Counted from the first letter of the stretch, positions 1-64,000 are shown. The stretch is DNA of 64,000 bases from Acidobacteriaceae bacterium (GCA_003170825.1 PMYL01000059.1:136647-200646), one strand, 5' to 3'. The notes: generated by a model from the sequence alone, not told the origin. Numbers and translations: made by a program.

Positions 1-435
1 CCACGCGGATTTCTCTCCATTCCGCGCCAGAAGATGCCCGTGTTGGCAGCCAACCGCCGCATCGGAATTGCCGAGGTCGAACTGGGCTTTGACGAGGAAC
101 AGGGCCGCGCCGAAGGGCTGCGCTGCCTCAACTGCCAGGTGAATACGATTTTCGACGGCTCGAAGTGCATCCTCTGCGCCGGCTGCGTGGATGTATGCCC
201 GGAGAATTGCCTGCGCCTGGTGGACCTGGTTCAGGTGAGCGGCGATCAGCGCTATGATGCGCTGATTCAAAATCGCTACGGGGTGATCGGCGCCGAACTC
301 AAGGCCGGCCAGGCGGGGGCCATCATCAAGAACGAAGAGAAGTGCATTCGCTGCGGCCTCTGCGCCGAGCGGTGCCCAACCGGGGCCATTACCATGGAGG
401 CCCTGGAGCAGCAGGAGCGGGAAGTCTTTGAGTAG
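1..435 (+). CDS. C-terminal part of FAD/4Fe-4S oxidoreductase (NfnL/GltD-like) with two [4Fe-4S] motifs, truncated by window edge
   Basis: Frame is open to base 1; CILCAGCVDVCP and CIRCGLCAERCP motifs; RCLNCQ segment typical of GltD-like C-termini. Confidence 0.7.
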   Translation, partial: PRGFLSIPRQKMPVLAANRRIGIAEVELGFDEEQGRAEGLRCLNCQVNTIFDGSKCILCAGCVDVCPENCLRLVDLVQVSGDQRYDALIQNRYGVIGAELKAGQAGAIIKNEEKCIRCGLCAERCPTGAITMEALEQQEREVFE

Positions 436-447
436 GGGAGCACGGAA

Positions 448-909
448 ATGAATCGACGAGAGTTTTTCAAGTTCAGTTGGGGAGCGGTAGGCATTGCCGC
501 GCTCTGTTCTGCGGTTGGGATCAGCCTGGCAGCCGTGGTCCGCTTCCTGATGCCGAGTGTCTTTTATGAGCCGCCGCAGACTTTCAAGATCGGCGAACCT
601 GGCGACTTTCCCTTCGGACCCCCTACATTCCTCGTTGACGAAAAGATCTTTGTCTTTCGCGATCGCGACAAGGGATTTGCCGCGGCCAGCGCAGTCTGTA
701 CTCACCTGGGCTGCACGGTCGCGCACTTCTCTAGCGATCAGAAGTTCCATTGCCCGTGCCATGGCAGCGTCTTTGCCGCCGACGGCTCGGTGCAGCACGG
801 TCCCGCGCCCCGCGCTCTGGATTGGTTTGAAGTAACGCAGGCTCGCGATGGGCAGCTTCGCGTCGACAAGGACAAGGTAGTGCCGCCCACTTACCGGTTG
901 ATGGTGTAA
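448..909 (+). CDS. Rieske 2Fe-2S protein of bc-type complex
   Basis: CTHLGC and CPCHGSVF Rieske motifs; N-terminal TM/Tat-like segment ([11 protein letters not shown]). Confidence 0.92.
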
Positions 910-911
910 CG

Positions 912-2198
912 ATGAATCTGATTCGCGAAATCTGGCAATCGATCGTGCGGCGGGATCCGCTGTCCACCGACAAGGGAAAGTCCGAACTGGTCTTTCTCAA
1001 TGTGTGGCTGCATATCCATCCTGCCAAGGTGAAAAAAGAGAATCTGAAGTTCAGGCACACTTTTTACCTGGGCTTCATCACCTTCTTTCTCTTTCTCATC
1101 TTGCTCACCACCGGCATTGCGCTGATGGTCTACTATCGGCCCTATCCGCCGCAGGCTTACCAGGACATGAAGGACCTTCAGTATGTCGTCTTTATGGGGC
1201 CTTTCCTCAGGAACATGCACCGCTGGGCGGCGCACGGCATGGTGATCTGCGTCTTCCTGCATATGTGCCGGGTCTTCTACACCAGCTCCTATAAGAAGCC
1301 GCGCCAGTTCAACTGGGTGATCGGCGTTCTGCTGCTGCTGCTCACACTGGGCCTGTCCTTCACCGGCTATCTGTTGCCCTGGGATCAACTGGCCTACTGG
1401 GCGATCACGGTGGGAACCAACATCGGCAGTTACGCCCCGCTGGTAGGCGGCCAGGTGCGCGAGCTGCTGCTCGGCGGCCACAGTGTCGGAGAGGCCGCGC
1501 TGCTGCGTTTCTACGTGCTGCACGTGGCTGTGCTGCCTTCGCTCATGATTCTGCTTACCATCGTTCACTTCTGGCGGGTCCGCAAGGATGGCGGGCTCTC
1601 GCGACCCATCTGGAAGTTGAACTCCAAAAAGATTGAGACACTGGTCACCATCGGCGCGCCCGCAGAAGTTGCGCCTCTGCAAGTGGCAGCAGCGTCGAAG
1701 GACAAGACCTATGGCCTGATGGAAGTTGTCACCGGCAAGCCCATCTTTGAAACCGTCACCCCCGAAGAGGAAGAGGATACGGTCTTCTCCTATCCCTATG
1801 CCTTTGTTCGCGAGGCCGTCGTGCTGATGGCCACGGTCACCACCATCATGGCGATGTCGCTGTTCCTGAACGCGCCGCTTGAGGAACTGGCCAATCCGGC
1901 CAAGACACCCAATCCCGCCAAGGCGCCGTGGTATTTTCTGGGGCTGCAGGAGCTGGTCAGCCACTCCGCCCTGCTGGGCGGCGTGGTGGCGCCGGCCCTG
2001 ATGGTGCTGGCGCTGCTTGCCATTCCTTATCTTGACAGGAACACCAGCCGCAACCTCGCCGACCGAAAGTTGATTCTCTGGCTCTTCACGATTTTTGTAG
2101 TCGCCAACCTGGCCCTGATCGTCGTGGGAACTTTCTTCCGCGGACCGGGCTGGGCGCTGGTTCCACCATGGGTACACGTTGTCGCGGGGGCTGAATAA
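912..2198 (+). CDS. Cytochrome b (N- and C-terminal domains in one chain)
   Basis: Multi-TM with paired His helices, [13 protein letters not shown], and [10 protein letters not shown] motif. Confidence 0.92.
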
Positions 2199-3589
2199 TG
2201 GAACGCAGACTACAACAGCTTTTCTTTGCGCTCAGTCTTCTTGCGCTGGCTCTGATCCTGGCGGCGGGCTGGCAGGCCAACACGCCATCGTGGAAGACCT
2301 ATCAACGAAGCTTTTTGCAGATTGAGGCGCAAGGCGAGCCGAACGCGGTCACCAAGGCCGCCGTTCTGGCCACGCCGCCCGAGATCCGCCAGGTGCTGCT
2401 CCCTGGCCTGCAGCGCGTGGACCGCTGCACCACGTGCCATCTGGGCGTGGAAGACCCCACCATGAAGAATGCGTCGGAGCCCTTCCGCTATCACGCCGAA
2501 TTGGGACCGCACGTTCCCTCCAGGTTCGGCTGCACCATCTGCCACGGCGGTCAGGGGCTGGCCACAGACAAGGAGGGCGCGCACGGCAACGTCGCATTCT
2601 GGCCAAACCCCCTGCTTTCCAAGGACTACATCCGCGCCTCCTGCGGCCGCTGCCACAAGGAAGGCGACGTGCCCGGCGTGCCGGAGTTGACTGAGGGCCG
2701 GCGCCTCTTTGAAACCCAGGGCTGCCGCGGTTGCCACAAGCTCAATGGCGTGGGCGGAAGCATCGGCCCCGACCTCACTGGGGAAGGCGCCAACCGCCGC
2801 TCTCCCGACTGGCTTGAGCACCACTTCCTCGACCCCAATGCGGTCTCCACCGGCTCCGCCATGCCCAACTTGCATTTCACCAAAGAGCAGGCGCGCGACC
2901 TCACCTATTTCATGCTCGCCCTCACCAACGAAGAGATGGGAAGCTACTTCTCAAGCGTGCGCCTGATTCCCAGTCCGGAATATGGCCGGCAATTGTTTGT
3001 CGAGAAAGACTGTCTGGCTTGTCATGCCGTTGGCGGAGCAGGAGCAAAGACTGCTCCCGACCTGCTCGGCGTGACCAAGCGCCACTCGACCGAATGGCTC
3101 GACGAACAACTGGTGAATCCCGAGCTTGTGTATCCGGGTAGCTCCATGCCGGAGTACGATCTTGAGACCAATGCCCGCAAGGCGCTTGTAGCCTTCCTGG
3201 CAACCGCGACTCCGGAAGATGTGCAGTTGATCCTGTCGAAGAAGACCCGGACGATGACACCCGAGGATGTCGCCATCGAAGCGGGCAAGCAGGACTTCGC
3301 GCGCTTCGGATGCGTGGGCTGTCATGGGACGGAACTGCAAGGGGGCGTGGCCAATCCCAACGCCCAGGGCGGCGAGGTGCCGTCGCTGCTGCACGTCTCC
3401 GCCGACTACACCAAGGACGAGGTCATCGCGATCATTCGCAACGGCAGGGTGCCCCCGATGGACAATGCCGCCGGACCGGCTCCGCCGCTTTACATGCCCG
3501 CGTGGAAGCACGTATTGAGCGACGAAGACATCAACCGAATTGCTGATTACCTTTGGTCGAAACAGGAGAAGAATAAAGATGCCTGGTAG
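2198..3589 (+). CDS. Six-heme c-type cytochrome
   Basis: Six CXXCH motifs (CTTCH, CTICH, CGRCH, CRGCH, CLACH, CVGCH); start overlaps the cytochrome b stop. Confidence 0.9.
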   Translation: MERRLQQLFFALSLLALALILAAGWQANTPSWKTYQRSFLQIEAQGEPNAVTKAAVLATPPEIRQVLLPGLQRVDRCTTCHLGVEDPTMKNASEPFRYHAELGPHVPSRFGCTICHGGQGLATDKEGAHGNVAFWPNPLLSKDYIRASCGRCHKEGDVPGVPELTEGRRLFETQGCRGCHKLNGVGGSIGPDLTGEGANRRSPDWLEHHFLDPNAVSTGSAMPNLHFTKEQARDLTYFMLALTNEEMGSYFSSVRLIPSPEYGRQLFVEKDCLACHAVGGAGAKTAPDLLGVTKRHSTEWLDEQLVNPELVYPGSSMPEYDLETNARKALVAFLATATPEDVQLILSKKTRTMTPEDVAIEAGKQDFARFGCVGCHGTELQGGVANPNAQGGEVPSLLHVSADYTKDEVIAIIRNGRVPPMDNAAGPAPPLYMPAWKHVLSDEDINRIADYLWSKQEKNKDAW

Positions 3590-3640
3590 CACGCGCGCTG
3601 CCACCGCACCAATAGCGAAAGCTGCGCGCCAGAGAAGAAC

Positions 3641-5971
3641 GTGCCAATCGGCAACGAGGTTCCTGTGAAGCCATCTGTCCTGTTTCTATCTTCAGCCGTG
3701 GCGGCTCTGCTGACGGGAGCCGTCATCGCGGCCGCCACAGCCGCCCAGGCGCCGTCTCCTGAAACCGGCAGCTACCCCGCGCCATCCAACCTCAAGGTGC
3801 TTCCGAAGGGCCTGACCGGGCAACAGGTCCACGACATCATGGAGCAATGGGCCGCCGCCCTGGGCACAGATTGCAACTCCTGTCACGCCGAGGACCCCAA
3901 CAACCTCGGTTCCAACGACCGCCCGCAGCTCAACTTCGCCGACGATTCCAAACCGGTGAAGGCCGTGGCTCGCACCATGTATTCGATGACCGAGGAGATC
4001 AACAAGAGTTACTTGGCCAGGATCTACAGCACCGGTGACCCGGTGACCTGCGGTACCTGCCATCGCGGCCACCTTGGTCCCGAGCCATTCGTCATCCCAT
4101 CCGATAAGTTACGGCCTGTGTCCCAAGGCCCTGCGCACTCCGGCGAAAATCAACCTTCGCGCGAGCGCAGAGGCGCGGTCGAGAATGTGGCTTACGCTTC
4201 GCCGCTCGAGGTTCTGCTGTCGGCGGATGGCGCGCGGCTTTATGTTCTGTGCCAGGATAGCGAAGAGGTGCGGGTGCTGGATGCGGCCAGCTACGCGGTG
4301 ATCAGGAACATCGCTGTGGGGCATGTGCCGCGCGGGTTTTCGTTTTCGCCTGACGGCGCGCGGCTGTTTGTGACCAACTCATGGGACGACACGCTCTCTG
4401 TCATCGATACGAGCACGCTGGCGGTGGTGGCGACGTGGCCGGTGGGCGCGGAGCCGTCGAGCGTGGTGGAGGATCGGGCGGGCAAGCGGCTGTTTGTGGC
4501 CAATCGCATCTCGAACGATGTGGCCGTGCTGAATGCCCAGACCGGCGTGGAAGAGAAGCGGCTGCTGGCCGGGCGCGGATCGAGCTATCTCGAGCTTTCG
4601 CCCGATGGAAGCCGTATTTACGCGACACATGTGTATCCGAATTCGTCTCCGCTGCGGACGGGACTGGAGAACCGCACGGTACCGGAGTCGGAGATCACGG
4701 TGATCGATGTGGCCCGCGCGGTGGTGGTGGACCGCATGCCGCTCCATGCGATTGCCGGCGTCTTTCATCTGGCGTTCTCAGCCGATGGGCGGCTGGGCGT
4801 GGCAGCCGAATACCACCCCAAGAATCTTATACCGTTGGCGCACCTGGAACACGGCGGCGCATTCGAAGATACGATTATGGTATTTGGCGCGGACGTGGGA
4901 AAGACTGTGGAGGTGCCGCTGGATGAATTGGAGCGCTATGCTTCGCAGCCGTTCGGCGTGGCGATTGCGCCGGACAAGTCGCGCATTTACGTCACCAGCG
5001 GCGGCTCGGAGATTGTGACGGTAATCGATGTGCCGCGGCTGCTGCGCTTCATTCATGCGCACCCTGCGCCTTTTGTGCAGGATCTTTCGGCCAGCGCAAA
5101 CTACGTGGTGGCGCGCATCGCAGTGGGACGCAATCCGCGCGGGCTAACGCTGTCACGCGACGGACGCAGGCTGTTTGTGGCCAATCGCCTCGAAGATACG
5201 CTGAGCGTGATCGACACGCGCACCAACCGCGTGGCCTCGACAATCAAGCTGGCCGGTCCGAAGTTCGTCTCCGCCCTGCGTCACGGCGAACAGACTTTTT
5301 ATTCCGCACGGCAATCGTTCCAGGGCCAGATCGGCTGTGCCAACTGCCACATCGATTCTACTTTCGACGGTCTTGAATGGAACCTGGAACCCGACGGCTT
5401 CGGTCGCAACATTGTGGACAACAAGTTGCTCGAGGGCGTCAAGAACACCGAGCCCTATAAGTGGAACGGCGGCAATCCCGACATTCCGACCGAGTGCGGG
5501 CCGAGGACGGAAAAGTACTTCTGGCGCTCGGAGCAGTACGACAACCTCACGCTTGCCGACCTGACGATTTACATCCGCAATTTGCCGACCAGGCCCAACC
5601 GCTGGAAGCTGCCCGGCCGCGAGATGACGCCGGCCCAGGAGCATGGCAAGGCGATCTTTGAGCGAGCGGTGGACAAGTTCCAAAAGCCGATTGCGGAGTA
5701 CAACCGCTGCTCCTATTGCCACAGCGGACCCAAGGGCACCAACCAGAAAATCTTCGACGTGGGGACGCGCAAACCCACCGACAATACAGGCATTCTGAAG
5801 TCGGCGCCGTTGACCAACATTGCTCTCACGGCGCCTTACCTGCACGACGGCTCGGCGCGGACGCTGGAAGAGATTTGGACCGTCTACAACCCGGACGACA
5901 AGCACGGGCGCACGAACGACCTGACCAAGGATGAACTCAACGATCTGATTGAGTACCTCAGAACTCGATAA
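3641..5971 (+). CDS. Tetraheme fusion: reaction-centre cytochrome c-subunit-like domain + YVTN beta-propeller + di-heme cytochrome domain
   Basis: N-terminal CNSCH/CGTCH domain, repeated SPDGxRLFVTN/VIDT YVTN repeats, C-terminal CANCH/CSYCH with APYLHDGSARTLEE. Confidence 0.82.
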   Translation: MPIGNEVPVKPSVLFLSSAVAALLTGAVIAAATAAQAPSPETGSYPAPSNLKVLPKGLTGQQVHDIMEQWAAALGTDCNSCHAEDPNNLGSNDRPQLNFADDSKPVKAVARTMYSMTEEINKSYLARIYSTGDPVTCGTCHRGHLGPEPFVIPSDKLRPVSQGPAHSGENQPSRERRGAVENVAYASPLEVLLSADGARLYVLCQDSEEVRVLDAASYAVIRNIAVGHVPRGFSFSPDGARLFVTNSWDDTLSVIDTSTLAVVATWPVGAEPSSVVEDRAGKRLFVANRISNDVAVLNAQTGVEEKRLLAGRGSSYLELSPDGSRIYATHVYPNSSPLRTGLENRTVPESEITVIDVARAVVVDRMPLHAIAGVFHLAFSADGRLGVAAEYHPKNLIPLAHLEHGGAFEDTIMVFGADVGKTVEVPLDELERYASQPFGVAIAPDKSRIYVTSGGSEIVTVIDVPRLLRFIHAHPAPFVQDLSASANYVVARIAVGRNPRGLTLSRDGRRLFVANRLEDTLSVIDTRTNRVASTIKLAGPKFVSALRHGEQTFYSARQSFQGQIGCANCHIDSTFDGLEWNLEPDGFGRNIVDNKLLEGVKNTEPYKWNGGNPDIPTECGPRTEKYFWRSEQYDNLTLADLTIYIRNLPTRPNRWKLPGREMTPAQEHGKAIFERAVDKFQKPIAEYNRCSYCHSGPKGTNQKIFDVGTRKPTDNTGILKSAPLTNIALTAPYLHDGSARTLEEIWTVYNPDDKHGRTNDLTKDELNDLIEYLRTR

Positions 5972-6073
5972 AAGGGCCGCGGTAAGGCGTCGATCCTCAC
6001 CGGTCAGGAGGCTTGGAATTTGACTTTCAGCCTTTTGTGTTTTGCCGGCGAAACTGCAAGCGTAGTGCAGGTT

Positions 6074-6511
6074 TCAATGTCTGAACAGAGCAACGATTGC
6101 CAGGAGCATTAGCAGCGCCATAACTTCAGCCGTGAGGTTGAGATCGATGTAATGCTCTGAGCCAAAGGCCTGGATTCTTACAGGCTGAATTCCGTTGGGA
6201 TCATATAGAGCGCCGCCGTACATCTTACGGCAGAGAAATGCAACCAGACAGCTCAGCATTGGGATGCCGGCGAGAATCGCGGCCAGATAGAATCGCTGCT
6301 CTCGATAGGGACCGGCGACAAGAACAAGCGCCACTTCGAGCAAGGATAACAATGCATAACTGATGACCTGCCACACCAGGTGAAACCTTGCATGTCCCGG
6401 CCATTGGGGATTGGACGCGTGGGAACGGTTCAGATCGATCGCCAGCGTCGCCACTCCTTGCGTGCCGCAGAGGAGAGCAAGCAATCCCCGAGCAATCGCC
6501 ACATGCGTCAC
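6074..6511 (-). CDS. Small membrane protein of unknown function
   Basis: Four hydrophobic segments; NPQWPGHARFHLVWQ motif. Confidence 0.7.
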   Translation of the reverse strand: MTHVAIARGLLALLCGTQGVATLAIDLNRSHASNPQWPGHARFHLVWQVISYALLSLLEVALVLVAGPYREQRFYLAAILAGIPMLSCLVAFLCRKMYGGALYDPNGIQPVRIQAFGSEHYIDLNLTAEVMALLMLLAIVALFRH

Positions 6512-6604
6512 GGATTCCCCTCCCGAGACTTCAGTTGTTCGCGGAGCCTTCGCCGATGCGCCCTTGCTCGCTCTGGACTCTCCTCCGTCCAGGTTTGACT
6601 GGTT

Positions 6605-8074
6605 TCAGTGGGCGCCATGTTTTACAGCGGCGGGAGATCCGGCGTGCTGCAAGGAAGCAACTGGGAGCGTTACGGAGATCCGCGCTCCGCCGCTCTCGCG
6701 ATTGCCGGCCGCGACTGCGCCGCCGTGAGCACGCGCCACCGCATCGACGAAGGCCAGGCCCAGCCCGTGGCCGTTCGACTCTTTTCCCTTCACCCTGCGC
6801 TCGAACAAATGAGGCAAGACCTCCGCATCGAAGCCCGGCCCATCGTCTTCCAGGATGAACGAAGCAGCATCGTCTTCGGCCATCAGCCGCAGGTTGACCG
6901 TGCAGGCGGCGGGCAAGTGCTTCAGCTCATTGTCGAACAGATTGGCAATCATGCGATGGAGCAGCGCCGCATCGGCCTCGATGGTGAGCGGACCGCCGCT
7001 GTGCAGCCTGATTTGAAGACCCTTTTCCGACATCGAGGGCTCGTACAGATTGATCATGATTCTCAGCAATTCGTCCAGGTCGACCGGAACACGGTTCAGC
7101 CGAAGCGCGTCTGCCTTGGCCTCAGCCACATCCAGCGATTTATTGAGAAAATCGGTCAGCCGATCCAGTTCCTCGATAACGGAGACGATCGGCTCGGCCT
7201 GCTCGATCTGCGTGACCGCGGACAAAGACATCTCCAGCTTTCCGCGAATTGCCGTGAGCGGACTGCGCAGATCGTGCGCCAGCGAATCCGTGATGGTGTG
7301 CAACTGGCGTATCGAACTTTCGATGCGATCGAGCATGTGATTCAGCGTCAGGGCAAGGTTGCCGACTTCGTCCTTGCGCGCAGTCGTTGGCACCCTGGCA
7401 TTCAGGTCGGAATGGCCGATTCTCGAAGCTGCTTCGGTGATTTCGCGCACGTGAGTCAGCATGCGCCGGGTGGTAAAGAAGACGATGCCAAATCCGAAAA
7501 GAACAAGCAACAACCAGAACAAAAAGAATCGCAGGCCAAGGTTCCTCAGCACCCGCAACTCGTCGCGCTCTGAAAGTCCAAGATAGATATAACTTCCGTC
7601 GTCTATGCGAATTGATGCCACGCGAAAAGGAATCGCGAGCCCCTGGACATGAAGATCCGTAGGTCGATGAGGAACAATCCTGGTTGCCCGAATGGCCTTC
7701 AGGTTCGGCTCGCCGCTTCCCGCGCCAACCCACAGCTTGAGCGAACCGTCGCCGCCGGTTTGTAGGAAGAAAACCGAATCGTTTGAGCTGCCCTGTGAGA
7801 GCAGCTTGTTCGGTACTTCCTTTCCCGCTAACTCCGCCACTTCTCCCACAACGCGGCCGTAGAGTGCGTCCTTCGGCGTCCGCTCGGCGACATCGCCCAG
7901 AACTTCAACCTCTCCCGACAGCCATGCGTCGCTGCGCCGCTGAATATCGCTGGCGACAAAGCGATGAAGAAAGGCGAAGACTAGCATGGTTCCAACCGCA
8001 AACGCGAGCGTGGCCCACAACGAGATACGCCAGGCGGCGCTGCGCATGATGGGCTTATCGGTCTTTGAGGACAT
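6605..8074 (-). CDS. HAMP-domain sensor histidine kinase
   Basis: HAMP region, H-box SLAHDLRSPLTAIRGK, G-box EDDGPGFD; overlaps response regulator gene. Confidence 0.93.
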   Translation of the reverse strand: MSSKTDKPIMRSAAWRISLWATLAFAVGTMLVFAFLHRFVASDIQRRSDAWLSGEVEVLGDVAERTPKDALYGRVVGEVAELAGKEVPNKLLSQGSSNDSVFFLQTGGDGSLKLWVGAGSGEPNLKAIRATRIVPHRPTDLHVQGLAIPFRVASIRIDDGSYIYLGLSERDELRVLRNLGLRFFLFWLLLVLFGFGIVFFTTRRMLTHVREITEAASRIGHSDLNARVPTTARKDEVGNLALTLNHMLDRIESSIRQLHTITDSLAHDLRSPLTAIRGKLEMSLSAVTQIEQAEPIVSVIEELDRLTDFLNKSLDVAEAKADALRLNRVPVDLDELLRIMINLYEPSMSEKGLQIRLHSGGPLTIEADAALLHRMIANLFDNELKHLPAACTVNLRLMAEDDAASFILEDDGPGFDAEVLPHLFERRVKGKESNGHGLGLAFVDAVARAHGGAVAAGNRESGGARISVTLPVASLQHAGSPAAVKHGAH

Positions 8075-8732
8075 AGCCCACCCCTCTAAGTGTTCGAATC
8101 AAAGGCTGCTGCCCTTGGCCATCCACCTTCCCGCGCAATCGATAGATGTGAACATCCACAACGTTGGTATCCGGTTGGATGCGCATGCCCCAGACCTTGT
8201 CAAGAATCATTGAACGCGTAACGACGCGGCCTGCGTTCCGGCAAAGATACTCCAGAAGCACAAACTCCTGGGAGGTGAGTTGCAAGACCTGTCCTGACCG
8301 GGTCGCCTCGCGCCGCAGCAGATCCAACTCCAGATCAAGCACGCGCAATCTGGTTGCCTCGCTGCCAGGCGGGCTGTTTCGTTTAAGCAGGTTGCGCACT
8401 CTGGCCAGCAGCTCCGCGAGCGCGAATGGCTTGGTCAGGTAATCGTCCCCGCCTTGCTCCAGGCCCCGCACCCTGTCATCGACGCTCCGCCGCGCCGATA
8501 GAATCAGCACCGGTGCGCTGAGTCCCTGTTGACGCAGCTTGAGGATCAAGCTGATGCCGTCCTGGTCCGGCAGCCCAAGGTCGACGATCAGTATGTCAAA
8601 CTGGCCATCGACCGCCAGCCGCTCGGCAGTCTTGCCATCCGCTGCCGCTTCCACCTGATACCCCGCCTCCTCAAGCGAGGATCGCAGGAAACTTTGTATA
8701 TCGATTTCGTCTTCAACCAGCAGAAGCCGCAT
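8055..8732 (-). CDS. OmpR-family response regulator
   Basis: Receiver domain (VDLGLPDQDG, KPFALAELLARV) and winged-helix C-terminus. Confidence 0.95.
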   Translation of the reverse strand: MRLLLVEDEIDIQSFLRSSLEEAGYQVEAAADGKTAERLAVDGQFDILIVDLGLPDQDGISLILKLRQQGLSAPVLILSARRSVDDRVRGLEQGGDDYLTKPFALAELLARVRNLLKRNSPPGSEATRLRVLDLELDLLRREATRSGQVLQLTSQEFVLLEYLCRNAGRVVTRSMILDKVWGMRIQPDTNVVDVHIYRLRGKVDGQGQQPLIRTLRGVGYVLKDR

Positions 8733-9094
8733 GATGGGATATTATTCTATTCCGGCCGGCTTTTCATGGATAAGTCCCGAAATGAGACGGGAAAGACGAG
8801 GAATACTCCATGCCAGCGCCAGATGAACACATTGTCATGATGGCGTCGGCTTCCCGTCATGAGTCGTGAGTAGTCTTGAACACAGTCGCAAAATGTATTC
8901 CCCAGAGATGAACAAATCTTCATGAAGACAGACGAGTTTGCCGCTCTCTAAAGGCGCTGTGAATCCGTCTCAATCATGAATTGCAATTGAGACGACCGTA
9001 CGGGAGAAACACCAACGGGATTCTCCCGTACATACAATGTGTTGAACAACAGGAAAAGAAGAAAACGAGGACAAGAGTGCCAACGGCAACCTGC

Positions 9095-10018
9095 ATGAAC
9101 ACATTGAACACAACGCCGTTCGCGGATGTTTTCAGAGCATCCATGCCGCTGCCCGCGGCACTCGACCCGCACTTCGAGGAGGCGCTTCGTCATGTGCTCG
9201 ACAATCCCGGCAGCCTCATCCGGCCGCGGTTGGTCTTTCAGGTGGCGACGGCGTACGGCATGGATGCCGCTCCCGCCAGAGACCTGGCCATCGCGCTCGA
9301 ATACTTCCATACTGCTTCGCTAATATTCGATGACCTTCCATGCATGGATAATGCCTTGGAACGGCGCGGAGTTCCCTGTGTTCATTTCGAATTCGGCGAG
9401 GCGGCGGCGATCCTGGCCGCACTTGCCCTGATCAATCGCGCCTACGCGCTCACTTGGCGGGCAGTCTCCGGTTCTTCGCCGCATGTGCAATCGCGCGCGC
9501 TGGCCTACATTGAGCAGTGTCTCGGCGTGGAAGGCCTGCTCAACGGCCAGAGCCTCGATCTGCACTACTCAACCTTGCCTCACAACCGCGAGACGACCGA
9601 GCGCATTGCGCGGGGCAAGACGGTTCCGTTGATCCGGCTCACGCTGGTTCTGCCGGCCATGCTGGGCGGCGCTTCAGTGCGGGAGATTCAGCTTCTGGAG
9701 CGGATTGCTCTGTATTGGGGCCTGGGCTACCAGATGGTCGATGACTTAAAGGATGTGCTGGGAAGCGCTGCCCAGGCCGGGAAGACTGTTGCACGCGACC
9801 TGCTGCTTGACCGGCCCAACGTAGCATCCGCGATGGGCATTCCCTGCGCCGTCGAGCGTCTCACTCGCTTCATTCATCTGGGAGACAGAACTCTCCACCG
9901 GCTTCTGCAATCGAGGTTGGGCTTGTCGTTTCTTGGAAAGCTGCGCAGCGACCTGGAGGAGGAGCTTGTCCGGGTTACTGGGAATGCCTGCGTGATACCC
10001 GTGGGAGAGCTCCCGTGA
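9095..10018 (+). CDS. Polyprenyl (trans-isoprenyl) diphosphate synthase
   Basis: First Asp-rich motif DDLPCMDN with RRGVPCVH, second motif QMVDDLKD; internal ATG at 9095 is a likelier start than 8981. Confidence 0.88.
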   Translation: MNTLNTTPFADVFRASMPLPAALDPHFEEALRHVLDNPGSLIRPRLVFQVATAYGMDAAPARDLAIALEYFHTASLIFDDLPCMDNALERRGVPCVHFEFGEAAAILAALALINRAYALTWRAVSGSSPHVQSRALAYIEQCLGVEGLLNGQSLDLHYSTLPHNRETTERIARGKTVPLIRLTLVLPAMLGGASVREIQLLERIALYWGLGYQMVDDLKDVLGSAAQAGKTVARDLLLDRPNVASAMGIPCAVERLTRFIHLGDRTLHRLLQSRLGLSFLGKLRSDLEEELVRVTGNACVIPVGELP

Positions 10019-11127
10019 TCTTTCTCAAGCTGATCGTGACCAACCTGCGCCGCCACCGCATCCGTTCGTTCATCAGTATCGCGGGCATCGCCTTCAGCGT
10101 CGCGGCCATGCTGACCGTGGTCACCATTCTCCAAGGCGCCATCGGCATGTTTTCCGGCATCCTGTCGAGCGATAGCGAGATCATCGTCTTCGAGCGCAAC
10201 GTCTCTGACCTTTTCTTCAGCAACGTTCCCGCTGCGGCGGTGGAGGAAATCTCCAGTTGGCCGATGGTGGCACATGCCGATCCGGTGCTCTTTGGCATTG
10301 TCTCCAGCGCCGATCACCCGGTCATCACCTGCTTTGGCGTAACCGCCGCCGATGCGCGCATCCGCAAGGCCACATGGCTCGCGGGAGATCGTCTCGCCTT
10401 CGCGCAACACTCCGATGATGTGGTTCTCGGTGAGAGGGCCGCGGAGTTCCTCGGCGCAAAACTCGATGACCATGTGCCCATCGGCCACGGAGTCTTCCAC
10501 GTCATTGGAATTCTGAAGACGTCCAACGGCTTTGAGGATGGCGGCGTATTCATGCCGCTCAACTCCGCGCAAAGCTTCTTTCACAAGGAAGGCGCCTCCT
10601 CGGTCATCACCGTCAAGCTGCGCAACAAGGACGATGCGGCCTTATTCAAGGCCATGGTCAAAGCGACGTTCCCCAACCTGATTGGGCTTGAAGACGCGGA
10701 GTTCACGCGCTCCTATTCGCAGTTCAGAATCCTCAAGGCGACGGCCTGGGCCATAGGCGGATGCGGCCTGCTGATGGGCGGCCTAGGCGTTGCCAACACC
10801 ATGATCATGTCGGTCTTTACGCGGATTCGAGAGATCGCCATCCTGCGCGTCTGCGGCTTTTCGAATACGCAGATTGCCGCTATGATCTTCGGCGAGTCCA
10901 CGGTAGTTTCTTTGTTTGGTGCGGCGCTGGGGCTGCTCACCGGAACCTGCCTTCTCCTTGTTCTCAAGCAGGTTCCCGTTCTCCACGGTTATGTTGACGT
11001 AACTATCCAACCTGTCGTCGTGCTGACGGTGATTCTGCTCGCCTTGCTCACCGGAATCGCCGGCGCACTCTACCCGGCAGCTTATGCCATGCGCATTCGA
11101 GCGGTGGAGGCGCTCCGCTTCGAATGA
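10015..11127 (+). CDS. ABC transporter permease, FtsX/MacB type
   Basis: N-terminal TM, extracytoplasmic core, three C-terminal TMs; 4-bp overlap with preceding gene (GTG start). Confidence 0.9.
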   Translation: MIFLKLIVTNLRRHRIRSFISIAGIAFSVAAMLTVVTILQGAIGMFSGILSSDSEIIVFERNVSDLFFSNVPAAAVEEISSWPMVAHADPVLFGIVSSADHPVITCFGVTAADARIRKATWLAGDRLAFAQHSDDVVLGERAAEFLGAKLDDHVPIGHGVFHVIGILKTSNGFEDGGVFMPLNSAQSFFHKEGASSVITVKLRNKDDAALFKAMVKATFPNLIGLEDAEFTRSYSQFRILKATAWAIGGCGLLMGGLGVANTMIMSVFTRIREIAILRVCGFSNTQIAAMIFGESTVVSLFGAALGLLTGTCLLLVLKQVPVLHGYVDVTIQPVVVLTVILLALLTGIAGALYPAAYAMRIRAVEALRFE

Positions 11128-11846
11128 ACCTACCCACGGCACAAGTGAGCAGCCAGCACCTGAGCAGTCAGGCCCGCGTCGTCCTGCGCGCCGAAGACGT
11201 GTGGAAGAGCTATGACGATGGGGCGATCTCAGTACTGAAGGGCGTGAACTTCGAGGCCGCCGAGGGCCAGACGGTTGCTCTCTGCGGCCCGTCGGGATGC
11301 GGCAAGAGCACGCTGTTGCATCTCTTTGGCGGCCTCGATTCTCCCGACCGCGGGCGCGTCTCGGTCAATGGAATTGAGGTCAATCGCCACCGCAACCTGC
11401 TGCGTCTCTTGCGCCACGAGGTGGGCTTCGTCTTTCAACTCCACAACCTGATTCCCGATCTCACACTCGAAGAGAATTGCCTTATCCCCACCGTGGCCGC
11501 GGGCGTCGGCCGTCGCACCGCGCAGGCGCGCCTGAACCAGCTTGCGGAACGCACCGGCCTGTCTCATCGGCTCGGTCACCGCATCCAGAAACTATCCGGC
11601 GGCGAGCGCCAGCGCACCGCGCTCTGCCGCGCTTTGATGAACCAGCCGAAGATTTTGCTTGCCGACGAGCCTACCGGCTCACTCGATGAACACACGAGTG
11701 GCGCGGTCTTTGAGCTATTGCTCGACACCGTTGCCACGGAGGGCGTGACCCTGGTGATGGCCACGCATGACCGCGGCCTGGCCAAGCGCTGCGACCGCTT
11801 GCTTGAGATGCGCGACGGGAGGATTCATGAGCCAGTCTCCGCGTGA
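11124..11846 (+). CDS. ABC transporter ATP-binding protein, LolD/MacB type
   Basis: Walker A GPSGCGKST, LSGGERQR signature, Walker B ILLADEPTGSLD. Confidence 0.95.
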   Translation: MNLPTAQVSSQHLSSQARVVLRAEDVWKSYDDGAISVLKGVNFEAAEGQTVALCGPSGCGKSTLLHLFGGLDSPDRGRVSVNGIEVNRHRNLLRLLRHEVGFVFQLHNLIPDLTLEENCLIPTVAAGVGRRTAQARLNQLAERTGLSHRLGHRIQKLSGGERQRTALCRALMNQPKILLADEPTGSLDEHTSGAVFELLLDTVATEGVTLVMATHDRGLAKRCDRLLEMRDGRIHEPVSA

Positions 11847-13155
11847 TTCGAACATTTCTCCCGGTAGCTCCCCGCAGGTTGTCGCCGCCGCAAGTCACGC
11901 CTTGTTCTGGCTCGTCTTTGCAAATTCCGTTGGCGTGATGATCGCGATTCTTCTGCTCTTTCCCGCACTCAATCGATTGCTGGGCGAATGGACCTATGGC
12001 CGCTGGATCATCGTGCATATGAATCTTGAACTCTACGGATGGACGAGTCTCCCCATGGCCGGTTTTCTCTTCAAGGTTTATGGCGCGGATCGCGGGCCTC
12101 TTGCGCAATGGTGCAGGCCTGTTCTGTGGGTGTGGTCCGCGTCGCTCGGCGTGGGGGCGTACTCCTGGCTCTCCGGCCACTCCAGCGGCAAGCTGTTTCT
12201 CGATTGGAGCGGCTACGCGCGCATCTTCTTCCCGCTGGCAATGATTGCCCTGTGGCTCTTGCTCGCCGCCTCGTTCGTCTACGAATGGAAGAATGCGGCC
12301 AACTCGACGCTCGCCGCGCGCGGCGCGAAGCTGCTTGGCCTCGTGCTTCTGCTGATTGTTCCCATCGTGATGTACATCGCTTCCAGCCCCGGCTTCTATC
12401 CGGCCATCAATCCCGACACCGGCGGGCCCACTGGAGCAAGCCAGCTTGAATCGTCTCTCATCATTGTGGCGATTCTGCTCATGCTTCCCTTCGGCCTCAC
12501 GCGGCGCAAAGCAGGGCATTCCCGGATAATTGCAATTGCCTGGGCAATCATGGCCGCGGAATTCCTCCTCTGCTTTGCGCTCGGCCGCGCCGACATCAGC
12601 CATCATCGCCCCGCGCAGTATCTCTCGCTCGGCAGCCTTCTCATCTGGGTGCCGCTCACTGCCGCCTATTATGCGGCCTTCGAGTGGCACGCAAACACAC
12701 GCCGCTGGCGCATCGCCTTCCTTTGCTGGTGGTCGGCGCTGGTCCTCACCGGCTGGGTTCTCTTTCTTCCCGGGATTCTCGACCACTTCAAATTCACCGA
12801 CGGTCTCGTTGGCCACTCGCTGTTAGCTATGGCCGGCTTCACATCCAGCCTGCTGATCTTCGTCCTGGTCCAACTGCTCGGTGAGGGCGGATGGATATTC
12901 AATCGCACGAGGTCTTTCTATGGATGGAACATTGCTGTCCTGGCGTACGTCGTGTTGATGTCGGCCGCAGGCTGGCGCGAGGGCTTTGACCCAACCTTTA
13001 CCATCGTGCCCGGAATGGCGCGCAATGCCATCTATATTCTTCGCCTCGTTGTTGGACTCGTGATGCTGGCCTCCTCCCTGGACTGGCTCATCGACGCCAC
13101 AACACTGCTTCGCGAACCCGCTCTTGTTCCCACAGCACAGGAGGTAACAGCATGA
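11827..13155 (+). CDS. Heme-copper oxidase (CcoN/NorB)-like subunit I homologue, apparently degenerate
   Basis: About 12 TM; HMNLELYGW (helix II-like) and HFKFTDGLVGHSLLAMAGF (helix X-like); ATG at 11827 preferred. Confidence 0.65.
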   Translation: MSQSPRDSNISPGSSPQVVAAASHALFWLVFANSVGVMIAILLLFPALNRLLGEWTYGRWIIVHMNLELYGWTSLPMAGFLFKVYGADRGPLAQWCRPVLWVWSASLGVGAYSWLSGHSSGKLFLDWSGYARIFFPLAMIALWLLLAASFVYEWKNAANSTLAARGAKLLGLVLLLIVPIVMYIASSPGFYPAINPDTGGPTGASQLESSLIIVAILLMLPFGLTRRKAGHSRIIAIAWAIMAAEFLLCFALGRADISHHRPAQYLSLGSLLIWVPLTAAYYAAFEWHANTRRWRIAFLCWWSALVLTGWVLFLPGILDHFKFTDGLVGHSLLAMAGFTSSLLIFVLVQLLGEGGWIFNRTRSFYGWNIAVLAYVVLMSAAGWREGFDPTFTIVPGMARNAIYILRLVVGLVMLASSLDWLIDATTLLREPALVPTAQEVTA

Positions 13156-13562
13156 GCCGTCCCATCCTCATCGGCTACCAGTTGCTTATCGGCTTCTCCG
13201 ACGCAATGACCGGCGCGCTGCTCATCATCGCTCCGGTATTCGCTCTCGGGCTCATGCGCTTGCGCGCGCCCGCCGATGCGCTGCCGTTTGTGTCGTTCAT
13301 CGGCGCGTTTGTTCTCTCCGTCGGCCTCGCCTGCCTTTATGGCGCTTTTGTGATTGCGCGCCGCGGGAGCCCGTGCAAGCTTCAAGTTGTCTGGCTGCTC
13401 ACGGCCATCACTCGCGCCAGTGTGGCCATCTTCGTCGTAGGGCAGATTCTGGCGCACACGCTCGGAGCGGGCTGGCTGAGTGTCGTCCTCTCCGATGGCG
13501 CCTGCGTTATGATTCAGGCCATTGGTCTGCGCAAAGGCTGGCTGGCCCATGTTGCGCGGTGA
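13152..13562 (+). CDS. Small four-TM membrane protein of unknown function
   Basis: Hydrophobic ORF with 4-bp overlap to upstream gene. Confidence 0.75.
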   Translation: MSRPILIGYQLLIGFSDAMTGALLIIAPVFALGLMRLRAPADALPFVSFIGAFVLSVGLACLYGAFVIARRGSPCKLQVVWLLTAITRASVAIFVVGQILAHTLGAGWLSVVLSDGACVMIQAIGLRKGWLAHVAR

Positions 13563-15495
13563 AAGGCGTACATCCGGATGGCAGGGCGCCAGCCTTGTCG
13601 CCATCACGTATGTCTATTTCCTGATCTTTGCGCAGTTTGCCTTTCTCAAGCGGCTCGCTAGCCTCGGCGTTGCCGGCGCACACTTGACCTCCGTGATGGC
13701 GGCGATGGCCGTCGGCGGAATTCTGCTTAGCTTGCTTGCGCCGCGGCTGAGCCTCTGGCCCTCGCCAAACCTGCGGCTCCGCGTTGGACTCAGTGCTTCG
13801 TGTGCGGCGGCGTTCCTTTCGCTTCTTCCGCTCGGCCTCGTCGCGAGCATGGCTGTTTCGTTCCTGATTGGCGCCGGGCTGGGCCTGCTCACCGTCACGC
13901 TTGTCACTCACCTGCGCCAATGGACGGGCAATCGGTTTCCGCTTCTGCTTGTCGGCCTGGGCACCGGCGTAGGCTATCTTGTCTGCAACCTTCCCCCATT
14001 CTTCACTGCCTCCGCAGAGGTACAGGCCGCAACGGCAGGCGTGTTGTGTCTCGCTGGAATCTTAGTAACTCTGAGGCCAACGCGTATAACTCCAGAAGAT
14101 GCGGAGATTCCTCCGCAACCTGCTGTCTCATTTCTCCGCGTGCTGGCTTGCTTCACGGCGCTAGTCTGGCTCGATTCCGCAGCTTTCTTTATCATTCAGA
14201 ACACTCCAGAGTTGAAGGCCGGAACATGGGAGGGATCGGCTCACCTCTGGGCAAACGGTTTGATTCATCTTGCAGCAGCACTTGCAAGCGCATGGTTCCT
14301 GCGCCGCCGGGGTCTCTCGTTTGTTCTCTCTGTCGCGTTTCTCGCGCTTGGCTTCGCATGCCTGCTCCTGCTCGATCCCGGTCGCGCCCTTCTGGCATCT
14401 GTCTTTTATCCCATTGGCGTCTCGCTTTACTCGGTTGCACTTATCGCCTATCCCGCGCTTCTTGGCGCGGCCACTTCCACTGCGGAGCGTGGCCGCCAGG
14501 CCGGATGGCTCTACGCCATTGCCGGCTGGTCCGGCTCCGCCCTGGGAATCGGCATGGGCCAAAACCTCGGTTATGTTCCGCCGCTGTTTGTGCTGGCGGC
14601 AGGAGCCGTCATCCTACTGCCCCCGCTGCTCAAGTTTCTGCTGCAACGCAAGCGCGAACTGGCGTTGACCGTCGCCATGCTTCTGGCGGCCTTCTATCTT
14701 GATCGCATTCTTCTTGCCGTGCGCATCTCTCCGCCGCTGTCGCAGGTCGAGCGGGGCCGGCGGGTATACATCTCTGAAGGCTGCATCAACTGCCACTCCC
14801 AATTTGTGCGCCCGAACTCACCGGATGTTTTGATGTGGGGTCCGGCTGAGCCCCTTCAAGAGCTTCGGCAAGAGCAGCCGCCACTGATCGGAAATCGCCG
14901 TCAAGGACCCGATCTGGCTGAGGTAGGCAACCGCCGTTCCCCGTTGTGGCTCAGAGCCCATTTCTGCGATCCGTCCGAGGTCAGCGGCGCCTCCATCATG
15001 CCCTCGTATGCATTTCTCTTCCGTGACCGGAGGGGCGATGATCTAGTAGCCTATCTTCTGAGTCTCAAGACCGCCGGCGCCGAACAGCATCAAACTGCGG
15101 AGAGGCTTTGGTATCCCTCCTCTTCCGCCGTCGCTCAGGCCAATGCCAACGACGGTGAACGGCTCTTTCGCCGTCACTGCGCCACATGCCACAGCGCCGG
15201 CGGGCGTACGCGCCTGATCTGGCAAACCAACTTCAAGAGGCTGCCTCCCGATCTTGCGGTTGGGCCATTCTTCTATCTGCCCCCTTCGGGTCCGGCCGCT
15301 GAGCGCATCCATCGCCTTGCGCAGATCGCCAGGTTCGGAGTTCCCGGAACCGATATGCCCGGACATGAATACCTGTCCGACAACGACATTGCCTCCATCT
15401 CCCTATGGCCGCCATCTCCCTATGGTTGTCGGAACAGATCAGGCAACCGAGTCAAAACCCATAAGTACACCACCCCAAAAGGAGACAAACCATGA
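13549..15495 (+). CDS. Fusion: polytopic MFS-like membrane domain + CcoO-like monoheme domain + second cytochrome c domain; C-terminus frameshifted
   Basis: About 12 TM followed by GRRVYISEGCINCHSQFVRP...GPDLAEVGNRRSPLWLRAHFCDP...SIMPSYAFLF (CcoO-like) and CATCHSAGG; 17-bp duplication near the 3' end. Confidence 0.75.
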   Translation: MLRGERRTSGWQGASLVAITYVYFLIFAQFAFLKRLASLGVAGAHLTSVMAAMAVGGILLSLLAPRLSLWPSPNLRLRVGLSASCAAAFLSLLPLGLVASMAVSFLIGAGLGLLTVTLVTHLRQWTGNRFPLLLVGLGTGVGYLVCNLPPFFTASAEVQAATAGVLCLAGILVTLRPTRITPEDAEIPPQPAVSFLRVLACFTALVWLDSAAFFIIQNTPELKAGTWEGSAHLWANGLIHLAAALASAWFLRRRGLSFVLSVAFLALGFACLLLLDPGRALLASVFYPIGVSLYSVALIAYPALLGAATSTAERGRQAGWLYAIAGWSGSALGIGMGQNLGYVPPLFVLAAGAVILLPPLLKFLLQRKRELALTVAMLLAAFYLDRILLAVRISPPLSQVERGRRVYISEGCINCHSQFVRPNSPDVLMWGPAEPLQELRQEQPPLIGNRRQGPDLAEVGNRRSPLWLRAHFCDPSEVSGASIMPSYAFLFRDRRGDDLVAYLLSLKTAGAEQHQTAERLWYPSSSAVAQANANDGERLFRRHCATCHSAGGRTRLIWQTNFKRLPPDLAVGPFFYLPPSGPAAERIHRLAQIARFGVPGTDMPGHEYLSDNDIASISLWPPSPYGCRNRSGNRVKTHKYTTPKGDKP

Positions 15496-16070
15496 AGACC
15501 ATCGCACAATCTCTGATCCTCGCGCTCCCGCTGATTCTCGCCCCGGTTGCGTTCGCCCAGCATCAGACCTTCACCGTAAATCCGGATTCAAGCCATGTCG
15601 CCTTTTCCCTGGGCGGAAACGCGCACCACGTGGATGGAACCTTCCATGTGCAGAGCGGTTCGATCGACTTTGACCGCAGCGCGCAGACGATCTCAGGATC
15701 TGTCGTCGTAGCCGCGGGCAGCGGTAGCAGCGGCGATCAAAGCCGGGATAAGAAGATGAACTCCGACGTGCTGGACGTAGCCCATTTCGCCGATGTGTCC
15801 TTTGTTCCCAAAAGCTATCAAGGAACCATCGCGGCATCGGGCGATTCCACTATTCAGGTCAATGGTGTCTTCACCCTTCATGGCGCTCCGCATGACCTGA
15901 CGGTTCCCATGCAGATTCATATCGACGGAGCAACCCTCACGGCCAAGACGCACTTCACGGTTCCATACGTCCAGTGGGGTTTGAAGGACCCAAGCATCTT
16001 CATCCTCAAGGTTGCCAAAGAGGTTGACATCGACCTCACGCTGGAAGGGCGTCTGTCCTCTTCGAATTAA
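15492..16070 (+). CDS. YceI-family periplasmic protein
   Basis: Signal peptide; FTVNPDSSHVAFSLGG; SGSVVVAAGS; VNGVFTLHGAPHDLTVPM. Confidence 0.93.
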   Translation: MKTIAQSLILALPLILAPVAFAQHQTFTVNPDSSHVAFSLGGNAHHVDGTFHVQSGSIDFDRSAQTISGSVVVAAGSGSSGDQSRDKKMNSDVLDVAHFADVSFVPKSYQGTIAASGDSTIQVNGVFTLHGAPHDLTVPMQIHIDGATLTAKTHFTVPYVQWGLKDPSIFILKVAKEVDIDLTLEGRLSSSN

Positions 16071-16265
16071 GGCAGCAGATCGCTCCATCGCCTGGCTGCC
16101 AGCATCCAGCGCACCCAGGCTTACCATATCTTTTCCGGTGAGCCTGGTTCCGCTGGAAAGCCAAGTGAGATGCAACCCCGTCTGCTTGTGAGGGCCGCGA
16201 AGAGCGCGGCTGCGCCAGAGAGAACAGGTCAACCTGCCCACGTCGCGGAACTTGACACATATGTT

Positions 16266-16352
16266 TGGTGCCCGGAGGGGGATTTGAACCCCCACGGCCT
16301 TGCGGCCTGCGGATTTTAAGTCCGCTGCGTCTGCCAGTTTCGCCATCCGGGC
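16266..16352 (-). tRNA. tRNA-Leu (TAA anticodon)
   Basis: Minus-strand GCCCGGATGGCGAAACTGGCAGACGC...CTTAAAA anticodon loop...GGTTCAAATCCCCCTCCGGGCACCA; long variable arm, encoded CCA. Confidence 0.96.
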
Positions 16353-16502
16353 TGCGAAGGAATGGCCTGTACGCCTTATGGTACCTGAGGAGGCGGAGAT
16401 GCTTCCACGGAATATGAGGTCCGCCAGTATCTTCGCCGGAACCGCAAGGAACCTGGCAAGCAGGCGCCTGCCGGACCGGCCCAAACCCTGGGCGAAAAGC
16501 GC

Positions 16503-16766
16503 CTACTGAGCCCTGCGGAAGCAGATGTTCTCGCCCTCCAGGCGGTACTCCGCTGAGCAGGCGTCGCCGCCGCAGATCATCGTCTCTCCGCCGCAAAGTT
16601 GACGGCGCGTAATGAGCCCCAGGGTCCCGCAACGAGGGCAGGACATTACGGCCACAAACGGGTTCTGCGCATGACCCAGCTTGGCCTGGTTTTCCAGCAC
16701 GAAAACCGTTCCAGGGTCCATTTTTTCGGGAATCCATTCTTCCAGAAACTGCAAGTCGGTTGACAT
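16503..16766 (-). CDS. Small Cys-rich zinc-ribbon-like hypothetical protein
   Basis: CPRCG...CGG..C pattern; start MSTDLQFLEEW. Confidence 0.55.
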   Translation of the reverse strand: MSTDLQFLEEWIPEKMDPGTVFVLENQAKLGHAQNPFVAVMSCPRCGTLGLITRRQLCGGETMICGGDACSAEYRLEGENICFRRAQ

Positions 16767-17027
16767 CGTGCCCTCCAGTGGGTTGATGTAACCGAGCCGC
16801 GTCCAATGCTTCGGGCCGGCTCCGTTGTGCAACAACAGCAGGCTGCGAATGGCATTCCGGAGGCTGGGGGACCACCGGACGAACTCAGTGTTGCCGGGGA
16901 CGGGCAGGAAAGTCAACCGGAATCGAAACCGGGGAGTGTCGAGGGGGATTCCACAGCCCTCCACCCCCGCGACGAAGACCCCGCCGCGGCGGGCTGGAGA
17001 CCCCAGCCCGCAATGGAAAACCTCCCC

Positions 17028-19403
17028 TTACCGGGAGGCCCCCAAGCCTGTTTTGCCCTGGGAACCGGCAAACTCGTCGATCGCCTTGTAGGTTTCCTCG
17101 TTGCGCAGGATGGCCTCGACGTACTCGCGCGTCTCGGTGAATGGAATGGATTCCACAAACTCGTCGATGCCCTGGTAGGGGCCTGCGGACTGCCAGTCGG
17201 CCACGCGTTCATCGCCCGCGTCGTAGGCCGCCAAGGCATACTCCGTCACGCCGCCGAACTTGTCCAGAGTCTTGCGCAGATAGCGGGTTCCCAGGCGGAT
17301 ATTGGTGGCCGGGTCGAGCAGTTGGAAGGTCTCAAAGTGGCTGATTCCCTCCTCGCGCGCCATTGCCTTGCCCACCGATGGCAGCAACTGCATCAGGCCG
17401 TAGGCGTTGGCGTGGGAGATGGCCGAAGGGTTGAACTCCGACTCCTGGCGAATCAATGAGGCCACCAGGTAGGGATCGAGGTTGTTCTTTGCCGAATCGG
17501 CCTTGATCGTCTCCCACCACTGCTCGGGGAAAAGTATCCGCCAATAGGCCAGCGGGATGGACTTGATGGAAGCCGTTGCGGCGTAGGGGAGTGCCCGCTT
17601 CAGCGCCCGCATGGCGCGAAATGCCTCGCCATAGGAGGCATAAATCTGCGCCTCGGCCAGGGCGCTCCACGAAGCAGAGTCGGGATCGGCGGCAATCTCC
17701 TGCGCGATGTAGTCGTTCAACCCAGCATTGGCCAGCAGCCGCGCCTTGGCCAGGTGCGGGCTGTCGGCGGGAAAGCTCTCCTCCAGGGGAGGCACGGAGG
17801 GAGCCTCCAAGCGATCCAGTTGCGGCTGCGCCACCGGCTGCGCCCCCACTTGCGAATCGCCCAGTTCGGCCAGCCGCTGCCGGGCCATTTGAGCATAAAA
17901 GAAGTGCTGGTAAGCGCGGACCAGGGCGCGGTAGTTGGCCGCGGCATTGGCCGGCTTGTGATCCTGCGTCTCATAAAGCCGCCCCCGCCAATAGATGGCG
18001 GAAACCGTCTCCCTGGCGCCGGGATAGAGCCGGATCTGCTCGTCGAACAGGCGCGAGGCGTCGGCGTAAAGCCCCTGACGGTAGCTGAGCCAGCCCGCCC
18101 GCCAGTGCGCCGCGGGGGCGTTGGTGTTCTCAGGAAAGTGAGTGGCAAGATAGCTATAGTACTCGACCGCGGCCGGATACTCGCGGCGCAGCATGTACAT
18201 GTTGCCGCTTGAGTAGAGCGCCTCAGCCAGCCAGGGACTGCGGGGGAAGTTCGCCTCCATCCGGGTAACGATCTGCTGCTGATAGTCCACGTCGTTCCGG
18301 TCCCGGGCCAGTTCCATCAACAGATACAGCCGCCGGGCGCCGTTTTCGTCGCGGGTGTCGGCCAGAGCCTCAACCTGGGCCGTGCTCAGCCGCTTCAGTT
18401 TCAGGTCGCAGGCAGCCTCGGCCACGGCGAATCCGTTGCGGGCCTGCGCATCCAGGCCGGCGCCGCGGGCCAAAGCGCGATATTGCTCGGCGGCCTCCGC
18501 GTAGTGTCCGGCGTTGTAGTAGGCATCGCCCAGGCTGCGCAACTCTGCCGTGGTCAGGGTCGACTCGGCGCCCATCGCCGTCAGCCTGGCGCGCGCAATC
18601 TCCGCCTCCGGGCTCAATGGGTGGCCCAGCAACAGCCGCTTGAAGATGCGCTCGGCCTCTTGTGCCTGCCCCAGCGTGAACGCCACCTGCCCCTGCGCAA
18701 GCTGGAAGCCGGGACGGCTCGCGGCATCGAGGCCGGCGGCTTGTGCCAGCGCCTGCTGCGCGCCCGCGGCATTGCCCAAGGCCAGCAGCACGTTGGCCTC
18801 CAGTTCAGGCGCGTGGACATTGAAGATGCTGTCGGGATAGCGGCCTGTGAAGCCGTGCAGCAAAGCTTCGGCGGCTGCGTCGTTGCCGGCTTCATGGTTG
18901 GCCTCGGCGCCCAGAAAGTCCGCGTAGTCGGCCAGCACATCGCCGGCCAGGCGCGCCTGGCGCAGGCTTTCTGCGGCCTCGGCGTAGCGCTTGTCCACCA
19001 GATAGGCATGCCCCAGCGCCAGATAAGCGGCGGCCGCTGCCTCTCCGTTGTGCTTGTGCGCATATTTGGTTACGCCCGCATAGGCGGCAGGCGTGCGCAT
19101 GGTGGCCAGTTGCTGGGCCATGGGGCGCAGCTCGGTCGAGGCCACAAACGCCCGCTTGATCCGCGCCGTTCGCGCGCGCCGAGCCGCCTTGGCCTTTGGG
19201 CTTGAGGGCTTTTTGGCCTTCTTGCCCGCCTTGGCCGGTTTTGTCGTCTTTTTCGCCTTGGCTGCGGCGGAACCTTGCGGCTGCGCCGACGAATTGCCGG
19301 AGGTTTGAGCGGGAACGAGAGCCACCGCCATCAGCACGGCCAGAGCGCCGGCCAGCAATCGAGCCAGCCGCGGAATGTGAGTTGGGGAAGTCACGACCCT
19401 CAT
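17028..19403 (-). CDS. Soluble lytic transglycosylase (SLT domain with TPR repeats)
   Basis: LIRQESEFNPSAISHANAYGLMQLLPSVG and TPR-like N-terminal region. Confidence 0.93.
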   Translation of the reverse strand: MRVVTSPTHIPRLARLLAGALAVLMAVALVPAQTSGNSSAQPQGSAAAKAKKTTKPAKAGKKAKKPSSPKAKAARRARTARIKRAFVASTELRPMAQQLATMRTPAAYAGVTKYAHKHNGEAAAAAYLALGHAYLVDKRYAEAAESLRQARLAGDVLADYADFLGAEANHEAGNDAAAEALLHGFTGRYPDSIFNVHAPELEANVLLALGNAAGAQQALAQAAGLDAASRPGFQLAQGQVAFTLGQAQEAERIFKRLLLGHPLSPEAEIARARLTAMGAESTLTTAELRSLGDAYYNAGHYAEAAEQYRALARGAGLDAQARNGFAVAEAACDLKLKRLSTAQVEALADTRDENGARRLYLLMELARDRNDVDYQQQIVTRMEANFPRSPWLAEALYSSGNMYMLRREYPAAVEYYSYLATHFPENTNAPAAHWRAGWLSYRQGLYADASRLFDEQIRLYPGARETVSAIYWRGRLYETQDHKPANAAANYRALVRAYQHFFYAQMARQRLAELGDSQVGAQPVAQPQLDRLEAPSVPPLEESFPADSPHLAKARLLANAGLNDYIAQEIAADPDSASWSALAEAQIYASYGEAFRAMRALKRALPYAATASIKSIPLAYWRILFPEQWWETIKADSAKNNLDPYLVASLIRQESEFNPSAISHANAYGLMQLLPSVGKAMAREEGISHFETFQLLDPATNIRLGTRYLRKTLDKFGGVTEYALAAYDAGDERVADWQSAGPYQGIDEFVESIPFTETREYVEAILRNEETYKAIDEFAGSQGKTGLGASR

Positions 19404-19620
19404 CTCTTCACTCTAAGCTGCTTTCGCCAGCCGGTGTCCCACGGGAACCAGACGTGTTACCGCAAATTGCGCGAATCTGGCTCGGAGCACCCGCTCCGGT
19501 ATTCCGGATGTCGAAACCCGCCTGGTTTGGTTCCCTGCCCCGCCATCCTTTACACTCATCTTTTGCGGACCTGATGCGATCGCCGTCAGCCGGTCCCAAG
19601 GAATTCCGCAACCAACCTCC

Positions 19621-20262
19621 ATGTCGACCATCCAACCTATTGCAGGAGAACTCGAGCCGCATCCCGACGTTGCCCTGGTCGACAGGGTGCGCGCCGGCGA
19701 TGTCTCGGCCTACGATACGCTGGTCCGCAAATACGACCGGCAGATCTTCCGGATTGCGCAGCACATTACGCAAAACCGCGAGGATGCCGAGGACGTGATG
19801 CAGGACGCGTTCCTCAAGGCGTACCAAAAGCTCGGCCAGTTCCAGGGGAACTCGAAGTTTTACACATGGCTGGTTCGCATTGCAGTCAACGAAAGCCTGA
19901 TGCGGCTGCGCAAGCGGCGCACCGGCAAAATGGTCTCGATCGACGAGGACGTCGAGACCGAGGAAGGCAGCGTCCCACGCGATCTGGCCGACTGGGCGCC
20001 CGACCCGGAGCAGAATTACAAACAGGCCGAGTTGGCCGAGATTCTGCGCAAGACCATTCAGGGGCTGCCCCAGGGGTTTCGTATCGTGTTTGTTTTGCGG
20101 GATGTGGAAGGGCTTTCGACCGAGGAGACAGCTGAGACGCTCGGCCTGAGCATTCCCGCTGTCAAGTCGCGCCTCTTGCGCGCCCGGCTGCAACTGCGCG
20201 AACGCCTGAGCCGTTACTTCCGCAGGAAAAAGGTTCCCGGAGAAGCGAGGAATGAAAAGTGA
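19621..20262 (+). CDS. ECF sigma factor (RpoE-like)
   Basis: Region 2 DAEDVMQDAFLKAYQKL; region 4 LSTEETAETLGLSIPAVKSRLLRAR. Confidence 0.95.
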   Translation: MSTIQPIAGELEPHPDVALVDRVRAGDVSAYDTLVRKYDRQIFRIAQHITQNREDAEDVMQDAFLKAYQKLGQFQGNSKFYTWLVRIAVNESLMRLRKRRTGKMVSIDEDVETEEGSVPRDLADWAPDPEQNYKQAELAEILRKTIQGLPQGFRIVFVLRDVEGLSTEETAETLGLSIPAVKSRLLRARLQLRERLSRYFRRKKVPGEARNEK

Positions 20263-20495
20263 CCTGCACTGAGTTTCTCGCCCTTCTCGACGACCTGATC
20301 GACGACGCGGTGACCGCCGAGACGCGCGCCGAGCTGCAACAGCACCTGGGGCGCTGCGGCCACTGCGAGGTCATCCTCAACACCACGCGCAAGACCATCG
20401 AAATCTACCGTTCCCACGAGATCTACGACCTGCCCGCCGGCCTCCGCGAGCGCCTCCACGCCGCCATCATGGCCCGCTGCAAGAAGGGCTGCTGA
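20259..20495 (+). CDS. Small zinc-binding anti-sigma-like protein (zf-HC2 type)
   Basis: HLGRCGHC (HxxxCxxC); 4-bp overlap with sigma gene. Confidence 0.8.
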   Translation: MTCTEFLALLDDLIDDAVTAETRAELQQHLGRCGHCEVILNTTRKTIEIYRSHEIYDLPAGLRERLHAAIMARCKKGC

Positions 20496-20650
20496 CCGCC
20501 TCGTTTTTTCGCCTTTTTCCCAAGGCAACAGTACCGTGCCCCATCCTTTCCGCTTTTTATTGCGGAAAGGGTGGGATACCATACCGTTCGATATTCAAGC
20601 CGAAGGCCGCTGGCCCCACCCCCGCCGCATGATTTACCCTCAAACTCGGT

Positions 20651-21352
20651 ATGAAACTCAACCACGCACTTCTCATTCCCGCCCTCACCGTGGCCTTTGC
20701 CGCCTCGGCATACGCCCAAACGTCTTCTAAACCGGCCGAGGTCCTGCCCGACGCGCCCGCTGCCACCGACGCCGCCCTTGTTCATCCCAACGGGCCAACT
20801 GTGGTCATGGATACCTCCATGGGCCGCATCACCTGCCAGTTCTATCAGAAGCAGGCGCCCAAGGCGGTCGCCAACTTCATCGGCCTGGCCGAGGGCACAA
20901 AAGACTGGACCGATCCTAAAACCAAACAGAAACAGCACAACAAGCGCTACTACGACGGCACCGTCTTCCATCGCGTCATTCCCGGGTTCATGATTCAGGG
21001 CGGCGATCCCACCGGCACGGGGATGGGCGACCCCGGCTACGCCTTCGTGGATGAGACCGATCCGAATCTGAACTTCGACCAGCCCGGCCGTCTGGCCATG
21101 GCCAACTCCGGCCCCAATACCAATGGAAGCCAGTTCTTCATCACCGAGCATGCCTACGACTCGCTCAACCAGCACTACACCCTCTTCGGCCAGTGCGGCG
21201 AGTCCAGCGTTCTGGTGGTCAAGACCATCGCCCGCGTCCAGCGCGATGGCAACGACAAGCCGCTCACCCCCGTAGTGCTCAAAAAGGTCACCATCGTGAG
21301 GGAAGGCCAACCACTGCCGCCCTCACCGGTCGCCGCCGCGCCTAAACCGTAA
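20651..21352 (+). CDS. Cyclophilin-type peptidyl-prolyl isomerase (exported)
   Basis: Signal peptide; FHRVIPGFMIQGGDPTGTG; NTNGSQFFIT. Confidence 0.95.
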   Translation: MKLNHALLIPALTVAFAASAYAQTSSKPAEVLPDAPAATDAALVHPNGPTVVMDTSMGRITCQFYQKQAPKAVANFIGLAEGTKDWTDPKTKQKQHNKRYYDGTVFHRVIPGFMIQGGDPTGTGMGDPGYAFVDETDPNLNFDQPGRLAMANSGPNTNGSQFFITEHAYDSLNQHYTLFGQCGESSVLVVKTIARVQRDGNDKPLTPVVLKKVTIVREGQPLPPSPVAAAPKP

Positions 21353-21431
21353 TTCGCAACTCAGCCGGGTGCCCCAGATCTCCTCCGCCGCGGCGGAGAG
21401 ACCTGGGAAACCTCGAAAACCAGGAGTCTTC

Positions 21432-21962
21432 ATGGCACTCGCAGCAGGAACCTACGCCGTCTTCTCGACCACCGAAGGCAAGATCACCGTCCGCCTCTTC
21501 GAGGCCGACGCGCCCATCACCGTCGCCAACTTCATTGCTCTGGCCGAAGGCGCAAAAGAGTGGACACACCCCACCACCCGCGCCAAGTCCACCAGCAAGC
21601 TCTACGACGGAACCATCTTCCACCGCGTCATTCCCGACTTCATGATCCAGGGCGGCGACCCCGCCGGCACCGGCATGGGTGGCCCCGGCTACCGCTTTGA
21701 GGACGAGATCAAGGGCGCTCCGCACAAGTTCGACAAGCCCGGCAAACTGGCCATGGCCAACTCCGGTCCCGGAACCAACGGCTGCCAGTTCTTCATCACG
21801 GTGGCCCCCACTCCCTGGCTCACCGGCAACCACACCATCTTCGGCGAGGTGGTCGTAGGCCAGGAGATCGTCACCAAAATCTCCCTCGTTCCCCGCGGCG
21901 GCCAGGACAAGCCCCAAAAGCCCGTGGTCCTCGAGTCGGTCGTTATCGAGCGCGTCAGCTAA
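21432..21962 (+). CDS. Cyclophilin-type peptidyl-prolyl isomerase
   Basis: FHRVIPDFMIQGGDPAGTGMGGPGYRFEDE; GTNGCQFFIT; start ATG at 21432. Confidence 0.95.
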   Translation: MALAAGTYAVFSTTEGKITVRLFEADAPITVANFIALAEGAKEWTHPTTRAKSTSKLYDGTIFHRVIPDFMIQGGDPAGTGMGGPGYRFEDEIKGAPHKFDKPGKLAMANSGPGTNGCQFFITVAPTPWLTGNHTIFGEVVVGQEIVTKISLVPRGGQDKPQKPVVLESVVIERVS

Positions 21963-21980
21963 GCCGGTTATCGAATCAAT

Positions 21981-22018
21981 GGCCGGAAGCCGCGCGGACT
22001 GCGCGGCTTCCGGGCTTT
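21981..22018 (+). terminator. Hairpin terminator-like structure downstream of cyclophilin genes
   Basis: 12-bp inverted repeat cggaagccgcgc...gcgcggcttccg. Confidence 0.65.
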
Positions 22019-22046
22019 ATGGGTCTCGTAAGTTAGCGTACATGCC

Positions 22047-24551
22047 TCAATGCCCGCTTCCCGGGCCCCACTGGACCTTCAGCCCTAGCCGGACAGTCAT
22101 CGGCAGGCTGGGATAACCGATGGGCGCGATATGCTGCTCGCTCAGCAGGTTTTCTCCCTGGCCGTAGATGCCCAGCCACGATAGCAGACTGTAGCTTGCC
22201 CCAAGGTCCAGCTTGGCAGAGCCGTGATCGAGATTGCGGTTGGGCAGGAGCATGCTGTTGGGGTTCGCGCCATACGCATAACCGCCCAGGAAGTCCGAAT
22301 CGTCCGAGCGGCTGGCAAAGGCGGAGGTAAAGATTCCGGTCAGCCCTTTGGCCGAGTAAGTGGCAGTGAAGAAGCCGGTGTGCGGCGCCCTGCGGAACGG
22401 CCGCGCCCCCTCCAGCGGCGAAATCGCCCCGACGGGGATGCCGTTGTAAGTCGGAATGGGTCCCAGCAGCTTCAAGTCTTCGTTGGTAAACGAGCGTTGC
22501 ACCACCGCATCCAGGTAGGTGTAGCCCCCGCGCATAAAAATGTTGCGCCCGATGCCGCCCTCGACCGTGGTCTCCACTCCCATAGCCCGGAACGCCTCGC
22601 TGTTGATGGTCAGCTCATACGCCCCATTGATCCGCAAGGTGCTTTCCAAGTTGTTTTGCTGGGTCGGCGTCAGATTGGGCAACAGCTCCGGAATCAAATC
22701 CAGCCCAACGTATTCGATCTGGCGTCCGAACTCATTATGGAAAAAGCTGCTGCGGAAGATCAGGCGCTGGCTGAAGAACGCCTGCTCCACGCCGCCCTCG
22801 TAGGTGCGTGCTTCAGGCGCGGCTATGGGCGTTATATGCAACTCCTGGATGGTGGAGGGGCCGCCGCTGGCGGTGAGCAGGAAGTTATACAGCGAATAGA
22901 ACTGGTCGGTCAGCCCAGGCTCACGAACCGCATCGCCGAAGTTGAACAGAATGCGCGTGCCGCTGAAGATGCCCTGGCGCGGCCGCAGCGCATAGTAAGA
23001 AAGCCCTGCCCGCGGCGAAGTCTGCGTCCCGAACAGCGAGTAGTGCTCCAGGCTCCCGCCCAGCGTATAGAAGAAGCGGTCCTTGAAGTCCCCATGCACC
23101 GACGCAAGATAATACTCGTTATTCCGCTCCACCGGCGGGTAGTACGTACTGGGCGGCTCGGCCCCGCGCTCGTCCTCGTAATGGAAGCCGATCAGCGCGG
23201 CAAGGTGCGGAGTGACGCGGTAATCGCCCTGATACGCAAACTCATCGCGGTTTGAAACCAGCTGATACCCAGGCGAGTAGGGCTCGTAGGTCCCGAAATA
23301 GTCCAGCAACGCCTGCCCGCTCACTGAGTAGCCATTGGCCCCGGTAATGGTCACCGGGTATCCAAAGCTGTCTCCGTAGCCATCGAAAGTGCCGCTGCCG
23401 CTCTGCTCCCACAAGTGATATTGCTCGCGCTTGCGCGTCAGCCCGTAGCGGAAGCTGTTGTGAAAGTCCGTCGTGGTCTGGTTGTCGAGCGACGCGCTCA
23501 TGTAGATGTCCTGGTCCTTCTCGGTGGCGACGTCGGTCACGTGATAAAAGTCCCATGCATTGGGAACGCCGGTGGCATCCACGCCATAGTGCAGCGTGGC
23601 GCGAATCTGCGTGCTCCCGTTGGGCTGCCAGCCGACGTTGGCCGCCGTGGTGGCTACGTGGTACTCGTCATTGGGCAGCGCATTGCCGGTTTGCAGCCAA
23701 CTGAAGGCGCCCAGGTAATCGAATTTGTTGTGGGCGCCGGCCACCTCAAACTCCTCGCGCGAGGTGTTGAAGTTGCCCGCATCGCCCTGCAACATAAGCG
23801 ATGGAAAACTAGTGGTGCCGTGCGGGGTGGTCAGGCTGACCACGCCGCTTTCCGCATCGGCGCCATACAGGCTCGAACCGGGCCCGCGATAGACCTCCGC
23901 GCTCTGGACGGCGGTGGTGGAGAGCGGCCCAAAGTCGAAGCGCCCGCCCAGGTCGCCGGCGCTCACCCCGTCCAGCAGGATTTTGTTCGCATCCGAATCG
24001 CCGCCGCGGATAAACAGCGAGCTTTGCGCCCCAAGCTGGCCGGCCTGCACCACAAACGTTCCCGGCATCAGCCGCAGCGCGCTCACCAGGTTGTCGCGCA
24101 GAGCCAGATCCTGCGGACCCAGCACGCTGGTGGCCTCGCTGGTCTGCGGCTGCGGCGTAGGGGTTCCGGTCGCGGTCACCACGATCGACTCGCGCACCCA
24201 CTCCGGTTCCATCACCACGTTGCGCTCGATGTTATCGAGTCGGCCGGCGTAAAAGCCTGGCGTCTCTATCTGCCGAAAGCTCTTGGCAGAAACCACCAGG
24301 AAAAAGCGCCCGGTTGCCCCGGTCAAAATCTGAAAGCTCCCATCGGCCCCGGAGATGGCGGAGGAGGCCACTTTTCCGTTGCTGACCAGAACCACATTGG
24401 CGCCGCTAACCTTGGCGCCGGAGGCGTCGGTCACCACGCCGTGGATGGACGCAGCCGGGCACAGTGTAGCGAACGCAGTGAAGAGAGTGGCGGCGAATAC
24501 AGGCAGGAATGCGCGGCTCAGGCGTCCGCGCAAATATACGGAAATAGGCAT
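22047..24551 (-). CDS. TonB-dependent outer-membrane receptor, probably cobalamin/BtuB-like
   Basis: Carboxypeptidase-regulatory N-domain, plug (SSLFIRGGDSDANKILLDG), beta-barrel C-terminus; preceded by a B12 riboswitch; start ATG at 24551. Confidence 0.9.
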   Translation of the reverse strand: MPISVYLRGRLSRAFLPVFAATLFTAFATLCPAASIHGVVTDASGAKVSGANVVLVSNGKVASSAISGADGSFQILTGATGRFFLVVSAKSFRQIETPGFYAGRLDNIERNVVMEPEWVRESIVVTATGTPTPQPQTSEATSVLGPQDLALRDNLVSALRLMPGTFVVQAGQLGAQSSLFIRGGDSDANKILLDGVSAGDLGGRFDFGPLSTTAVQSAEVYRGPGSSLYGADAESGVVSLTTPHGTTSFPSLMLQGDAGNFNTSREEFEVAGAHNKFDYLGAFSWLQTGNALPNDEYHVATTAANVGWQPNGSTQIRATLHYGVDATGVPNAWDFYHVTDVATEKDQDIYMSASLDNQTTTDFHNSFRYGLTRKREQYHLWEQSGSGTFDGYGDSFGYPVTITGANGYSVSGQALLDYFGTYEPYSPGYQLVSNRDEFAYQGDYRVTPHLAALIGFHYEDERGAEPPSTYYPPVERNNEYYLASVHGDFKDRFFYTLGGSLEHYSLFGTQTSPRAGLSYYALRPRQGIFSGTRILFNFGDAVREPGLTDQFYSLYNFLLTASGGPSTIQELHITPIAAPEARTYEGGVEQAFFSQRLIFRSSFFHNEFGRQIEYVGLDLIPELLPNLTPTQQNNLESTLRINGAYELTINSEAFRAMGVETTVEGGIGRNIFMRGGYTYLDAVVQRSFTNEDLKLLGPIPTYNGIPVGAISPLEGARPFRRAPHTGFFTATYSAKGLTGIFTSAFASRSDDSDFLGGYAYGANPNSMLLPNRNLDHGSAKLDLGASYSLLSWLGIYGQGENLLSEQHIAPIGYPSLPMTVRLGLKVQWGPGSGH

Positions 24552-24599
24552 GATAGCTCCTTCGTTCCCCTCGGAACGCAAGTGGGTAAGGGCGTTCAG

Positions 24600-24812
24600 G
24601 ACCGGTCTCCTGACTTGCGCCTTCTCCAGCCACCTTCCCAAAAGCGAACCCAAAGGGTTTGCCTTCAGTGGTTTCCTTGGGCGGTCCGCACTGGGCGGAA
24701 CAGCCCTGGCTGAAATCCTGCCCTCATCCGGTGACCCAATACGACGGGCACCGAGGCAGGGGCGCTCACAGTTGCGGGGCAGTGGCGGAGTTTCACCGCC
24801 TTCCCGAGCATC
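24600..24812 (-). promoter_or_regulatory. Cobalamin (adenosylcobalamin) riboswitch
   Basis: Minus strand gggaaggcggtgaaactccgccactgccccgcaactgtgagcg (B12 box) with later ccactg...gggaaggtggctggagaaggcgcaagtcaggagacc. Confidence 0.9.
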
Positions 24813-25022
24813 CTGACGATTGCCGTGGTGAACTGCGCTGCCCCTCGAAGGAGCAGCCGGAAATGCCATGGAACGATTTTCCATGACATCAACTTTTATA
24901 AACGGGCGCGGGGCGCGAAGTCAAAGCGCGCAAAGCCAAATTGCTCGAAGCCAAACCTGCGAACCAATGCGCGAACCCTGTCGCCCCGGCAAGCCGATGT
25001 CGAGAATCTGCGGTAGAAGCAG

Positions 25023-25099
25023 TGGTGACCCCGGGAAGACTCGAACTTCCGACACGCAGTTTAGGAAACTGCTGCTCTATCCACCTGAGCTACGGGGCC
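25023..25099 (-). tRNA. tRNA-Arg (CCT anticodon)
   Basis: Minus strand GGCCCCGTAGCTCAGGTGGATAGAGC...TTCCTAA loop...GTTCGAGTCTTCCCGGGGTCACCA. Confidence 0.95.
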
Positions 25100-25188
25100 A
25101 CTTTAGAATCAATGACTTGTGAGATATATGGTTTCCCAGCTCACTTTAGCTCACTCTAACGTAGACTGGTATCGTGCCCCTTGCGGTC

Positions 25189-25488
25189 AGGAAGGCGGCA
25201 CGAGATAAAGTCAACGAAATCACGCTACCAACAGGGTAGCATCTCCCGAGTTCCTCGGGCGAAGGGGTTCATCTGGCAGGTCCGTTTCAGCGCAAAGGTG
25301 AACGGCAAGAGATGGCAGAAGTGCCTTACTTTCTCACGTACCTGCTGAGGGATTACATCGAGCCCAAGTTCAAGGACGCGCTCATCCGGAACGTCACTCC
25401 GCTCCAGCCTCTCCATTCAGCGGCGATCATTCGTGCAACTCATTCTTGCGATTGCCCTGCGCATCGCTACGGGCAGCATACAGGTTGA
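25189..25488 (+). pseudogene. Remnant of a tyrosine integrase N-terminal (SAM-like core-binding) region
   Basis: Frame reads RKAARDKVNEITLPTG*...GPFQRKGERQEMAEVPYFLTYLLRDYIEPKFKDALIRNVTPLQ... with an internal TAG; resembles integrase N-termini; adjacent to tRNA-Arg. Confidence 0.4.
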
Positions 25489-25515
25489 GCCCAATTGCCC
25501 TACAATCGAATCGAA

Positions 25516-26799
25516 TTGATGATGACGACCACCGAGCGAAACCTTCGCCGCACCGTATTGCCGAACGGCCTGATCGTGCTGACCGAGCGCATGGATCACC
25601 TGCGTTCGGTGGCCATGGGCGTGTGGATCAAGTCCGGCTCCCGCTGCGAGCCCGCCGAGACTAACGGCATCTCCCACTTTGTGGAGCACATGCTCTTCAA
25701 GGGCACCCACTCCCGCACCGCCCAGCACATCGCCCGGGAGATGGACTCCATCGGCGGCAACCTGGACGCCTTTACCGGCAAGGAGACCATCTGCTTCAAC
25801 GTGAAGTCGCTGGCCGACCACGTGCCCATCGCTCTGGACGTGCTGACCGACCTGGTGCTCCACCCGGTCTTCGCCGCCACCGACATCGAGCGCGAACGCG
25901 GCGTGATTCTGGAAGAGATCAAGATGGACGAGGACAACCCGGATTTGCTGGTCCACGAGCTGTTCACTCAGAGCTTCTGGAAGGACCATCCGCTGGGCTG
26001 GCCCATCCTGGGCACCAAGGCGACGGTCACCGGGCTTGACCGGGAGAAGCTCTTTGCCTACCACGGCGACCGCTTTCACGGCGGCAACATAGTCTTCTCC
26101 GCGGCCGGCAACCTGGACCACAGCCAGTTTGCCGAGGAGGTGGCGGGCAAGTTCTCCGGGCTGGCGGGCGGCGAGACGCTGCACGAACTGTCAGCGCCGG
26201 AGCCCAGCGCCCGCATCGTGCTGCGCAATAAGAAATCCCTCGAACAGGTGCAGATCTGCCTGGGCGTGCCCGCCCCGCCCATCACTGACGACAACCGCTA
26301 TGCCACGCTCATCCTGAACACGGTCCTGGGCGGCGGCATGAGTTCGCGGCTCTTCCAGACCATCCGCGAGGAACGCGGCATAGCTTACTCAATCTACTCC
26401 GACCTGAGCCCCTATCGCGACACCGGCACCCTCTGCGTCTACGCCGGTGCCTCGGCGGGCAACGCCATCGAAGTGGTGGACCTGATTCTGGCCGAGTTCC
26501 GCAATCTGAAGGAAGAGACGCTGACCGAGGAAGAACTGACCCGCGCCAAGGATCAGCTCAAGGGGAACATCCTGCTGGGCCTGGAGAGCTCGAACTCGCG
26601 CATGGCCAACCTGGCCCGCCAGGAGATGTACTTCCACCAGTTCTTCTCGGTCGACGAGATCATCGCCCGCATCGACGCGGTTGAAGCCGCCCAGGTGCAA
26701 GCCATGGCCCAGCGCCTGTTCGACCCCGAGCGCGTCGCCGTCACCCTGCTCGGCCGCCTGGACGGCGTCAAGCTCAGCCGGAAAAGGCTGGTGTGCTGA
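25516..26799 (+). CDS. M16-family zinc peptidase (processing peptidase-like)
   Basis: HFVEHMLFKGT (HxxEH motif); start MMTTTERNLRRTVLPNGL. Confidence 0.94.
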   Translation: MMMTTTERNLRRTVLPNGLIVLTERMDHLRSVAMGVWIKSGSRCEPAETNGISHFVEHMLFKGTHSRTAQHIAREMDSIGGNLDAFTGKETICFNVKSLADHVPIALDVLTDLVLHPVFAATDIERERGVILEEIKMDEDNPDLLVHELFTQSFWKDHPLGWPILGTKATVTGLDREKLFAYHGDRFHGGNIVFSAAGNLDHSQFAEEVAGKFSGLAGGETLHELSAPEPSARIVLRNKKSLEQVQICLGVPAPPITDDNRYATLILNTVLGGGMSSRLFQTIREERGIAYSIYSDLSPYRDTGTLCVYAGASAGNAIEVVDLILAEFRNLKEETLTEEELTRAKDQLKGNILLGLESSNSRMANLARQEMYFHQFFSVDEIIARIDAVEAAQVQAMAQRLFDPERVAVTLLGRLDGVKLSRKRLVC

Positions 26800-27046
26800 G
26801 GGACAGTAATCAGTGGTCAGAGATCAGCGCCGGCCTCGTTGATGCGCTCATAGTGCCCGCGAAAAGGCTTTCGCAACCGGCCTTTCAACGCTGTAGAACG
26901 CCGTGGACAGTCGCGACTGACAACTGACTACTAAACACTGGCCACTGCTTCTTCGAGCGCCCCATTTCCCTTTCGCGTCCATACGTTGTAGGATTTTCTC
27001 GAATGGGCCGGGGACTTCCGGTCGCTCCACGAGGCACTGAAATCTC

Positions 27047-27583
27047 ATGAATCGCAAGAAATCGCACTGTCACACGCGCCGCGCCAACCGTTCCATGCAG
27101 TCCAACGGCTTTACGCTGATGGAACTGCTGATCGTGATCGCCATCATCCTGATCCTCATGCTCATGGCGATTCCCACCATCGGCAGCCTGAAAAAGAAGG
27201 CCAACGAAACCTCGGCGATCAACTCCGTGCAGGTGATCTCCAAGGCGGAGCTTCAGTACGAGTCCACCTACCCCATCAATGGCTATGCCTGCACGCTGCC
27301 GGCTTTGGGCGGCGATCCGAATGCCGGCGCTCCGTCGTCAGCCGGCGCGCAAATTCTGCAGGGCGACCTGACCTCGGGCTTCAAGTCCGGCTATATCTTC
27401 ACCATCACCTGCAAAGACAAGGTGACGGTGAACAGCACGGACCGATATAACAGCTACGCGGTCACGGCCATTCCGCAGACGGTGGGCAAAACCGGGGATC
27501 GCGGCTTTTGCAGCGACCAGGTCGGCACCATCAAGTTCGACCCGGCCGGCGGCTCCAACTGCACACAAACCCTCGGCCAATGA
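27047..27583 (+). CDS. Type IV pilin / pseudopilin-like protein
   Basis: Prepilin cleavage site GFTLMELLIVIAIILILMLMAIPTI. Confidence 0.9.
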   Translation: MNRKKSHCHTRRANRSMQSNGFTLMELLIVIAIILILMLMAIPTIGSLKKKANETSAINSVQVISKAELQYESTYPINGYACTLPALGGDPNAGAPSSAGAQILQGDLTSGFKSGYIFTITCKDKVTVNSTDRYNSYAVTAIPQTVGKTGDRGFCSDQVGTIKFDPAGGSNCTQTLGQ

Positions 27584-28281
27584 GGGTGGGCGCGCTCTTG
27601 CGGCGCTGCGGCTTGCTTCCGGCCGCGGCGCTTCTGGCCGCCGCTCTGGGGGCTTCCGCCCTCTTGTCTTTTGGTCAGGGTTCTTCTCTGAGCGCGCACG
27701 AGCTGGCCCAGCGCGTCGACCGCCACTACAACCGGTTGCACTCGCTCAGGGCCGGCTTTACCGAGAGCTATGAGGGCCTGGGAATCCAGCGCACCGAGAG
27801 CGGGACGCTGCTGCTGCTCAAGCCCGGCCGCATGAGGTGGGACTACAACGCGCCGGCCGGCAAGCTCTTCCTGCTCGACGGCAAATACGCCTGGTTCTAC
27901 TCCCGCGGCGACTCTCAGGTTCAGCGCATCCCTGCCAAAGAGCTGGACGATCTGCGCTCGCCCTTGCGGTTTCTGCTGGGCCGCACCGAGCTTGAAAAAG
28001 AATTGGACAACCTGAAGCTGGCTGGCGCGGCCGACGGCAGTTTCACGCTCACCGGCCAGCCCAAGGGCCCAGAAAACAGTCCGGACAAGCGCGTCAGCCG
28101 GCTCACGCTCACCGTGACCGCCGACGGCGCCATCGCCGGTATCGAAATTGAAGAAGCCGACGGCGCGCTCACCCGCTTTACCTTCACCGGCGAAGTGCCC
28201 AACGCTCCGGTTCCGGCCGAAACCTTCCACTTCACCCCGCCCCCCGGCGTGCCGGTGGTGGACGCTATGCCGCCGGTGTAA
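27580..28281 (+). CDS. LolA-like outer-membrane lipoprotein carrier
   Basis: FTESYEGLGIQRTESGTLLLLKPGRMRWDYNAPAGKLFLLDGKYAWFY; 4-bp overlap with pilin gene. Confidence 0.88.
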   Translation: MRVGALLRRCGLLPAAALLAAALGASALLSFGQGSSLSAHELAQRVDRHYNRLHSLRAGFTESYEGLGIQRTESGTLLLLKPGRMRWDYNAPAGKLFLLDGKYAWFYSRGDSQVQRIPAKELDDLRSPLRFLLGRTELEKELDNLKLAGAADGSFTLTGQPKGPENSPDKRVSRLTLTVTADGAIAGIEIEEADGALTRFTFTGEVPNAPVPAETFHFTPPPGVPVVDAMPPV

Positions 28282-28420
28282 GACGAGAGAATAGGGAATA
28301 GTTCGCGGCACTCAGCCTTCAGTTGCTCGTCGTAAGTGCGCAGCGGTCGCGTGGGAGTATCACTGCGAAATCTTTGAACCGCATCAAGCCGATGCTGCCC
28401 CCTGTTCCCTGTTCCCTGCT

Positions 28421-29662
28421 TTACTCGTACCGCAGCGCCTCGATCGGGTCCAGGTTGGCGGCGCGCATGGCGGGAATCATGCCGCTCACCAGGCCGGTAA
28501 TGGCGAGGATCACCGTGGCCACAATCACTGAGGCTGGCGAGATGATGAGGCGAATGTCGGCGGCTTCGGCGTTCTTGGCCAGGGCGCTGTAAAACGTGAT
28601 GCGCCCCACCATAAGCGAGATGAGGTAAGCCAGGGCGATGCCTGCCACGCCGCCCACGCTGGTGATGGCCAGGGCCTCGGCCAGAAACTGCGTGAGGATG
28701 TGCCAGCGGCGCGCGCCCAGCGCCTTTTCGATGCCGATCTCGCGGGTGCGCTGCTGCACGGCTACCAGCATGATGTTCATCAACCCGATGCCCGCGATGC
28801 CCAGGGTGAGCGCGCCCACCAGCGAGAGCAGCACCTGCAGGGCAATACTAAGGACACTGAACTGGTGCAGTTGGGTCATCAGGTTGGCCACATGAACGGC
28901 CTCATGATCCGAGGGGCGGAAGTGATGCGCCGCGCCCAAGGTCTCGCGCAGGGCCTTCTCGACCATTTCGTTGTCGCCGTGGTAGCTGAACCATGCGCCG
29001 TCGATGTACATCGTGTCTTTCAGGTCGCTCATGGTGTTGAAGGGCACGTAGATCTGACGGTTGATGTCGTTCTCGTCGCCCTCCTGCATCTTGGGCTTCA
29101 AAATGCCGACTACCGTGAACAGTACGCCATTGAGGCGGATGGTCTCACCCAGTGCCCAGCCGCCGGAGAAGAGCTTGGTCTTGGCCTCGGATGCGATGAC
29201 GCAGACGTGGGCGCGCTGCTGATCTTCGGCGCCGTTGAAAAAGCGGCCCTGATCGGGATCCATCTTCAGAATGTCCTGATAGGAGGGGCGAACGCCGTTA
29301 ACACCCCAGGTGTAAGTGTGCAGATCGTTCTGCACCGTCACGTCCTTGTAGGCGAATGGTGAGATATGCGTGATGCCGGGAACGGCGTTGGAGACGCGGT
29401 CCACATCGTCCAGCGTGAAGCGGACACGGACGCCCGCCTTGTCTCCGCCGGCTTGCTCGGTCGTCTTGCCGGGAAAGAAGCCGATGGTGTTGGTGCCCCA
29501 CTCGGCAAAGATGGTCTCGATGGCCCGGCTGAACCCGGCGCCATAGGCCAGCAGCAGAACTACCGTGGCAATGCCCCAGGCCATGCCGATCATAGTGATG
29601 GCCGTGCGGCGGCGGTTGTAAACCATCGCCTCCCACGCCTGGCCGAGTATGTCCTTCAGCAT
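28421..29662 (-). CDS. MacB-like ABC transporter permease
   Basis: MacB_PCD-type core and TM region with RTREIGIEKALGARRWHI. Confidence 0.93.
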   Translation of the reverse strand: MLKDILGQAWEAMVYNRRRTAITMIGMAWGIATVVLLLAYGAGFSRAIETIFAEWGTNTIGFFPGKTTEQAGGDKAGVRVRFTLDDVDRVSNAVPGITHISPFAYKDVTVQNDLHTYTWGVNGVRPSYQDILKMDPDQGRFFNGAEDQQRAHVCVIASEAKTKLFSGGWALGETIRLNGVLFTVVGILKPKMQEGDENDINRQIYVPFNTMSDLKDTMYIDGAWFSYHGDNEMVEKALRETLGAAHHFRPSDHEAVHVANLMTQLHQFSVLSIALQVLLSLVGALTLGIAGIGLMNIMLVAVQQRTREIGIEKALGARRWHILTQFLAEALAITSVGGVAGIALAYLISLMVGRITFYSALAKNAEAADIRLIISPASVIVATVILAITGLVSGMIPAMRAANLDPIEALRYE

Positions 29663-29704
29663 GAGTTCATCCTTCCCGCGTCCGCTAACTCGCGGGCAGT
29701 TCCG

Positions 29705-29866
29705 CTTTGAAAGGGCGCGGCTTCAGCCGCGCCGTAGAACTCCCCTTTGGATCGCGGCTTTAGCCGCCGAGGGAATGCGATTGGTTAATACAGAATCCCT
29801 CTGGGGCTAAAGCCCTGATTTATCTTTCCTCGTCTGCGGCACGACTAAAGTCGTGCCCTTTCAAAG
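29705..29866. repeat. 162-bp element with perfect 12-bp terminal inverted repeats and internal palindromes
   Basis: ctttgaaagggc...gccctttcaaag ends; internal gcggctttagccgc, gggctaaagccc and gcacgactaaagtcgtgc. Confidence 0.8.
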
Positions 29867-29887
29867 CATGTAACTCCGCCAACTTGC

Positions 29888-31141
29888 TCACTCTCTCCGC
29901 AACGCCTCGATCGGGTCCAGAGCAGCCGCCTTGCTGGCCGGGTAGAGGCCGGCGGCCACTCCGCTCAGCACCAGCGAACCCATGGCCAGCGCTGCCGACC
30001 ACGGCACCAGCCGCGGCGGATCCCAGCCCGGCATCTTGTCGGTCAGCACCTGCTGCAACAGCCACATGAATGCCGCCGAAAACGCAATCCCTATCAGTCC
30101 GCTGATGCCGGTCAGCAGCAGCCCCTCCCAGAAGAACTGCGACAGAATGCTGCGCTTGGTGGCTCCCAGAGCCTTCAGCAGGCCGATCTCCCGCGTCCGC
30201 TCGGTCACCGAGACCAGCATGATGTTGATAATGCCCACCGCGCCCAGCCCCAGCGTCACAATTCCCACTCCGCCCAAAAAGACATCCATGGCATCGAAGA
30301 TGGCGCCTATCATCTTCTCTTCCTTCACGGTGTCCCAATCGTAGAATGCGTCTGTCAGGCTGGGATCGAAGCCGTGGTTATACGCGATCACGCGATGCAC
30401 GGCGGCCACGGCGGCCACGGCATCGCCCTTGGTGGTCGGCTGATATTGCAGCGAGAAGACCGCGTCGCGGGGAATGTTGTCGCCTTTGAGCGGAAAGAGC
30501 TCCTGCATGGTGGTGATGGGGATATAGATCTTTTGATCGTCCCATGTGTTGTTGCCGCGGCCGATCTTGTCTACCTGTCCGATGACCGCGAAGGCGGTGC
30601 CATTGATGGTGATGGTTTCGCCCAGCAGCGGGTGGCCGGGATAAAGCAGTTGGGCAATCTTTTGGCCCAGCACGGCCACACGGCGATTCTCATGCAGGTC
30701 GGCGTCGTCTACGAAGCGCCCCTGGGCCATGGGAATGTAACGCACCACCGTGCAGTTGGGCTCGACCCCGCTCACGTGGCCGGAGGTGTTGCTCCACTGG
30801 CTTACTTCGTAAAGATCCGAGCGGACCAGTTCGGCGGTGACGCCGCGCAACTCCGGCAGCCGGCGCATCGCCTCCTCGTCGCGCAGCGTCAGCTGGTAGG
30901 GGCGCATCCCGGTGTGCTGGTTGGCGAGCGCCGGGATGGTGCCGTTGAACATTAGCACCAGATCCTTGCCCAGTGAGGCGAAGTTCTTGTGCTGGCCGCT
31001 GCGAAAGCCCTCGCCGAGCCCTACCAGCACCAGCAACGAGCCCACCCCCCAGGCAATCCCGAACATAGTCAGGAAGGTGCGCAGCTTGTTGGCCATCATG
31101 GCTTGGAAGACTTGGCCGAGAGTGTCTGAAAAAGTCTGCAT
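29888..31141 (-). CDS. MacB-like ABC transporter permease
   Basis: RTREIGLLKALGATKRSILSQFFWEGL and MacB-type periplasmic core; start ATG at 31141. Confidence 0.93.
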   Translation of the reverse strand: MQTFSDTLGQVFQAMMANKLRTFLTMFGIAWGVGSLLVLVGLGEGFRSGQHKNFASLGKDLVLMFNGTIPALANQHTGMRPYQLTLRDEEAMRRLPELRGVTAELVRSDLYEVSQWSNTSGHVSGVEPNCTVVRYIPMAQGRFVDDADLHENRRVAVLGQKIAQLLYPGHPLLGETITINGTAFAVIGQVDKIGRGNNTWDDQKIYIPITTMQELFPLKGDNIPRDAVFSLQYQPTTKGDAVAAVAAVHRVIAYNHGFDPSLTDAFYDWDTVKEEKMIGAIFDAMDVFLGGVGIVTLGLGAVGIINIMLVSVTERTREIGLLKALGATKRSILSQFFWEGLLLTGISGLIGIAFSAAFMWLLQQVLTDKMPGWDPPRLVPWSAALAMGSLVLSGVAAGLYPASKAAALDPIEALRRE

Positions 31142-31226
31142 AATCGTTGGACGCCGAGGGAGGGCGCTCGGAGAGTGATACGCGGCGGCGGGGGCGGCGG
31201 TTCCGTGCAAATGGAGTGGAAACCGG

Positions 31227-31613
31227 TTAGTCGCCAGGTTCTTCCCGGCGTTTTAGGGATTGACGAAATGGGAATAGATAGTAAAGCTGCGCCCCCCACC
31301 AAATAGCGAAGATAAAAACCAGTCCCCACAATACACGCAAGCCCAAAGGTCTTTCTGAATCGTGCATGGAGAGATAAAACATCGCGATCCAGAGCAATGT
31401 CGCCCCGATGAGAGCGGCAATTCCGATTGCGCACTCCAGAAGATACACACCAGCGACCCACGAATTCGGCTGGATTACCCCGTGTGAAAATGCCGCTTTT
31501 GGCAACCACATTACGACATCGGCCACTAGAGAGAGCAAGAATAGCCCAAAAAGAGCCGTATGCGCTCCTGGAGAGTCGAGAAGAACGACTTCAAGATCAG
31601 TGCGATAGCGCAT
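31227..31613 (-). CDS. Hypothetical small membrane protein
   Basis: Hydrophobic ORF with several TM segments. Confidence 0.5.
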   Translation of the reverse strand: MRYRTDLEVVLLDSPGAHTALFGLFLLSLVADVVMWLPKAAFSHGVIQPNSWVAGVYLLECAIGIAALIGATLLWIAMFYLSMHDSERPLGLRVLWGLVFIFAIWWGAQLYYLFPFRQSLKRREEPGD

Positions 31614-31671
31614 GAGAATTTTCCATCAATCTACGAAAAAACCTGCCGTTTGACCTTCAAATCCGCGCTCC

Positions 31672-31965
31672 TCAATCCTCGAAGGTCAACAGCCCTGCCC
31701 AGCCTTTGGAGATCGTCTCGTTCATCTCCTCAATCGTTACCGGCTTGCCCGTCCAATGCACACAACCCTTCAGATCCATAATCGAGCCGGCCTTCCGGAA
31801 AATATACTCGCCGTGCTCACCTTCGATGAATTTGACCTGGTCGCCGGGTTTGACGCTCAGCTTCTTGAGCACTTCAGCCGGGATAGTGATCTGCCCTTCG
31901 GAGTTGACCGCAGCGAAAGCCATTGGGAAGTCCTCAACAGCCATTGTAGTTCCACCGCCGGTCAT
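31672..31965 (-). CDS. SpoVT/AbrB-fold (MazE/VapB-like) antitoxin or regulator
   Basis: VNSEGQITIPAEVLKKLSVKPGDQVKFI swapped-hairpin motif. Confidence 0.85.
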   Translation of the reverse strand: MTGGGTTMAVEDFPMAFAAVNSEGQITIPAEVLKKLSVKPGDQVKFIEGEHGEYIFRKAGSIMDLKGCVHWTGKPVTIEEMNETISKGWAGLLTFED

Positions 31966-31978
31966 CCAGTTGCGTGCC

Positions 31979-32932
31979 TCAGTTCCCGCTCACACCGGCC
32001 GGGACCATTTGCAGCGGTTCGGACAGGGTGAACAACAGAATGGCGCCCGGCTCCAGCGTGGCCTGCGGATGGCTGATCAACAGATGGGCAGTCACCGCGC
32101 CGGCCCCGATCAGGCCGCCGGTTACGGCGCCAACCGGGCCGCCCAGGATCGCGCCGGTGACCACACCTGCGCCCACCGCGCCGCTATACTCGATGCCGTC
32201 GCGTTTCAGGCGCGAGTCCGGTCGAATCGCGCCTTCGCTCCCGACTTTGGTTTTGGAACCTGGGGCTCCGGTAACCTCCGCGTACAGCCGGTAGCGCGTA
32301 CCGTCGGACAGAGTTACCGTCTCCGGCCGCAGGCGCATGGCGCCGTGACCGCCCGGATGGCCGCTGGAAACCTCGGCCACCCTGCCGTCGATCTCCGCGC
32401 CGGCGGGAATCAGCACCTGGCCGCCCTGCAACACGTCCGAGGCCACCCGGCTGCGGAAGGCTTCGCCCTTTTCGCTGGAGGAGGTCGAGAGCCGGTCAAG
32501 CAGCCGGACGCGAATGGTGGTTCCTTCACTGAGTTCGCCGGGCCGCAGCGGGTGCGGATGCACGATATCGCCGTCCGGATCGTCGGGGTAAGCTCGCTCC
32601 ACCAATGCCGGTTGTGCCGGCGCGGGCGCATTCTGCTGCACCTGAACAACACCGCCGTCCGGGTCCGGATATTTGATCGAGGGATCGGCCGAGGCGGGCT
32701 GCGGCCCAGCCTGCGGCTGGACAGGGGCCTGAGCTGGGGTAGGCGCGGCCGGCTGCACGGACATCGGCTGCCCGGCCGGAGGCTTGGCCTGCGGCGTGCC
32801 GGTGGTGACGATCATGTCGTTCGCCGGAGGATTCGAGGTTCCCTGGTAAGGGTTGGACGGGCTCGCCTCCTGCGCTCCCAGAGCGGCAGTGGCTGCGGCA
32901 AACAAGGCGCACACAAGAATCGACCGGTTCAT
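31979..32932 (-). CDS. Exported Pro/Gln-rich protein with VirB10/TrbI-like beta domain and Gly-rich C-terminus
   Basis: Signal peptide at MNRSILVCALF; EGTTIRVRLLDRLSTSSSEKGEAFRSRVASDVLQGGQVLIPAGAEIDG. Confidence 0.6.
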   Translation of the reverse strand: MNRSILVCALFAAATAALGAQEASPSNPYQGTSNPPANDMIVTTGTPQAKPPAGQPMSVQPAAPTPAQAPVQPQAGPQPASADPSIKYPDPDGGVVQVQQNAPAPAQPALVERAYPDDPDGDIVHPHPLRPGELSEGTTIRVRLLDRLSTSSSEKGEAFRSRVASDVLQGGQVLIPAGAEIDGRVAEVSSGHPGGHGAMRLRPETVTLSDGTRYRLYAEVTGAPGSKTKVGSEGAIRPDSRLKRDGIEYSGAVGAGVVTGAILGGPVGAVTGGLIGAGAVTAHLLISHPQATLEPGAILLFTLSEPLQMVPAGVSGN

Positions 32933-33251
32933 GAGAGTCTCCATTTCGTGGTGTCTCTTTCTCGCGGGCAGATGTCTCCCTGAATCTTCAAACCCCGCTT
33001 GAGCCGGAGAGTTTCGCGAGGGGCGCGCTTGCCGGCCCATCGCCAACTCACCCAATGTAAGGCTAGCGCGGACCGGCAGGAGAAGACGCGCCCGCAGGCC
33101 GGGTAGGTGCCTTGTACGGCACGAATCAGCAAAGGCAACCCGCTTCGGCGCATGGTTTATGATTGGAACGGTTTAGGCCGGTGTGACCGTCGCCACACGG
33201 CTGGGACTGCCCGGTTTGCTAGAATTCGTACGGTAGATACCCTACTTTTGA

Positions 33252-34679
<1,428 letters not shown>

Positions 34680-34699
34680 CAATCAAGCGATTGATTGAC

Positions 34700-34733
34700 G
34701 CGAAGGGAGGAAGCTATGGCTTCCTCCCTTCGC
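34700..34733 (+). terminator. Terminator-like hairpin after eno
   Basis: Perfect 15-bp stem gcgaagggaggaagc tatg gcttcctcccttcgc. Confidence 0.75.
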
Positions 34734-34760
34734 CTATAGGGCTGTCATATTACTTTTGAA

Positions 34761-34847
34761 CTGTCATCCTGAGCGGAGCACAAAAAACGACTGTCATCCT
34801 GAGCGGAGGTCGCCGCAGCGACCGCAGTCGAAGGATCTGCGGTTGCT
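34761..34847 (+). repeat. Dispersed repeat 'gtcatcctgagcggag...gcagtcgaaggatctgcggtt'
   Basis: Two adjacent partial units; inverted copy at 35745-35800. Confidence 0.75.
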
Positions 34848-34910
34848 ATTCTCACTTTGCAAATACGCAATATTCGACGAATAACGCATCTCGGTGCTAA
34901 AGTTCCCACC

Positions 34911-35717
34911 ATGAACTCCCGCGTTCTTTTGGGTCTCGTCGTTCTGTTCTTCAGCCTCAACGTGTCGGCCCAGCAACCTGATTCCACCGCGAAGCCCGAC
35001 TTTGTTCAAAAGTCAGCAACAGCAAAGCCGCCCGAATCGGCTCAGCCTCGGGAAATGGAAGAATGGCTTGATTCCGGAGACGCCCAGGAGAAGGTCGAGA
35101 GGCTTGTAAGTCTTGGCGTCGAACCGGAGGAAGCAGCCGAGTTAACTCGGACTGCCAATGCGTACGCTCATTGGATTCTCATTCGCACAGGATCGCGTCG
35201 ACAGAATGCGATTCTGTTTCTGCCGTGCATTCGCGATAATGCTCATATCTATCTGCTGGCGCACGAAAACGAGTCCTGGCACGTAACGGACATGGAAAAA
35301 CCAGACTGTCACTCTGACGACAGCGTTTCCATTGAGATCGCACCAATTCGAAATTCTGCCTTTGAAGAGGTTCTTGTCCACCACGTAGGCGCGGGCCACG
35401 GAGCAGGCGTCTCAATGCAGGATTTCAACGTGTTTGCCGTTTCCGATGGAAAGCTAAGAATTGAGCTCGATGCCGAAGAGGCCGTTAATATCTTCCGTCC
35501 GCACCTTCATTCCTATGAGCGTTATGATCTTATCCAACGCAGCACATTCGTGTTGATCCCGACCAGCCATTCACATTCGCGCGTGATCGAAGAAACTCGC
35601 AGTACAACACTAAACGACAAGCTGACAGTCCAAAGAAGACAATTCCGCTGGAACGCATCCAAGGGCCGTTACCTACCCTCGAAGTTCTCCCTCGTGGAGG
35701 CCACGCCCAACGATTGA
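34911..35717 (+). CDS. Hypothetical exported protein
   Basis: Signal peptide MNSRVLLGLVVLFFSLNVSAQ; complete ORF. Confidence 0.6.
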   Translation: MNSRVLLGLVVLFFSLNVSAQQPDSTAKPDFVQKSATAKPPESAQPREMEEWLDSGDAQEKVERLVSLGVEPEEAAELTRTANAYAHWILIRTGSRRQNAILFLPCIRDNAHIYLLAHENESWHVTDMEKPDCHSDDSVSIEIAPIRNSAFEEVLVHHVGAGHGAGVSMQDFNVFAVSDGKLRIELDAEEAVNIFRPHLHSYERYDLIQRSTFVLIPTSHSHSRVIEETRSTTLNDKLTVQRRQFRWNASKGRYLPSKFSLVEATPND

Positions 35718-35744
35718 TCAGTCCTGTTGGGTTGCAATGAATAG

Positions 35745-35800
35745 AGCAACCGCAGGTCCTTCGACTCCGTCCGCCGCAGCGGACTCCGCTCAGGATGACA
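35745..35800 (-). repeat. Inverted copy of the 34761 repeat
   Basis: agcaaccgcaggtccttcgactccgtccgccgcagcggactccgctcaggatgacag. Confidence 0.75.
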
Positions 35801-35968
35801 GCTTTGTGGTGGTGCAATCCTTTTTAGGACGATCGATAGTTGGTCCTTCCAGCGGGAAATGAGGCTTTCGCGATCCCTGTGGTTCCCGTGTGACCCAAAC
35901 CACACGCCATCACCCCGTCGCGGGTTATCCTGAAGTCAGAACTTCGATCCTTCCGAGGTATTTTCTTC

Positions 35969-37579
35969 GTGCCCACCAAGCGTCCCCTCGTTCTGACCAT
36001 CCTCGACGGATGGGGCTATCGCGCTGAAACCGCCAACAACGCCATTGCGCTGGCCAAGAAGCCCACCTACGACAAGCTGCTGCGCGAGTACCCCAACACG
36101 CTGATCCAGGCCTCGGACCACTTTGTGGGCCTGCCCGACGGACAGATGGGCAACAGCGAAGTGGGCCACCTGAACATCGGCGCCGGCCGCATCGTGCAGA
36201 TGGACATCACGCGCATCGACGCCCAGATCGCCTCGGGCGAGTTCTCCAGAAACCCGCCCATCGCCCAGGCCATGAAGCGGGCGCGCGAAGCTGGACGGCA
36301 ACTGCATCTCTTCGGCCTTTGCTCGGACGGCGGCGTTCACTCTCAACTCGAGCACCTCTATGCCCTGCTCCGCACCGCGCGCGAGTACGGCCTGCAGAGG
36401 GTCTTCGTGCATGCCTTCATGGACGGCCGCGACACCCCGCCCACCTCCGGCGCGGGCTACATCGCCCAGCTCGAACAAAAAATGCGCGAATACGGTGTGG
36501 GCAAAGTCGCCACGGTCAGCGGCCGCTACTACGCCATGGACCGCGACAAGCGCTGGGAGCGCGAGCGCAAGGCATTCGACGCCATGGTCGCCGGCAAGGC
36601 CGAGGGCGGCGCATACCCCAACGCCGCGGCGCGCCTCACCGAGTGCTACAACAACGGCGTCACTGACGAGTTCATCATTCCCTTCGTGGTGGTGGATGGC
36701 GCGGGCAAGCCGGTAGGCCGGATTCGCGACGAGGATGTCTGCATCAACTTCAACTTCCGCAGTGACCGAGCCCGCGAGATTACCCGCGTGCTGACGCGCG
36801 AGAGCGGACTGAACAAGCAGGGCGGCCGCGACCTGGATGGCTGGGAGGCGCTCGATCTGGCCATCCCCCGCTCCGAAATCCCGAAAAATCTCTATTACCT
36901 GTGCATGACGCAGTACGACAAGCTCTACGATCTGCCGATCATCATGCCGCCGGAGTCGCTGGATAACATTCTGGCCAATGTGCTCGCCCTGCACCAACTG
37001 CGCAACCTGCGCGTGGCCGAGACCGAAAAGTTCGCCCACGTGACCTACTTCTTCAACGGCGGCATCGAGACGCCCTTCCCCGGCGAGGAGCGCGTGCTGA
37101 TTCCCTCGCTGAAAGTGGCCACCTACGACCTGGCCCCGGAGATGAAGGCCGAGGCCATCGGCGACGCCATCGTCAAGGCCATCAACGACGGCGCCTTCGA
37201 CCTGATTGTGTCCAACTTCGCCAACGCCGACATGGTGGGCCACTCCGGCAAGCTGGAGCCGACCATCCGGGCCATCGAGGCCATCGACGCGCAGTTGGGC
37301 CGCATCTACAAGGCCATCAAGGAGAAGAACGGCAGTTGGTTCATCACCGCCGACCACGGCAACGCCGAGCAGATGGTGGACCTGGTAACCGGCGCTCCGC
37401 ACACCGCGCACACCACCAACCCTGTGCCGCTCATCTATGTGGCCGAAGAAGCCAACCGCTACCGCCTGCGCCCGGACGGCTCGCTGCGCGACATCTCGCC
37501 CACCCTGCTCGCTATTCTCAAGCTCGACGAGCCCAGGCAGATGACCGGCGGCGACCTGCGCGTGCCGATCGCGCAATAG
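35969..37579 (+). CDS. gpmI: 2,3-bisphosphoglycerate-independent phosphoglycerate mutase
   Basis: [53 protein letters not shown] start. Confidence 0.97.
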
Positions 37580-37596
37580 TCTGGGGCACAAACACA

Positions 37597-37621
37597 AGGG
37601 CCTCCCGCGTGGGGAGGCCCT
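37597..37621 (+). terminator. Terminator-like hairpin after gpmI
   Basis: agggcctccc gcgt ggggaggccct. Confidence 0.6.
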
Positions 37622-37645
37622 GAAGTTTGTGGCGCCGAAGTTGCT

Positions 37646-38107
37646 CTACCGCAGGCGCAGCGCTTTGATCGCCGCGGGCAGCCGCTCTTCGATGAGCCGG
37701 GCGCGCTCGGCCGCGATGCCGCCCAGATACGACGGCGCGGGCGTGGCCATCAGCACCAGCGCGAAGGCCATCACCGAGAAACAAAGCCCCGCGATGCCCG
37801 CCGACACCAGCATATGGTACATGTCGAAGATATCCAGGCCGAAAACCTTGAAGGCCACATGCTCCAGCGGCTTGATGTGGTGGAGAACCGCCAGCGCGAA
37901 GAGGAAGAAGAATACCGCCAGCGAAGTGAGAACGGCCAGCGTCGCATCCAGGCTGCGGTGGAACTTCTGCCGGGCGCTGCAGTGGGCGCATTCGGCAAAA
38001 TGATGTTCGTAGTCCTTGCGCATCTCCGGGTAAATCCCTGAGATGTCATACCGCCAGCTTGCCAGGATGGCGCCTACGACTCTGTCTGTGCATCGGGTTC
38101 TTGCCAT
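37646..38107 (-). CDS. Hypothetical membrane protein with short zinc-finger-like motif
   Basis: HFAECAHCSARQKFH followed by TM segments. Confidence 0.6.
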   Translation of the reverse strand: MARTRCTDRVVGAILASWRYDISGIYPEMRKDYEHHFAECAHCSARQKFHRSLDATLAVLTSLAVFFFLFALAVLHHIKPLEHVAFKVFGLDIFDMYHMLVSAGIAGLCFSVMAFALVLMATPAPSYLGGIAAERARLIEERLPAAIKALRLR

Positions 38108-38334
38108 AACTTAAAGACTCACTTTGCAAAGGATGTGTTCGTCCGCTCTGTTGTCGTGCGGCTCACTTGGCAACGGAAGGCCCAAGATTGTAGGAAGCTC
38201 CACCGGCCGTGTCGGATTCAGTGGCGCCCCACCCTGCTCTGCCTCGCCTTGGCGAAATTGCCTTGGCGTTTCCCTTGCCAATCTACCTGGTACAGAGTGA
38301 TGCCCGTGTATCTTACTATTGTAACCGAATTTAC

Positions 38335-39396
38335 TTAAAAATAAATAGCAGAAAGAGGCTCATGCTGCGCGGCCAGCAGCAGGCGGTTGGCCAAAAGGCT
38401 CGCCCGGCCGTTCAAGGCGCGTTCGGCCGTAACCCGCGCCAGCTCCGGAAGATTATTGCTTTCAGATAGATGCGCCAGAATCACATACGCCGCCTGGCCA
38501 TCGTACTCGTTTTCAAGAAACTCCGCCGCAGCCTCGTTGGAGAGGTGACCGACGCGCGAAAGTACCCTCTGCTTCACCGCCCAGGGGTAGGGGCCGTCGC
38601 GCAGCATCTCCAGGTCGTGGTTGGACTCGAGCAGCAGCAGGTCCAGGTCCTTGAGTTGCGCCTTGACGTTGGGCGGAATGTACCCCAGGTCGGTGGCAAA
38701 GCCCATCCGCACCCCCTCGGCCCGGAAGACAAAGCCCACCGGGTCGGCGGCGTCGTGGGGAATGGTGAAGGGGCTGATGGCAATGTCGCCGATCTCGAAG
38801 GGCCGGCCGGCCTGGAAGTACTCGACCGCCGGGAGCCAGGTGGGGTCCGCCTTGAGAGAGGACGGCACTACGGAAAAACCCTGATCTGTGTCAGAACACG
38901 ACTTTAGTCGTGCCGTAGATGCTTCAATATCAACGCGGGCTTTAGCCCCTGAGGGTTGCTCGTCAGCAGACGCGCCCGAAACTCGTCCGACTTCCGCCTC
39001 GACAAGATCGGCCTCGTCCGGCTCACCCTCATCCTGAGCCGCATCCGCCTCCGCCTGGCGCTCCGCGGCCTGCTTGCGGCACTGCTCCAGCCACTGGGCA
39101 TAGGTCATCTGCCGCCGCGGCGTCAGCCAGCGCATCCAGGCGCGGTGCGTTCCCTCGGTAAAGTACACCGGAATGCCCAGCTTGCGCGCGGTCACGGCCA
39201 GCCCGCCAACGTGGTCGGAGTGCTCGTGGGTGATGACGATGGCGTCCAGGGTCTCCGGCTCCTCGCCGGCCAGCCTCATTCGCCGGAACAGCTCCCGGCA
39301 GCTCAGCCCGCAATCGACCAGTATCCGCGTCCGCCCTCCGGAGACAACCGTGCTGTTTCCCTTCGACCCCGAAGCCAGCACCGTGAAGCGCACCAT
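38335..39396 (-). CDS. Metallo-beta-lactamase-fold hydrolase (YycJ-like) with an unusual internal insert
   Basis: LASGSKGNSTVV, THEHSDHVGGL, DLGYIPP, LAHLSESNN; low-complexity central insert. Confidence 0.85.
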   Translation of the reverse strand: MVRFTVLASGSKGNSTVVSGGRTRILVDCGLSCRELFRRMRLAGEEPETLDAIVITHEHSDHVGGLAVTARKLGIPVYFTEGTHRAWMRWLTPRRQMTYAQWLEQCRKQAAERQAEADAAQDEGEPDEADLVEAEVGRVSGASADEQPSGAKARVDIEASTARLKSCSDTDQGFSVVPSSLKADPTWLPAVEYFQAGRPFEIGDIAISPFTIPHDAADPVGFVFRAEGVRMGFATDLGYIPPNVKAQLKDLDLLLLESNHDLEMLRDGPYPWAVKQRVLSRVGHLSNEAAAEFLENEYDGQAAYVILAHLSESNNLPELARVTAERALNGRASLLANRLLLAAQHEPLSAIYF

Positions 39397-39493
39397 GGTT
39401 TGAGGATACCGCGAGGGGCCGTGCAAGAGCGCTGAAAGATGATTTGACGGATTCCAGTTGGCAGACTACGCTTTCAGCGGAAAGGAACTGCGC

Positions 39494-41245
39494 ATGAGAC
39501 TCGCCCGCTATTTCTCCGTACTTGCTGCGTTCGCTATGCTTTGCGCGGTCAACGCGGGAGCGCAAACGGACGTCCAAGCCGCCCCCACACCTCAACTCCA
39601 GCAATTGAGAGCCACGCAGATCGCCAAGATACCGGTTGCGGCGCTGCCTATAAGGGATTTCAAGCTCCTCAGTTCCAACACCGGATGGGCCACCACCGGC
39701 AATCAATTGCTCTTCACCACCGACAACGGCGTACATTGGAAAGACATATCCCCGCCGAACCCGAACCACGACAGCTACGCTGACATCCTCTTTCTTGACG
39801 CGAAGACCGGTTGGGTCCTTCTCTCGCACTCCGGCAGGCTCAACATCTGTACCTTCACGGTTTCCCTCACTGTTGATGGGGGAATCACATGGACCGCCGG
39901 GCATCTTCCGGAATGGCATTTTGCCCGAGACCGCGGCGAAGAGACGCTGGCCGATCCACCCATCGGGAGAATTGCTTTTGCCGACAAGCTCCATGGCTGG
40001 CTGTGCTTTGGAGTCGATTCTGCCGGTTCCCCTCTGTTCTTCACCTCCGACGGAGGCCTGACATGGGAGCCAGGAGGAGGCATTGAAGGCATAGCGGAAG
40101 CGATTCTTCCTGCCGTGAACGAGGACGTTTGGGTGGTTTCTCAATACGGGGACGATTCTTTGCTTTTGTTTGTCTTTGGCGGCCCGGTAGGGTCCGGCGG
40201 CTTATCGATAACACCGGATCAAGTCTTTCCAGCCCCGAAAGAGATGGGGGCCGCTGCTCGCAGGAGATACGAACTCCCGATATTCTTGGATGGCCTAAAC
40301 GGTTATGAAGTCGTGAACTTTCGTACATCCGTTGGGTCGTCCTCGGCCGCCGTGCTCTATTCCTCCATAGACCGAACAATCTATTCCTCCATAGACGGAA
40401 CAAGAAGACCGTGGAAACAAGACCGTGTGCTGTCAAATCTGGTCAATGGAGAAGTAATTCACTTCACGATTGCCGACTCCGTCTGGATACTTCCCTTCGC
40501 GCCCAAGGGTGACAAGCCAGTGCTTGTGAAACTTCGCTCTGGCGACCATTTGATAGCTCCACAGCATGAAGAGGGCGACTTTGCGCGTTGCAGCCTGAGC
40601 TTCCTTACCGAAGACAAGGGCTGGATGAACTGCGCCGGCGGGCTTTCCTCGACCGTCGACGGCGGAGCCACTTGGATTCCTATTACCCCGCGCGCCCGCA
40701 CGGGCGTTCTTACCTCGGACCCCATTCCAGTTTCTTCAACGCAGGACTTCCAGCCAAGCAAACCTCTCGCCGGCGCGGCTAACCGGCAAGCCGCGCCGCC
40801 AAAGAAAGAGGCTGCGCCAATCACATACAGGAATACGGAGTATGGTTTCTGTTTCTCCCTGCCCGCAAGCTGGGAGGGGTTCTCCATCATCACCGGTCAG
40901 TGGAGCGGTGAGTCGCCAGGCTCAACGGAATCCACGAGCGGTCCGATGCTGAGAATTCGGCACCGTGAATGGACTGAGGATGATCCCCGCGAGGATATTC
41001 CCATCATGGTCTTCACGCGGGCGCAATGGCGCCTAGTCGAGAAGGACGAGATTACAGTGAGCGCAGCTCCTTTCGGCCCCGGCGAACTTGGGCGCAACTC
41101 CAAGTACGTCTTTGCCATTCCACCGCGCTATACATCCGACAATGCAACAGGCTGGAGGGAGGTGGTAGAACTTGTTAATCACAACTCCCTTCGCGCACCG
41201 TGCGGGGCGCATTCAGTCCGCCATGAGGCCCCCGCGCCAAAGTAA
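39494..41245 (+). CDS. Exported protein with YCF48/BNR-like beta-propeller repeats
   Basis: Signal peptide; repeated GW...TTDNGVHW / VDGGITW / SDGGLTW / VDGGATW motifs. Confidence 0.75.
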   Translation: MRLARYFSVLAAFAMLCAVNAGAQTDVQAAPTPQLQQLRATQIAKIPVAALPIRDFKLLSSNTGWATTGNQLLFTTDNGVHWKDISPPNPNHDSYADILFLDAKTGWVLLSHSGRLNICTFTVSLTVDGGITWTAGHLPEWHFARDRGEETLADPPIGRIAFADKLHGWLCFGVDSAGSPLFFTSDGGLTWEPGGGIEGIAEAILPAVNEDVWVVSQYGDDSLLLFVFGGPVGSGGLSITPDQVFPAPKEMGAAARRRYELPIFLDGLNGYEVVNFRTSVGSSSAAVLYSSIDRTIYSSIDGTRRPWKQDRVLSNLVNGEVIHFTIADSVWILPFAPKGDKPVLVKLRSGDHLIAPQHEEGDFARCSLSFLTEDKGWMNCAGGLSSTVDGGATWIPITPRARTGVLTSDPIPVSSTQDFQPSKPLAGAANRQAAPPKKEAAPITYRNTEYGFCFSLPASWEGFSIITGQWSGESPGSTESTSGPMLRIRHREWTEDDPREDIPIMVFTRAQWRLVEKDEITVSAAPFGPGELGRNSKYVFAIPPRYTSDNATGWREVVELVNHNSLRAPCGAHSVRHEAPAPK

Positions 41246-41284
41246 CCGGCTCCGCTCTCGAATCGTCCAGGTTCCCAGCGGCAG

Positions 41285-42583
41285 TTACGGTGCATCCGGC
41301 AGATTGGCCGGAATCTCGATGGAGACCAGGGTGCCCCGCCCCGGATTGCTGACCACCTCGAACCGCGCCTGGTTGCCGTAGAGCACCTCCAGCCGCTCGC
41401 GCACGTTTTTCATGCCGATGCCCGCGCCGGTGCGGCTGAGCGCCGAGGCCGGGCGGTTGCCCATGCCCACGCCGTCGTCGGCCACCTCAATCAGCACGCG
41501 TTCCCCATCGAGGCGGCTGCGCAGTGTCACCGTGCCGCCATGGAGGCGCGGCTCCAGCCCGTGCTTGATGCTGTTTTCGATCAGCGGCTGCAACAGGATG
41601 CTGGGCACCAGCACCCCCAGCGTGCGCGGGTCGATCTCTTTTTCGACCCTCAGCTTGTCGGCGCCGAAACGCACCACCTCGATGTCCAGGTAGTCGTCGG
41701 TAAAGCTCAGCTCCTCGCGCAATGGAACATACGTATCGTGGTCCTTGAGCAGGGCGCGGAGAATGTTGGCCAGCTTGACCGTCATCTCGCGGGCCAACTC
41801 GGGTTTCATGCGCGCCAGCGAGGCGATGGAGTTGAGGGTGTTGAACAGGAAGTGCGGATTGATCTGGCGTTGCAGGGCGTCGAGGCGGGCTTCCAGCAGC
41901 AGCCGCTTCTGTTCTTCGAGCTTCATCTCGATGCGCAGCGTGTTCCACACCTTGAGCGCGATGCCCACATTGATGGGCGCGCTCAGCCACACCAGCACCT
42001 GCAGCCACCATTGGCTGGCGAGCAGCGCAAACAGCCGGTGCGGAAAGGCGTGGGCCAGCCAGTCCCGGCACGCCTCCGCCGCCACGATGAGAAACAGCAT
42101 CAGAAACTGCCGGTCGATGTGCGGCTGGCGCAGGTTGCGCCGCACCCAGCGGTAGAGGCTCAGGTCAATGAACGGCGTGAACGACCAGATCTCCTCCATC
42201 TCGACAAAGCGGCCCAGGATGCCCGCCGCCAGACCCAGGGCTGCATCGAAGGGCAGAGCCAGGAACTCATGGTGGTAGACCGCGGGCGCCGACAGCACCA
42301 CCCCGCCCAGCACGGCCCAGCCCGGCCCCACCAGCAGACCCAGCAGAATGACCGTTTCGAAGGAGATGTCGGCGGCTAGAAAGTTGGGCACCGTGGTCCG
42401 TATCCACACCCCCAGCGTAAGCGGCAGCAGAATGAACGCCAGCAAGGCCAGGGTTTGCCGGGGACTGCGCTTCTCGGCAAAGAACAGCCGCCGGAAGGTG
42501 GTGACCCGCGCCAGTACGCTGGCCACCGAGGCAACCACGCCCAGTTTGACCAGCAGCGTAATCAGAATGAGATTATCCGTCAC
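41285..42583 (-). CDS. LytS-like sensor histidine kinase (His_kinase family)
   Basis: LQRQINPHFLFNTLNSIASL; DDGVGM...TGAGIGMKNVRERLEVLYG; GTG start proposed. Confidence 0.9.
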   Translation of the reverse strand: MTDNLILITLLVKLGVVASVASVLARVTTFRRLFFAEKRSPRQTLALLAFILLPLTLGVWIRTTVPNFLAADISFETVILLGLLVGPGWAVLGGVVLSAPAVYHHEFLALPFDAALGLAAGILGRFVEMEEIWSFTPFIDLSLYRWVRRNLRQPHIDRQFLMLFLIVAAEACRDWLAHAFPHRLFALLASQWWLQVLVWLSAPINVGIALKVWNTLRIEMKLEEQKRLLLEARLDALQRQINPHFLFNTLNSIASLARMKPELAREMTVKLANILRALLKDHDTYVPLREELSFTDDYLDIEVVRFGADKLRVEKEIDPRTLGVLVPSILLQPLIENSIKHGLEPRLHGGTVTLRSRLDGERVLIEVADDGVGMGNRPASALSRTGAGIGMKNVRERLEVLYGNQARFEVVSNPGRGTLVSIEIPANLPDAP

Positions 42584-42708
42584 CCCATCAATGTATCGCG
42601 CCGTGGGCGCAAGTATCCAATTTTCAAGAGATTGTTGCCCGTGTCGCCGCTCCGTCTCACGGCCTATGACCCCGGGCGCAGCGGCACATCCGCGCAACGT
42701 AAAATGGA

Positions 42709-43362
42709 ATGATGGGATTTGAAAGCGTGAAAAAGATCGCCGAGGCGGATTTCCCCACCCGCTGGGGAGACTTCCGCATTCTGGGCTTCGAGGGCCGGCT
42801 GACGGCCCGCCCCTGCGACCAAGGCCCGGCTGACGATGCGGGAAAGGGCGAGGTCGAAGGCCTGGTCGCGCTGCTGATGGGCGACATTCACTCCGCGCCC
42901 CCGCTGGTGCGGATCCACTCGCAATGCCTCACCGGTGATGTTTTCGGCTCGCTCCGCTGCGACTGCCGTCTTCAACTCGAGCTGGCTCTGGGCAAGATCG
43001 CCGAGGCCGGCGCGGGCATCCTGCTCTACGAGCAGCAGGAGGGCCGCGGCATCGGCCTGATGGCCAAATTAAAAGCATATGAACTGCAGGACCTGGGGCT
43101 GGACACCGTCGAAGCCAACGTCGAGCTGGGCTTTGCCGCCGACTGCCGCGAGTACGAGCTGCCGGCCGAGGCCCTCAAGCTGCTCGGCGTCACTTCGGTC
43201 CGCCTCATGACCAACAATCCGGAAAAGGTCGCAGCCCTGGAGTCAGCGGGCATCGCTGTGGTCGAGCGTGTCTCCGCGGAGGTCGAGCCCCAGGAAACCT
43301 TCGAGCGTTACCTGCGCACCAAGCGCGAAAAAATGGGCCACATCCTTGAGTCGTCTTTGTAA
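42709..43362 (+). CDS. ribA: GTP cyclohydrolase II
   Basis: RIHSQCLTGDVFGSLRCDC; QQEGRGIGLMAKLKAYELQDLGLDTVEAN. Confidence 0.95.
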   Translation: MMGFESVKKIAEADFPTRWGDFRILGFEGRLTARPCDQGPADDAGKGEVEGLVALLMGDIHSAPPLVRIHSQCLTGDVFGSLRCDCRLQLELALGKIAEAGAGILLYEQQEGRGIGLMAKLKAYELQDLGLDTVEANVELGFAADCREYELPAEALKLLGVTSVRLMTNNPEKVAALESAGIAVVERVSAEVEPQETFERYLRTKREKMGHILESSL

Positions 43363-43790
43363 TCGATAACTTCTTTGGGTCTCAGGCCTGTAAGCGGGAG
43401 TCTTTGGCTTCCACATGGGTTGCCAGGATCGGGGCTTTTGGCGAGTGACTGTCTCTTGCCGGCGGCCACCGGAAACCGATGGCGTTCCATTCACCCATGC
43501 CGCGTGACACCTGCGCGGTGGAGTTGCGCCTCGCCGGGCTTTTACTTATGCTGACTTTCGTCTCGCGCGCGTCCCTGCGCCCCGCGTCGAGGCCGTGATT
43601 CATGATCGAGGGCAATTCGTGGTGACCTGCGGTCTTTGCCTGCAAGAAGCAACCTCCCAGCTGAAGAAGTTCCCTTTCTTGGCATTTGCATTCACCTGCG
43701 GCTGTGCATTAACCGCGATAACGCGTTGTTTCATATTGCTTTCCGTTGCTCATTTTTCGTTGACATCGGCGCAGCGGGGCGCATAAAGGT

Positions 43791-43816
43791 TGCGCCTGCT
43801 CGCGAGGAGCAGGCGC
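43791..43816 (-). terminator. Terminator-like hairpin downstream of TonB receptor
   Basis: tgcgcctgctc gcga ggagcaggcgca-type inverted repeat. Confidence 0.55.
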
Positions 43817-43838
43817 AATGGGTAGATGCAATGACTGG

Positions 43839-46800
43839 TTAGAAGGTCAACCGGCCGCCCAACTGAATAACGCGCTGGGTGGCTGTCGCACTGGTGATGG
43901 TGCCTTCGTTGCTGCCCGCACTGAGAGACCCGTTCGGTTGGCTGAGATTCACCCAGTTCATGACGTTGGTTATTTCTGCACGGAACTGGAAGACCATTCC
44001 CCGCCCGAAGGTAATGTTGCGGAACAGGCCCGCATCCATATCCTTGAGGCCCGGTCCGTTCAGGGTGTCGCGTCCCACGTTGCCGTCTGCTCTGCCAGGG
44101 CCGATGCCCCCTGGCAGGCCAGGTCCGTTGGGCGTGAATGCCGCGGTGTTGAACCATGCCGTCAATACGCTATTGGGGTCGGTGCAAACCCGGCAGCGGT
44201 GCGGGTCGAGTTTGGGGCTAACGCCAGGAACCGCGTTGGGGCGGCTCTGGCCCGCAGTGTCAAAGTTATTGTTTTTTCCCGTGGACATCGAAAACGGCGC
44301 GCCGCTCATCAAATAGGCGACCGCAGTGATCTGCCAGCCGTTGACCACTCCCTTCACGATCTTGTTCGATCCGTGATAGTAGTCGATGTTCCACATGCCG
44401 AAGATGGACGCATTGCTGTCATGGTTTTGATCCATGAGGCCTTTTTCTTCCTGAAGGCCGCCGCCGACAATGGGATTGTGGTTTTGATCGAGCATGCCGT
44501 GGTCGTTGGTCGCGGTGAAGGGCTTGCCAAAGTAGCCGAAATCCTGCGCGTTCTGTCCTCCATTCTCCACGAAGTTTGCGCTTTCCAGCGCGCGGCTCCA
44601 GACATAGAAACCGCTGACTGAGAAGCCGTGTGACATCGTCTTGGTCGCCGAGACTTGAAGCCCGTTATAGTTGGAGGTCTGGTCTGAGATCAGGTAGGTA
44701 ATCCCGCTCAGGGTGCCAGGCGCAAGGTTGATGCCGGCATCGAATTGACGACGTTGCTCTTGGCTATTCGCTGAAGTGCTGAGCCCGCCGACTAACGCGC
44801 CGCCGCCATTGGCGACAGTTGAGTAAGGCGCGTAGTTGGCGTCGACGAAGGTTGACAGGTGACGGCCAAGAGTACCTATATAAGCTGCCGTCACGCTTAT
44901 CCTGGCAGGCAATTGCCGCTGCACGCTGAGGTTGAACTGGTAGACCGACGAATCTTTAAAATTCGGGCCGATGGCTTCAATGCTTTGGCTCGGGTAGAAT
45001 TTCGGATTGGACGGCGTATAGATGTACGGGAAGATGCCGCCACCGGGAGCGGTGGTTGGGAAACCGACATTGTAAATACTGGTGAGGGATGTTTCGGAGC
45101 CAAAGCCGTTGCGAATGGAGAACGGCATGGCGTTGCCGGGCTGGTTCCACTCATTGCCGCTGGGAGAGCCGTAGAAGATGCCCGCCGCGGCGCGAATTGC
45201 GGTCTTGCCATCCCCAAACGGATCGAATGCAAAACCGACACGAGGCGAAATGTGGCTGTACTGCGTGCTGATGATGCCGCGACCGATGCCGCTGTCCCCA
45301 GGGAACACCTGGCCGAGCGGCACAACCGAATTCGTACTCGTAACAATAGTAGATTGCTGGCCGGGAACAAACGACGATGTCCTGTCATGGGAGTCGACGG
45401 GAGGCGTATCGATGTCCCACCGGAGTCCAAGGTTGACCGTGAACCGTGGCGTGATCCGGTAGTTGTCCTGCGCAAACACCGCGTAGTGCCACGTGCTCAG
45501 ATGCGTGGTATAAGTCGTGTCCTGCTCAAATGAGCTGATTTGGCCGGTGACAAAGTCCGCAATCGCAACACCCGTGCTCGTGGGCGCGGAGGTCGAGAAG
45601 CCAACGTCGCCATAATTATTCAGATTGGCTTCGAACATGGTCTTGTCGAGAGCGTACTCACCGCCAATGGAAAGGTTGTGTTTGCCCTTGGTCATGCTGA
45701 CTACGTCGCGTAACTCATAGTTGTCGGAACCCGTGACCGGGCCGGCGTTCGGGTTCCCCGTGCTAAAGCCAGCACCGTTTAGATAGGGCAGTCCGGCCGG
45801 TCCCTGGATGAGGAAGTTCGAGCCGAAACTGCCGAGGGTTTGGTTGCCTGGGCCGGTCACAGGGATGAGAACGCGTCCGCCCATGGCCCGCGTGAACGTG
45901 AGCCAGAGCTGATTGGCCGTGCTGGGGCTGAAGGTGTGAACGTCGCTGATGTTGGCATTCGTCTGTTTCGAGCGGGACTGATTTCCGGTCCAATTGATGT
46001 TGCCGCCTCCGCTGGGAGTTGACGCGGTATTGGTATAAAAGTAGGTCACTCCCACATGGTCCTTGTCGCCGAGGTTCTGGTCATACTTGCCCAGGTATTC
46101 GTCTTCGTCTGTCGGAGTGACGTATACGGTGCTGTATTGCCCGCCGCCAGTTTTTAGAACCTGGGGGCCGTTGGGCAATGGAACGGAAACACCGATTGTG
46201 TTGTTTATGTTCAAAAAATTTGCAGCGGTCAGGTCCAGGCTGCCGGTCGGGATGCAATATCCCGCAGTAAGAGGGCCAATAAGCGCGGGCTGGCAACCGG
46301 GGCCGGCGTTTACTCCATTCGCGAGAACCGTTTTGTGGGTTCCCGGCATGTAAACACGGGAGGCAGAGGGGAGGGTCGTGTCCGCGGTAAAGTCGCCCAG
46401 GCGCTCGGCAGCCGTGGGCGTCACACCGCCTGAGACCACTCCTCCTTGCACCTGGCGCAGACCGGCATAGCTGCCGAAGAAGAAGGCCTTGTCGTGCTTG
46501 ATGGGGCCGCCGAAGGTTCCACCAAAGTTGTTGCGGTGGTAAGGCGCCTTGATTGCGCCAACCGCCGGATGCCACTGCCAGGCATTGAAGTCGGTGTTGC
46601 GGTTGAACTCGAACAAACCACCATGAAACTTATTTGTTCCCGACTTTGTGATCACCGAGACGACGGCGGCGGAGAATTCGCCGTATTGCGCCGAGAATGC
46701 GCTGGTCTCTACGCGGAACTCTTCGACTGCGTCGGGGTTGGGCGCCGGGTTTCCGTAGTTGCGCATACCGGTAATGTTGTTGCCGCCATCCAGGTAAAAG

Positions 46801-47486
46801 GCGACGGTTCCGTTGCCGGAGTCGAGCCCGCCGTTGATCTGGACAGCAGTGGACGCAATTCCAACGGTCATTTGGGGCGAACCGGCGGGGTTCGAGGTGG
46901 AGCTTTGGTTATTGGCCATCACGCCCGGCGTGAGGGAAAGTTCGGTGTATACATTGCGATTGACCAGAGGCAGGCCGATGATCTCGGACGGCTCAATGGT
47001 TCTGCCCAATACCGCGTCAGACGTATTGATCAGCGGGGGCGCCTCAGTGACAGTGATGGTCTCAGACTGCGCGCCCACGGTCAGTGGGATGTCAACCGTC
47101 AGCGTCTGGTCCACGTTGAGGGCGATATTCTCTTGCACAAAGCGTTCAAAGCTGGGAGCCGACGCCGCGACGGTGTACCTGCCCACGGGAAGGAAATCGA
47201 TGCGGTACTGCCCATAGCCGTTTGTCGGCGCCGACCGGGAGAACCCGGTATCCACGTTGGTTGCCTTCACGGTGGCCGTGCTGACCACCGCGCCTTGTTG
47301 ATCCTTCACCGTACCGACGATGGTTCCGGTGATCTGCTGTCCAAACGCGATGATGCTGCCGGTGAGAATGAAGACGAGCGCCGAGAGGATTCGAGCGCTC
47401 GCGCATAGCCGCGAGTATCTTGCCAAATTGCGTGTATTCACTTTTGATGCCTCCAGAGTGTTTCTGTTGTCTGAACGAGTCGCCAC
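43839..47486 (-). CDS. Oar-like TonB-dependent receptor with carboxypeptidase regulatory domain
   Basis: GTIVGTVKDQQGAVVSTATVKATNVDTGF N-domain, plug and long beta-barrel typical of this family. Confidence 0.92.
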   Translation of the reverse strand: MATRSDNRNTLEASKVNTRNLARYSRLCASARILSALVFILTGSIIAFGQQITGTIVGTVKDQQGAVVSTATVKATNVDTGFSRSAPTNGYGQYRIDFLPVGRYTVAASAPSFERFVQENIALNVDQTLTVDIPLTVGAQSETITVTEAPPLINTSDAVLGRTIEPSEIIGLPLVNRNVYTELSLTPGVMANNQSSTSNPAGSPQMTVGIASTAVQINGGLDSGNGTVAFYLDGGNNITGMRNYGNPAPNPDAVEEFRVETSAFSAQYGEFSAAVVSVITKSGTNKFHGGLFEFNRNTDFNAWQWHPAVGAIKAPYHRNNFGGTFGGPIKHDKAFFFGSYAGLRQVQGGVVSGGVTPTAAERLGDFTADTTLPSASRVYMPGTHKTVLANGVNAGPGCQPALIGPLTAGYCIPTGSLDLTAANFLNINNTIGVSVPLPNGPQVLKTGGGQYSTVYVTPTDEDEYLGKYDQNLGDKDHVGVTYFYTNTASTPSGGGNINWTGNQSRSKQTNANISDVHTFSPSTANQLWLTFTRAMGGRVLIPVTGPGNQTLGSFGSNFLIQGPAGLPYLNGAGFSTGNPNAGPVTGSDNYELRDVVSMTKGKHNLSIGGEYALDKTMFEANLNNYGDVGFSTSAPTSTGVAIADFVTGQISSFEQDTTYTTHLSTWHYAVFAQDNYRITPRFTVNLGLRWDIDTPPVDSHDRTSSFVPGQQSTIVTSTNSVVPLGQVFPGDSGIGRGIISTQYSHISPRVGFAFDPFGDGKTAIRAAAGIFYGSPSGNEWNQPGNAMPFSIRNGFGSETSLTSIYNVGFPTTAPGGGIFPYIYTPSNPKFYPSQSIEAIGPNFKDSSVYQFNLSVQRQLPARISVTAAYIGTLGRHLSTFVDANYAPYSTVANGGGALVGGLSTSANSQEQRRQFDAGINLAPGTLSGITYLISDQTSNYNGLQVSATKTMSHGFSVSGFYVWSRALESANFVENGGQNAQDFGYFGKPFTATNDHGMLDQNHNPIVGGGLQEEKGLMDQNHDSNASIFGMWNIDYYHGSNKIVKGVVNGWQITAVAYLMSGAPFSMSTGKNNNFDTAGQSRPNAVPGVSPKLDPHRCRVCTDPNSVLTAWFNTAAFTPNGPGLPGGIGPGRADGNVGRDTLNGPGLKDMDAGLFRNITFGRGMVFQFRAEITNVMNWVNLSQPNGSLSAGSNEGTITSATATQRVIQLGGRLTF

Positions 47487-47869
47487 CTGTCGCCCTCACA
47501 CGCGTTCCCGCACTCCGCTCAAATCCATCAACTGCGATTCGGAGCGCCGGGCTTCTGGGTTTCGAATTGTTGACAGTAAAGATAGCAACCTCGTTCCCGA
47601 TGTGTCATGTAAATTGGAAGTGAAAAATGCGAGGGCCGATGTGAATACTTTCTGCAGCCCAGAATGCATTGAAAAATATGGGGGTTGCGACGGTTTGAAG
47701 GCAGACCTCCTGAAATGTTAATATTGTTAAAGTCCCGGTAAGCGTATTGTTAATAGAGGATTTGCGGATCCGCTGGAGCACCCGCAGCCACCGCCAACTG
47801 GGCGCCAACTGAGATTGATGGGGACGGTAGTACAATTGATTGTCATGAACGGAACATGGGAAGGGGCAG

Positions 47870-49387
47870 ATGCTGGAGCCGGTGAGGAAGGTTGAAGCAG
47901 AAAGGGAGGAACTGAGCTGGCTGCTGACTTCGGGCGTTCTCGGCCGCGCGAATAATGCAGTCCGCGTTCTGACCTGCGTCTGTGAAAAATACTTCGAGAA
48001 TCAACTGGACCAGATCAACGAGCACACCATCGCGATCGAAGCCTTGGGGCGGCGCAGTGACTTCGACCCCCAGGTAGATACGATTGTCCGGGTGACGATC
48101 CACTCCTTAAGAAAACGCCTGCTGGAGGTGTACCAGAACGAGGGCGCGAGCCGCCCGGTGCACATTCTCATTCCCGCCGGAAATTACGCCCCATCCTTCA
48201 TTCACAAGGAGGCGGATTCTGGCGCGGGCCAATCCAATCACGCTCTTCTCCCCATCGAGTTCGACCACGGTCCGGCTCCGGCAATAATAGCTGTCCGCGG
48301 CGATGCACTGCCTTTCCCGTTTCTCGGGCGGCGTCGATGGCAGATACTGATTATTCTTGCGGCGGTGGCCGCCGTCCTGCTCGGCGCGGTCTTTTCCGTT
48401 CGACACTCCAAGGAGCGCGCGGCCGGAGTTCCGGCGTCCCTGGTTCCCTCGCCCTCTGCGCCGCTCCCGGGCGAGAGCTTCCATGCTTTGATCGGCAGCG
48501 GCCGGGATCCTTATGTGGATAGCTCCAGCATCAAATGGACCTCCGGCGAGTATTGCACGGGAGGAACTCCGTTTACTGTTCCGGACCGGAAGATTGAGGC
48601 CACGGAAGACCCGTACATTTATTTAGGCGGCCTGCAAGGGGGTTTCCACTGCCAATTTCCCGTGAAGCCGGGCCTCTACGAAGTCCATCTTCTGTTCGCT
48701 GAGACGGCTGGCCTTCCAGACGCCACTCGCAACGTGTCGTTCTCGGTCAATGGAAGCGATGCCATAAATCTCGACGTGGTTGACGACGCGACCGGAGCAG
48801 GAGTTGCGACAACACGAATCCTCACACGCGTCGAGCCTGAAAGCGATGGCGCCGTCCACCTGGATTTCTTTGGACATGACTCGATATTGAATGGCGTCGA
48901 GATATTACCGGCTCCTTCGGCGGAGTTGCTGCCCGTGCGCATCGTCGCTGGTCCTCGATCGTATAAAGATTCGGCGGAGAGGATCTGGCTATCTGACCGC
49001 TATTTCATCGGGGGCAGAACTGGAATGCCTGGGAACACCGCTAACCCCGGTATATACGGCTCCGATCGCATCGGCCACTTTCATTACATCATTCCCGTTC
49101 TCCCCCTGCGGCTCTATCGCGTGAATCTATATTTTCTTGAGCCCTGGTTCGGCGAACACAATAACGGGCGCGGTGGAGTGGGCAGCCGCATCTTCGATGT
49201 CTCCTGCAATGGCTCCATGCTGCTCAAGAACTTCGATATTTTAAGGGAGAACGGCGGGGGCCCGGTGATGAAAACATTCGACAGCGTACAAGCCACTGCC
49301 CAAGGCAAGATCGAACTCTATTTCACTCCGGTGGCGAACTACCCGCTTGTGAATGCAATTGAAGTTGTCCCTCAGCCTTCCCGCTAA
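47870..49387 (+). CDS. Membrane-anchored protein: N-terminal regulator-like domain + TM + two malectin-like domains
   Basis: VLGRANNAVRVLTCVCEKYFE...GRRSDFDPQVDTIVRVTIHSLRKRLLEVYQ; TM at ILIILAAVAAVLLGAVF; malectin-like GGLQGGFHCQFPVKPGLYEVHLLFAE. Confidence 0.7.
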   Translation: MLEPVRKVEAEREELSWLLTSGVLGRANNAVRVLTCVCEKYFENQLDQINEHTIAIEALGRRSDFDPQVDTIVRVTIHSLRKRLLEVYQNEGASRPVHILIPAGNYAPSFIHKEADSGAGQSNHALLPIEFDHGPAPAIIAVRGDALPFPFLGRRRWQILIILAAVAAVLLGAVFSVRHSKERAAGVPASLVPSPSAPLPGESFHALIGSGRDPYVDSSSIKWTSGEYCTGGTPFTVPDRKIEATEDPYIYLGGLQGGFHCQFPVKPGLYEVHLLFAETAGLPDATRNVSFSVNGSDAINLDVVDDATGAGVATTRILTRVEPESDGAVHLDFFGHDSILNGVEILPAPSAELLPVRIVAGPRSYKDSAERIWLSDRYFIGGRTGMPGNTANPGIYGSDRIGHFHYIIPVLPLRLYRVNLYFLEPWFGEHNNGRGGVGSRIFDVSCNGSMLLKNFDILRENGGGPVMKTFDSVQATAQGKIELYFTPVANYPLVNAIEVVPQPSR

Positions 49388-49557
49388 CGCCGACAGACGC
49401 CTGTTGAGTGCTCTGCGCGGGCCGGGATGCCTGGCACGATAAAACCGCGACTCTCCAGACGCCGTCTGCCTCGTTGCCGGATGCGGATGACGGATGAGTC
49501 CCCGGAATCGTTATGCGCTGCTCTTCCTTGCCCTTCAATTCCTTTATCATTACCACC

Positions 49558-50568
49558 ATGCCTAATAAACTCCGCTGGGGAGTTCTCAGCACCGCCGACA
49601 TCGGCCTCAGGAAAGTCATCCCCGCCATGCAGCGGGGCCAATACACCAGCGTCGGGGCCATCGCATCCCGCAATCTGGCCAAGGCTCAAGAGGCGGCAGC
49701 CGCTCTTGGCATTCCAACAGCCTACGGCTCGTACGAAGAGCTCCTCGCCGACCCCCATATCGACGCCGTCTACAATCCTCTTCCCAATCAGCTTCACGTC
49801 CCCTGGACCATCAAAGCCGCCGAAGCCGGCAAGCACGTCCTCTGCGAGAAGCCGCTCAGCCTCACTGTCGCTGAAGCCGAGACCCTACTCGCCGTTCGCT
49901 CCCGCGCCGGAGTCAAAATCGGCGAAGCCTTCATGATCCGCAGCTATCCCCAGTGGCTCCGCCTCCGCGAACTGCTCGACGAGCATCGCATCGGAGAACT
50001 CCGCTCCATCGTTGGCTTCTTCAGCTACTTCAACATCGACCCATCCAACTTCCGCAGCCATGTCGAGTGCGGCGGCGGCGCCCTCCTGGACATCGGCTGC
50101 TATCTCATCCACGCCTCGCGCTACGCATTCGCGCAGGAGCCCACCCGCGTCGTAGCCCTTGTCGACCGCGATCCGCAGATGCGCATCGACCGCCTCACCT
50201 CGGCAATTCTCGACTTCCCCAGCGGCCAATCCATCTTCACCTGCAGCACGCAGTTGGTCCCTTACCAGCGCATCCACTTCTTAGGCACCCGCGGGCGCAT
50301 CGAGATTGAAATTCCCTTCAACGCGCCTCCCGACCGCCCCACTCGCCTCTTCATCGACTTGAGTGGCGATCTCTTCGGCGGCGGCATCACCACCGAAACC
50401 TTCCCCGTCTGCGATCAGTACACCTTGCAGGGCGATGCCTTTTCCAAAGCCGTTCTGGAAGGCGCCGAAGTCCCCGTCTCAGTCGAAGACGCCATCAGTA
50501 ACATGGCCGTCATCGAAGCCATCTTCAACTCCGCCAACTCTGGCCAATGGGAATCTCCGCAGCGATGA
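49558..50568 (+). CDS. Gfo/Idh/MocA-family oxidoreductase
   Basis: WGVLSTADIGLRKVIPAM; VLCEKPLSL; GGGALLDIGCYLIHASR. Confidence 0.94.
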   Translation: MPNKLRWGVLSTADIGLRKVIPAMQRGQYTSVGAIASRNLAKAQEAAAALGIPTAYGSYEELLADPHIDAVYNPLPNQLHVPWTIKAAEAGKHVLCEKPLSLTVAEAETLLAVRSRAGVKIGEAFMIRSYPQWLRLRELLDEHRIGELRSIVGFFSYFNIDPSNFRSHVECGGGALLDIGCYLIHASRYAFAQEPTRVVALVDRDPQMRIDRLTSAILDFPSGQSIFTCSTQLVPYQRIHFLGTRGRIEIEIPFNAPPDRPTRLFIDLSGDLFGGGITTETFPVCDQYTLQGDAFSKAVLEGAEVPVSVEDAISNMAVIEAIFNSANSGQWESPQR

Positions 50569-50578
50569 AAGATCTGCT

Positions 50579-51097
50579 CTACGCCCGCAGCGCCTTCAGC
50601 ACCTTGGCCGTGGTCACCACCTGCCCCACATGCCGCTGCGTGTGGTCTGCCACGTGAATCAGCGCGCCGCCGATGCTGGTCGGCAACTGCTTACGGCCCA
50701 CGCCACGAAAGGTATCGAAGTTCGCCGTGGCCAGCACGCGCACGCGGTCCGCCGCGTTGCTGAAGGAAACTTCGACCTCGGATAACAGGACGGCAAGAGG
50801 CTCGTCGCCGGTCTGCTCTGCCTTGAGCGCCGTCAACTGTTCGGCGGAAAGCTGATTGCCTTCTGCGTAGCTCAGCAGCCGGTCCGTCGAGCGGGCAATA
50901 TGCCGCAGATGAAAGGCCACCGGCGTCAGCCCCAACGGCTGCGCGTGAACTTCCGCATCGGTCAGCCCTTCGGTCCATTTGGTGAGATCGTCGAGGGCCA
51001 GATCAAGCGCGTGCAGCACGGCGCGGCCTAGGGCCGGAACTTCAGCGTAGGTTCCGCGCAGCCAGGGTTCGATGTATGGAACAGGGGAAGTGCTCAT
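50579..51097 (-). CDS. DinB-family protein
   Basis: FHLRHIARSTDRLLSY and HVADHTQRHVGQVVTTAKVL. Confidence 0.85.
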   Translation of the reverse strand: MSTSPVPYIEPWLRGTYAEVPALGRAVLHALDLALDDLTKWTEGLTDAEVHAQPLGLTPVAFHLRHIARSTDRLLSYAEGNQLSAEQLTALKAEQTGDEPLAVLLSEVEVSFSNAADRVRVLATANFDTFRGVGRKQLPTSIGGALIHVADHTQRHVGQVVTTAKVLKALRA

Positions 51098-51115
51098 TGG
51101 GAAATCCTCGATGCG

Positions 51116-51747
51116 TTACTGGCTCAGAATGTGGATCAAGTCATCGTCCGGCAGATCCTTAGTCTTTCCGTCTTCTGTGTAAACGGCCTTAGTCTTTCCG
51201 TCTTCTGAGTAATAACTGTAATGGAAGTTAACGAAGATCCAGCCTGATCGCGTTTCAGCAACTCCGGCCGAATTCCCGAACTCGGCCATACGCTCTTGAA
51301 TGTTACGAGACACAGCTTGTCTTTCAGAACCACATTCTGAATCAGATACCGCGGCGTGTTCATTCTCGTGCCTCCATTGCCGTCGTTCAGGAACGGATCG
51401 AACTCCAAGCCGACAATTCCATCTGCATTTCTCTTAAGTTCAGCATCCGCCCTCAGTAGCCTTTGTAATTTAGCGCTCAATAATTGCGGACGATGCCGAA
51501 GGATTACTTCCATACTTGGCATCTCGCTGCCCTTGAAGTTTGGATCATTCATCCGATCTACTTCGTAAGATTGATTCGAATACCAGTCGTAGAAATCCTG
51601 CACGAAATCGCGGCAGGATCGTACGTCGTCATTTGCTGCGGGCTTTCGGGCTGTTTGCGTGCCTGCGGGAATCGGCATGATTGCGATTGATGCGATAACG
51701 ACGCAGCGGATTGCGGCATGAATCATAGAACGCTGTTTCATCTTCAC
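51116..51747 (-). pseudogene. Exported hypothetical protein, probably frameshifted
   Basis: Coding signal moves from ORF 51136-51747 to overlapping ORF 51116-51313 (WIFVNFHYSYYSEDGKTK...DDDLIHILSQ). Confidence 0.5.
51157..51207. repeat. 30-bp tandem direct repeat
   Basis: ccttagtctttccgtcttctg at 51157-51177 and 51187-51207. Confidence 0.85.
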
Positions 51748-52598
51748 TCCGCGCTCTTCACGCGCACCACGGTGATCTTCTCAAAACCCTCTTCAAAGAC
51801 CGGCGGCTTCAGCTTTTCCGCCATCTTGCGCATCACGTCCTCGCTCACCGAGCGGTCGCGCTTGCTGTTGCGCTCCAGGCAAACCTCCAGCGGCACGTCG
51901 AAGAAGACCGCCTGCACCTCGTAGCCGAAGCTCTTAGCCATCTTGATCCACTGGCGCCGTTCGTGGATGGAAAGATTGGTCGCGTCCACATAGTTCCACG
52001 GCATGCGGGCGATGAGCCTTGCCCGCAACAGCGACCGCAGGGTGGAGAAGACCAGCCCCTGGTAGCGCTGCTCCTCCACATCGTCGAAGAGGATATTGCG
52101 CAGCAGGTCGCTCGATAGAGGGGTAACGCCGCGGCGCCGGAACCAGGTGGTCTTGCCCGAGCCGGGCAGCCCGATGGCCAGCACCACGTACCCCTTGGGA
52201 GCCTGCGGCGAGCGCTCTGCGGCCTCGGGCTCTGGAGGAGCCGCGGAGGGCATCTCCGGCTGCGTCTCGAGCTCGAGACGGCCTGAGTCGGCCGGTTCAT
52301 TCCATTCGTGCTTTGCGGGCCGCTCCTGCTTCGGGGGCCGCACCGGGGCCGCGGGCCGGGGTGTCGCCGCAGGCGGGGAATACTGAGTCCTGTGCGCGCG
52401 GGGCTGCGGGGCCGGTGCCGCGGCCGGGGGATCGTCTGGATAGAACGGCACCAGCGGAGCCGGTTGATTCGATGGGAGTTCCTGGCCGATCTTGCCTGTG
52501 GATTCCGAGGTATTGGGAGTGTGTCTGGAGCGTCTTCTCATGCCGTCTTCAACCCATGCATAGATATCCGAATACCATACTTCCCATGGGCGCTGCAA
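51744..52598 (-). CDS. P-loop kinase (AAA_33/polynucleotide-kinase-like) with disordered Pro-rich N-terminus
   Basis: [52 protein letters not shown]. Confidence 0.85.
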
Positions 52599-52830
52599 AT
52601 GGTGTGCACGCCGTCACATACAGTCCCGTACCTGGAAAGGCATCCTAGCGGTGAGCGGTTTTTCGTGCGGAATCGGGAACGAATGGGTTTTCATTTCGTC
52701 CCCCCCGGATGAGAGTGTTACGATCATGGGTTTGGTGGAATTGCCTTCTGGGGCGGCTCCAGCCGCCGAACGCAGCAAATCTGAACAAGCTCAAACCACA
52801 GCCTCACCGACTACGAAGGAGAAATCACAC

Positions 52831-53835
52831 ATGGCAGTTAAGGTTGGTATCAACGGCTTCGGCCGCATTGGCCGCAACGTTTTGCGCGCCTCACTTGGCA
52901 ATCCCGAGATTGATTTTGTCGCCGTCAACGACTTGACCAGCCCGGCAACGCTGGCGCACCTGCTCAAGTACGACTCGATCCTGGGCAACCTGAAGAATGA
53001 GATCACCGCCGGCGAGGACTTTATCTCCGTAGACGGCAAGAAGATCAAGGTATGGGCCGAGAGAGACCCGGCCAAGCTGCCCTGGGCTGAAGTTGGCGCG
53101 CAGATCGTCGTCGAATCCACCGGCCACTTTACCGACGGGACCAAGGCCAAGGCGCACCTGGGCGCGACCGTGAAGAAGGTCATCATCTCCGCTCCGGCCA
53201 GCAACGAAGACCTGACCATCGTGCTCGGCGTCAACCAGGACAAGTACGATCCGGCCAGGCACAACGTCCTCTCCATGGCCAGCTGCACCACCAACTGCCT
53301 GGCGCCGGTCGTCAAGGTGATCCTCGAGACCTCTGGCCTCGTAAGCGGCATCATGACCACTATCCACAGCTACACCAACGACCAGGTCATCCTCGACTTC
53401 CCGCACAAAGATCTGCGCCGCGCCCGCGCCGCCGCCCTGAGCATGATTCCCACCTCGACCGGCGCCGCCAAGGCCCTCAAGCTGGTCATTCCCGAGACCG
53501 CCGGCAAGCTGGACGGCTTCGCCATCCGTGTCCCAACCCCCAACGTCTCGGTCGTCGATTTGACCTACATCGCCGAGAAGCCCGTGACCGCCGAAGCCCT
53601 GAACGCCGCCTTCAAGAAAGCCGCCGGGGGCGAACTCAAGGGCATTCTGGGCGTCGACTCGAACCTGCTGGTCAGCTCCGACTTCAAGGGAGACGCGCGC
53701 AGCTCGATTGTGGACGCGCCTTTAACCAAGGTGGTCGGCAACCTCGTCAAGGTGCTCAGCTGGTACGACAACGAGTGGGGCTACTCCAGCCGCGTCGTCG
53801 ACCTGATCGGCTTCCTGGCCAAGAAGGGCCTGTAA
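52831..53835 (+). CDS. gap: Glyceraldehyde-3-phosphate dehydrogenase
   Basis: [44 protein letters not shown]; start at [10 protein letters not shown]. Confidence 0.98.
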
Positions 53836-53836
53836 C

Positions 53837-53870
53837 AGTGGTCAGTGAACAGTGGTCAGTGGTCAGTTTT
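53837..53870. repeat. 'cagtggtcagtgaacagtggtcagtggtcag' repeat
   Basis: Tandem short units; complementary copy at 54355-54403. Confidence 0.7.
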
Positions 53871-53907
53871 TTCGATCCCCGGCCACTGATTCCTGGCCTT
53901 TGAACCT

Positions 53908-53957
53908 GGGTGCCCCACCCTCGCCGCGTCTTTGTTTTTGCGGCTAGGGTGGGATCC
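53908..53957. repeat. Hairpin repeat of the 'gtgcccca-TCC...GG-gtgggat' family
   Basis: ggtgccccaccctcgccgcg...cggctagggtgggat; related copies at 20536-20580 and 56764-56810. Confidence 0.7.
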
Positions 53958-53979
53958 CTCGTAACACCTTGAAAAACCC

Positions 53980-54354
53980 ATGAGAAAAATCATTCCCGGC
54001 ACTTCTCCCTACGAGCCCATCATCGGCTTTTCCCGCGCTGTTCGCATCGGGAACACCGTTCACCTCTCCGGAACCGGCCCGGTGGGCGCCGACGATCTGG
54101 ACCCAGCCGGCCAAACCCGCCGCATCTTCGAAATCGCCGCCGCCGCGCTTGCCGAGGCTGGCGCCACATTCAACGACGTCGTCCGCACCCGCATCTATCT
54201 GGCTCATGCCGAGGACTGGGAGGCCGTGGGACGCGTCCACGGCGAGTTCTTCGGCACCATCCGCCCCGCCTCCACCATGATTGTCGTCGCGCTGCTCAGC
54301 CCCAAGTGGTGCGCTGAGATCGAGATGGAAGCCGTCATTCCCGACGCGGACTGA
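53980..54354 (+). CDS. RidA/YjgF-family protein
   Basis: SGTGPVG; VVRTRIYLAHAEDWEAVGRVHGEFFGTIRPASTMI. Confidence 0.88.
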   Translation: MRKIIPGTSPYEPIIGFSRAVRIGNTVHLSGTGPVGADDLDPAGQTRRIFEIAAAALAEAGATFNDVVRTRIYLAHAEDWEAVGRVHGEFFGTIRPASTMIVVALLSPKWCAEIEMEAVIPDAD

Positions 54355-54403
54355 GCACTGCCCACTGTCCCTTTCCACTGTTCAATGTCCACTGTTCACT
54401 GTA
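54355..54403. repeat. Inverted copy of the cagtggtcag repeat
   Basis: gcactgcccactgtccctttccactgttcaatgtccactgttcactgta. Confidence 0.7.
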
Positions 54404-54417
54404 GAAAGGTTTGCACC

Positions 54418-55632
54418 ATGCCCAAGCTTTCCATTCGCGACATCGATCTGGCCAACAAGCGGGTCTTCATCCGCGTCGACTTCAACGTGCCGCTCACTGA
54501 AGACGGCTCGGCCATCACCGACGACACCCGCATTGTGGCCACGCTGCCCACCATCGTCTACGCCCTCCGGCACAAGGCCAAGGTGATCCTGGCCTCGCAC
54601 CTGGGCCGTCCCAAGGGCAAGCCCAATCCCAAGTACTCGCTGCGCCCGGTGGTTGACCGGCTCCGCGAGCTGCTCGACAAGGCGCTGGGCGAGACAGTCA
54701 ACGTGGCTTTCTCTCCGGACTGCATCGGCGAAGTAGCCACTGAGATGGCGCGCCAGCTCGAATCCGGCCAGGTGCTGCTGCTGGAAAATCTCCGCTTCCA
54801 CGCCGAGGAAGAAGCCAACGATCCGGCCTTCTCCAAGGCTCTGGCCTCGCTGGCCGAGGTCTACGTCAATGACGCCTTCGGAAGCGCCCACCGCGCCCAC
54901 GCCTCCACCGAGGGCATCACCCACTTCCTCTCGCCCGCCGTCGCCGGCCTGCTGATGGAAAAGGAGCTCACCTACCTCGGCAAGGCCCTCGAATCGCCCG
55001 AAAAGCCCTTCGTGGCCATCATCGGCGGCTCCAAAATCTCCGGCAAGATCGACGTCATTGATAACCTGCTCGACAAGGTCGACACCTTGGTCATCGTCGG
55101 CGGCATGGCGTACACCTTCCAGCGCGCCCTGGGAGTTACAACCGGTAAGTCTCTGGTCGAAGAGGACAAGATCGACATGGCCAAAGCGGCCATCGACAAG
55201 GCCAAGGCCAAAGGCGTCCAGCTTCTGCTGCCCGTCGATAACATCCTCGCCGATAACTTCGCCCCCGACGCCAACACCCAGCCGTGGGACTGCTCGGTCA
55301 ACTTCCCCGCCGACTGGCAGGGCCTGGACATCGGTCCCAAGTCGATCGCTGCGATTGAAGAGGTGGTTTCGACCGCCCGCACCATCGTCTGGAACGGCCC
55401 GGCCGGCGTCTTCGAGTTCCCCCGCTTCGCCGTGGGCACCAACGCCATCGCCCACGCCGTTGCGGCCAACAAGGCAGCCATCTCCATCATCGGCGGCGGC
55501 GACAGTGTCTCCGCCATCAACCAGGCCGGCGTAGCCGACCAGATCACCCACATCTCCACCGGCGGCGGCGCTTCGCTTGAGTTTTTGGAAGGAAAGAAAC
55601 TCCCCGGTGTGGAAGCGCTGACGGATAAGTAG
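54418..55632 (+). CDS. pgk: Phosphoglycerate kinase
   Basis: [59 protein letters not shown]. Confidence 0.98.
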
Positions 55633-55777
55633 CACCTGCGGTGCGGCAGACGCTCACTATCCGTTCGCAAAGATTTCGTTTTTTCCAGGTCCCAAAAGCG
55701 GGACCTGGGACACCCGGCTACCGGAAAACTTGCCATAAGAGGCTTTCTGCGGCACAGTGAAGGCGGAGGACATTATT

Positions 55778-55885
55778 ATGCGGAAGAAGCCGGTTAAAAA
55801 GAAGTTGAAGACCTACGTCAGACAGGGGGAAACACGAGCCAACCGCCGCAGACTTAGGGACGGTAGCGGACGCCAGACGGGCTGA
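55778..55885 (+). CDS. 35-aa highly basic small ORF (MRKKPVKKKLKTYVRQGETRANRRRLRDGSGRQTG)
   Basis: Good Shine-Dalgarno ggagg 8 nt upstream of ATG; ends 9 nt before the next gene. Confidence 0.4.
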   Translation: MRKKPVKKKLKTYVRQGETRANRRRLRDGSGRQTG

Positions 55886-55894
55886 GGGTGACAA

Positions 55895-56230
55895 ATGAAC
55901 CAATGGGACTACAAAATAGCTACTATCAACACTCAACATCAACCGGATGTTCTTGAGTGGTTTTACGGTCCCCAAAGCGGAAATGCTTCAGTTCAAAAGG
56001 CGCTCAACTCCATGGGCAGCAACGGGTGGGAACTGGTCGCGTTCTTCCCCGCAAGACCCGCTGACCAGACATTCAAGCATCCTGTTAGCGACTGCGACAC
56101 TTTAGTCTCCGCAGATCCTTGGCTGTATCATGCCATCTTCAAGAAACCCTCTGAAACGACGGAAGAGCGACAGCAGCGCGTGGAAAGCGAACGGCTCGAA
56201 AGACGCATACAACGCGCAAGGAGCCGATAG
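55895..56230 (+). CDS. DUF4177-like hypothetical protein
   Basis: WDYKIATI...LNSMGSNGWELVAFFP pattern. Confidence 0.65.
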   Translation: MNQWDYKIATINTQHQPDVLEWFYGPQSGNASVQKALNSMGSNGWELVAFFPARPADQTFKHPVSDCDTLVSADPWLYHAIFKKPSETTEERQQRVESERLERRIQRARSR

Positions 56231-56387
56231 CCGGGTGCCCCACCTCTCACTACACGAAATACATGGAACGATGTAGAGAATTGACCTACCGCGATAGCGG
56301 TGCTCCTCTATATTCGGGATCGATGCGCTCGCTAAGCTGAACCGGGGGCGCAACGACGCGTTTACAAGTCTTAGAGGAGACCAAACG

Positions 56388-56756
56388 ATGCCATCCGCTC
56401 TTTCCGACGAAGAAGTGACGCAGATTTACGGTTCGATGCGGCTGATACTGCACCAGTGCCCAGCCGCTAAAATCCGCATCCTCGCTGGCGCTGCGGGATG
56501 GGATCTCGGTCTGATCCCTGACGGAACAGACGATTCCGGCTATGGCACGAGAAGGCCGCCGCAAGAAAACGCGATCGACGGCCTATGGGGCGCCTGGGGC
56601 CCGGAGTCGAAGCGAAGGCGACTCAGGAGACTAACTGAGGTGCTTATTGAGAAGGTGTCCGAGGCGGAAGTGCAGCGCGAGCTGCTCAAGAGCGGGTTTC
56701 GCTTCGTCAATGGTGATTTCGTACCGGTCAACGCCCAGGGTGAGATAGAGCCATAG
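56388..56756 (+). CDS. Hypothetical protein
   Basis: Complete ORF with upstream aggag RBS. Confidence 0.55.
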   Translation: MPSALSDEEVTQIYGSMRLILHQCPAAKIRILAGAAGWDLGLIPDGTDDSGYGTRRPPQENAIDGLWGAWGPESKRRRLRRLTEVLIEKVSEAEVQRELLKSGFRFVNGDFVPVNAQGEIEP

Positions 56757-56763
56757 CCGGTGG

Positions 56764-56810
56764 CGGGTGCCCCATCCTTGACGTGTTCTTTGCGGCAAGG
56801 GTGGGATAGC
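56764..56810. repeat. Hairpin repeat of the gtgcccca/gtgggat family
   Basis: gggtgccccatccttgacgtgttctttgcggcaagggtgggatagc. Confidence 0.7.
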
Positions 56811-56820
56811 ACAAAGAGCC

Positions 56821-57279
56821 CTAAGCCCCCGCATCCATCCCCACAAAGTGCCCCTGTCTCGCCATCTCCAGCAAAGCCTTGTCGGCCGTGACCAGCGTAG
56901 CGCCGAGATGCCTCGCCGTGGCAACCAGAATGCGATCCGCGGGATCGGCGTGCATCTCAAACGGCAGGCGGGTGCTGGCGACGGCAATCTCCGGCGTGAG
57001 CGGGGCCAGTTGCACGCCCGGTTTTGCCAGCGCCTCGCGTATCCACTCCATCACGTCGGCTCCAAGCTGCAAGCGCCCCTTGCTCACCACCAGTCCGATC
57101 TCCCACGGCGTAATCGCGCTGACCGCAATCCGGTTTTCCCATCCAGCCCTGTTCAGCGCCTCGGCGGTCTGCGCTCCCAGCCGGGGAGCCTCTTCCACCA
57201 TCCAGATAAGCGTGTGCGTGTCGACAAGTAAGAGGGGCGATCTGTCCTTCTCCGAAGCGGTCATTTCATTGCATCCCAT
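56821..57279 (-). CDS. PIN-domain (VapC-like) toxin
   Basis: LLLVDTHTLIWMVEEAPRLG; ISAITPWEIGLVVSKGRLQL; DPADRILVATARHLGATLVTADKALL. Confidence 0.93.
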   Translation of the reverse strand: MGCNEMTASEKDRSPLLLVDTHTLIWMVEEAPRLGAQTAEALNRAGWENRIAVSAITPWEIGLVVSKGRLQLGADVMEWIREALAKPGVQLAPLTPEIAVASTRLPFEMHADPADRILVATARHLGATLVTADKALLEMARQGHFVGMDAGA

Positions 57280-57509
57280 TCAACATCGATCGGAGAGATG
57301 ATGTCGCCCATCCACAGCACGCTGCCCTTCATCGACCCGACGATATTTTCCTGTGCTGGGATTGGTGTCACCTGTGCCACAGGCTTACCACGCTTGGTGA
57401 TGACCAGCGTCTCCCGCTTCTCGGCCACCTGGTCCAGCAGTTTCAGGCACTTCGACTTGAACTCCCCGGCAGCAATGGTTGCTTGCATCGCAATTCCTCC
57501 CATGGTCAC
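57261..57509 (-). CDS. Phd/YefM-type antitoxin
   Basis: AGEFKSKCLKLLDQVAEKRETLVITKRGKPVAQVTPI; overlaps toxin gene. Confidence 0.92.
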   Translation of the reverse strand: MTMGGIAMQATIAAGEFKSKCLKLLDQVAEKRETLVITKRGKPVAQVTPIPAQENIVGSMKGSVLWMGDIISPIDVEWDAMK

Positions 57510-57626
57510 AGACTATAGTCATAATTTTAGCACACTTCACAGCGCAACACAGCCCCCGTTGTGCCCGCCGTCACCCGGGACCCTGAATTCCATCCACTAG
57601 AATCAGCCTGAGGAGTTTTAGGAAAA

Positions 57627-58379
57627 ATGCCCCGCAAAGCACTGATTGCCGCCAATTGGAAGATGTACAAGACGCCCGCCGAAGCCAAGGCCTTCGTCGA
57701 TGCCTTTCTGCCCCTTGTTGTCGGCCACACCCGCGACGAGATTGCCCTGTTTCCCTCGCCCGTGCTGCTGCCCACGGTGATTGCAGCCGCCAAGGGCTCG
57801 AACGTGGCCGTCGGCGCGCAGAACATCCACTTTGCCGAGGAAGGCGCGTACACCGGCGAGACCTCTGTGGGTCAGCTCCAGGCCGTGGGCGGTACGCACA
57901 CCCTGATCGGCCACTCCGAGCGCCGCCAGTACTTTGCCGAGACCGAAGAGATCGTCAATAAGAAGCTGCACACCGCGCTCAAGCACGGCGTTGTGCCGGT
58001 GGTCTGCATCGGCGAGGTTCTGGCGGAACGCGAGGCCGGCAAGACCGCGCACGTGCTAAAGACCCAGATCGCGGGCGCATTCGCCGGCATCACCGCCGAG
58101 GCCGCCGGCCCCATCGTCATCGCCTATGAGCCGGTGTGGGCCATCGGCACCGGCAAGACCGCCACGCCGGAGATGGCCGTCGACGCGCACAAGATCATCC
58201 GCGCCGAAGTAGCCAGGCTGCTGGGCGCCGAGGTCGCCGCAGCCATGCGCATCCTCTACGGCGGCAGCGTCAAGCCCGACAACGCCACAGCCCTCATCGG
58301 CCAGGAAGAGATCGACGGCGCTCTGGTGGGCGGAGCCAGCCTCAAGCCCGACTCCTTCGCCGCCATCGTCAAGTATTAA
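57627..58379 (+). CDS. tpiA: Triosephosphate isomerase
   Basis: AANWKMYKT; GHSERRQYFAET; AYEPVWAIGTGKTA; ILYGGSVKPDNA. Confidence 0.98.
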   Translation: MPRKALIAANWKMYKTPAEAKAFVDAFLPLVVGHTRDEIALFPSPVLLPTVIAAAKGSNVAVGAQNIHFAEEGAYTGETSVGQLQAVGGTHTLIGHSERRQYFAETEEIVNKKLHTALKHGVVPVVCIGEVLAEREAGKTAHVLKTQIAGAFAGITAEAAGPIVIAYEPVWAIGTGKTATPEMAVDAHKIIRAEVARLLGAEVAAAMRILYGGSVKPDNATALIGQEEIDGALVGGASLKPDSFAAIVKY

Positions 58380-58396
58380 GCCTCATCGAGCACCGT

Positions 58397-58426
58397 TATG
58401 GCCGCGAATTCAACTTCGCGGCCATA
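58397..58426. terminator. Bidirectional terminator-like hairpin between convergent genes
   Basis: tatggccgcgaa ttcaac ttcgcggccata. Confidence 0.65.
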
Positions 58427-58468
58427 CGCATGTTGGCTCATGGCCCCGTTCCCGGCTCAAAACTGATC

Positions 58469-59260
58469 TTAGCTGCCGCCGCCGCAGAGTTCAACGGCGT
58501 GAACCATGGCTTTGGCTACGCGGTCGGCAAGATCGGCGTCGGTGAAAAGGAAGAAGCTCTCCTCGCCATGCGCGTGGCGCGCCACCAGCGCTGTTATGGG
58601 CGGGCTGGTGGATGTGACGATAACGTTGGGGTAGCCGCTCTTCACCTGCCATTTGGTTTCGTACGGTTCGTCGGGCGTTACCACAATGTCCTGGACATCG
58701 CGCAGCGAGAACACGCTATTCTCGTCCTTGTAGGTTGAACCATTACTTGTCGCCTTCCGATGGTAGGAGATACTGCACTGGTTCGGGTCGGCAACAACAT
58801 TGCTGATCTCGTTTGTGAGGGATTTGGTCCCTGTGCCGCCGTTGCTTGTGTTCTGGAGAAACTGGGCGAAGGCGACGTTGCCAAGGCCGTTCAGCTTGTC
58901 CTGGATGAACTGCATGGACTCGGCGAGGGATGGGCCGCTGGTGGTTGGCGCGACGGCGGGCGATGGGCCGGCGGGCGCTGCGCCCTGAGCCAGCACCGCG
59001 CCCAGTTCGGCATCGCTGGCGCCTGCCTGCTTGAGCGCGACCAGCGCATCGACTGAGGTATCGAACTTGCCGGTTGCGGCGTGAATCTTATTCAGGACCA
59101 CGCTCTCCGGCATCGCAGCCCGCAGCAGCTTCAGAACTTCGGCGTTGGCGGGCGCGTCATTCGCGGGCCTGGGCGGGGGCGCAACGGCGTTTTGGGAGAC
59201 GGCTGCTGCCGCCGCAAAGAGCAGCAGCGTGAGTGCGGCGATGTGGATGGATTTTGTCAT
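58469..59260 (-). CDS. Exported hypothetical protein, paralogue A
   Basis: Signal peptide; APPPRPANDAPANAEVLKLLRAAMPESVVLNKIHAATGKFDTSVDALVALKQAGASDAEL. Confidence 0.7.
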   Translation of the reverse strand: MTKSIHIAALTLLLFAAAAAVSQNAVAPPPRPANDAPANAEVLKLLRAAMPESVVLNKIHAATGKFDTSVDALVALKQAGASDAELGAVLAQGAAPAGPSPAVAPTTSGPSLAESMQFIQDKLNGLGNVAFAQFLQNTSNGGTGTKSLTNEISNVVADPNQCSISYHRKATSNGSTYKDENSVFSLRDVQDIVVTPDEPYETKWQVKSGYPNVIVTSTSPPITALVARHAHGEESFFLFTDADLADRVAKAMVHAVELCGGGS

Positions 59261-59282
59261 GATTGGTTTCCTTTTGCTTCTG

Positions 59283-60185
59283 TTAAAAGGGGTCCTTGTT
59301 GCCGCCGCCGCATAGTTCGACGGCATGGAGCATCGCCTTGGCGACGCGGTTAGCCATCTCTTCATCACGGAAGACTAATCCGGCCTCCTTCAACGGTTCG
59401 TCGGTAACCACCGGCGCTTTGTTGCCTATAGTGTTGGTTTCATGACGGGTGAAGAGGGTTTTCGCAGCCGAGAGTTCGACGAAGAAGACGGGGGTCGCTG
59501 CTGTCGCCGTGAATTCAGGGTGGCCAGATTCCGCAAAATGACGATTCGAAAAATCCAGTATGCTCTCGACGGTGATCTTTTCCACATCCTTGAAGGCGGC
59601 TGTCCCGGCCAGGTACGAATGCTGGTCCTCGGTGGCAACCGTTTTGCCTCCAGCCGAAGTTACCATGCTCTGGTCGTATGTGCCGGCGGCGTGCAGTGTG
59701 CAGGCTGCCGGGTCGGCCACAACGTCGTCGTCTTTGCTGCGGGCACTGATACGGATTGTTACTCCCGGCTGATTCTGGACACTGACGGTTTCTACGAACT
59801 CGACCTGGCCCTGTTCTTTCAGCTTCTCTTGGATGAACTTCATGGTCTCGGCGAGGGATGGGCCGCTGGCGGCGGGCGCGGCAGCGGGCGGCTGCTCAGC
59901 GGATGCTGCGCCCTGCGCCAGCACGGCTTTCAGTTCGGCTTCCGTCGCGCCGGCCTGTTTGAGCGCGATTAGCGCATCGACGGAGGTATCGAATTTGTCC
60001 GTGGTGGCGCGAATCTTGTCCAGGACCACGCTCTCCGGCATCGCAGCCCGCAGCAGCTTCAGCACCTCGGCGTTTGCGGGCGCGTCTGCGGCCGGCCTGG
60101 GCGGGGGCGCAACGGGCTGTTGCGCATAGAGAGTGAAAGCGATCCCGCCCAAAAGACCCGCCAAAAACAAATTCCTTATCTTCAT
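59283..60185 (-). CDS. Exported hypothetical protein, paralogue B
   Basis: APPPRPAADAPANAEVLKLLRAAMPESVVLDKIRATTDKFDTSVDALIALKQAGATEAEL near-identical to paralogue A. Confidence 0.7.
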   Translation of the reverse strand: MKIRNLFLAGLLGGIAFTLYAQQPVAPPPRPAADAPANAEVLKLLRAAMPESVVLDKIRATTDKFDTSVDALIALKQAGATEAELKAVLAQGAASAEQPPAAAPAASGPSLAETMKFIQEKLKEQGQVEFVETVSVQNQPGVTIRISARSKDDDVVADPAACTLHAAGTYDQSMVTSAGGKTVATEDQHSYLAGTAAFKDVEKITVESILDFSNRHFAESGHPEFTATAATPVFFVELSAAKTLFTRHETNTIGNKAPVVTDEPLKEAGLVFRDEEMANRVAKAMLHAVELCGGGNKDPF

Positions 60186-60272
60186 GATTTCATCTCCTTT
60201 TCATGGCAATGGGCGGAAGCAGGGATTTCTCCCTGCTTCCGCCGTGAAATGGTCTGCGCCGCGAAGGCCGCG

Positions 60273-62528
60273 CTACTGCGGGCCGGCGAAGGCCGCCTGC
60301 GTCACGCCGGTCTCGGCCTGGTCGGCTTGTTGCCGCTGGGCATCGAGAAGCGCCTGCACATTCTCGTTGTCCGCCGGAGGCGCATCCACGGGCCTGGGCG
60401 GCGCGGCGATGGCCGCGTAGGGGGCCGCGGGCAATCCGCCCTGGCCCTGCTGCGCGTGTAGCCTCTGCAAGCCGGAATCCAGTTGGGCGCGGAAGTTGTT
60501 CTGCATCTCCTGAAGGTTTTCGAGCGACAGGGTGACGATAAGCCCGGCCGGGCAATCGCCCCGCCGGCTGCTGACCACCATCAGGTCCGCTGTCGCCGAC
60601 CCCTCCGGCGGCGCGGCCACCAGCTTGATCACGTCTCCTGTCGAAAGCCCGCACTGCTGTCCGTCCGCGGTGGCCACGTTCAGGCCCTGGTTCACCACAA
60701 ACAGATGGTTGGCCACCAGCACCTGCGGCAAGCCGTCGAGCGAGGGCGCCTGGTCCGGCTGCGCCGCGGCGGCATTCTCATAGGCCAGTTGCTGCGCAAC
60801 CTCCTCGGCGATGGCCTGCTTGATCTCCGGAGTGATGGGCGTATCGGCCTGGGCATAGGCCTCGTCGCCCCCCGCCGCTCCGGCTCCATCCCCGGCGTAG
60901 CCGCCTCCCTGCTCTCCGCCGTCTGCCGGAGCTTCCATCTGGTAGCCGTTGGCAAGCGTCTGGCCGAGATAATAGTCCGTCAGCCAGTAGGCGCCGCTCG
61001 GATACGCGGCCCAGGGAGAGAAGAATCCCCCATAGAATGCGAACCACGGCGAACCCTCCCATCCCCACCCATACCCGACAGGGGCTCCCCAGGGGTAATA
61101 GGCCCATCCGTAAAACCACGGATCGTAGGAGTAAAGCGGAAGATAGTTGTCGAACATCAGTCCGCGATACCCGTAACCGGCGTATGCGCGCGTGAAGCTA
61201 TGGTCACCATGCACGTATGTCCGTTGGTTATAGGTATGTCCGTGGTAGGCGACCGAGTGCTGCGAATACCCGCTGTGCGCTCCGGTCGAAACCAGCCTGC
61301 TGTGGTCGGGGCGCTCGCTGATCACGGTCCTTTGTCCGTGCGGCCCGCGCGCGATGTCCATGGTGGACGTATGCACGGAGGCCACGCGTCCATCCGAGTG
61401 GAATGTGGCGCTCTGCCCGTGCCCGCTGTAAGAAGCCAGGGTTCCGTTGGAGCGCACATTGAAGTTCCGCCCGTTGGTTGCGGTTACGGTCAGGCTCTTA
61501 TCCGGATGCACGGAAACCTGTCCAGGGGGTATCGACCGCTTATTGATGCCCGTCAGGCCTGAGCGCGCCGTGTTTACCTGGTGCAGCACGGACTGCGATC
61601 CGGCCGCTGAAAGCATGGAGTTGCCCGAGCCGGTCTTGCCGGCCGTCGAGGACGCCGGAACGCTGTAAACAGCATGTGTCCCGCCGCCGGCCGCGCTTCC
61701 CGGCGAAGAGTTCCGTGGGGAGTTGGTGTTGCCGCCCACGGCGGCTGGGGCAGCCGGAGTGTGGGAGTTGCCTACAGCGGCGGCTGGGGCCGCCGGGGTG
61801 GAAGAGTTGTCGTGCGCGGCGGCTGGGGCCGCCGGGGTGTAGGAGTTGCCGTGCGTAGCGGCTGGGGCAGCCAGAGTGTTGGAACTGCCGTGCGTAGCGG
61901 CTGGGGCCGCCGGAGTGTAGGAGCTGCCGTGCGTAGCGGCTGGGGCAGCCGGAGTGGAGCTGCTGCCGGTCGAGGCATGGGGAGTGTAGGTGGTAGCCCC
62001 ATTCGCGCTCTTCACGCCTTCCCCGCTGACCGTGGCGCTGCCGGATGAATGCGATGCCGCGGACCCGCTCCCCGCGGAGGACCCTGGGGTATAGGTGTGC
62101 GGGGTATAGGTTGTGGCGCCCGAAGAGGACCGCGGGCTCGATGAACTCCCGCCCGACGGCGCGCCCGGCGTATAGCTGTGCGACGGGCTCGATGGATTCG
62201 GACTTGACGGACTCGGACTCGATGGCCTGGCGCCGCCGCCGCTGCTCGGCGGGCTATAAGGACGCGAGGGCGCAGGGTTGTTGGACGGACGCGACGGCGG
62301 TGTGTAGGACGGACGCGACGGCGGCGTGTAGGACGGGTGCGACGGCGGAGGGTTGTAGGACGGGCGCGACGGCGCCGGGGCCGGCCTTGACGGCGCTGGC
62401 CTTGCCGGAGCTGGCCTTGCCGGGGGTGGGGGGGGCCTGTTGTTGTTCAGGGCCGCTGCTATAACGGGAATCGACAACAGGACTGAAACCCAGAGCAGAA
62501 TCCTGCCCACGCGCGTAGAACTCTTCAT
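60273..62528 (-). CDS. Exported Pro/Ser-rich repeat protein with Tyr/Trp/Gly-rich central region
   Basis: Signal peptide; 13-aa tandem repeats; AYAGYGYRGLMFDNYLPLYSYDPWFYGWAYYPWG. Confidence 0.7.
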   Translation of the reverse strand: MKSSTRVGRILLWVSVLLSIPVIAAALNNNRPPPPPARPAPARPAPSRPAPAPSRPSYNPPPSHPSYTPPSRPSYTPPSRPSNNPAPSRPYSPPSSGGGARPSSPSPSSPNPSSPSHSYTPGAPSGGSSSSPRSSSGATTYTPHTYTPGSSAGSGSAASHSSGSATVSGEGVKSANGATTYTPHASTGSSSTPAAPAATHGSSYTPAAPAATHGSSNTLAAPAATHGNSYTPAAPAAAHDNSSTPAAPAAAVGNSHTPAAPAAVGGNTNSPRNSSPGSAAGGGTHAVYSVPASSTAGKTGSGNSMLSAAGSQSVLHQVNTARSGLTGINKRSIPPGQVSVHPDKSLTVTATNGRNFNVRSNGTLASYSGHGQSATFHSDGRVASVHTSTMDIARGPHGQRTVISERPDHSRLVSTGAHSGYSQHSVAYHGHTYNQRTYVHGDHSFTRAYAGYGYRGLMFDNYLPLYSYDPWFYGWAYYPWGAPVGYGWGWEGSPWFAFYGGFFSPWAAYPSGAYWLTDYYLGQTLANGYQMEAPADGGEQGGGYAGDGAGAAGGDEAYAQADTPITPEIKQAIAEEVAQQLAYENAAAAQPDQAPSLDGLPQVLVANHLFVVNQGLNVATADGQQCGLSTGDVIKLVAAPPEGSATADLMVVSSRRGDCPAGLIVTLSLENLQEMQNNFRAQLDSGLQRLHAQQGQGGLPAAPYAAIAAPPRPVDAPPADNENVQALLDAQRQQADQAETGVTQAAFAGPQ
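61722..61955 (-). repeat. Six 39-bp coding tandem repeats (13-aa TPAAPAATHGSSY-like unit)
   Basis: TPAAPAATHGSSY/TPAAPAATHGSSN/TLAAPAATHGNSY/TPAAPAAAHDNSS/TPAAPAAAVGNSH/TPAAPAAVGGNTN. Confidence 0.85.
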
Positions 62529-62797
62529 CTTTCACCTCCAGGCTACTTTACATAGCCGCGATATTGTCAAACCGGTTAGGAATCCTTGCGGGGCGGCGGT
62601 AAAATCACGAATCATTCTAGCACTTGGCGTGAAATCCGGCGAGAGGCCGATCGGGCACTCTGTTCCTGGCAGCCTTTGATTCCTCTGACTCTGACAAAGC
62701 ATCGAATATCTAAGTTTCTTGTAATCAATGCTATATAAGAGCGCCTTTGTGACCTTGAATTCAACCCGCAACTCGCCGGCCCGCGGACTAGCTATCG

Positions 62798-63733
62798 TCA
62801 CCGCGGCATATCCCGGTGCAACGCTTTCACCTGGTAGCCGGCCTTCCTGAGCCGCTTGCTCATCTCCTCGGCCATCATCACGCTGCGGTGCCGGCCGCCG
62901 GTGCAGCCGAAGGCCACGGTCAGGTAGCTCTTCCCCTCCTCCACGTAGTGCGGCAGAAGGTAAAGCATCAGGTCCGTCACCCGATCTAGAAACTCCCTGG
63001 TTTGCGGAAACTTGCGCACATACCTGGCCACGCCTGGGTCCAGGCCGGTCAGCTTGCGAAACTCCGGCACAAAGTGGGGATTGGGCAGGAACCGGACATC
63101 GAAGACCATATCCGCGTCCAGCGGCACGCCATTCTTGAAGCCGAAGCTCAGGCAGGAAACCTGCAGGCGCTTGGTCTCCTCCTCTTGGCCAAACCGCTCC
63201 AGAATGTGGGCGCGCAGCTCATGCACGTTGAAGTTCGATGTGTCGATCAGCGTGTCCGCCACATTGCGGATGGGGTCCAGCAGTTGCCGCTCTTCCACAA
63301 TGGAGCGCGACACAGTCTCCGACCGGCCCAGGGGGTGCGGACGCCGGGTCTCGGAGTAGCGCCGGACCAGCACTGCGTCCTGCGCGTCCAGAAAAACCAC
63401 GCGCGTGGGCAGCAGCTTCCTTACGCTTTTGAGGATCTCCGGAAGGCGGTCGAGCGTGGTTCCCTCGCGGACATCCACCACGATGGCGGCCCGTTCCACC
63501 TCGACGGACTTGCCCACCAGACCGGCAAAATCGGGCAGCAACTCCATAGGCAGATTGTCCACGGCGTGAAAGCCCAGGTCCTCAAAGGCCTTGAGCGCAG
63601 AGGCTTTGCCCGCGCCGGAGATTCCGGTCACAATGACCAGTTCCTTCTTCGGCCTCTTCGACGATTTGGCGGGAGTGCCGGCCGCACGCGGCGATTTCCC
63701 CCGGTGCGCCGGTTTTGAAGGCGTCATGGGCAC
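62798..63733 (-). CDS. rapZ: RapZ/YvcJ-family nucleotide-binding protein
   Basis: VTGISGAGKASALKAFEDLGFHAVDNLP; VAFGCTGGRHRSVMMAEEM. Confidence 0.95.
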   Translation of the reverse strand: MPMTPSKPAHRGKSPRAAGTPAKSSKRPKKELVIVTGISGAGKASALKAFEDLGFHAVDNLPMELLPDFAGLVGKSVEVERAAIVVDVREGTTLDRLPEILKSVRKLLPTRVVFLDAQDAVLVRRYSETRRPHPLGRSETVSRSIVEERQLLDPIRNVADTLIDTSNFNVHELRAHILERFGQEEETKRLQVSCLSFGFKNGVPLDADMVFDVRFLPNPHFVPEFRKLTGLDPGVARYVRKFPQTREFLDRVTDLMLYLLPHYVEEGKSYLTVAFGCTGGRHRSVMMAEEMSKRLRKAGYQVKALHRDMPR

Positions 63734-63893
63734 ATGCTACACCGAAGAGCCGGTCTCAGGCGCCGGGCGCGATCGCCCAGTATCCCACAAGCTCGCGCCG
63801 CCACGACCGGCGCAAGGACGGGACTGCGCTCGGAATCGGGATCCGGCGGATGCATTAGTACCGAGGCCGCGTGATTGTGTAATGCCAGGAATG

Positions 63894-63945
63894 TAGCGCC
63901 GGTCTCCAGACCGGCTGTCGTGCGGGCGTCCGCGCCCGCACTTGT
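63894..63945. repeat. Palindromic repeat pair
   Basis: gccggtctccagaccggc and gtgcgggcgtccgcgcccgcac. Confidence 0.6.
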
Positions 63946-64000
63946 CCAGGAGCAATTACCAAATTACACAGCCAAAGCCCTAGGTGTGAAGTTTCAGGAG

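Follow-up and report, generated by a model that had tools for sequence, protein, structure and literature searches.

A conserved operon linking an isoprenyl diphosphate synthase, lipid-transporter-like proteins, a predicted CuB-less oxidase-fold protein and a YceI lipocalin: a candidate envelope redox module

Why should genes for an isoprenyl diphosphate synthase, an ABC exporter, a membrane protein resembling a heme-copper oxidase, a transporter fused to cytochromes and a YceI lipocalin lie together on one strand? We have studied such a locus in a 64,000-nucleotide stretch of DNA from an Acidobacteriaceae bacterium, the whole of which we call the window. A preliminary description had read the family mixture as one operon encoding a membrane redox complex that handles an isoprenoid, with YceI as its carrier.

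The seven open reading frames lie at the positions and on the strand given in that description (Table 1). Its assignment of the synthase, the FtsX permease, the LolD-like ATPase, CcoO and YceI to their families is borne out by Pfam and NCBIfam. The protein that it called heme-copper-oxidase-like has no Pfam or NCBIfam match in its window copy, and that resemblance was confirmed by predicted structure. The reading of the sixth gene as a transporter/CcoO fusion was also correct; the transporter half scores under the Pfam cut-off, and its fold is seen in the predicted structure.

Table 1. Features of the locus, numbered from the first nucleotide of the window
Feature	Position	Strand	Basis or remark
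Sensor histidine kinase	6605..8074	-	HAMP, HisKA, HATPase_c (Pfam); divergent from operon
OmpR-type response regulator	8055..8732	-	Response_reg and Trans_reg_C (Pfam)
Dedicated isoprenyl diphosphate synthase (IPPS), putative	9095..10018	+	Pfam polyprenyl_synt, E 8.5e-38; start codon uncertain
FtsX/MacB-type ABC permease	10015..11127	+	Pfam MacB_PCD, FtsX
LolD-like ABC ATPase	11124..11846	+	ABC_tran; best NCBIfam match LolD TIGR02211, 215 bits, under the 307.75 cut-off
CuB-less heme-copper-oxidase-fold membrane protein (CcoN/NorB-like), predicted	11827..13155	+	AlphaFold2 and VIA-align; ligand comparison
Small membrane protein (SMP), 136 aa, weakly DUF4345-like	13152..13562	+	Kept in nearly all loci
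MFS fold + CcoO (mono-heme c) + second cytochrome c	13549..15495	+	FixO E 9.1e-28, Cytochrom_C
Direct repeat, two 13-nt copies (15396, 15413), offset 17	15396..15425	+	Near 3' end of MFS-CcoO gene
YceI-family periplasmic lipocalin	15492..16070	+	Pfam YceI, E 2.5e-21; signal-like N-terminus
tRNA-Leu	16266-16352	-	Downstream of operon

All seven genes had been described as joined by overlapping start and stop codons. In gene order, successive genes of the window share 4, 4, 20, 4, 14 and 4 nt, and comparison of 15 related genomes revealed that the first five are conserved. The first and fourth are always 4 nt, the second is 4 nt bar one gene-call artefact, the third (the LolD/oxidase junction) is mostly 14-35 nt and the fifth is 11-14 nt. 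The last overlap is a local product. Most related genomes have a gap of 11-28 nt between the MFS-CcoO gene and yceI, in contrast to the 4-nt overlap of the window. The fusion gene of the window departs from the reading frame of its homologues at the direct repeat, ending in a C-terminus unlike theirs, and the apparent overlap with yceI thus arises from a frameshift near 15396-15425. Since the overlap at 15492/15495 is not conserved and follows this frameshift, we have rejected it as a sign of coupling.

Is the arrangement conserved elsewhere? Matches to the oxidase-like protein came from 17 genomes of the window's genus among the 36 searched, its own genome counted, and from none of 24 genomes of other genera. 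Around every complete match within the genus nine genes, i.e., the seven of the operon with the kinase and the regulator, keep their order at identities down to about 50%; the regulator is syntenic and 80-93% identical inside the genus. The module and its divergent OmpR-type regulator/kinase pair are syntenic at some 50 Terriglobia loci, and the module recurs in other Acidobacteriota, Verrucomicrobiota and Bdellovibrionota at 35-43% identity. A broad scan of 84,980 species genomes, seeded with a pair of peptide motifs from the oxidase-like protein, gave 79 loci. Hosts in Terriglobia include Terriglobus roseus, Edaphobacter modestus, Acidipila rosea, Occallatibacter savannae and many metagenome-assembled genomes (MAGs); beyond them are other Acidobacteriota, Verrucomicrobiota (Opitutaceae, Akkermansiaceae and others) and one Bdellovibrionales MAG. 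When the loci with full flanks were searched with profiles, FtsX, LolD, IPPS, SMP and MFS-CcoO were present in 42 of 42 Terriglobia, YceI in 40 and the kinase and regulator in 35, a co-occurrence far above chance. The 15 other full-flank loci all have YceI and MFS-CcoO, with IPPS in 14 and FtsX in 13.

As the scan had been seeded from two oxidase-like motifs, genomes drawn from whole phyla were also sampled. These gave strong matches to the oxidase-like protein in 16 of 288 Verrucomicrobiota and 3 of 45 Bdellovibrionota genomes. Wherever the contig permits, these matches and four acidobacterial loci have the oxidase-like gene paired with that of MFS-CcoO. Among the 22 loci of this comparison IPPS is found in 18 and YceI in 19, several of the absences being contig ends. 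The operon proteins also co-diverge, with Mantel r = 0.81-0.97 overall, to which common descent of the hosts contributes, and none of 199 permutations as high. The correlation for oxidase-like against MFS-CcoO pairwise divergence is 0.97, and within Terriglobia the operon genes give r = 0.60-0.86. The families grouped in the preliminary description therefore recur in a fixed order in at least three phyla, and diverge together. We conclude that the seven genes almost certainly constitute a conserved module. Nothing beyond the unusual mixture of families speaks for a chance neighborhood of unrelated genes; with order, overlaps and co-divergence conserved over three phyla, that explanation is refuted by the synteny and is hardly credible.

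Some copies have decayed. One in the same genus (G032:C128, 1958-5942; locus L034) retains the kinase, regulator, SMP and YceI; IPPS, FtsX, LolD and MFS-CcoO were not found there, and of its oxidase-like gene a fragment interrupted by stops remains. Another (G016:C31, 9467-10587; L033) has a broken oxidase-like gene, in which residues 1-85 and 183-442 match separately and the middle is missing. A Terriglobia-like copy in a contig labeled Rhodanobacteraceae (CAJCHN010000024.1; L063) is likely to reflect contamination or mislabeling.

What might such a module do? The reading that we favor, with modest confidence, is an envelope redox module built around an isoprenoid lipid of its own, most likely of menaquinone type, which the module would make and export, with YceI as its carrier and a cytochrome complex for its redox cycling.

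The oxidase-like protein was modeled by AlphaFold2 from 15 sequences (pLDDT 80, pTM 0.83), giving the 12-helix fold of the heme-copper oxidases. The top structural match is NorB (4xyd_A; Z = 24.6, rmsd 4.2, 381 residues), closely followed by CcoN (3mk7_D; Z = 24.5 over 383 residues). A profile of the protein had no match among PDB sequences at E ≤ 10, and it was placed by the fold search alone. The TM6 histidine that binds metal B (CuB/FeB) is absent in 18 of 18 aligned rows and the TM7 His-His pair is variable; true CcoN proteins of the same phylum have both in the same comparison. His64 of TM2, at the position of a low-spin heme ligand, is present in 18 of 18 rows, and His330 of TM10 in every readable row. 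The second TM10 histidine is kept outside Terriglobia, is Leu or Phe in the aligned Terriglobia (Leu in the window) and is Thr in some others; the loss of this heme ligand in Terriglobia, the window included, counts against the quinone reading. As modeled, the protein has an oxidase fold that lacks the oxygen-reducing site, and heme binding may be retained. Because no aligned homolog has the TM6 CuB histidine, it is probably an electron carrier and not a terminal oxidase. The fold, together with the CcoO partner, might have indicated a divergent yet working terminal oxidase or NO reductase, but with the metal-B histidine missing throughout, the TM7 pair not conserved and canonical oxidases encoded elsewhere in the module-bearing genomes, we regard this as highly improbable. 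His24 in TM1 is nearly invariant across the family, and is absent from the true CcoN proteins compared.

The constant partner of the oxidase-like protein is the fusion of MFS, CcoO and cytochrome c. The N-terminal half of its predicted structure adopts the MFS fold (mean pLDDT 83.6), matching MelB (9oli_A) with Z = 29.7, and this takes the place of the single N-terminal membrane anchor of CcoO. The CcoO domain has its CxxCH and Met. Each of the two cytochrome domains contains one CxxCH with a Met ligand, invariant in 32 homologs, as is Asp209 in the MFS half. The pair thus resembles cbb3 oxidase (CcoNOP) in its CcoN-like fold, CcoO domain and second cytochrome c; it differs in lacking the TM6 CuB site, in carrying CcoO on an MFS anchor and in its linkage to genes of isoprenoid synthesis and lipid transport. 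The SMP that lies between the two genes has no Pfam or NCBIfam match in its window copy and only insignificant matches to solved structures. The best of 21 homologs matches DUF4345 with E = 0.0017; the window protein does not.

Is the synthase a housekeeping enzyme, or one dedicated to the module? There are at least three polyprenyl_synt genes in each of 14 module-bearing genomes. Maximum-likelihood phylogeny places all 17 operon copies, drawn from three phyla, in a single clade (100/100 support) that excludes the FPP-type and long-chain paralogs encoded by the same genomes; a CrtE-like pair from two acidobacteria lies next to this clade. Judged by its phylogeny, the operon IPPS appears to be an extra, dedicated paralog. 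Both Asp-rich motifs (DDxxxxD and DDxxD) are intact in the complete operon copies aligned. Chain length in this family follows the residue five positions before the first Asp-rich motif. This is Ala in all operon copies, compared with Tyr or Phe in the FPP-type paralogs, and the predicted product is therefore longer than C15. The IPP-binding motif GGKRxRP is altered in 17 of 17 operon copies (PGSLIRP in the window, PGSLxRP or similar elsewhere), which counts against the quinone reading. So too do three verrucomicrobial loci (L197, L202 and L205) that appear to be without IPPS despite continuing contigs. The loss of the motif lysine was considered as a mark of a terpene synthase, an interpretation weakened by its retention in some Opitutaceae copies, although the motif as a whole is still altered there.

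The exporter has the FtsX permease with MacB core and the LolD-like ATPase of LolCDE/MacB systems. It differs in having one permease gene, in its linked isoprenoid and redox genes, and in its scores, which fall below the equivalog cut-offs (permease 76 bits against 362 for LolC/E; ATPase 215 against 308 for LolD). In other lineages the ABC pair is replaced. None of the FtsX-bearing loci examined has an RND/MMPL transporter gene, so that the two are mutually exclusive, and RND genes occur in non-Terriglobia Acidobacteriota, in one verrucomicrobial locus and in Bdellovibrionota, all without FtsX. Loci lacking the ABC exporter usually carry this HpnN/BstA-like RND gene; L196, L197 and L200 have neither, and some loci are cut. 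HpnN moves hopanoids and BstA has been described as a sterol transporter (PMC10942540). These are the nearest relatives of the module RND proteins, whose best scores of 287-339 bits (HpnN) and 193-239 bits (BstA) are nevertheless well under both cut-offs; moreover, hopanoid or sterol genes were not recognized nearby, and the window locus has no RND gene.

The RND scores raise the question of whether the lipid is a quinone at all. The synthase with its changed IPP site might instead make a terpenoid or hopanoid-like lipid, exported to the outer membrane by the ABC or HpnN-like transporter and oxidized by the cytochromes. The altered GGKRxRP in every operon synthase would fit this. On the other hand, no cyclase or squalene genes were recognized in the loci, the motif lysine persists in some Opitutaceae copies, and the genes that have been recruited (see below) belong to menaquinone synthesis. 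We therefore consider a non-quinone isoprenoid distinctly unlikely. An exporter of MacB/Lol type might also serve hydrophobic stress, clearing antibiotics or toxic lipids together with YceI while the redox genes detoxify them. The adjoining two-component system would suit such a role, as would the sequestration of antibiotics of which YceI lipocalins are reported to be capable (PMC5350466). Yet this leaves the dedicated synthase and the linked quinone genes unexplained, and the two most constant genes encode redox proteins, not the exporter; efflux is very unlikely to be the function. Anti-phage defense was rejected, PADLOC giving weak FtsX-domain matches only.

Other pointers to the substrate come from YceI and its neighbors. 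The window protein matches the YceI structures 5ixg, 5w2d and 1wub. According to published work YceI proteins hold octaprenyl compounds or ubiquinone-8, and a genetic link of YceI to a heme-b membrane protein, cytochrome b561, is widespread (PMC9113575). Genes of menaquinone synthesis are linked to module genes in two lineages. In one acidobacterial family a relative of isochorismate synthase is encoded between YceI and IPPS, as four genomes show (G424, G803, G804 and G805). That of the G424 module scores above the curated cut-off and is a second copy, since contig C45 of this genome groups a further synthase with an isochorismate synthase and MenA. In G455 (Bdellovibrionota) an RND transporter, YceI and MenA are consecutive on one contig, MenA scoring 182.7 bits against a cut-off of 102.15. 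This genome has two MenA genes, one of them beside YceI and RND, on a contig separate from that of IPPS and the oxidase-like gene, a separation that counts against the quinone reading. A sister genome (L209) has the RND-YceI pair arranged divergently to its IPPS and oxidase-like genes, which suggests, without proving, that the two contigs of G455 go together. A search of 15 genomes found no UbiA-family gene near the oxidase-like gene on the same contig, the sole one beside a module-type YceI being that of G455. Against the quinone reading, there are no quinone-biosynthesis genes in the window's own operon and none were seen in the Verrucomicrobiota operons. Neither MenA nor isochorismate synthase was found above cut-off in the window's genome and two relatives, which presumably use the futalosine route.

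The association of YceI with a heme-b membrane protein is shared with the LcoA-BcnA system (YceJ-YceI type; PMC9113575), where a quinone is the suspected ligand. There the resemblance ends: the partner in the module is the predicted CuB-less oxidase fold with MFS-CcoO-cytochrome c, isoprenyl synthase and lipid exporter are added, and the window operon has no cytochrome b561 gene. Three Opitutaceae loci do have one, inserted between YceI and IPPS. Might the module then be an antioxidant of this type, in which YceI holds an ordinary quinone that quenches lipid peroxyl radicals in the envelope and is reduced again by the cytochrome complex, with synthase and exporter only boosting supply? The distinct clade of the operon synthase and the extra menaquinone genes point rather to a special lipid, and we think this alternative unlikely. 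It is compatible with the main model, differing from it mainly in physiological role.

On the dedicated-quinone reading that we favor, the synthase would make an isoprenyl diphosphate longer than C15, as its motifs and phylogeny suggest, and the head group would be attached by the usual menaquinone enzymes or by the extra copies recruited in some lineages. The FtsX/LolD-type ABC transporter, or the HpnN-like RND protein where ABC is absent, would then extract the lipid from the inner membrane, and YceI would carry it through the periplasm. The predicted CuB-less protein and MFS-CcoO-cytochrome c would form an electron-transfer complex derived from cbb3 oxidase, reducing or oxidizing the lipid with no reduction of O2. 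The divergent two-component pair probably governs expression of the operon. The biochemical steps are those that we infer. They draw on the fixed synteny over three phyla with conserved overlaps, the monophyletic IPPS with Ala at -5, the exclusivity of ABC and RND, the linked isochorismate synthase and MenA, the YceI ligands and the heme-c motifs. The redox complex handling an isoprenoid put forward in the preliminary description is strengthened by the dedicated IPPS clade, the ABC/RND exchange, the extra menaquinone genes and the intact heme-c motifs; its function, substrate and direction of electron flow we infer.

Short-chain menaquinones have been reported to favor extracellular electron transfer in Lactococcus (PMC8965153), and a separate demethylmenaquinone has been proposed for the flavin-based chain of Listeria (PMC9094743). 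Separate quinones for separate chains are therefore known in principle. Like the proposed module, these systems pair a distinct quinone with a distinct outward-facing electron route; they differ in organism and carriers, and the Listeria proteins were not recognized in the module. A more specific form of the model is that the cbb3-derived complex, having lost its oxygen site, became a redox-coupled transporter, in which electrons from the dedicated quinol would pass via heme b to the c hemes and drive or gate transport by the MFS half, while YceI and the ABC or RND protein would keep a distinct pool of quinone beyond the inner membrane. We put this forward tentatively, as doubtful rather than probable.

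The components belong to known superfamilies. No description of the assembly, the CuB-less oxidase family or the MFS-CcoO fusion was found in the open-license papers searched, and they appear to be undescribed. This is a multi-gene syntenic system in three phyla, two of whose core proteins match no Pfam or NCBIfam model in their window copies. It connects three questions that tend to be treated apart: the reason for the binding of isoprenoid quinones by periplasmic lipocalins of the YceI family, the possible existence of bacterial quinone pools beyond the inner membrane, and the fate of a heme-copper oxidase once its oxygen site is lost. The system is open to experiment because named hosts exist, i.e., T. 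roseus, E. modestus, A. rosea and O. savannae.

Two further observations concern the surroundings of the module. Outside Terriglobia a hydrolase of metallo-beta-lactamase fold (PRK00685-like) is a recurrent neighbor, found at L129, L131, L224, L225, L227, L228, L104, L086, L087, L089, L098, L103 and L207. In the window, beyond the module, a large open reading frame of 791 aa on the minus strand (17028-19403), judged by eye, has TPR-like repeats and a C-terminal region resembling a soluble lytic transglycosylase.
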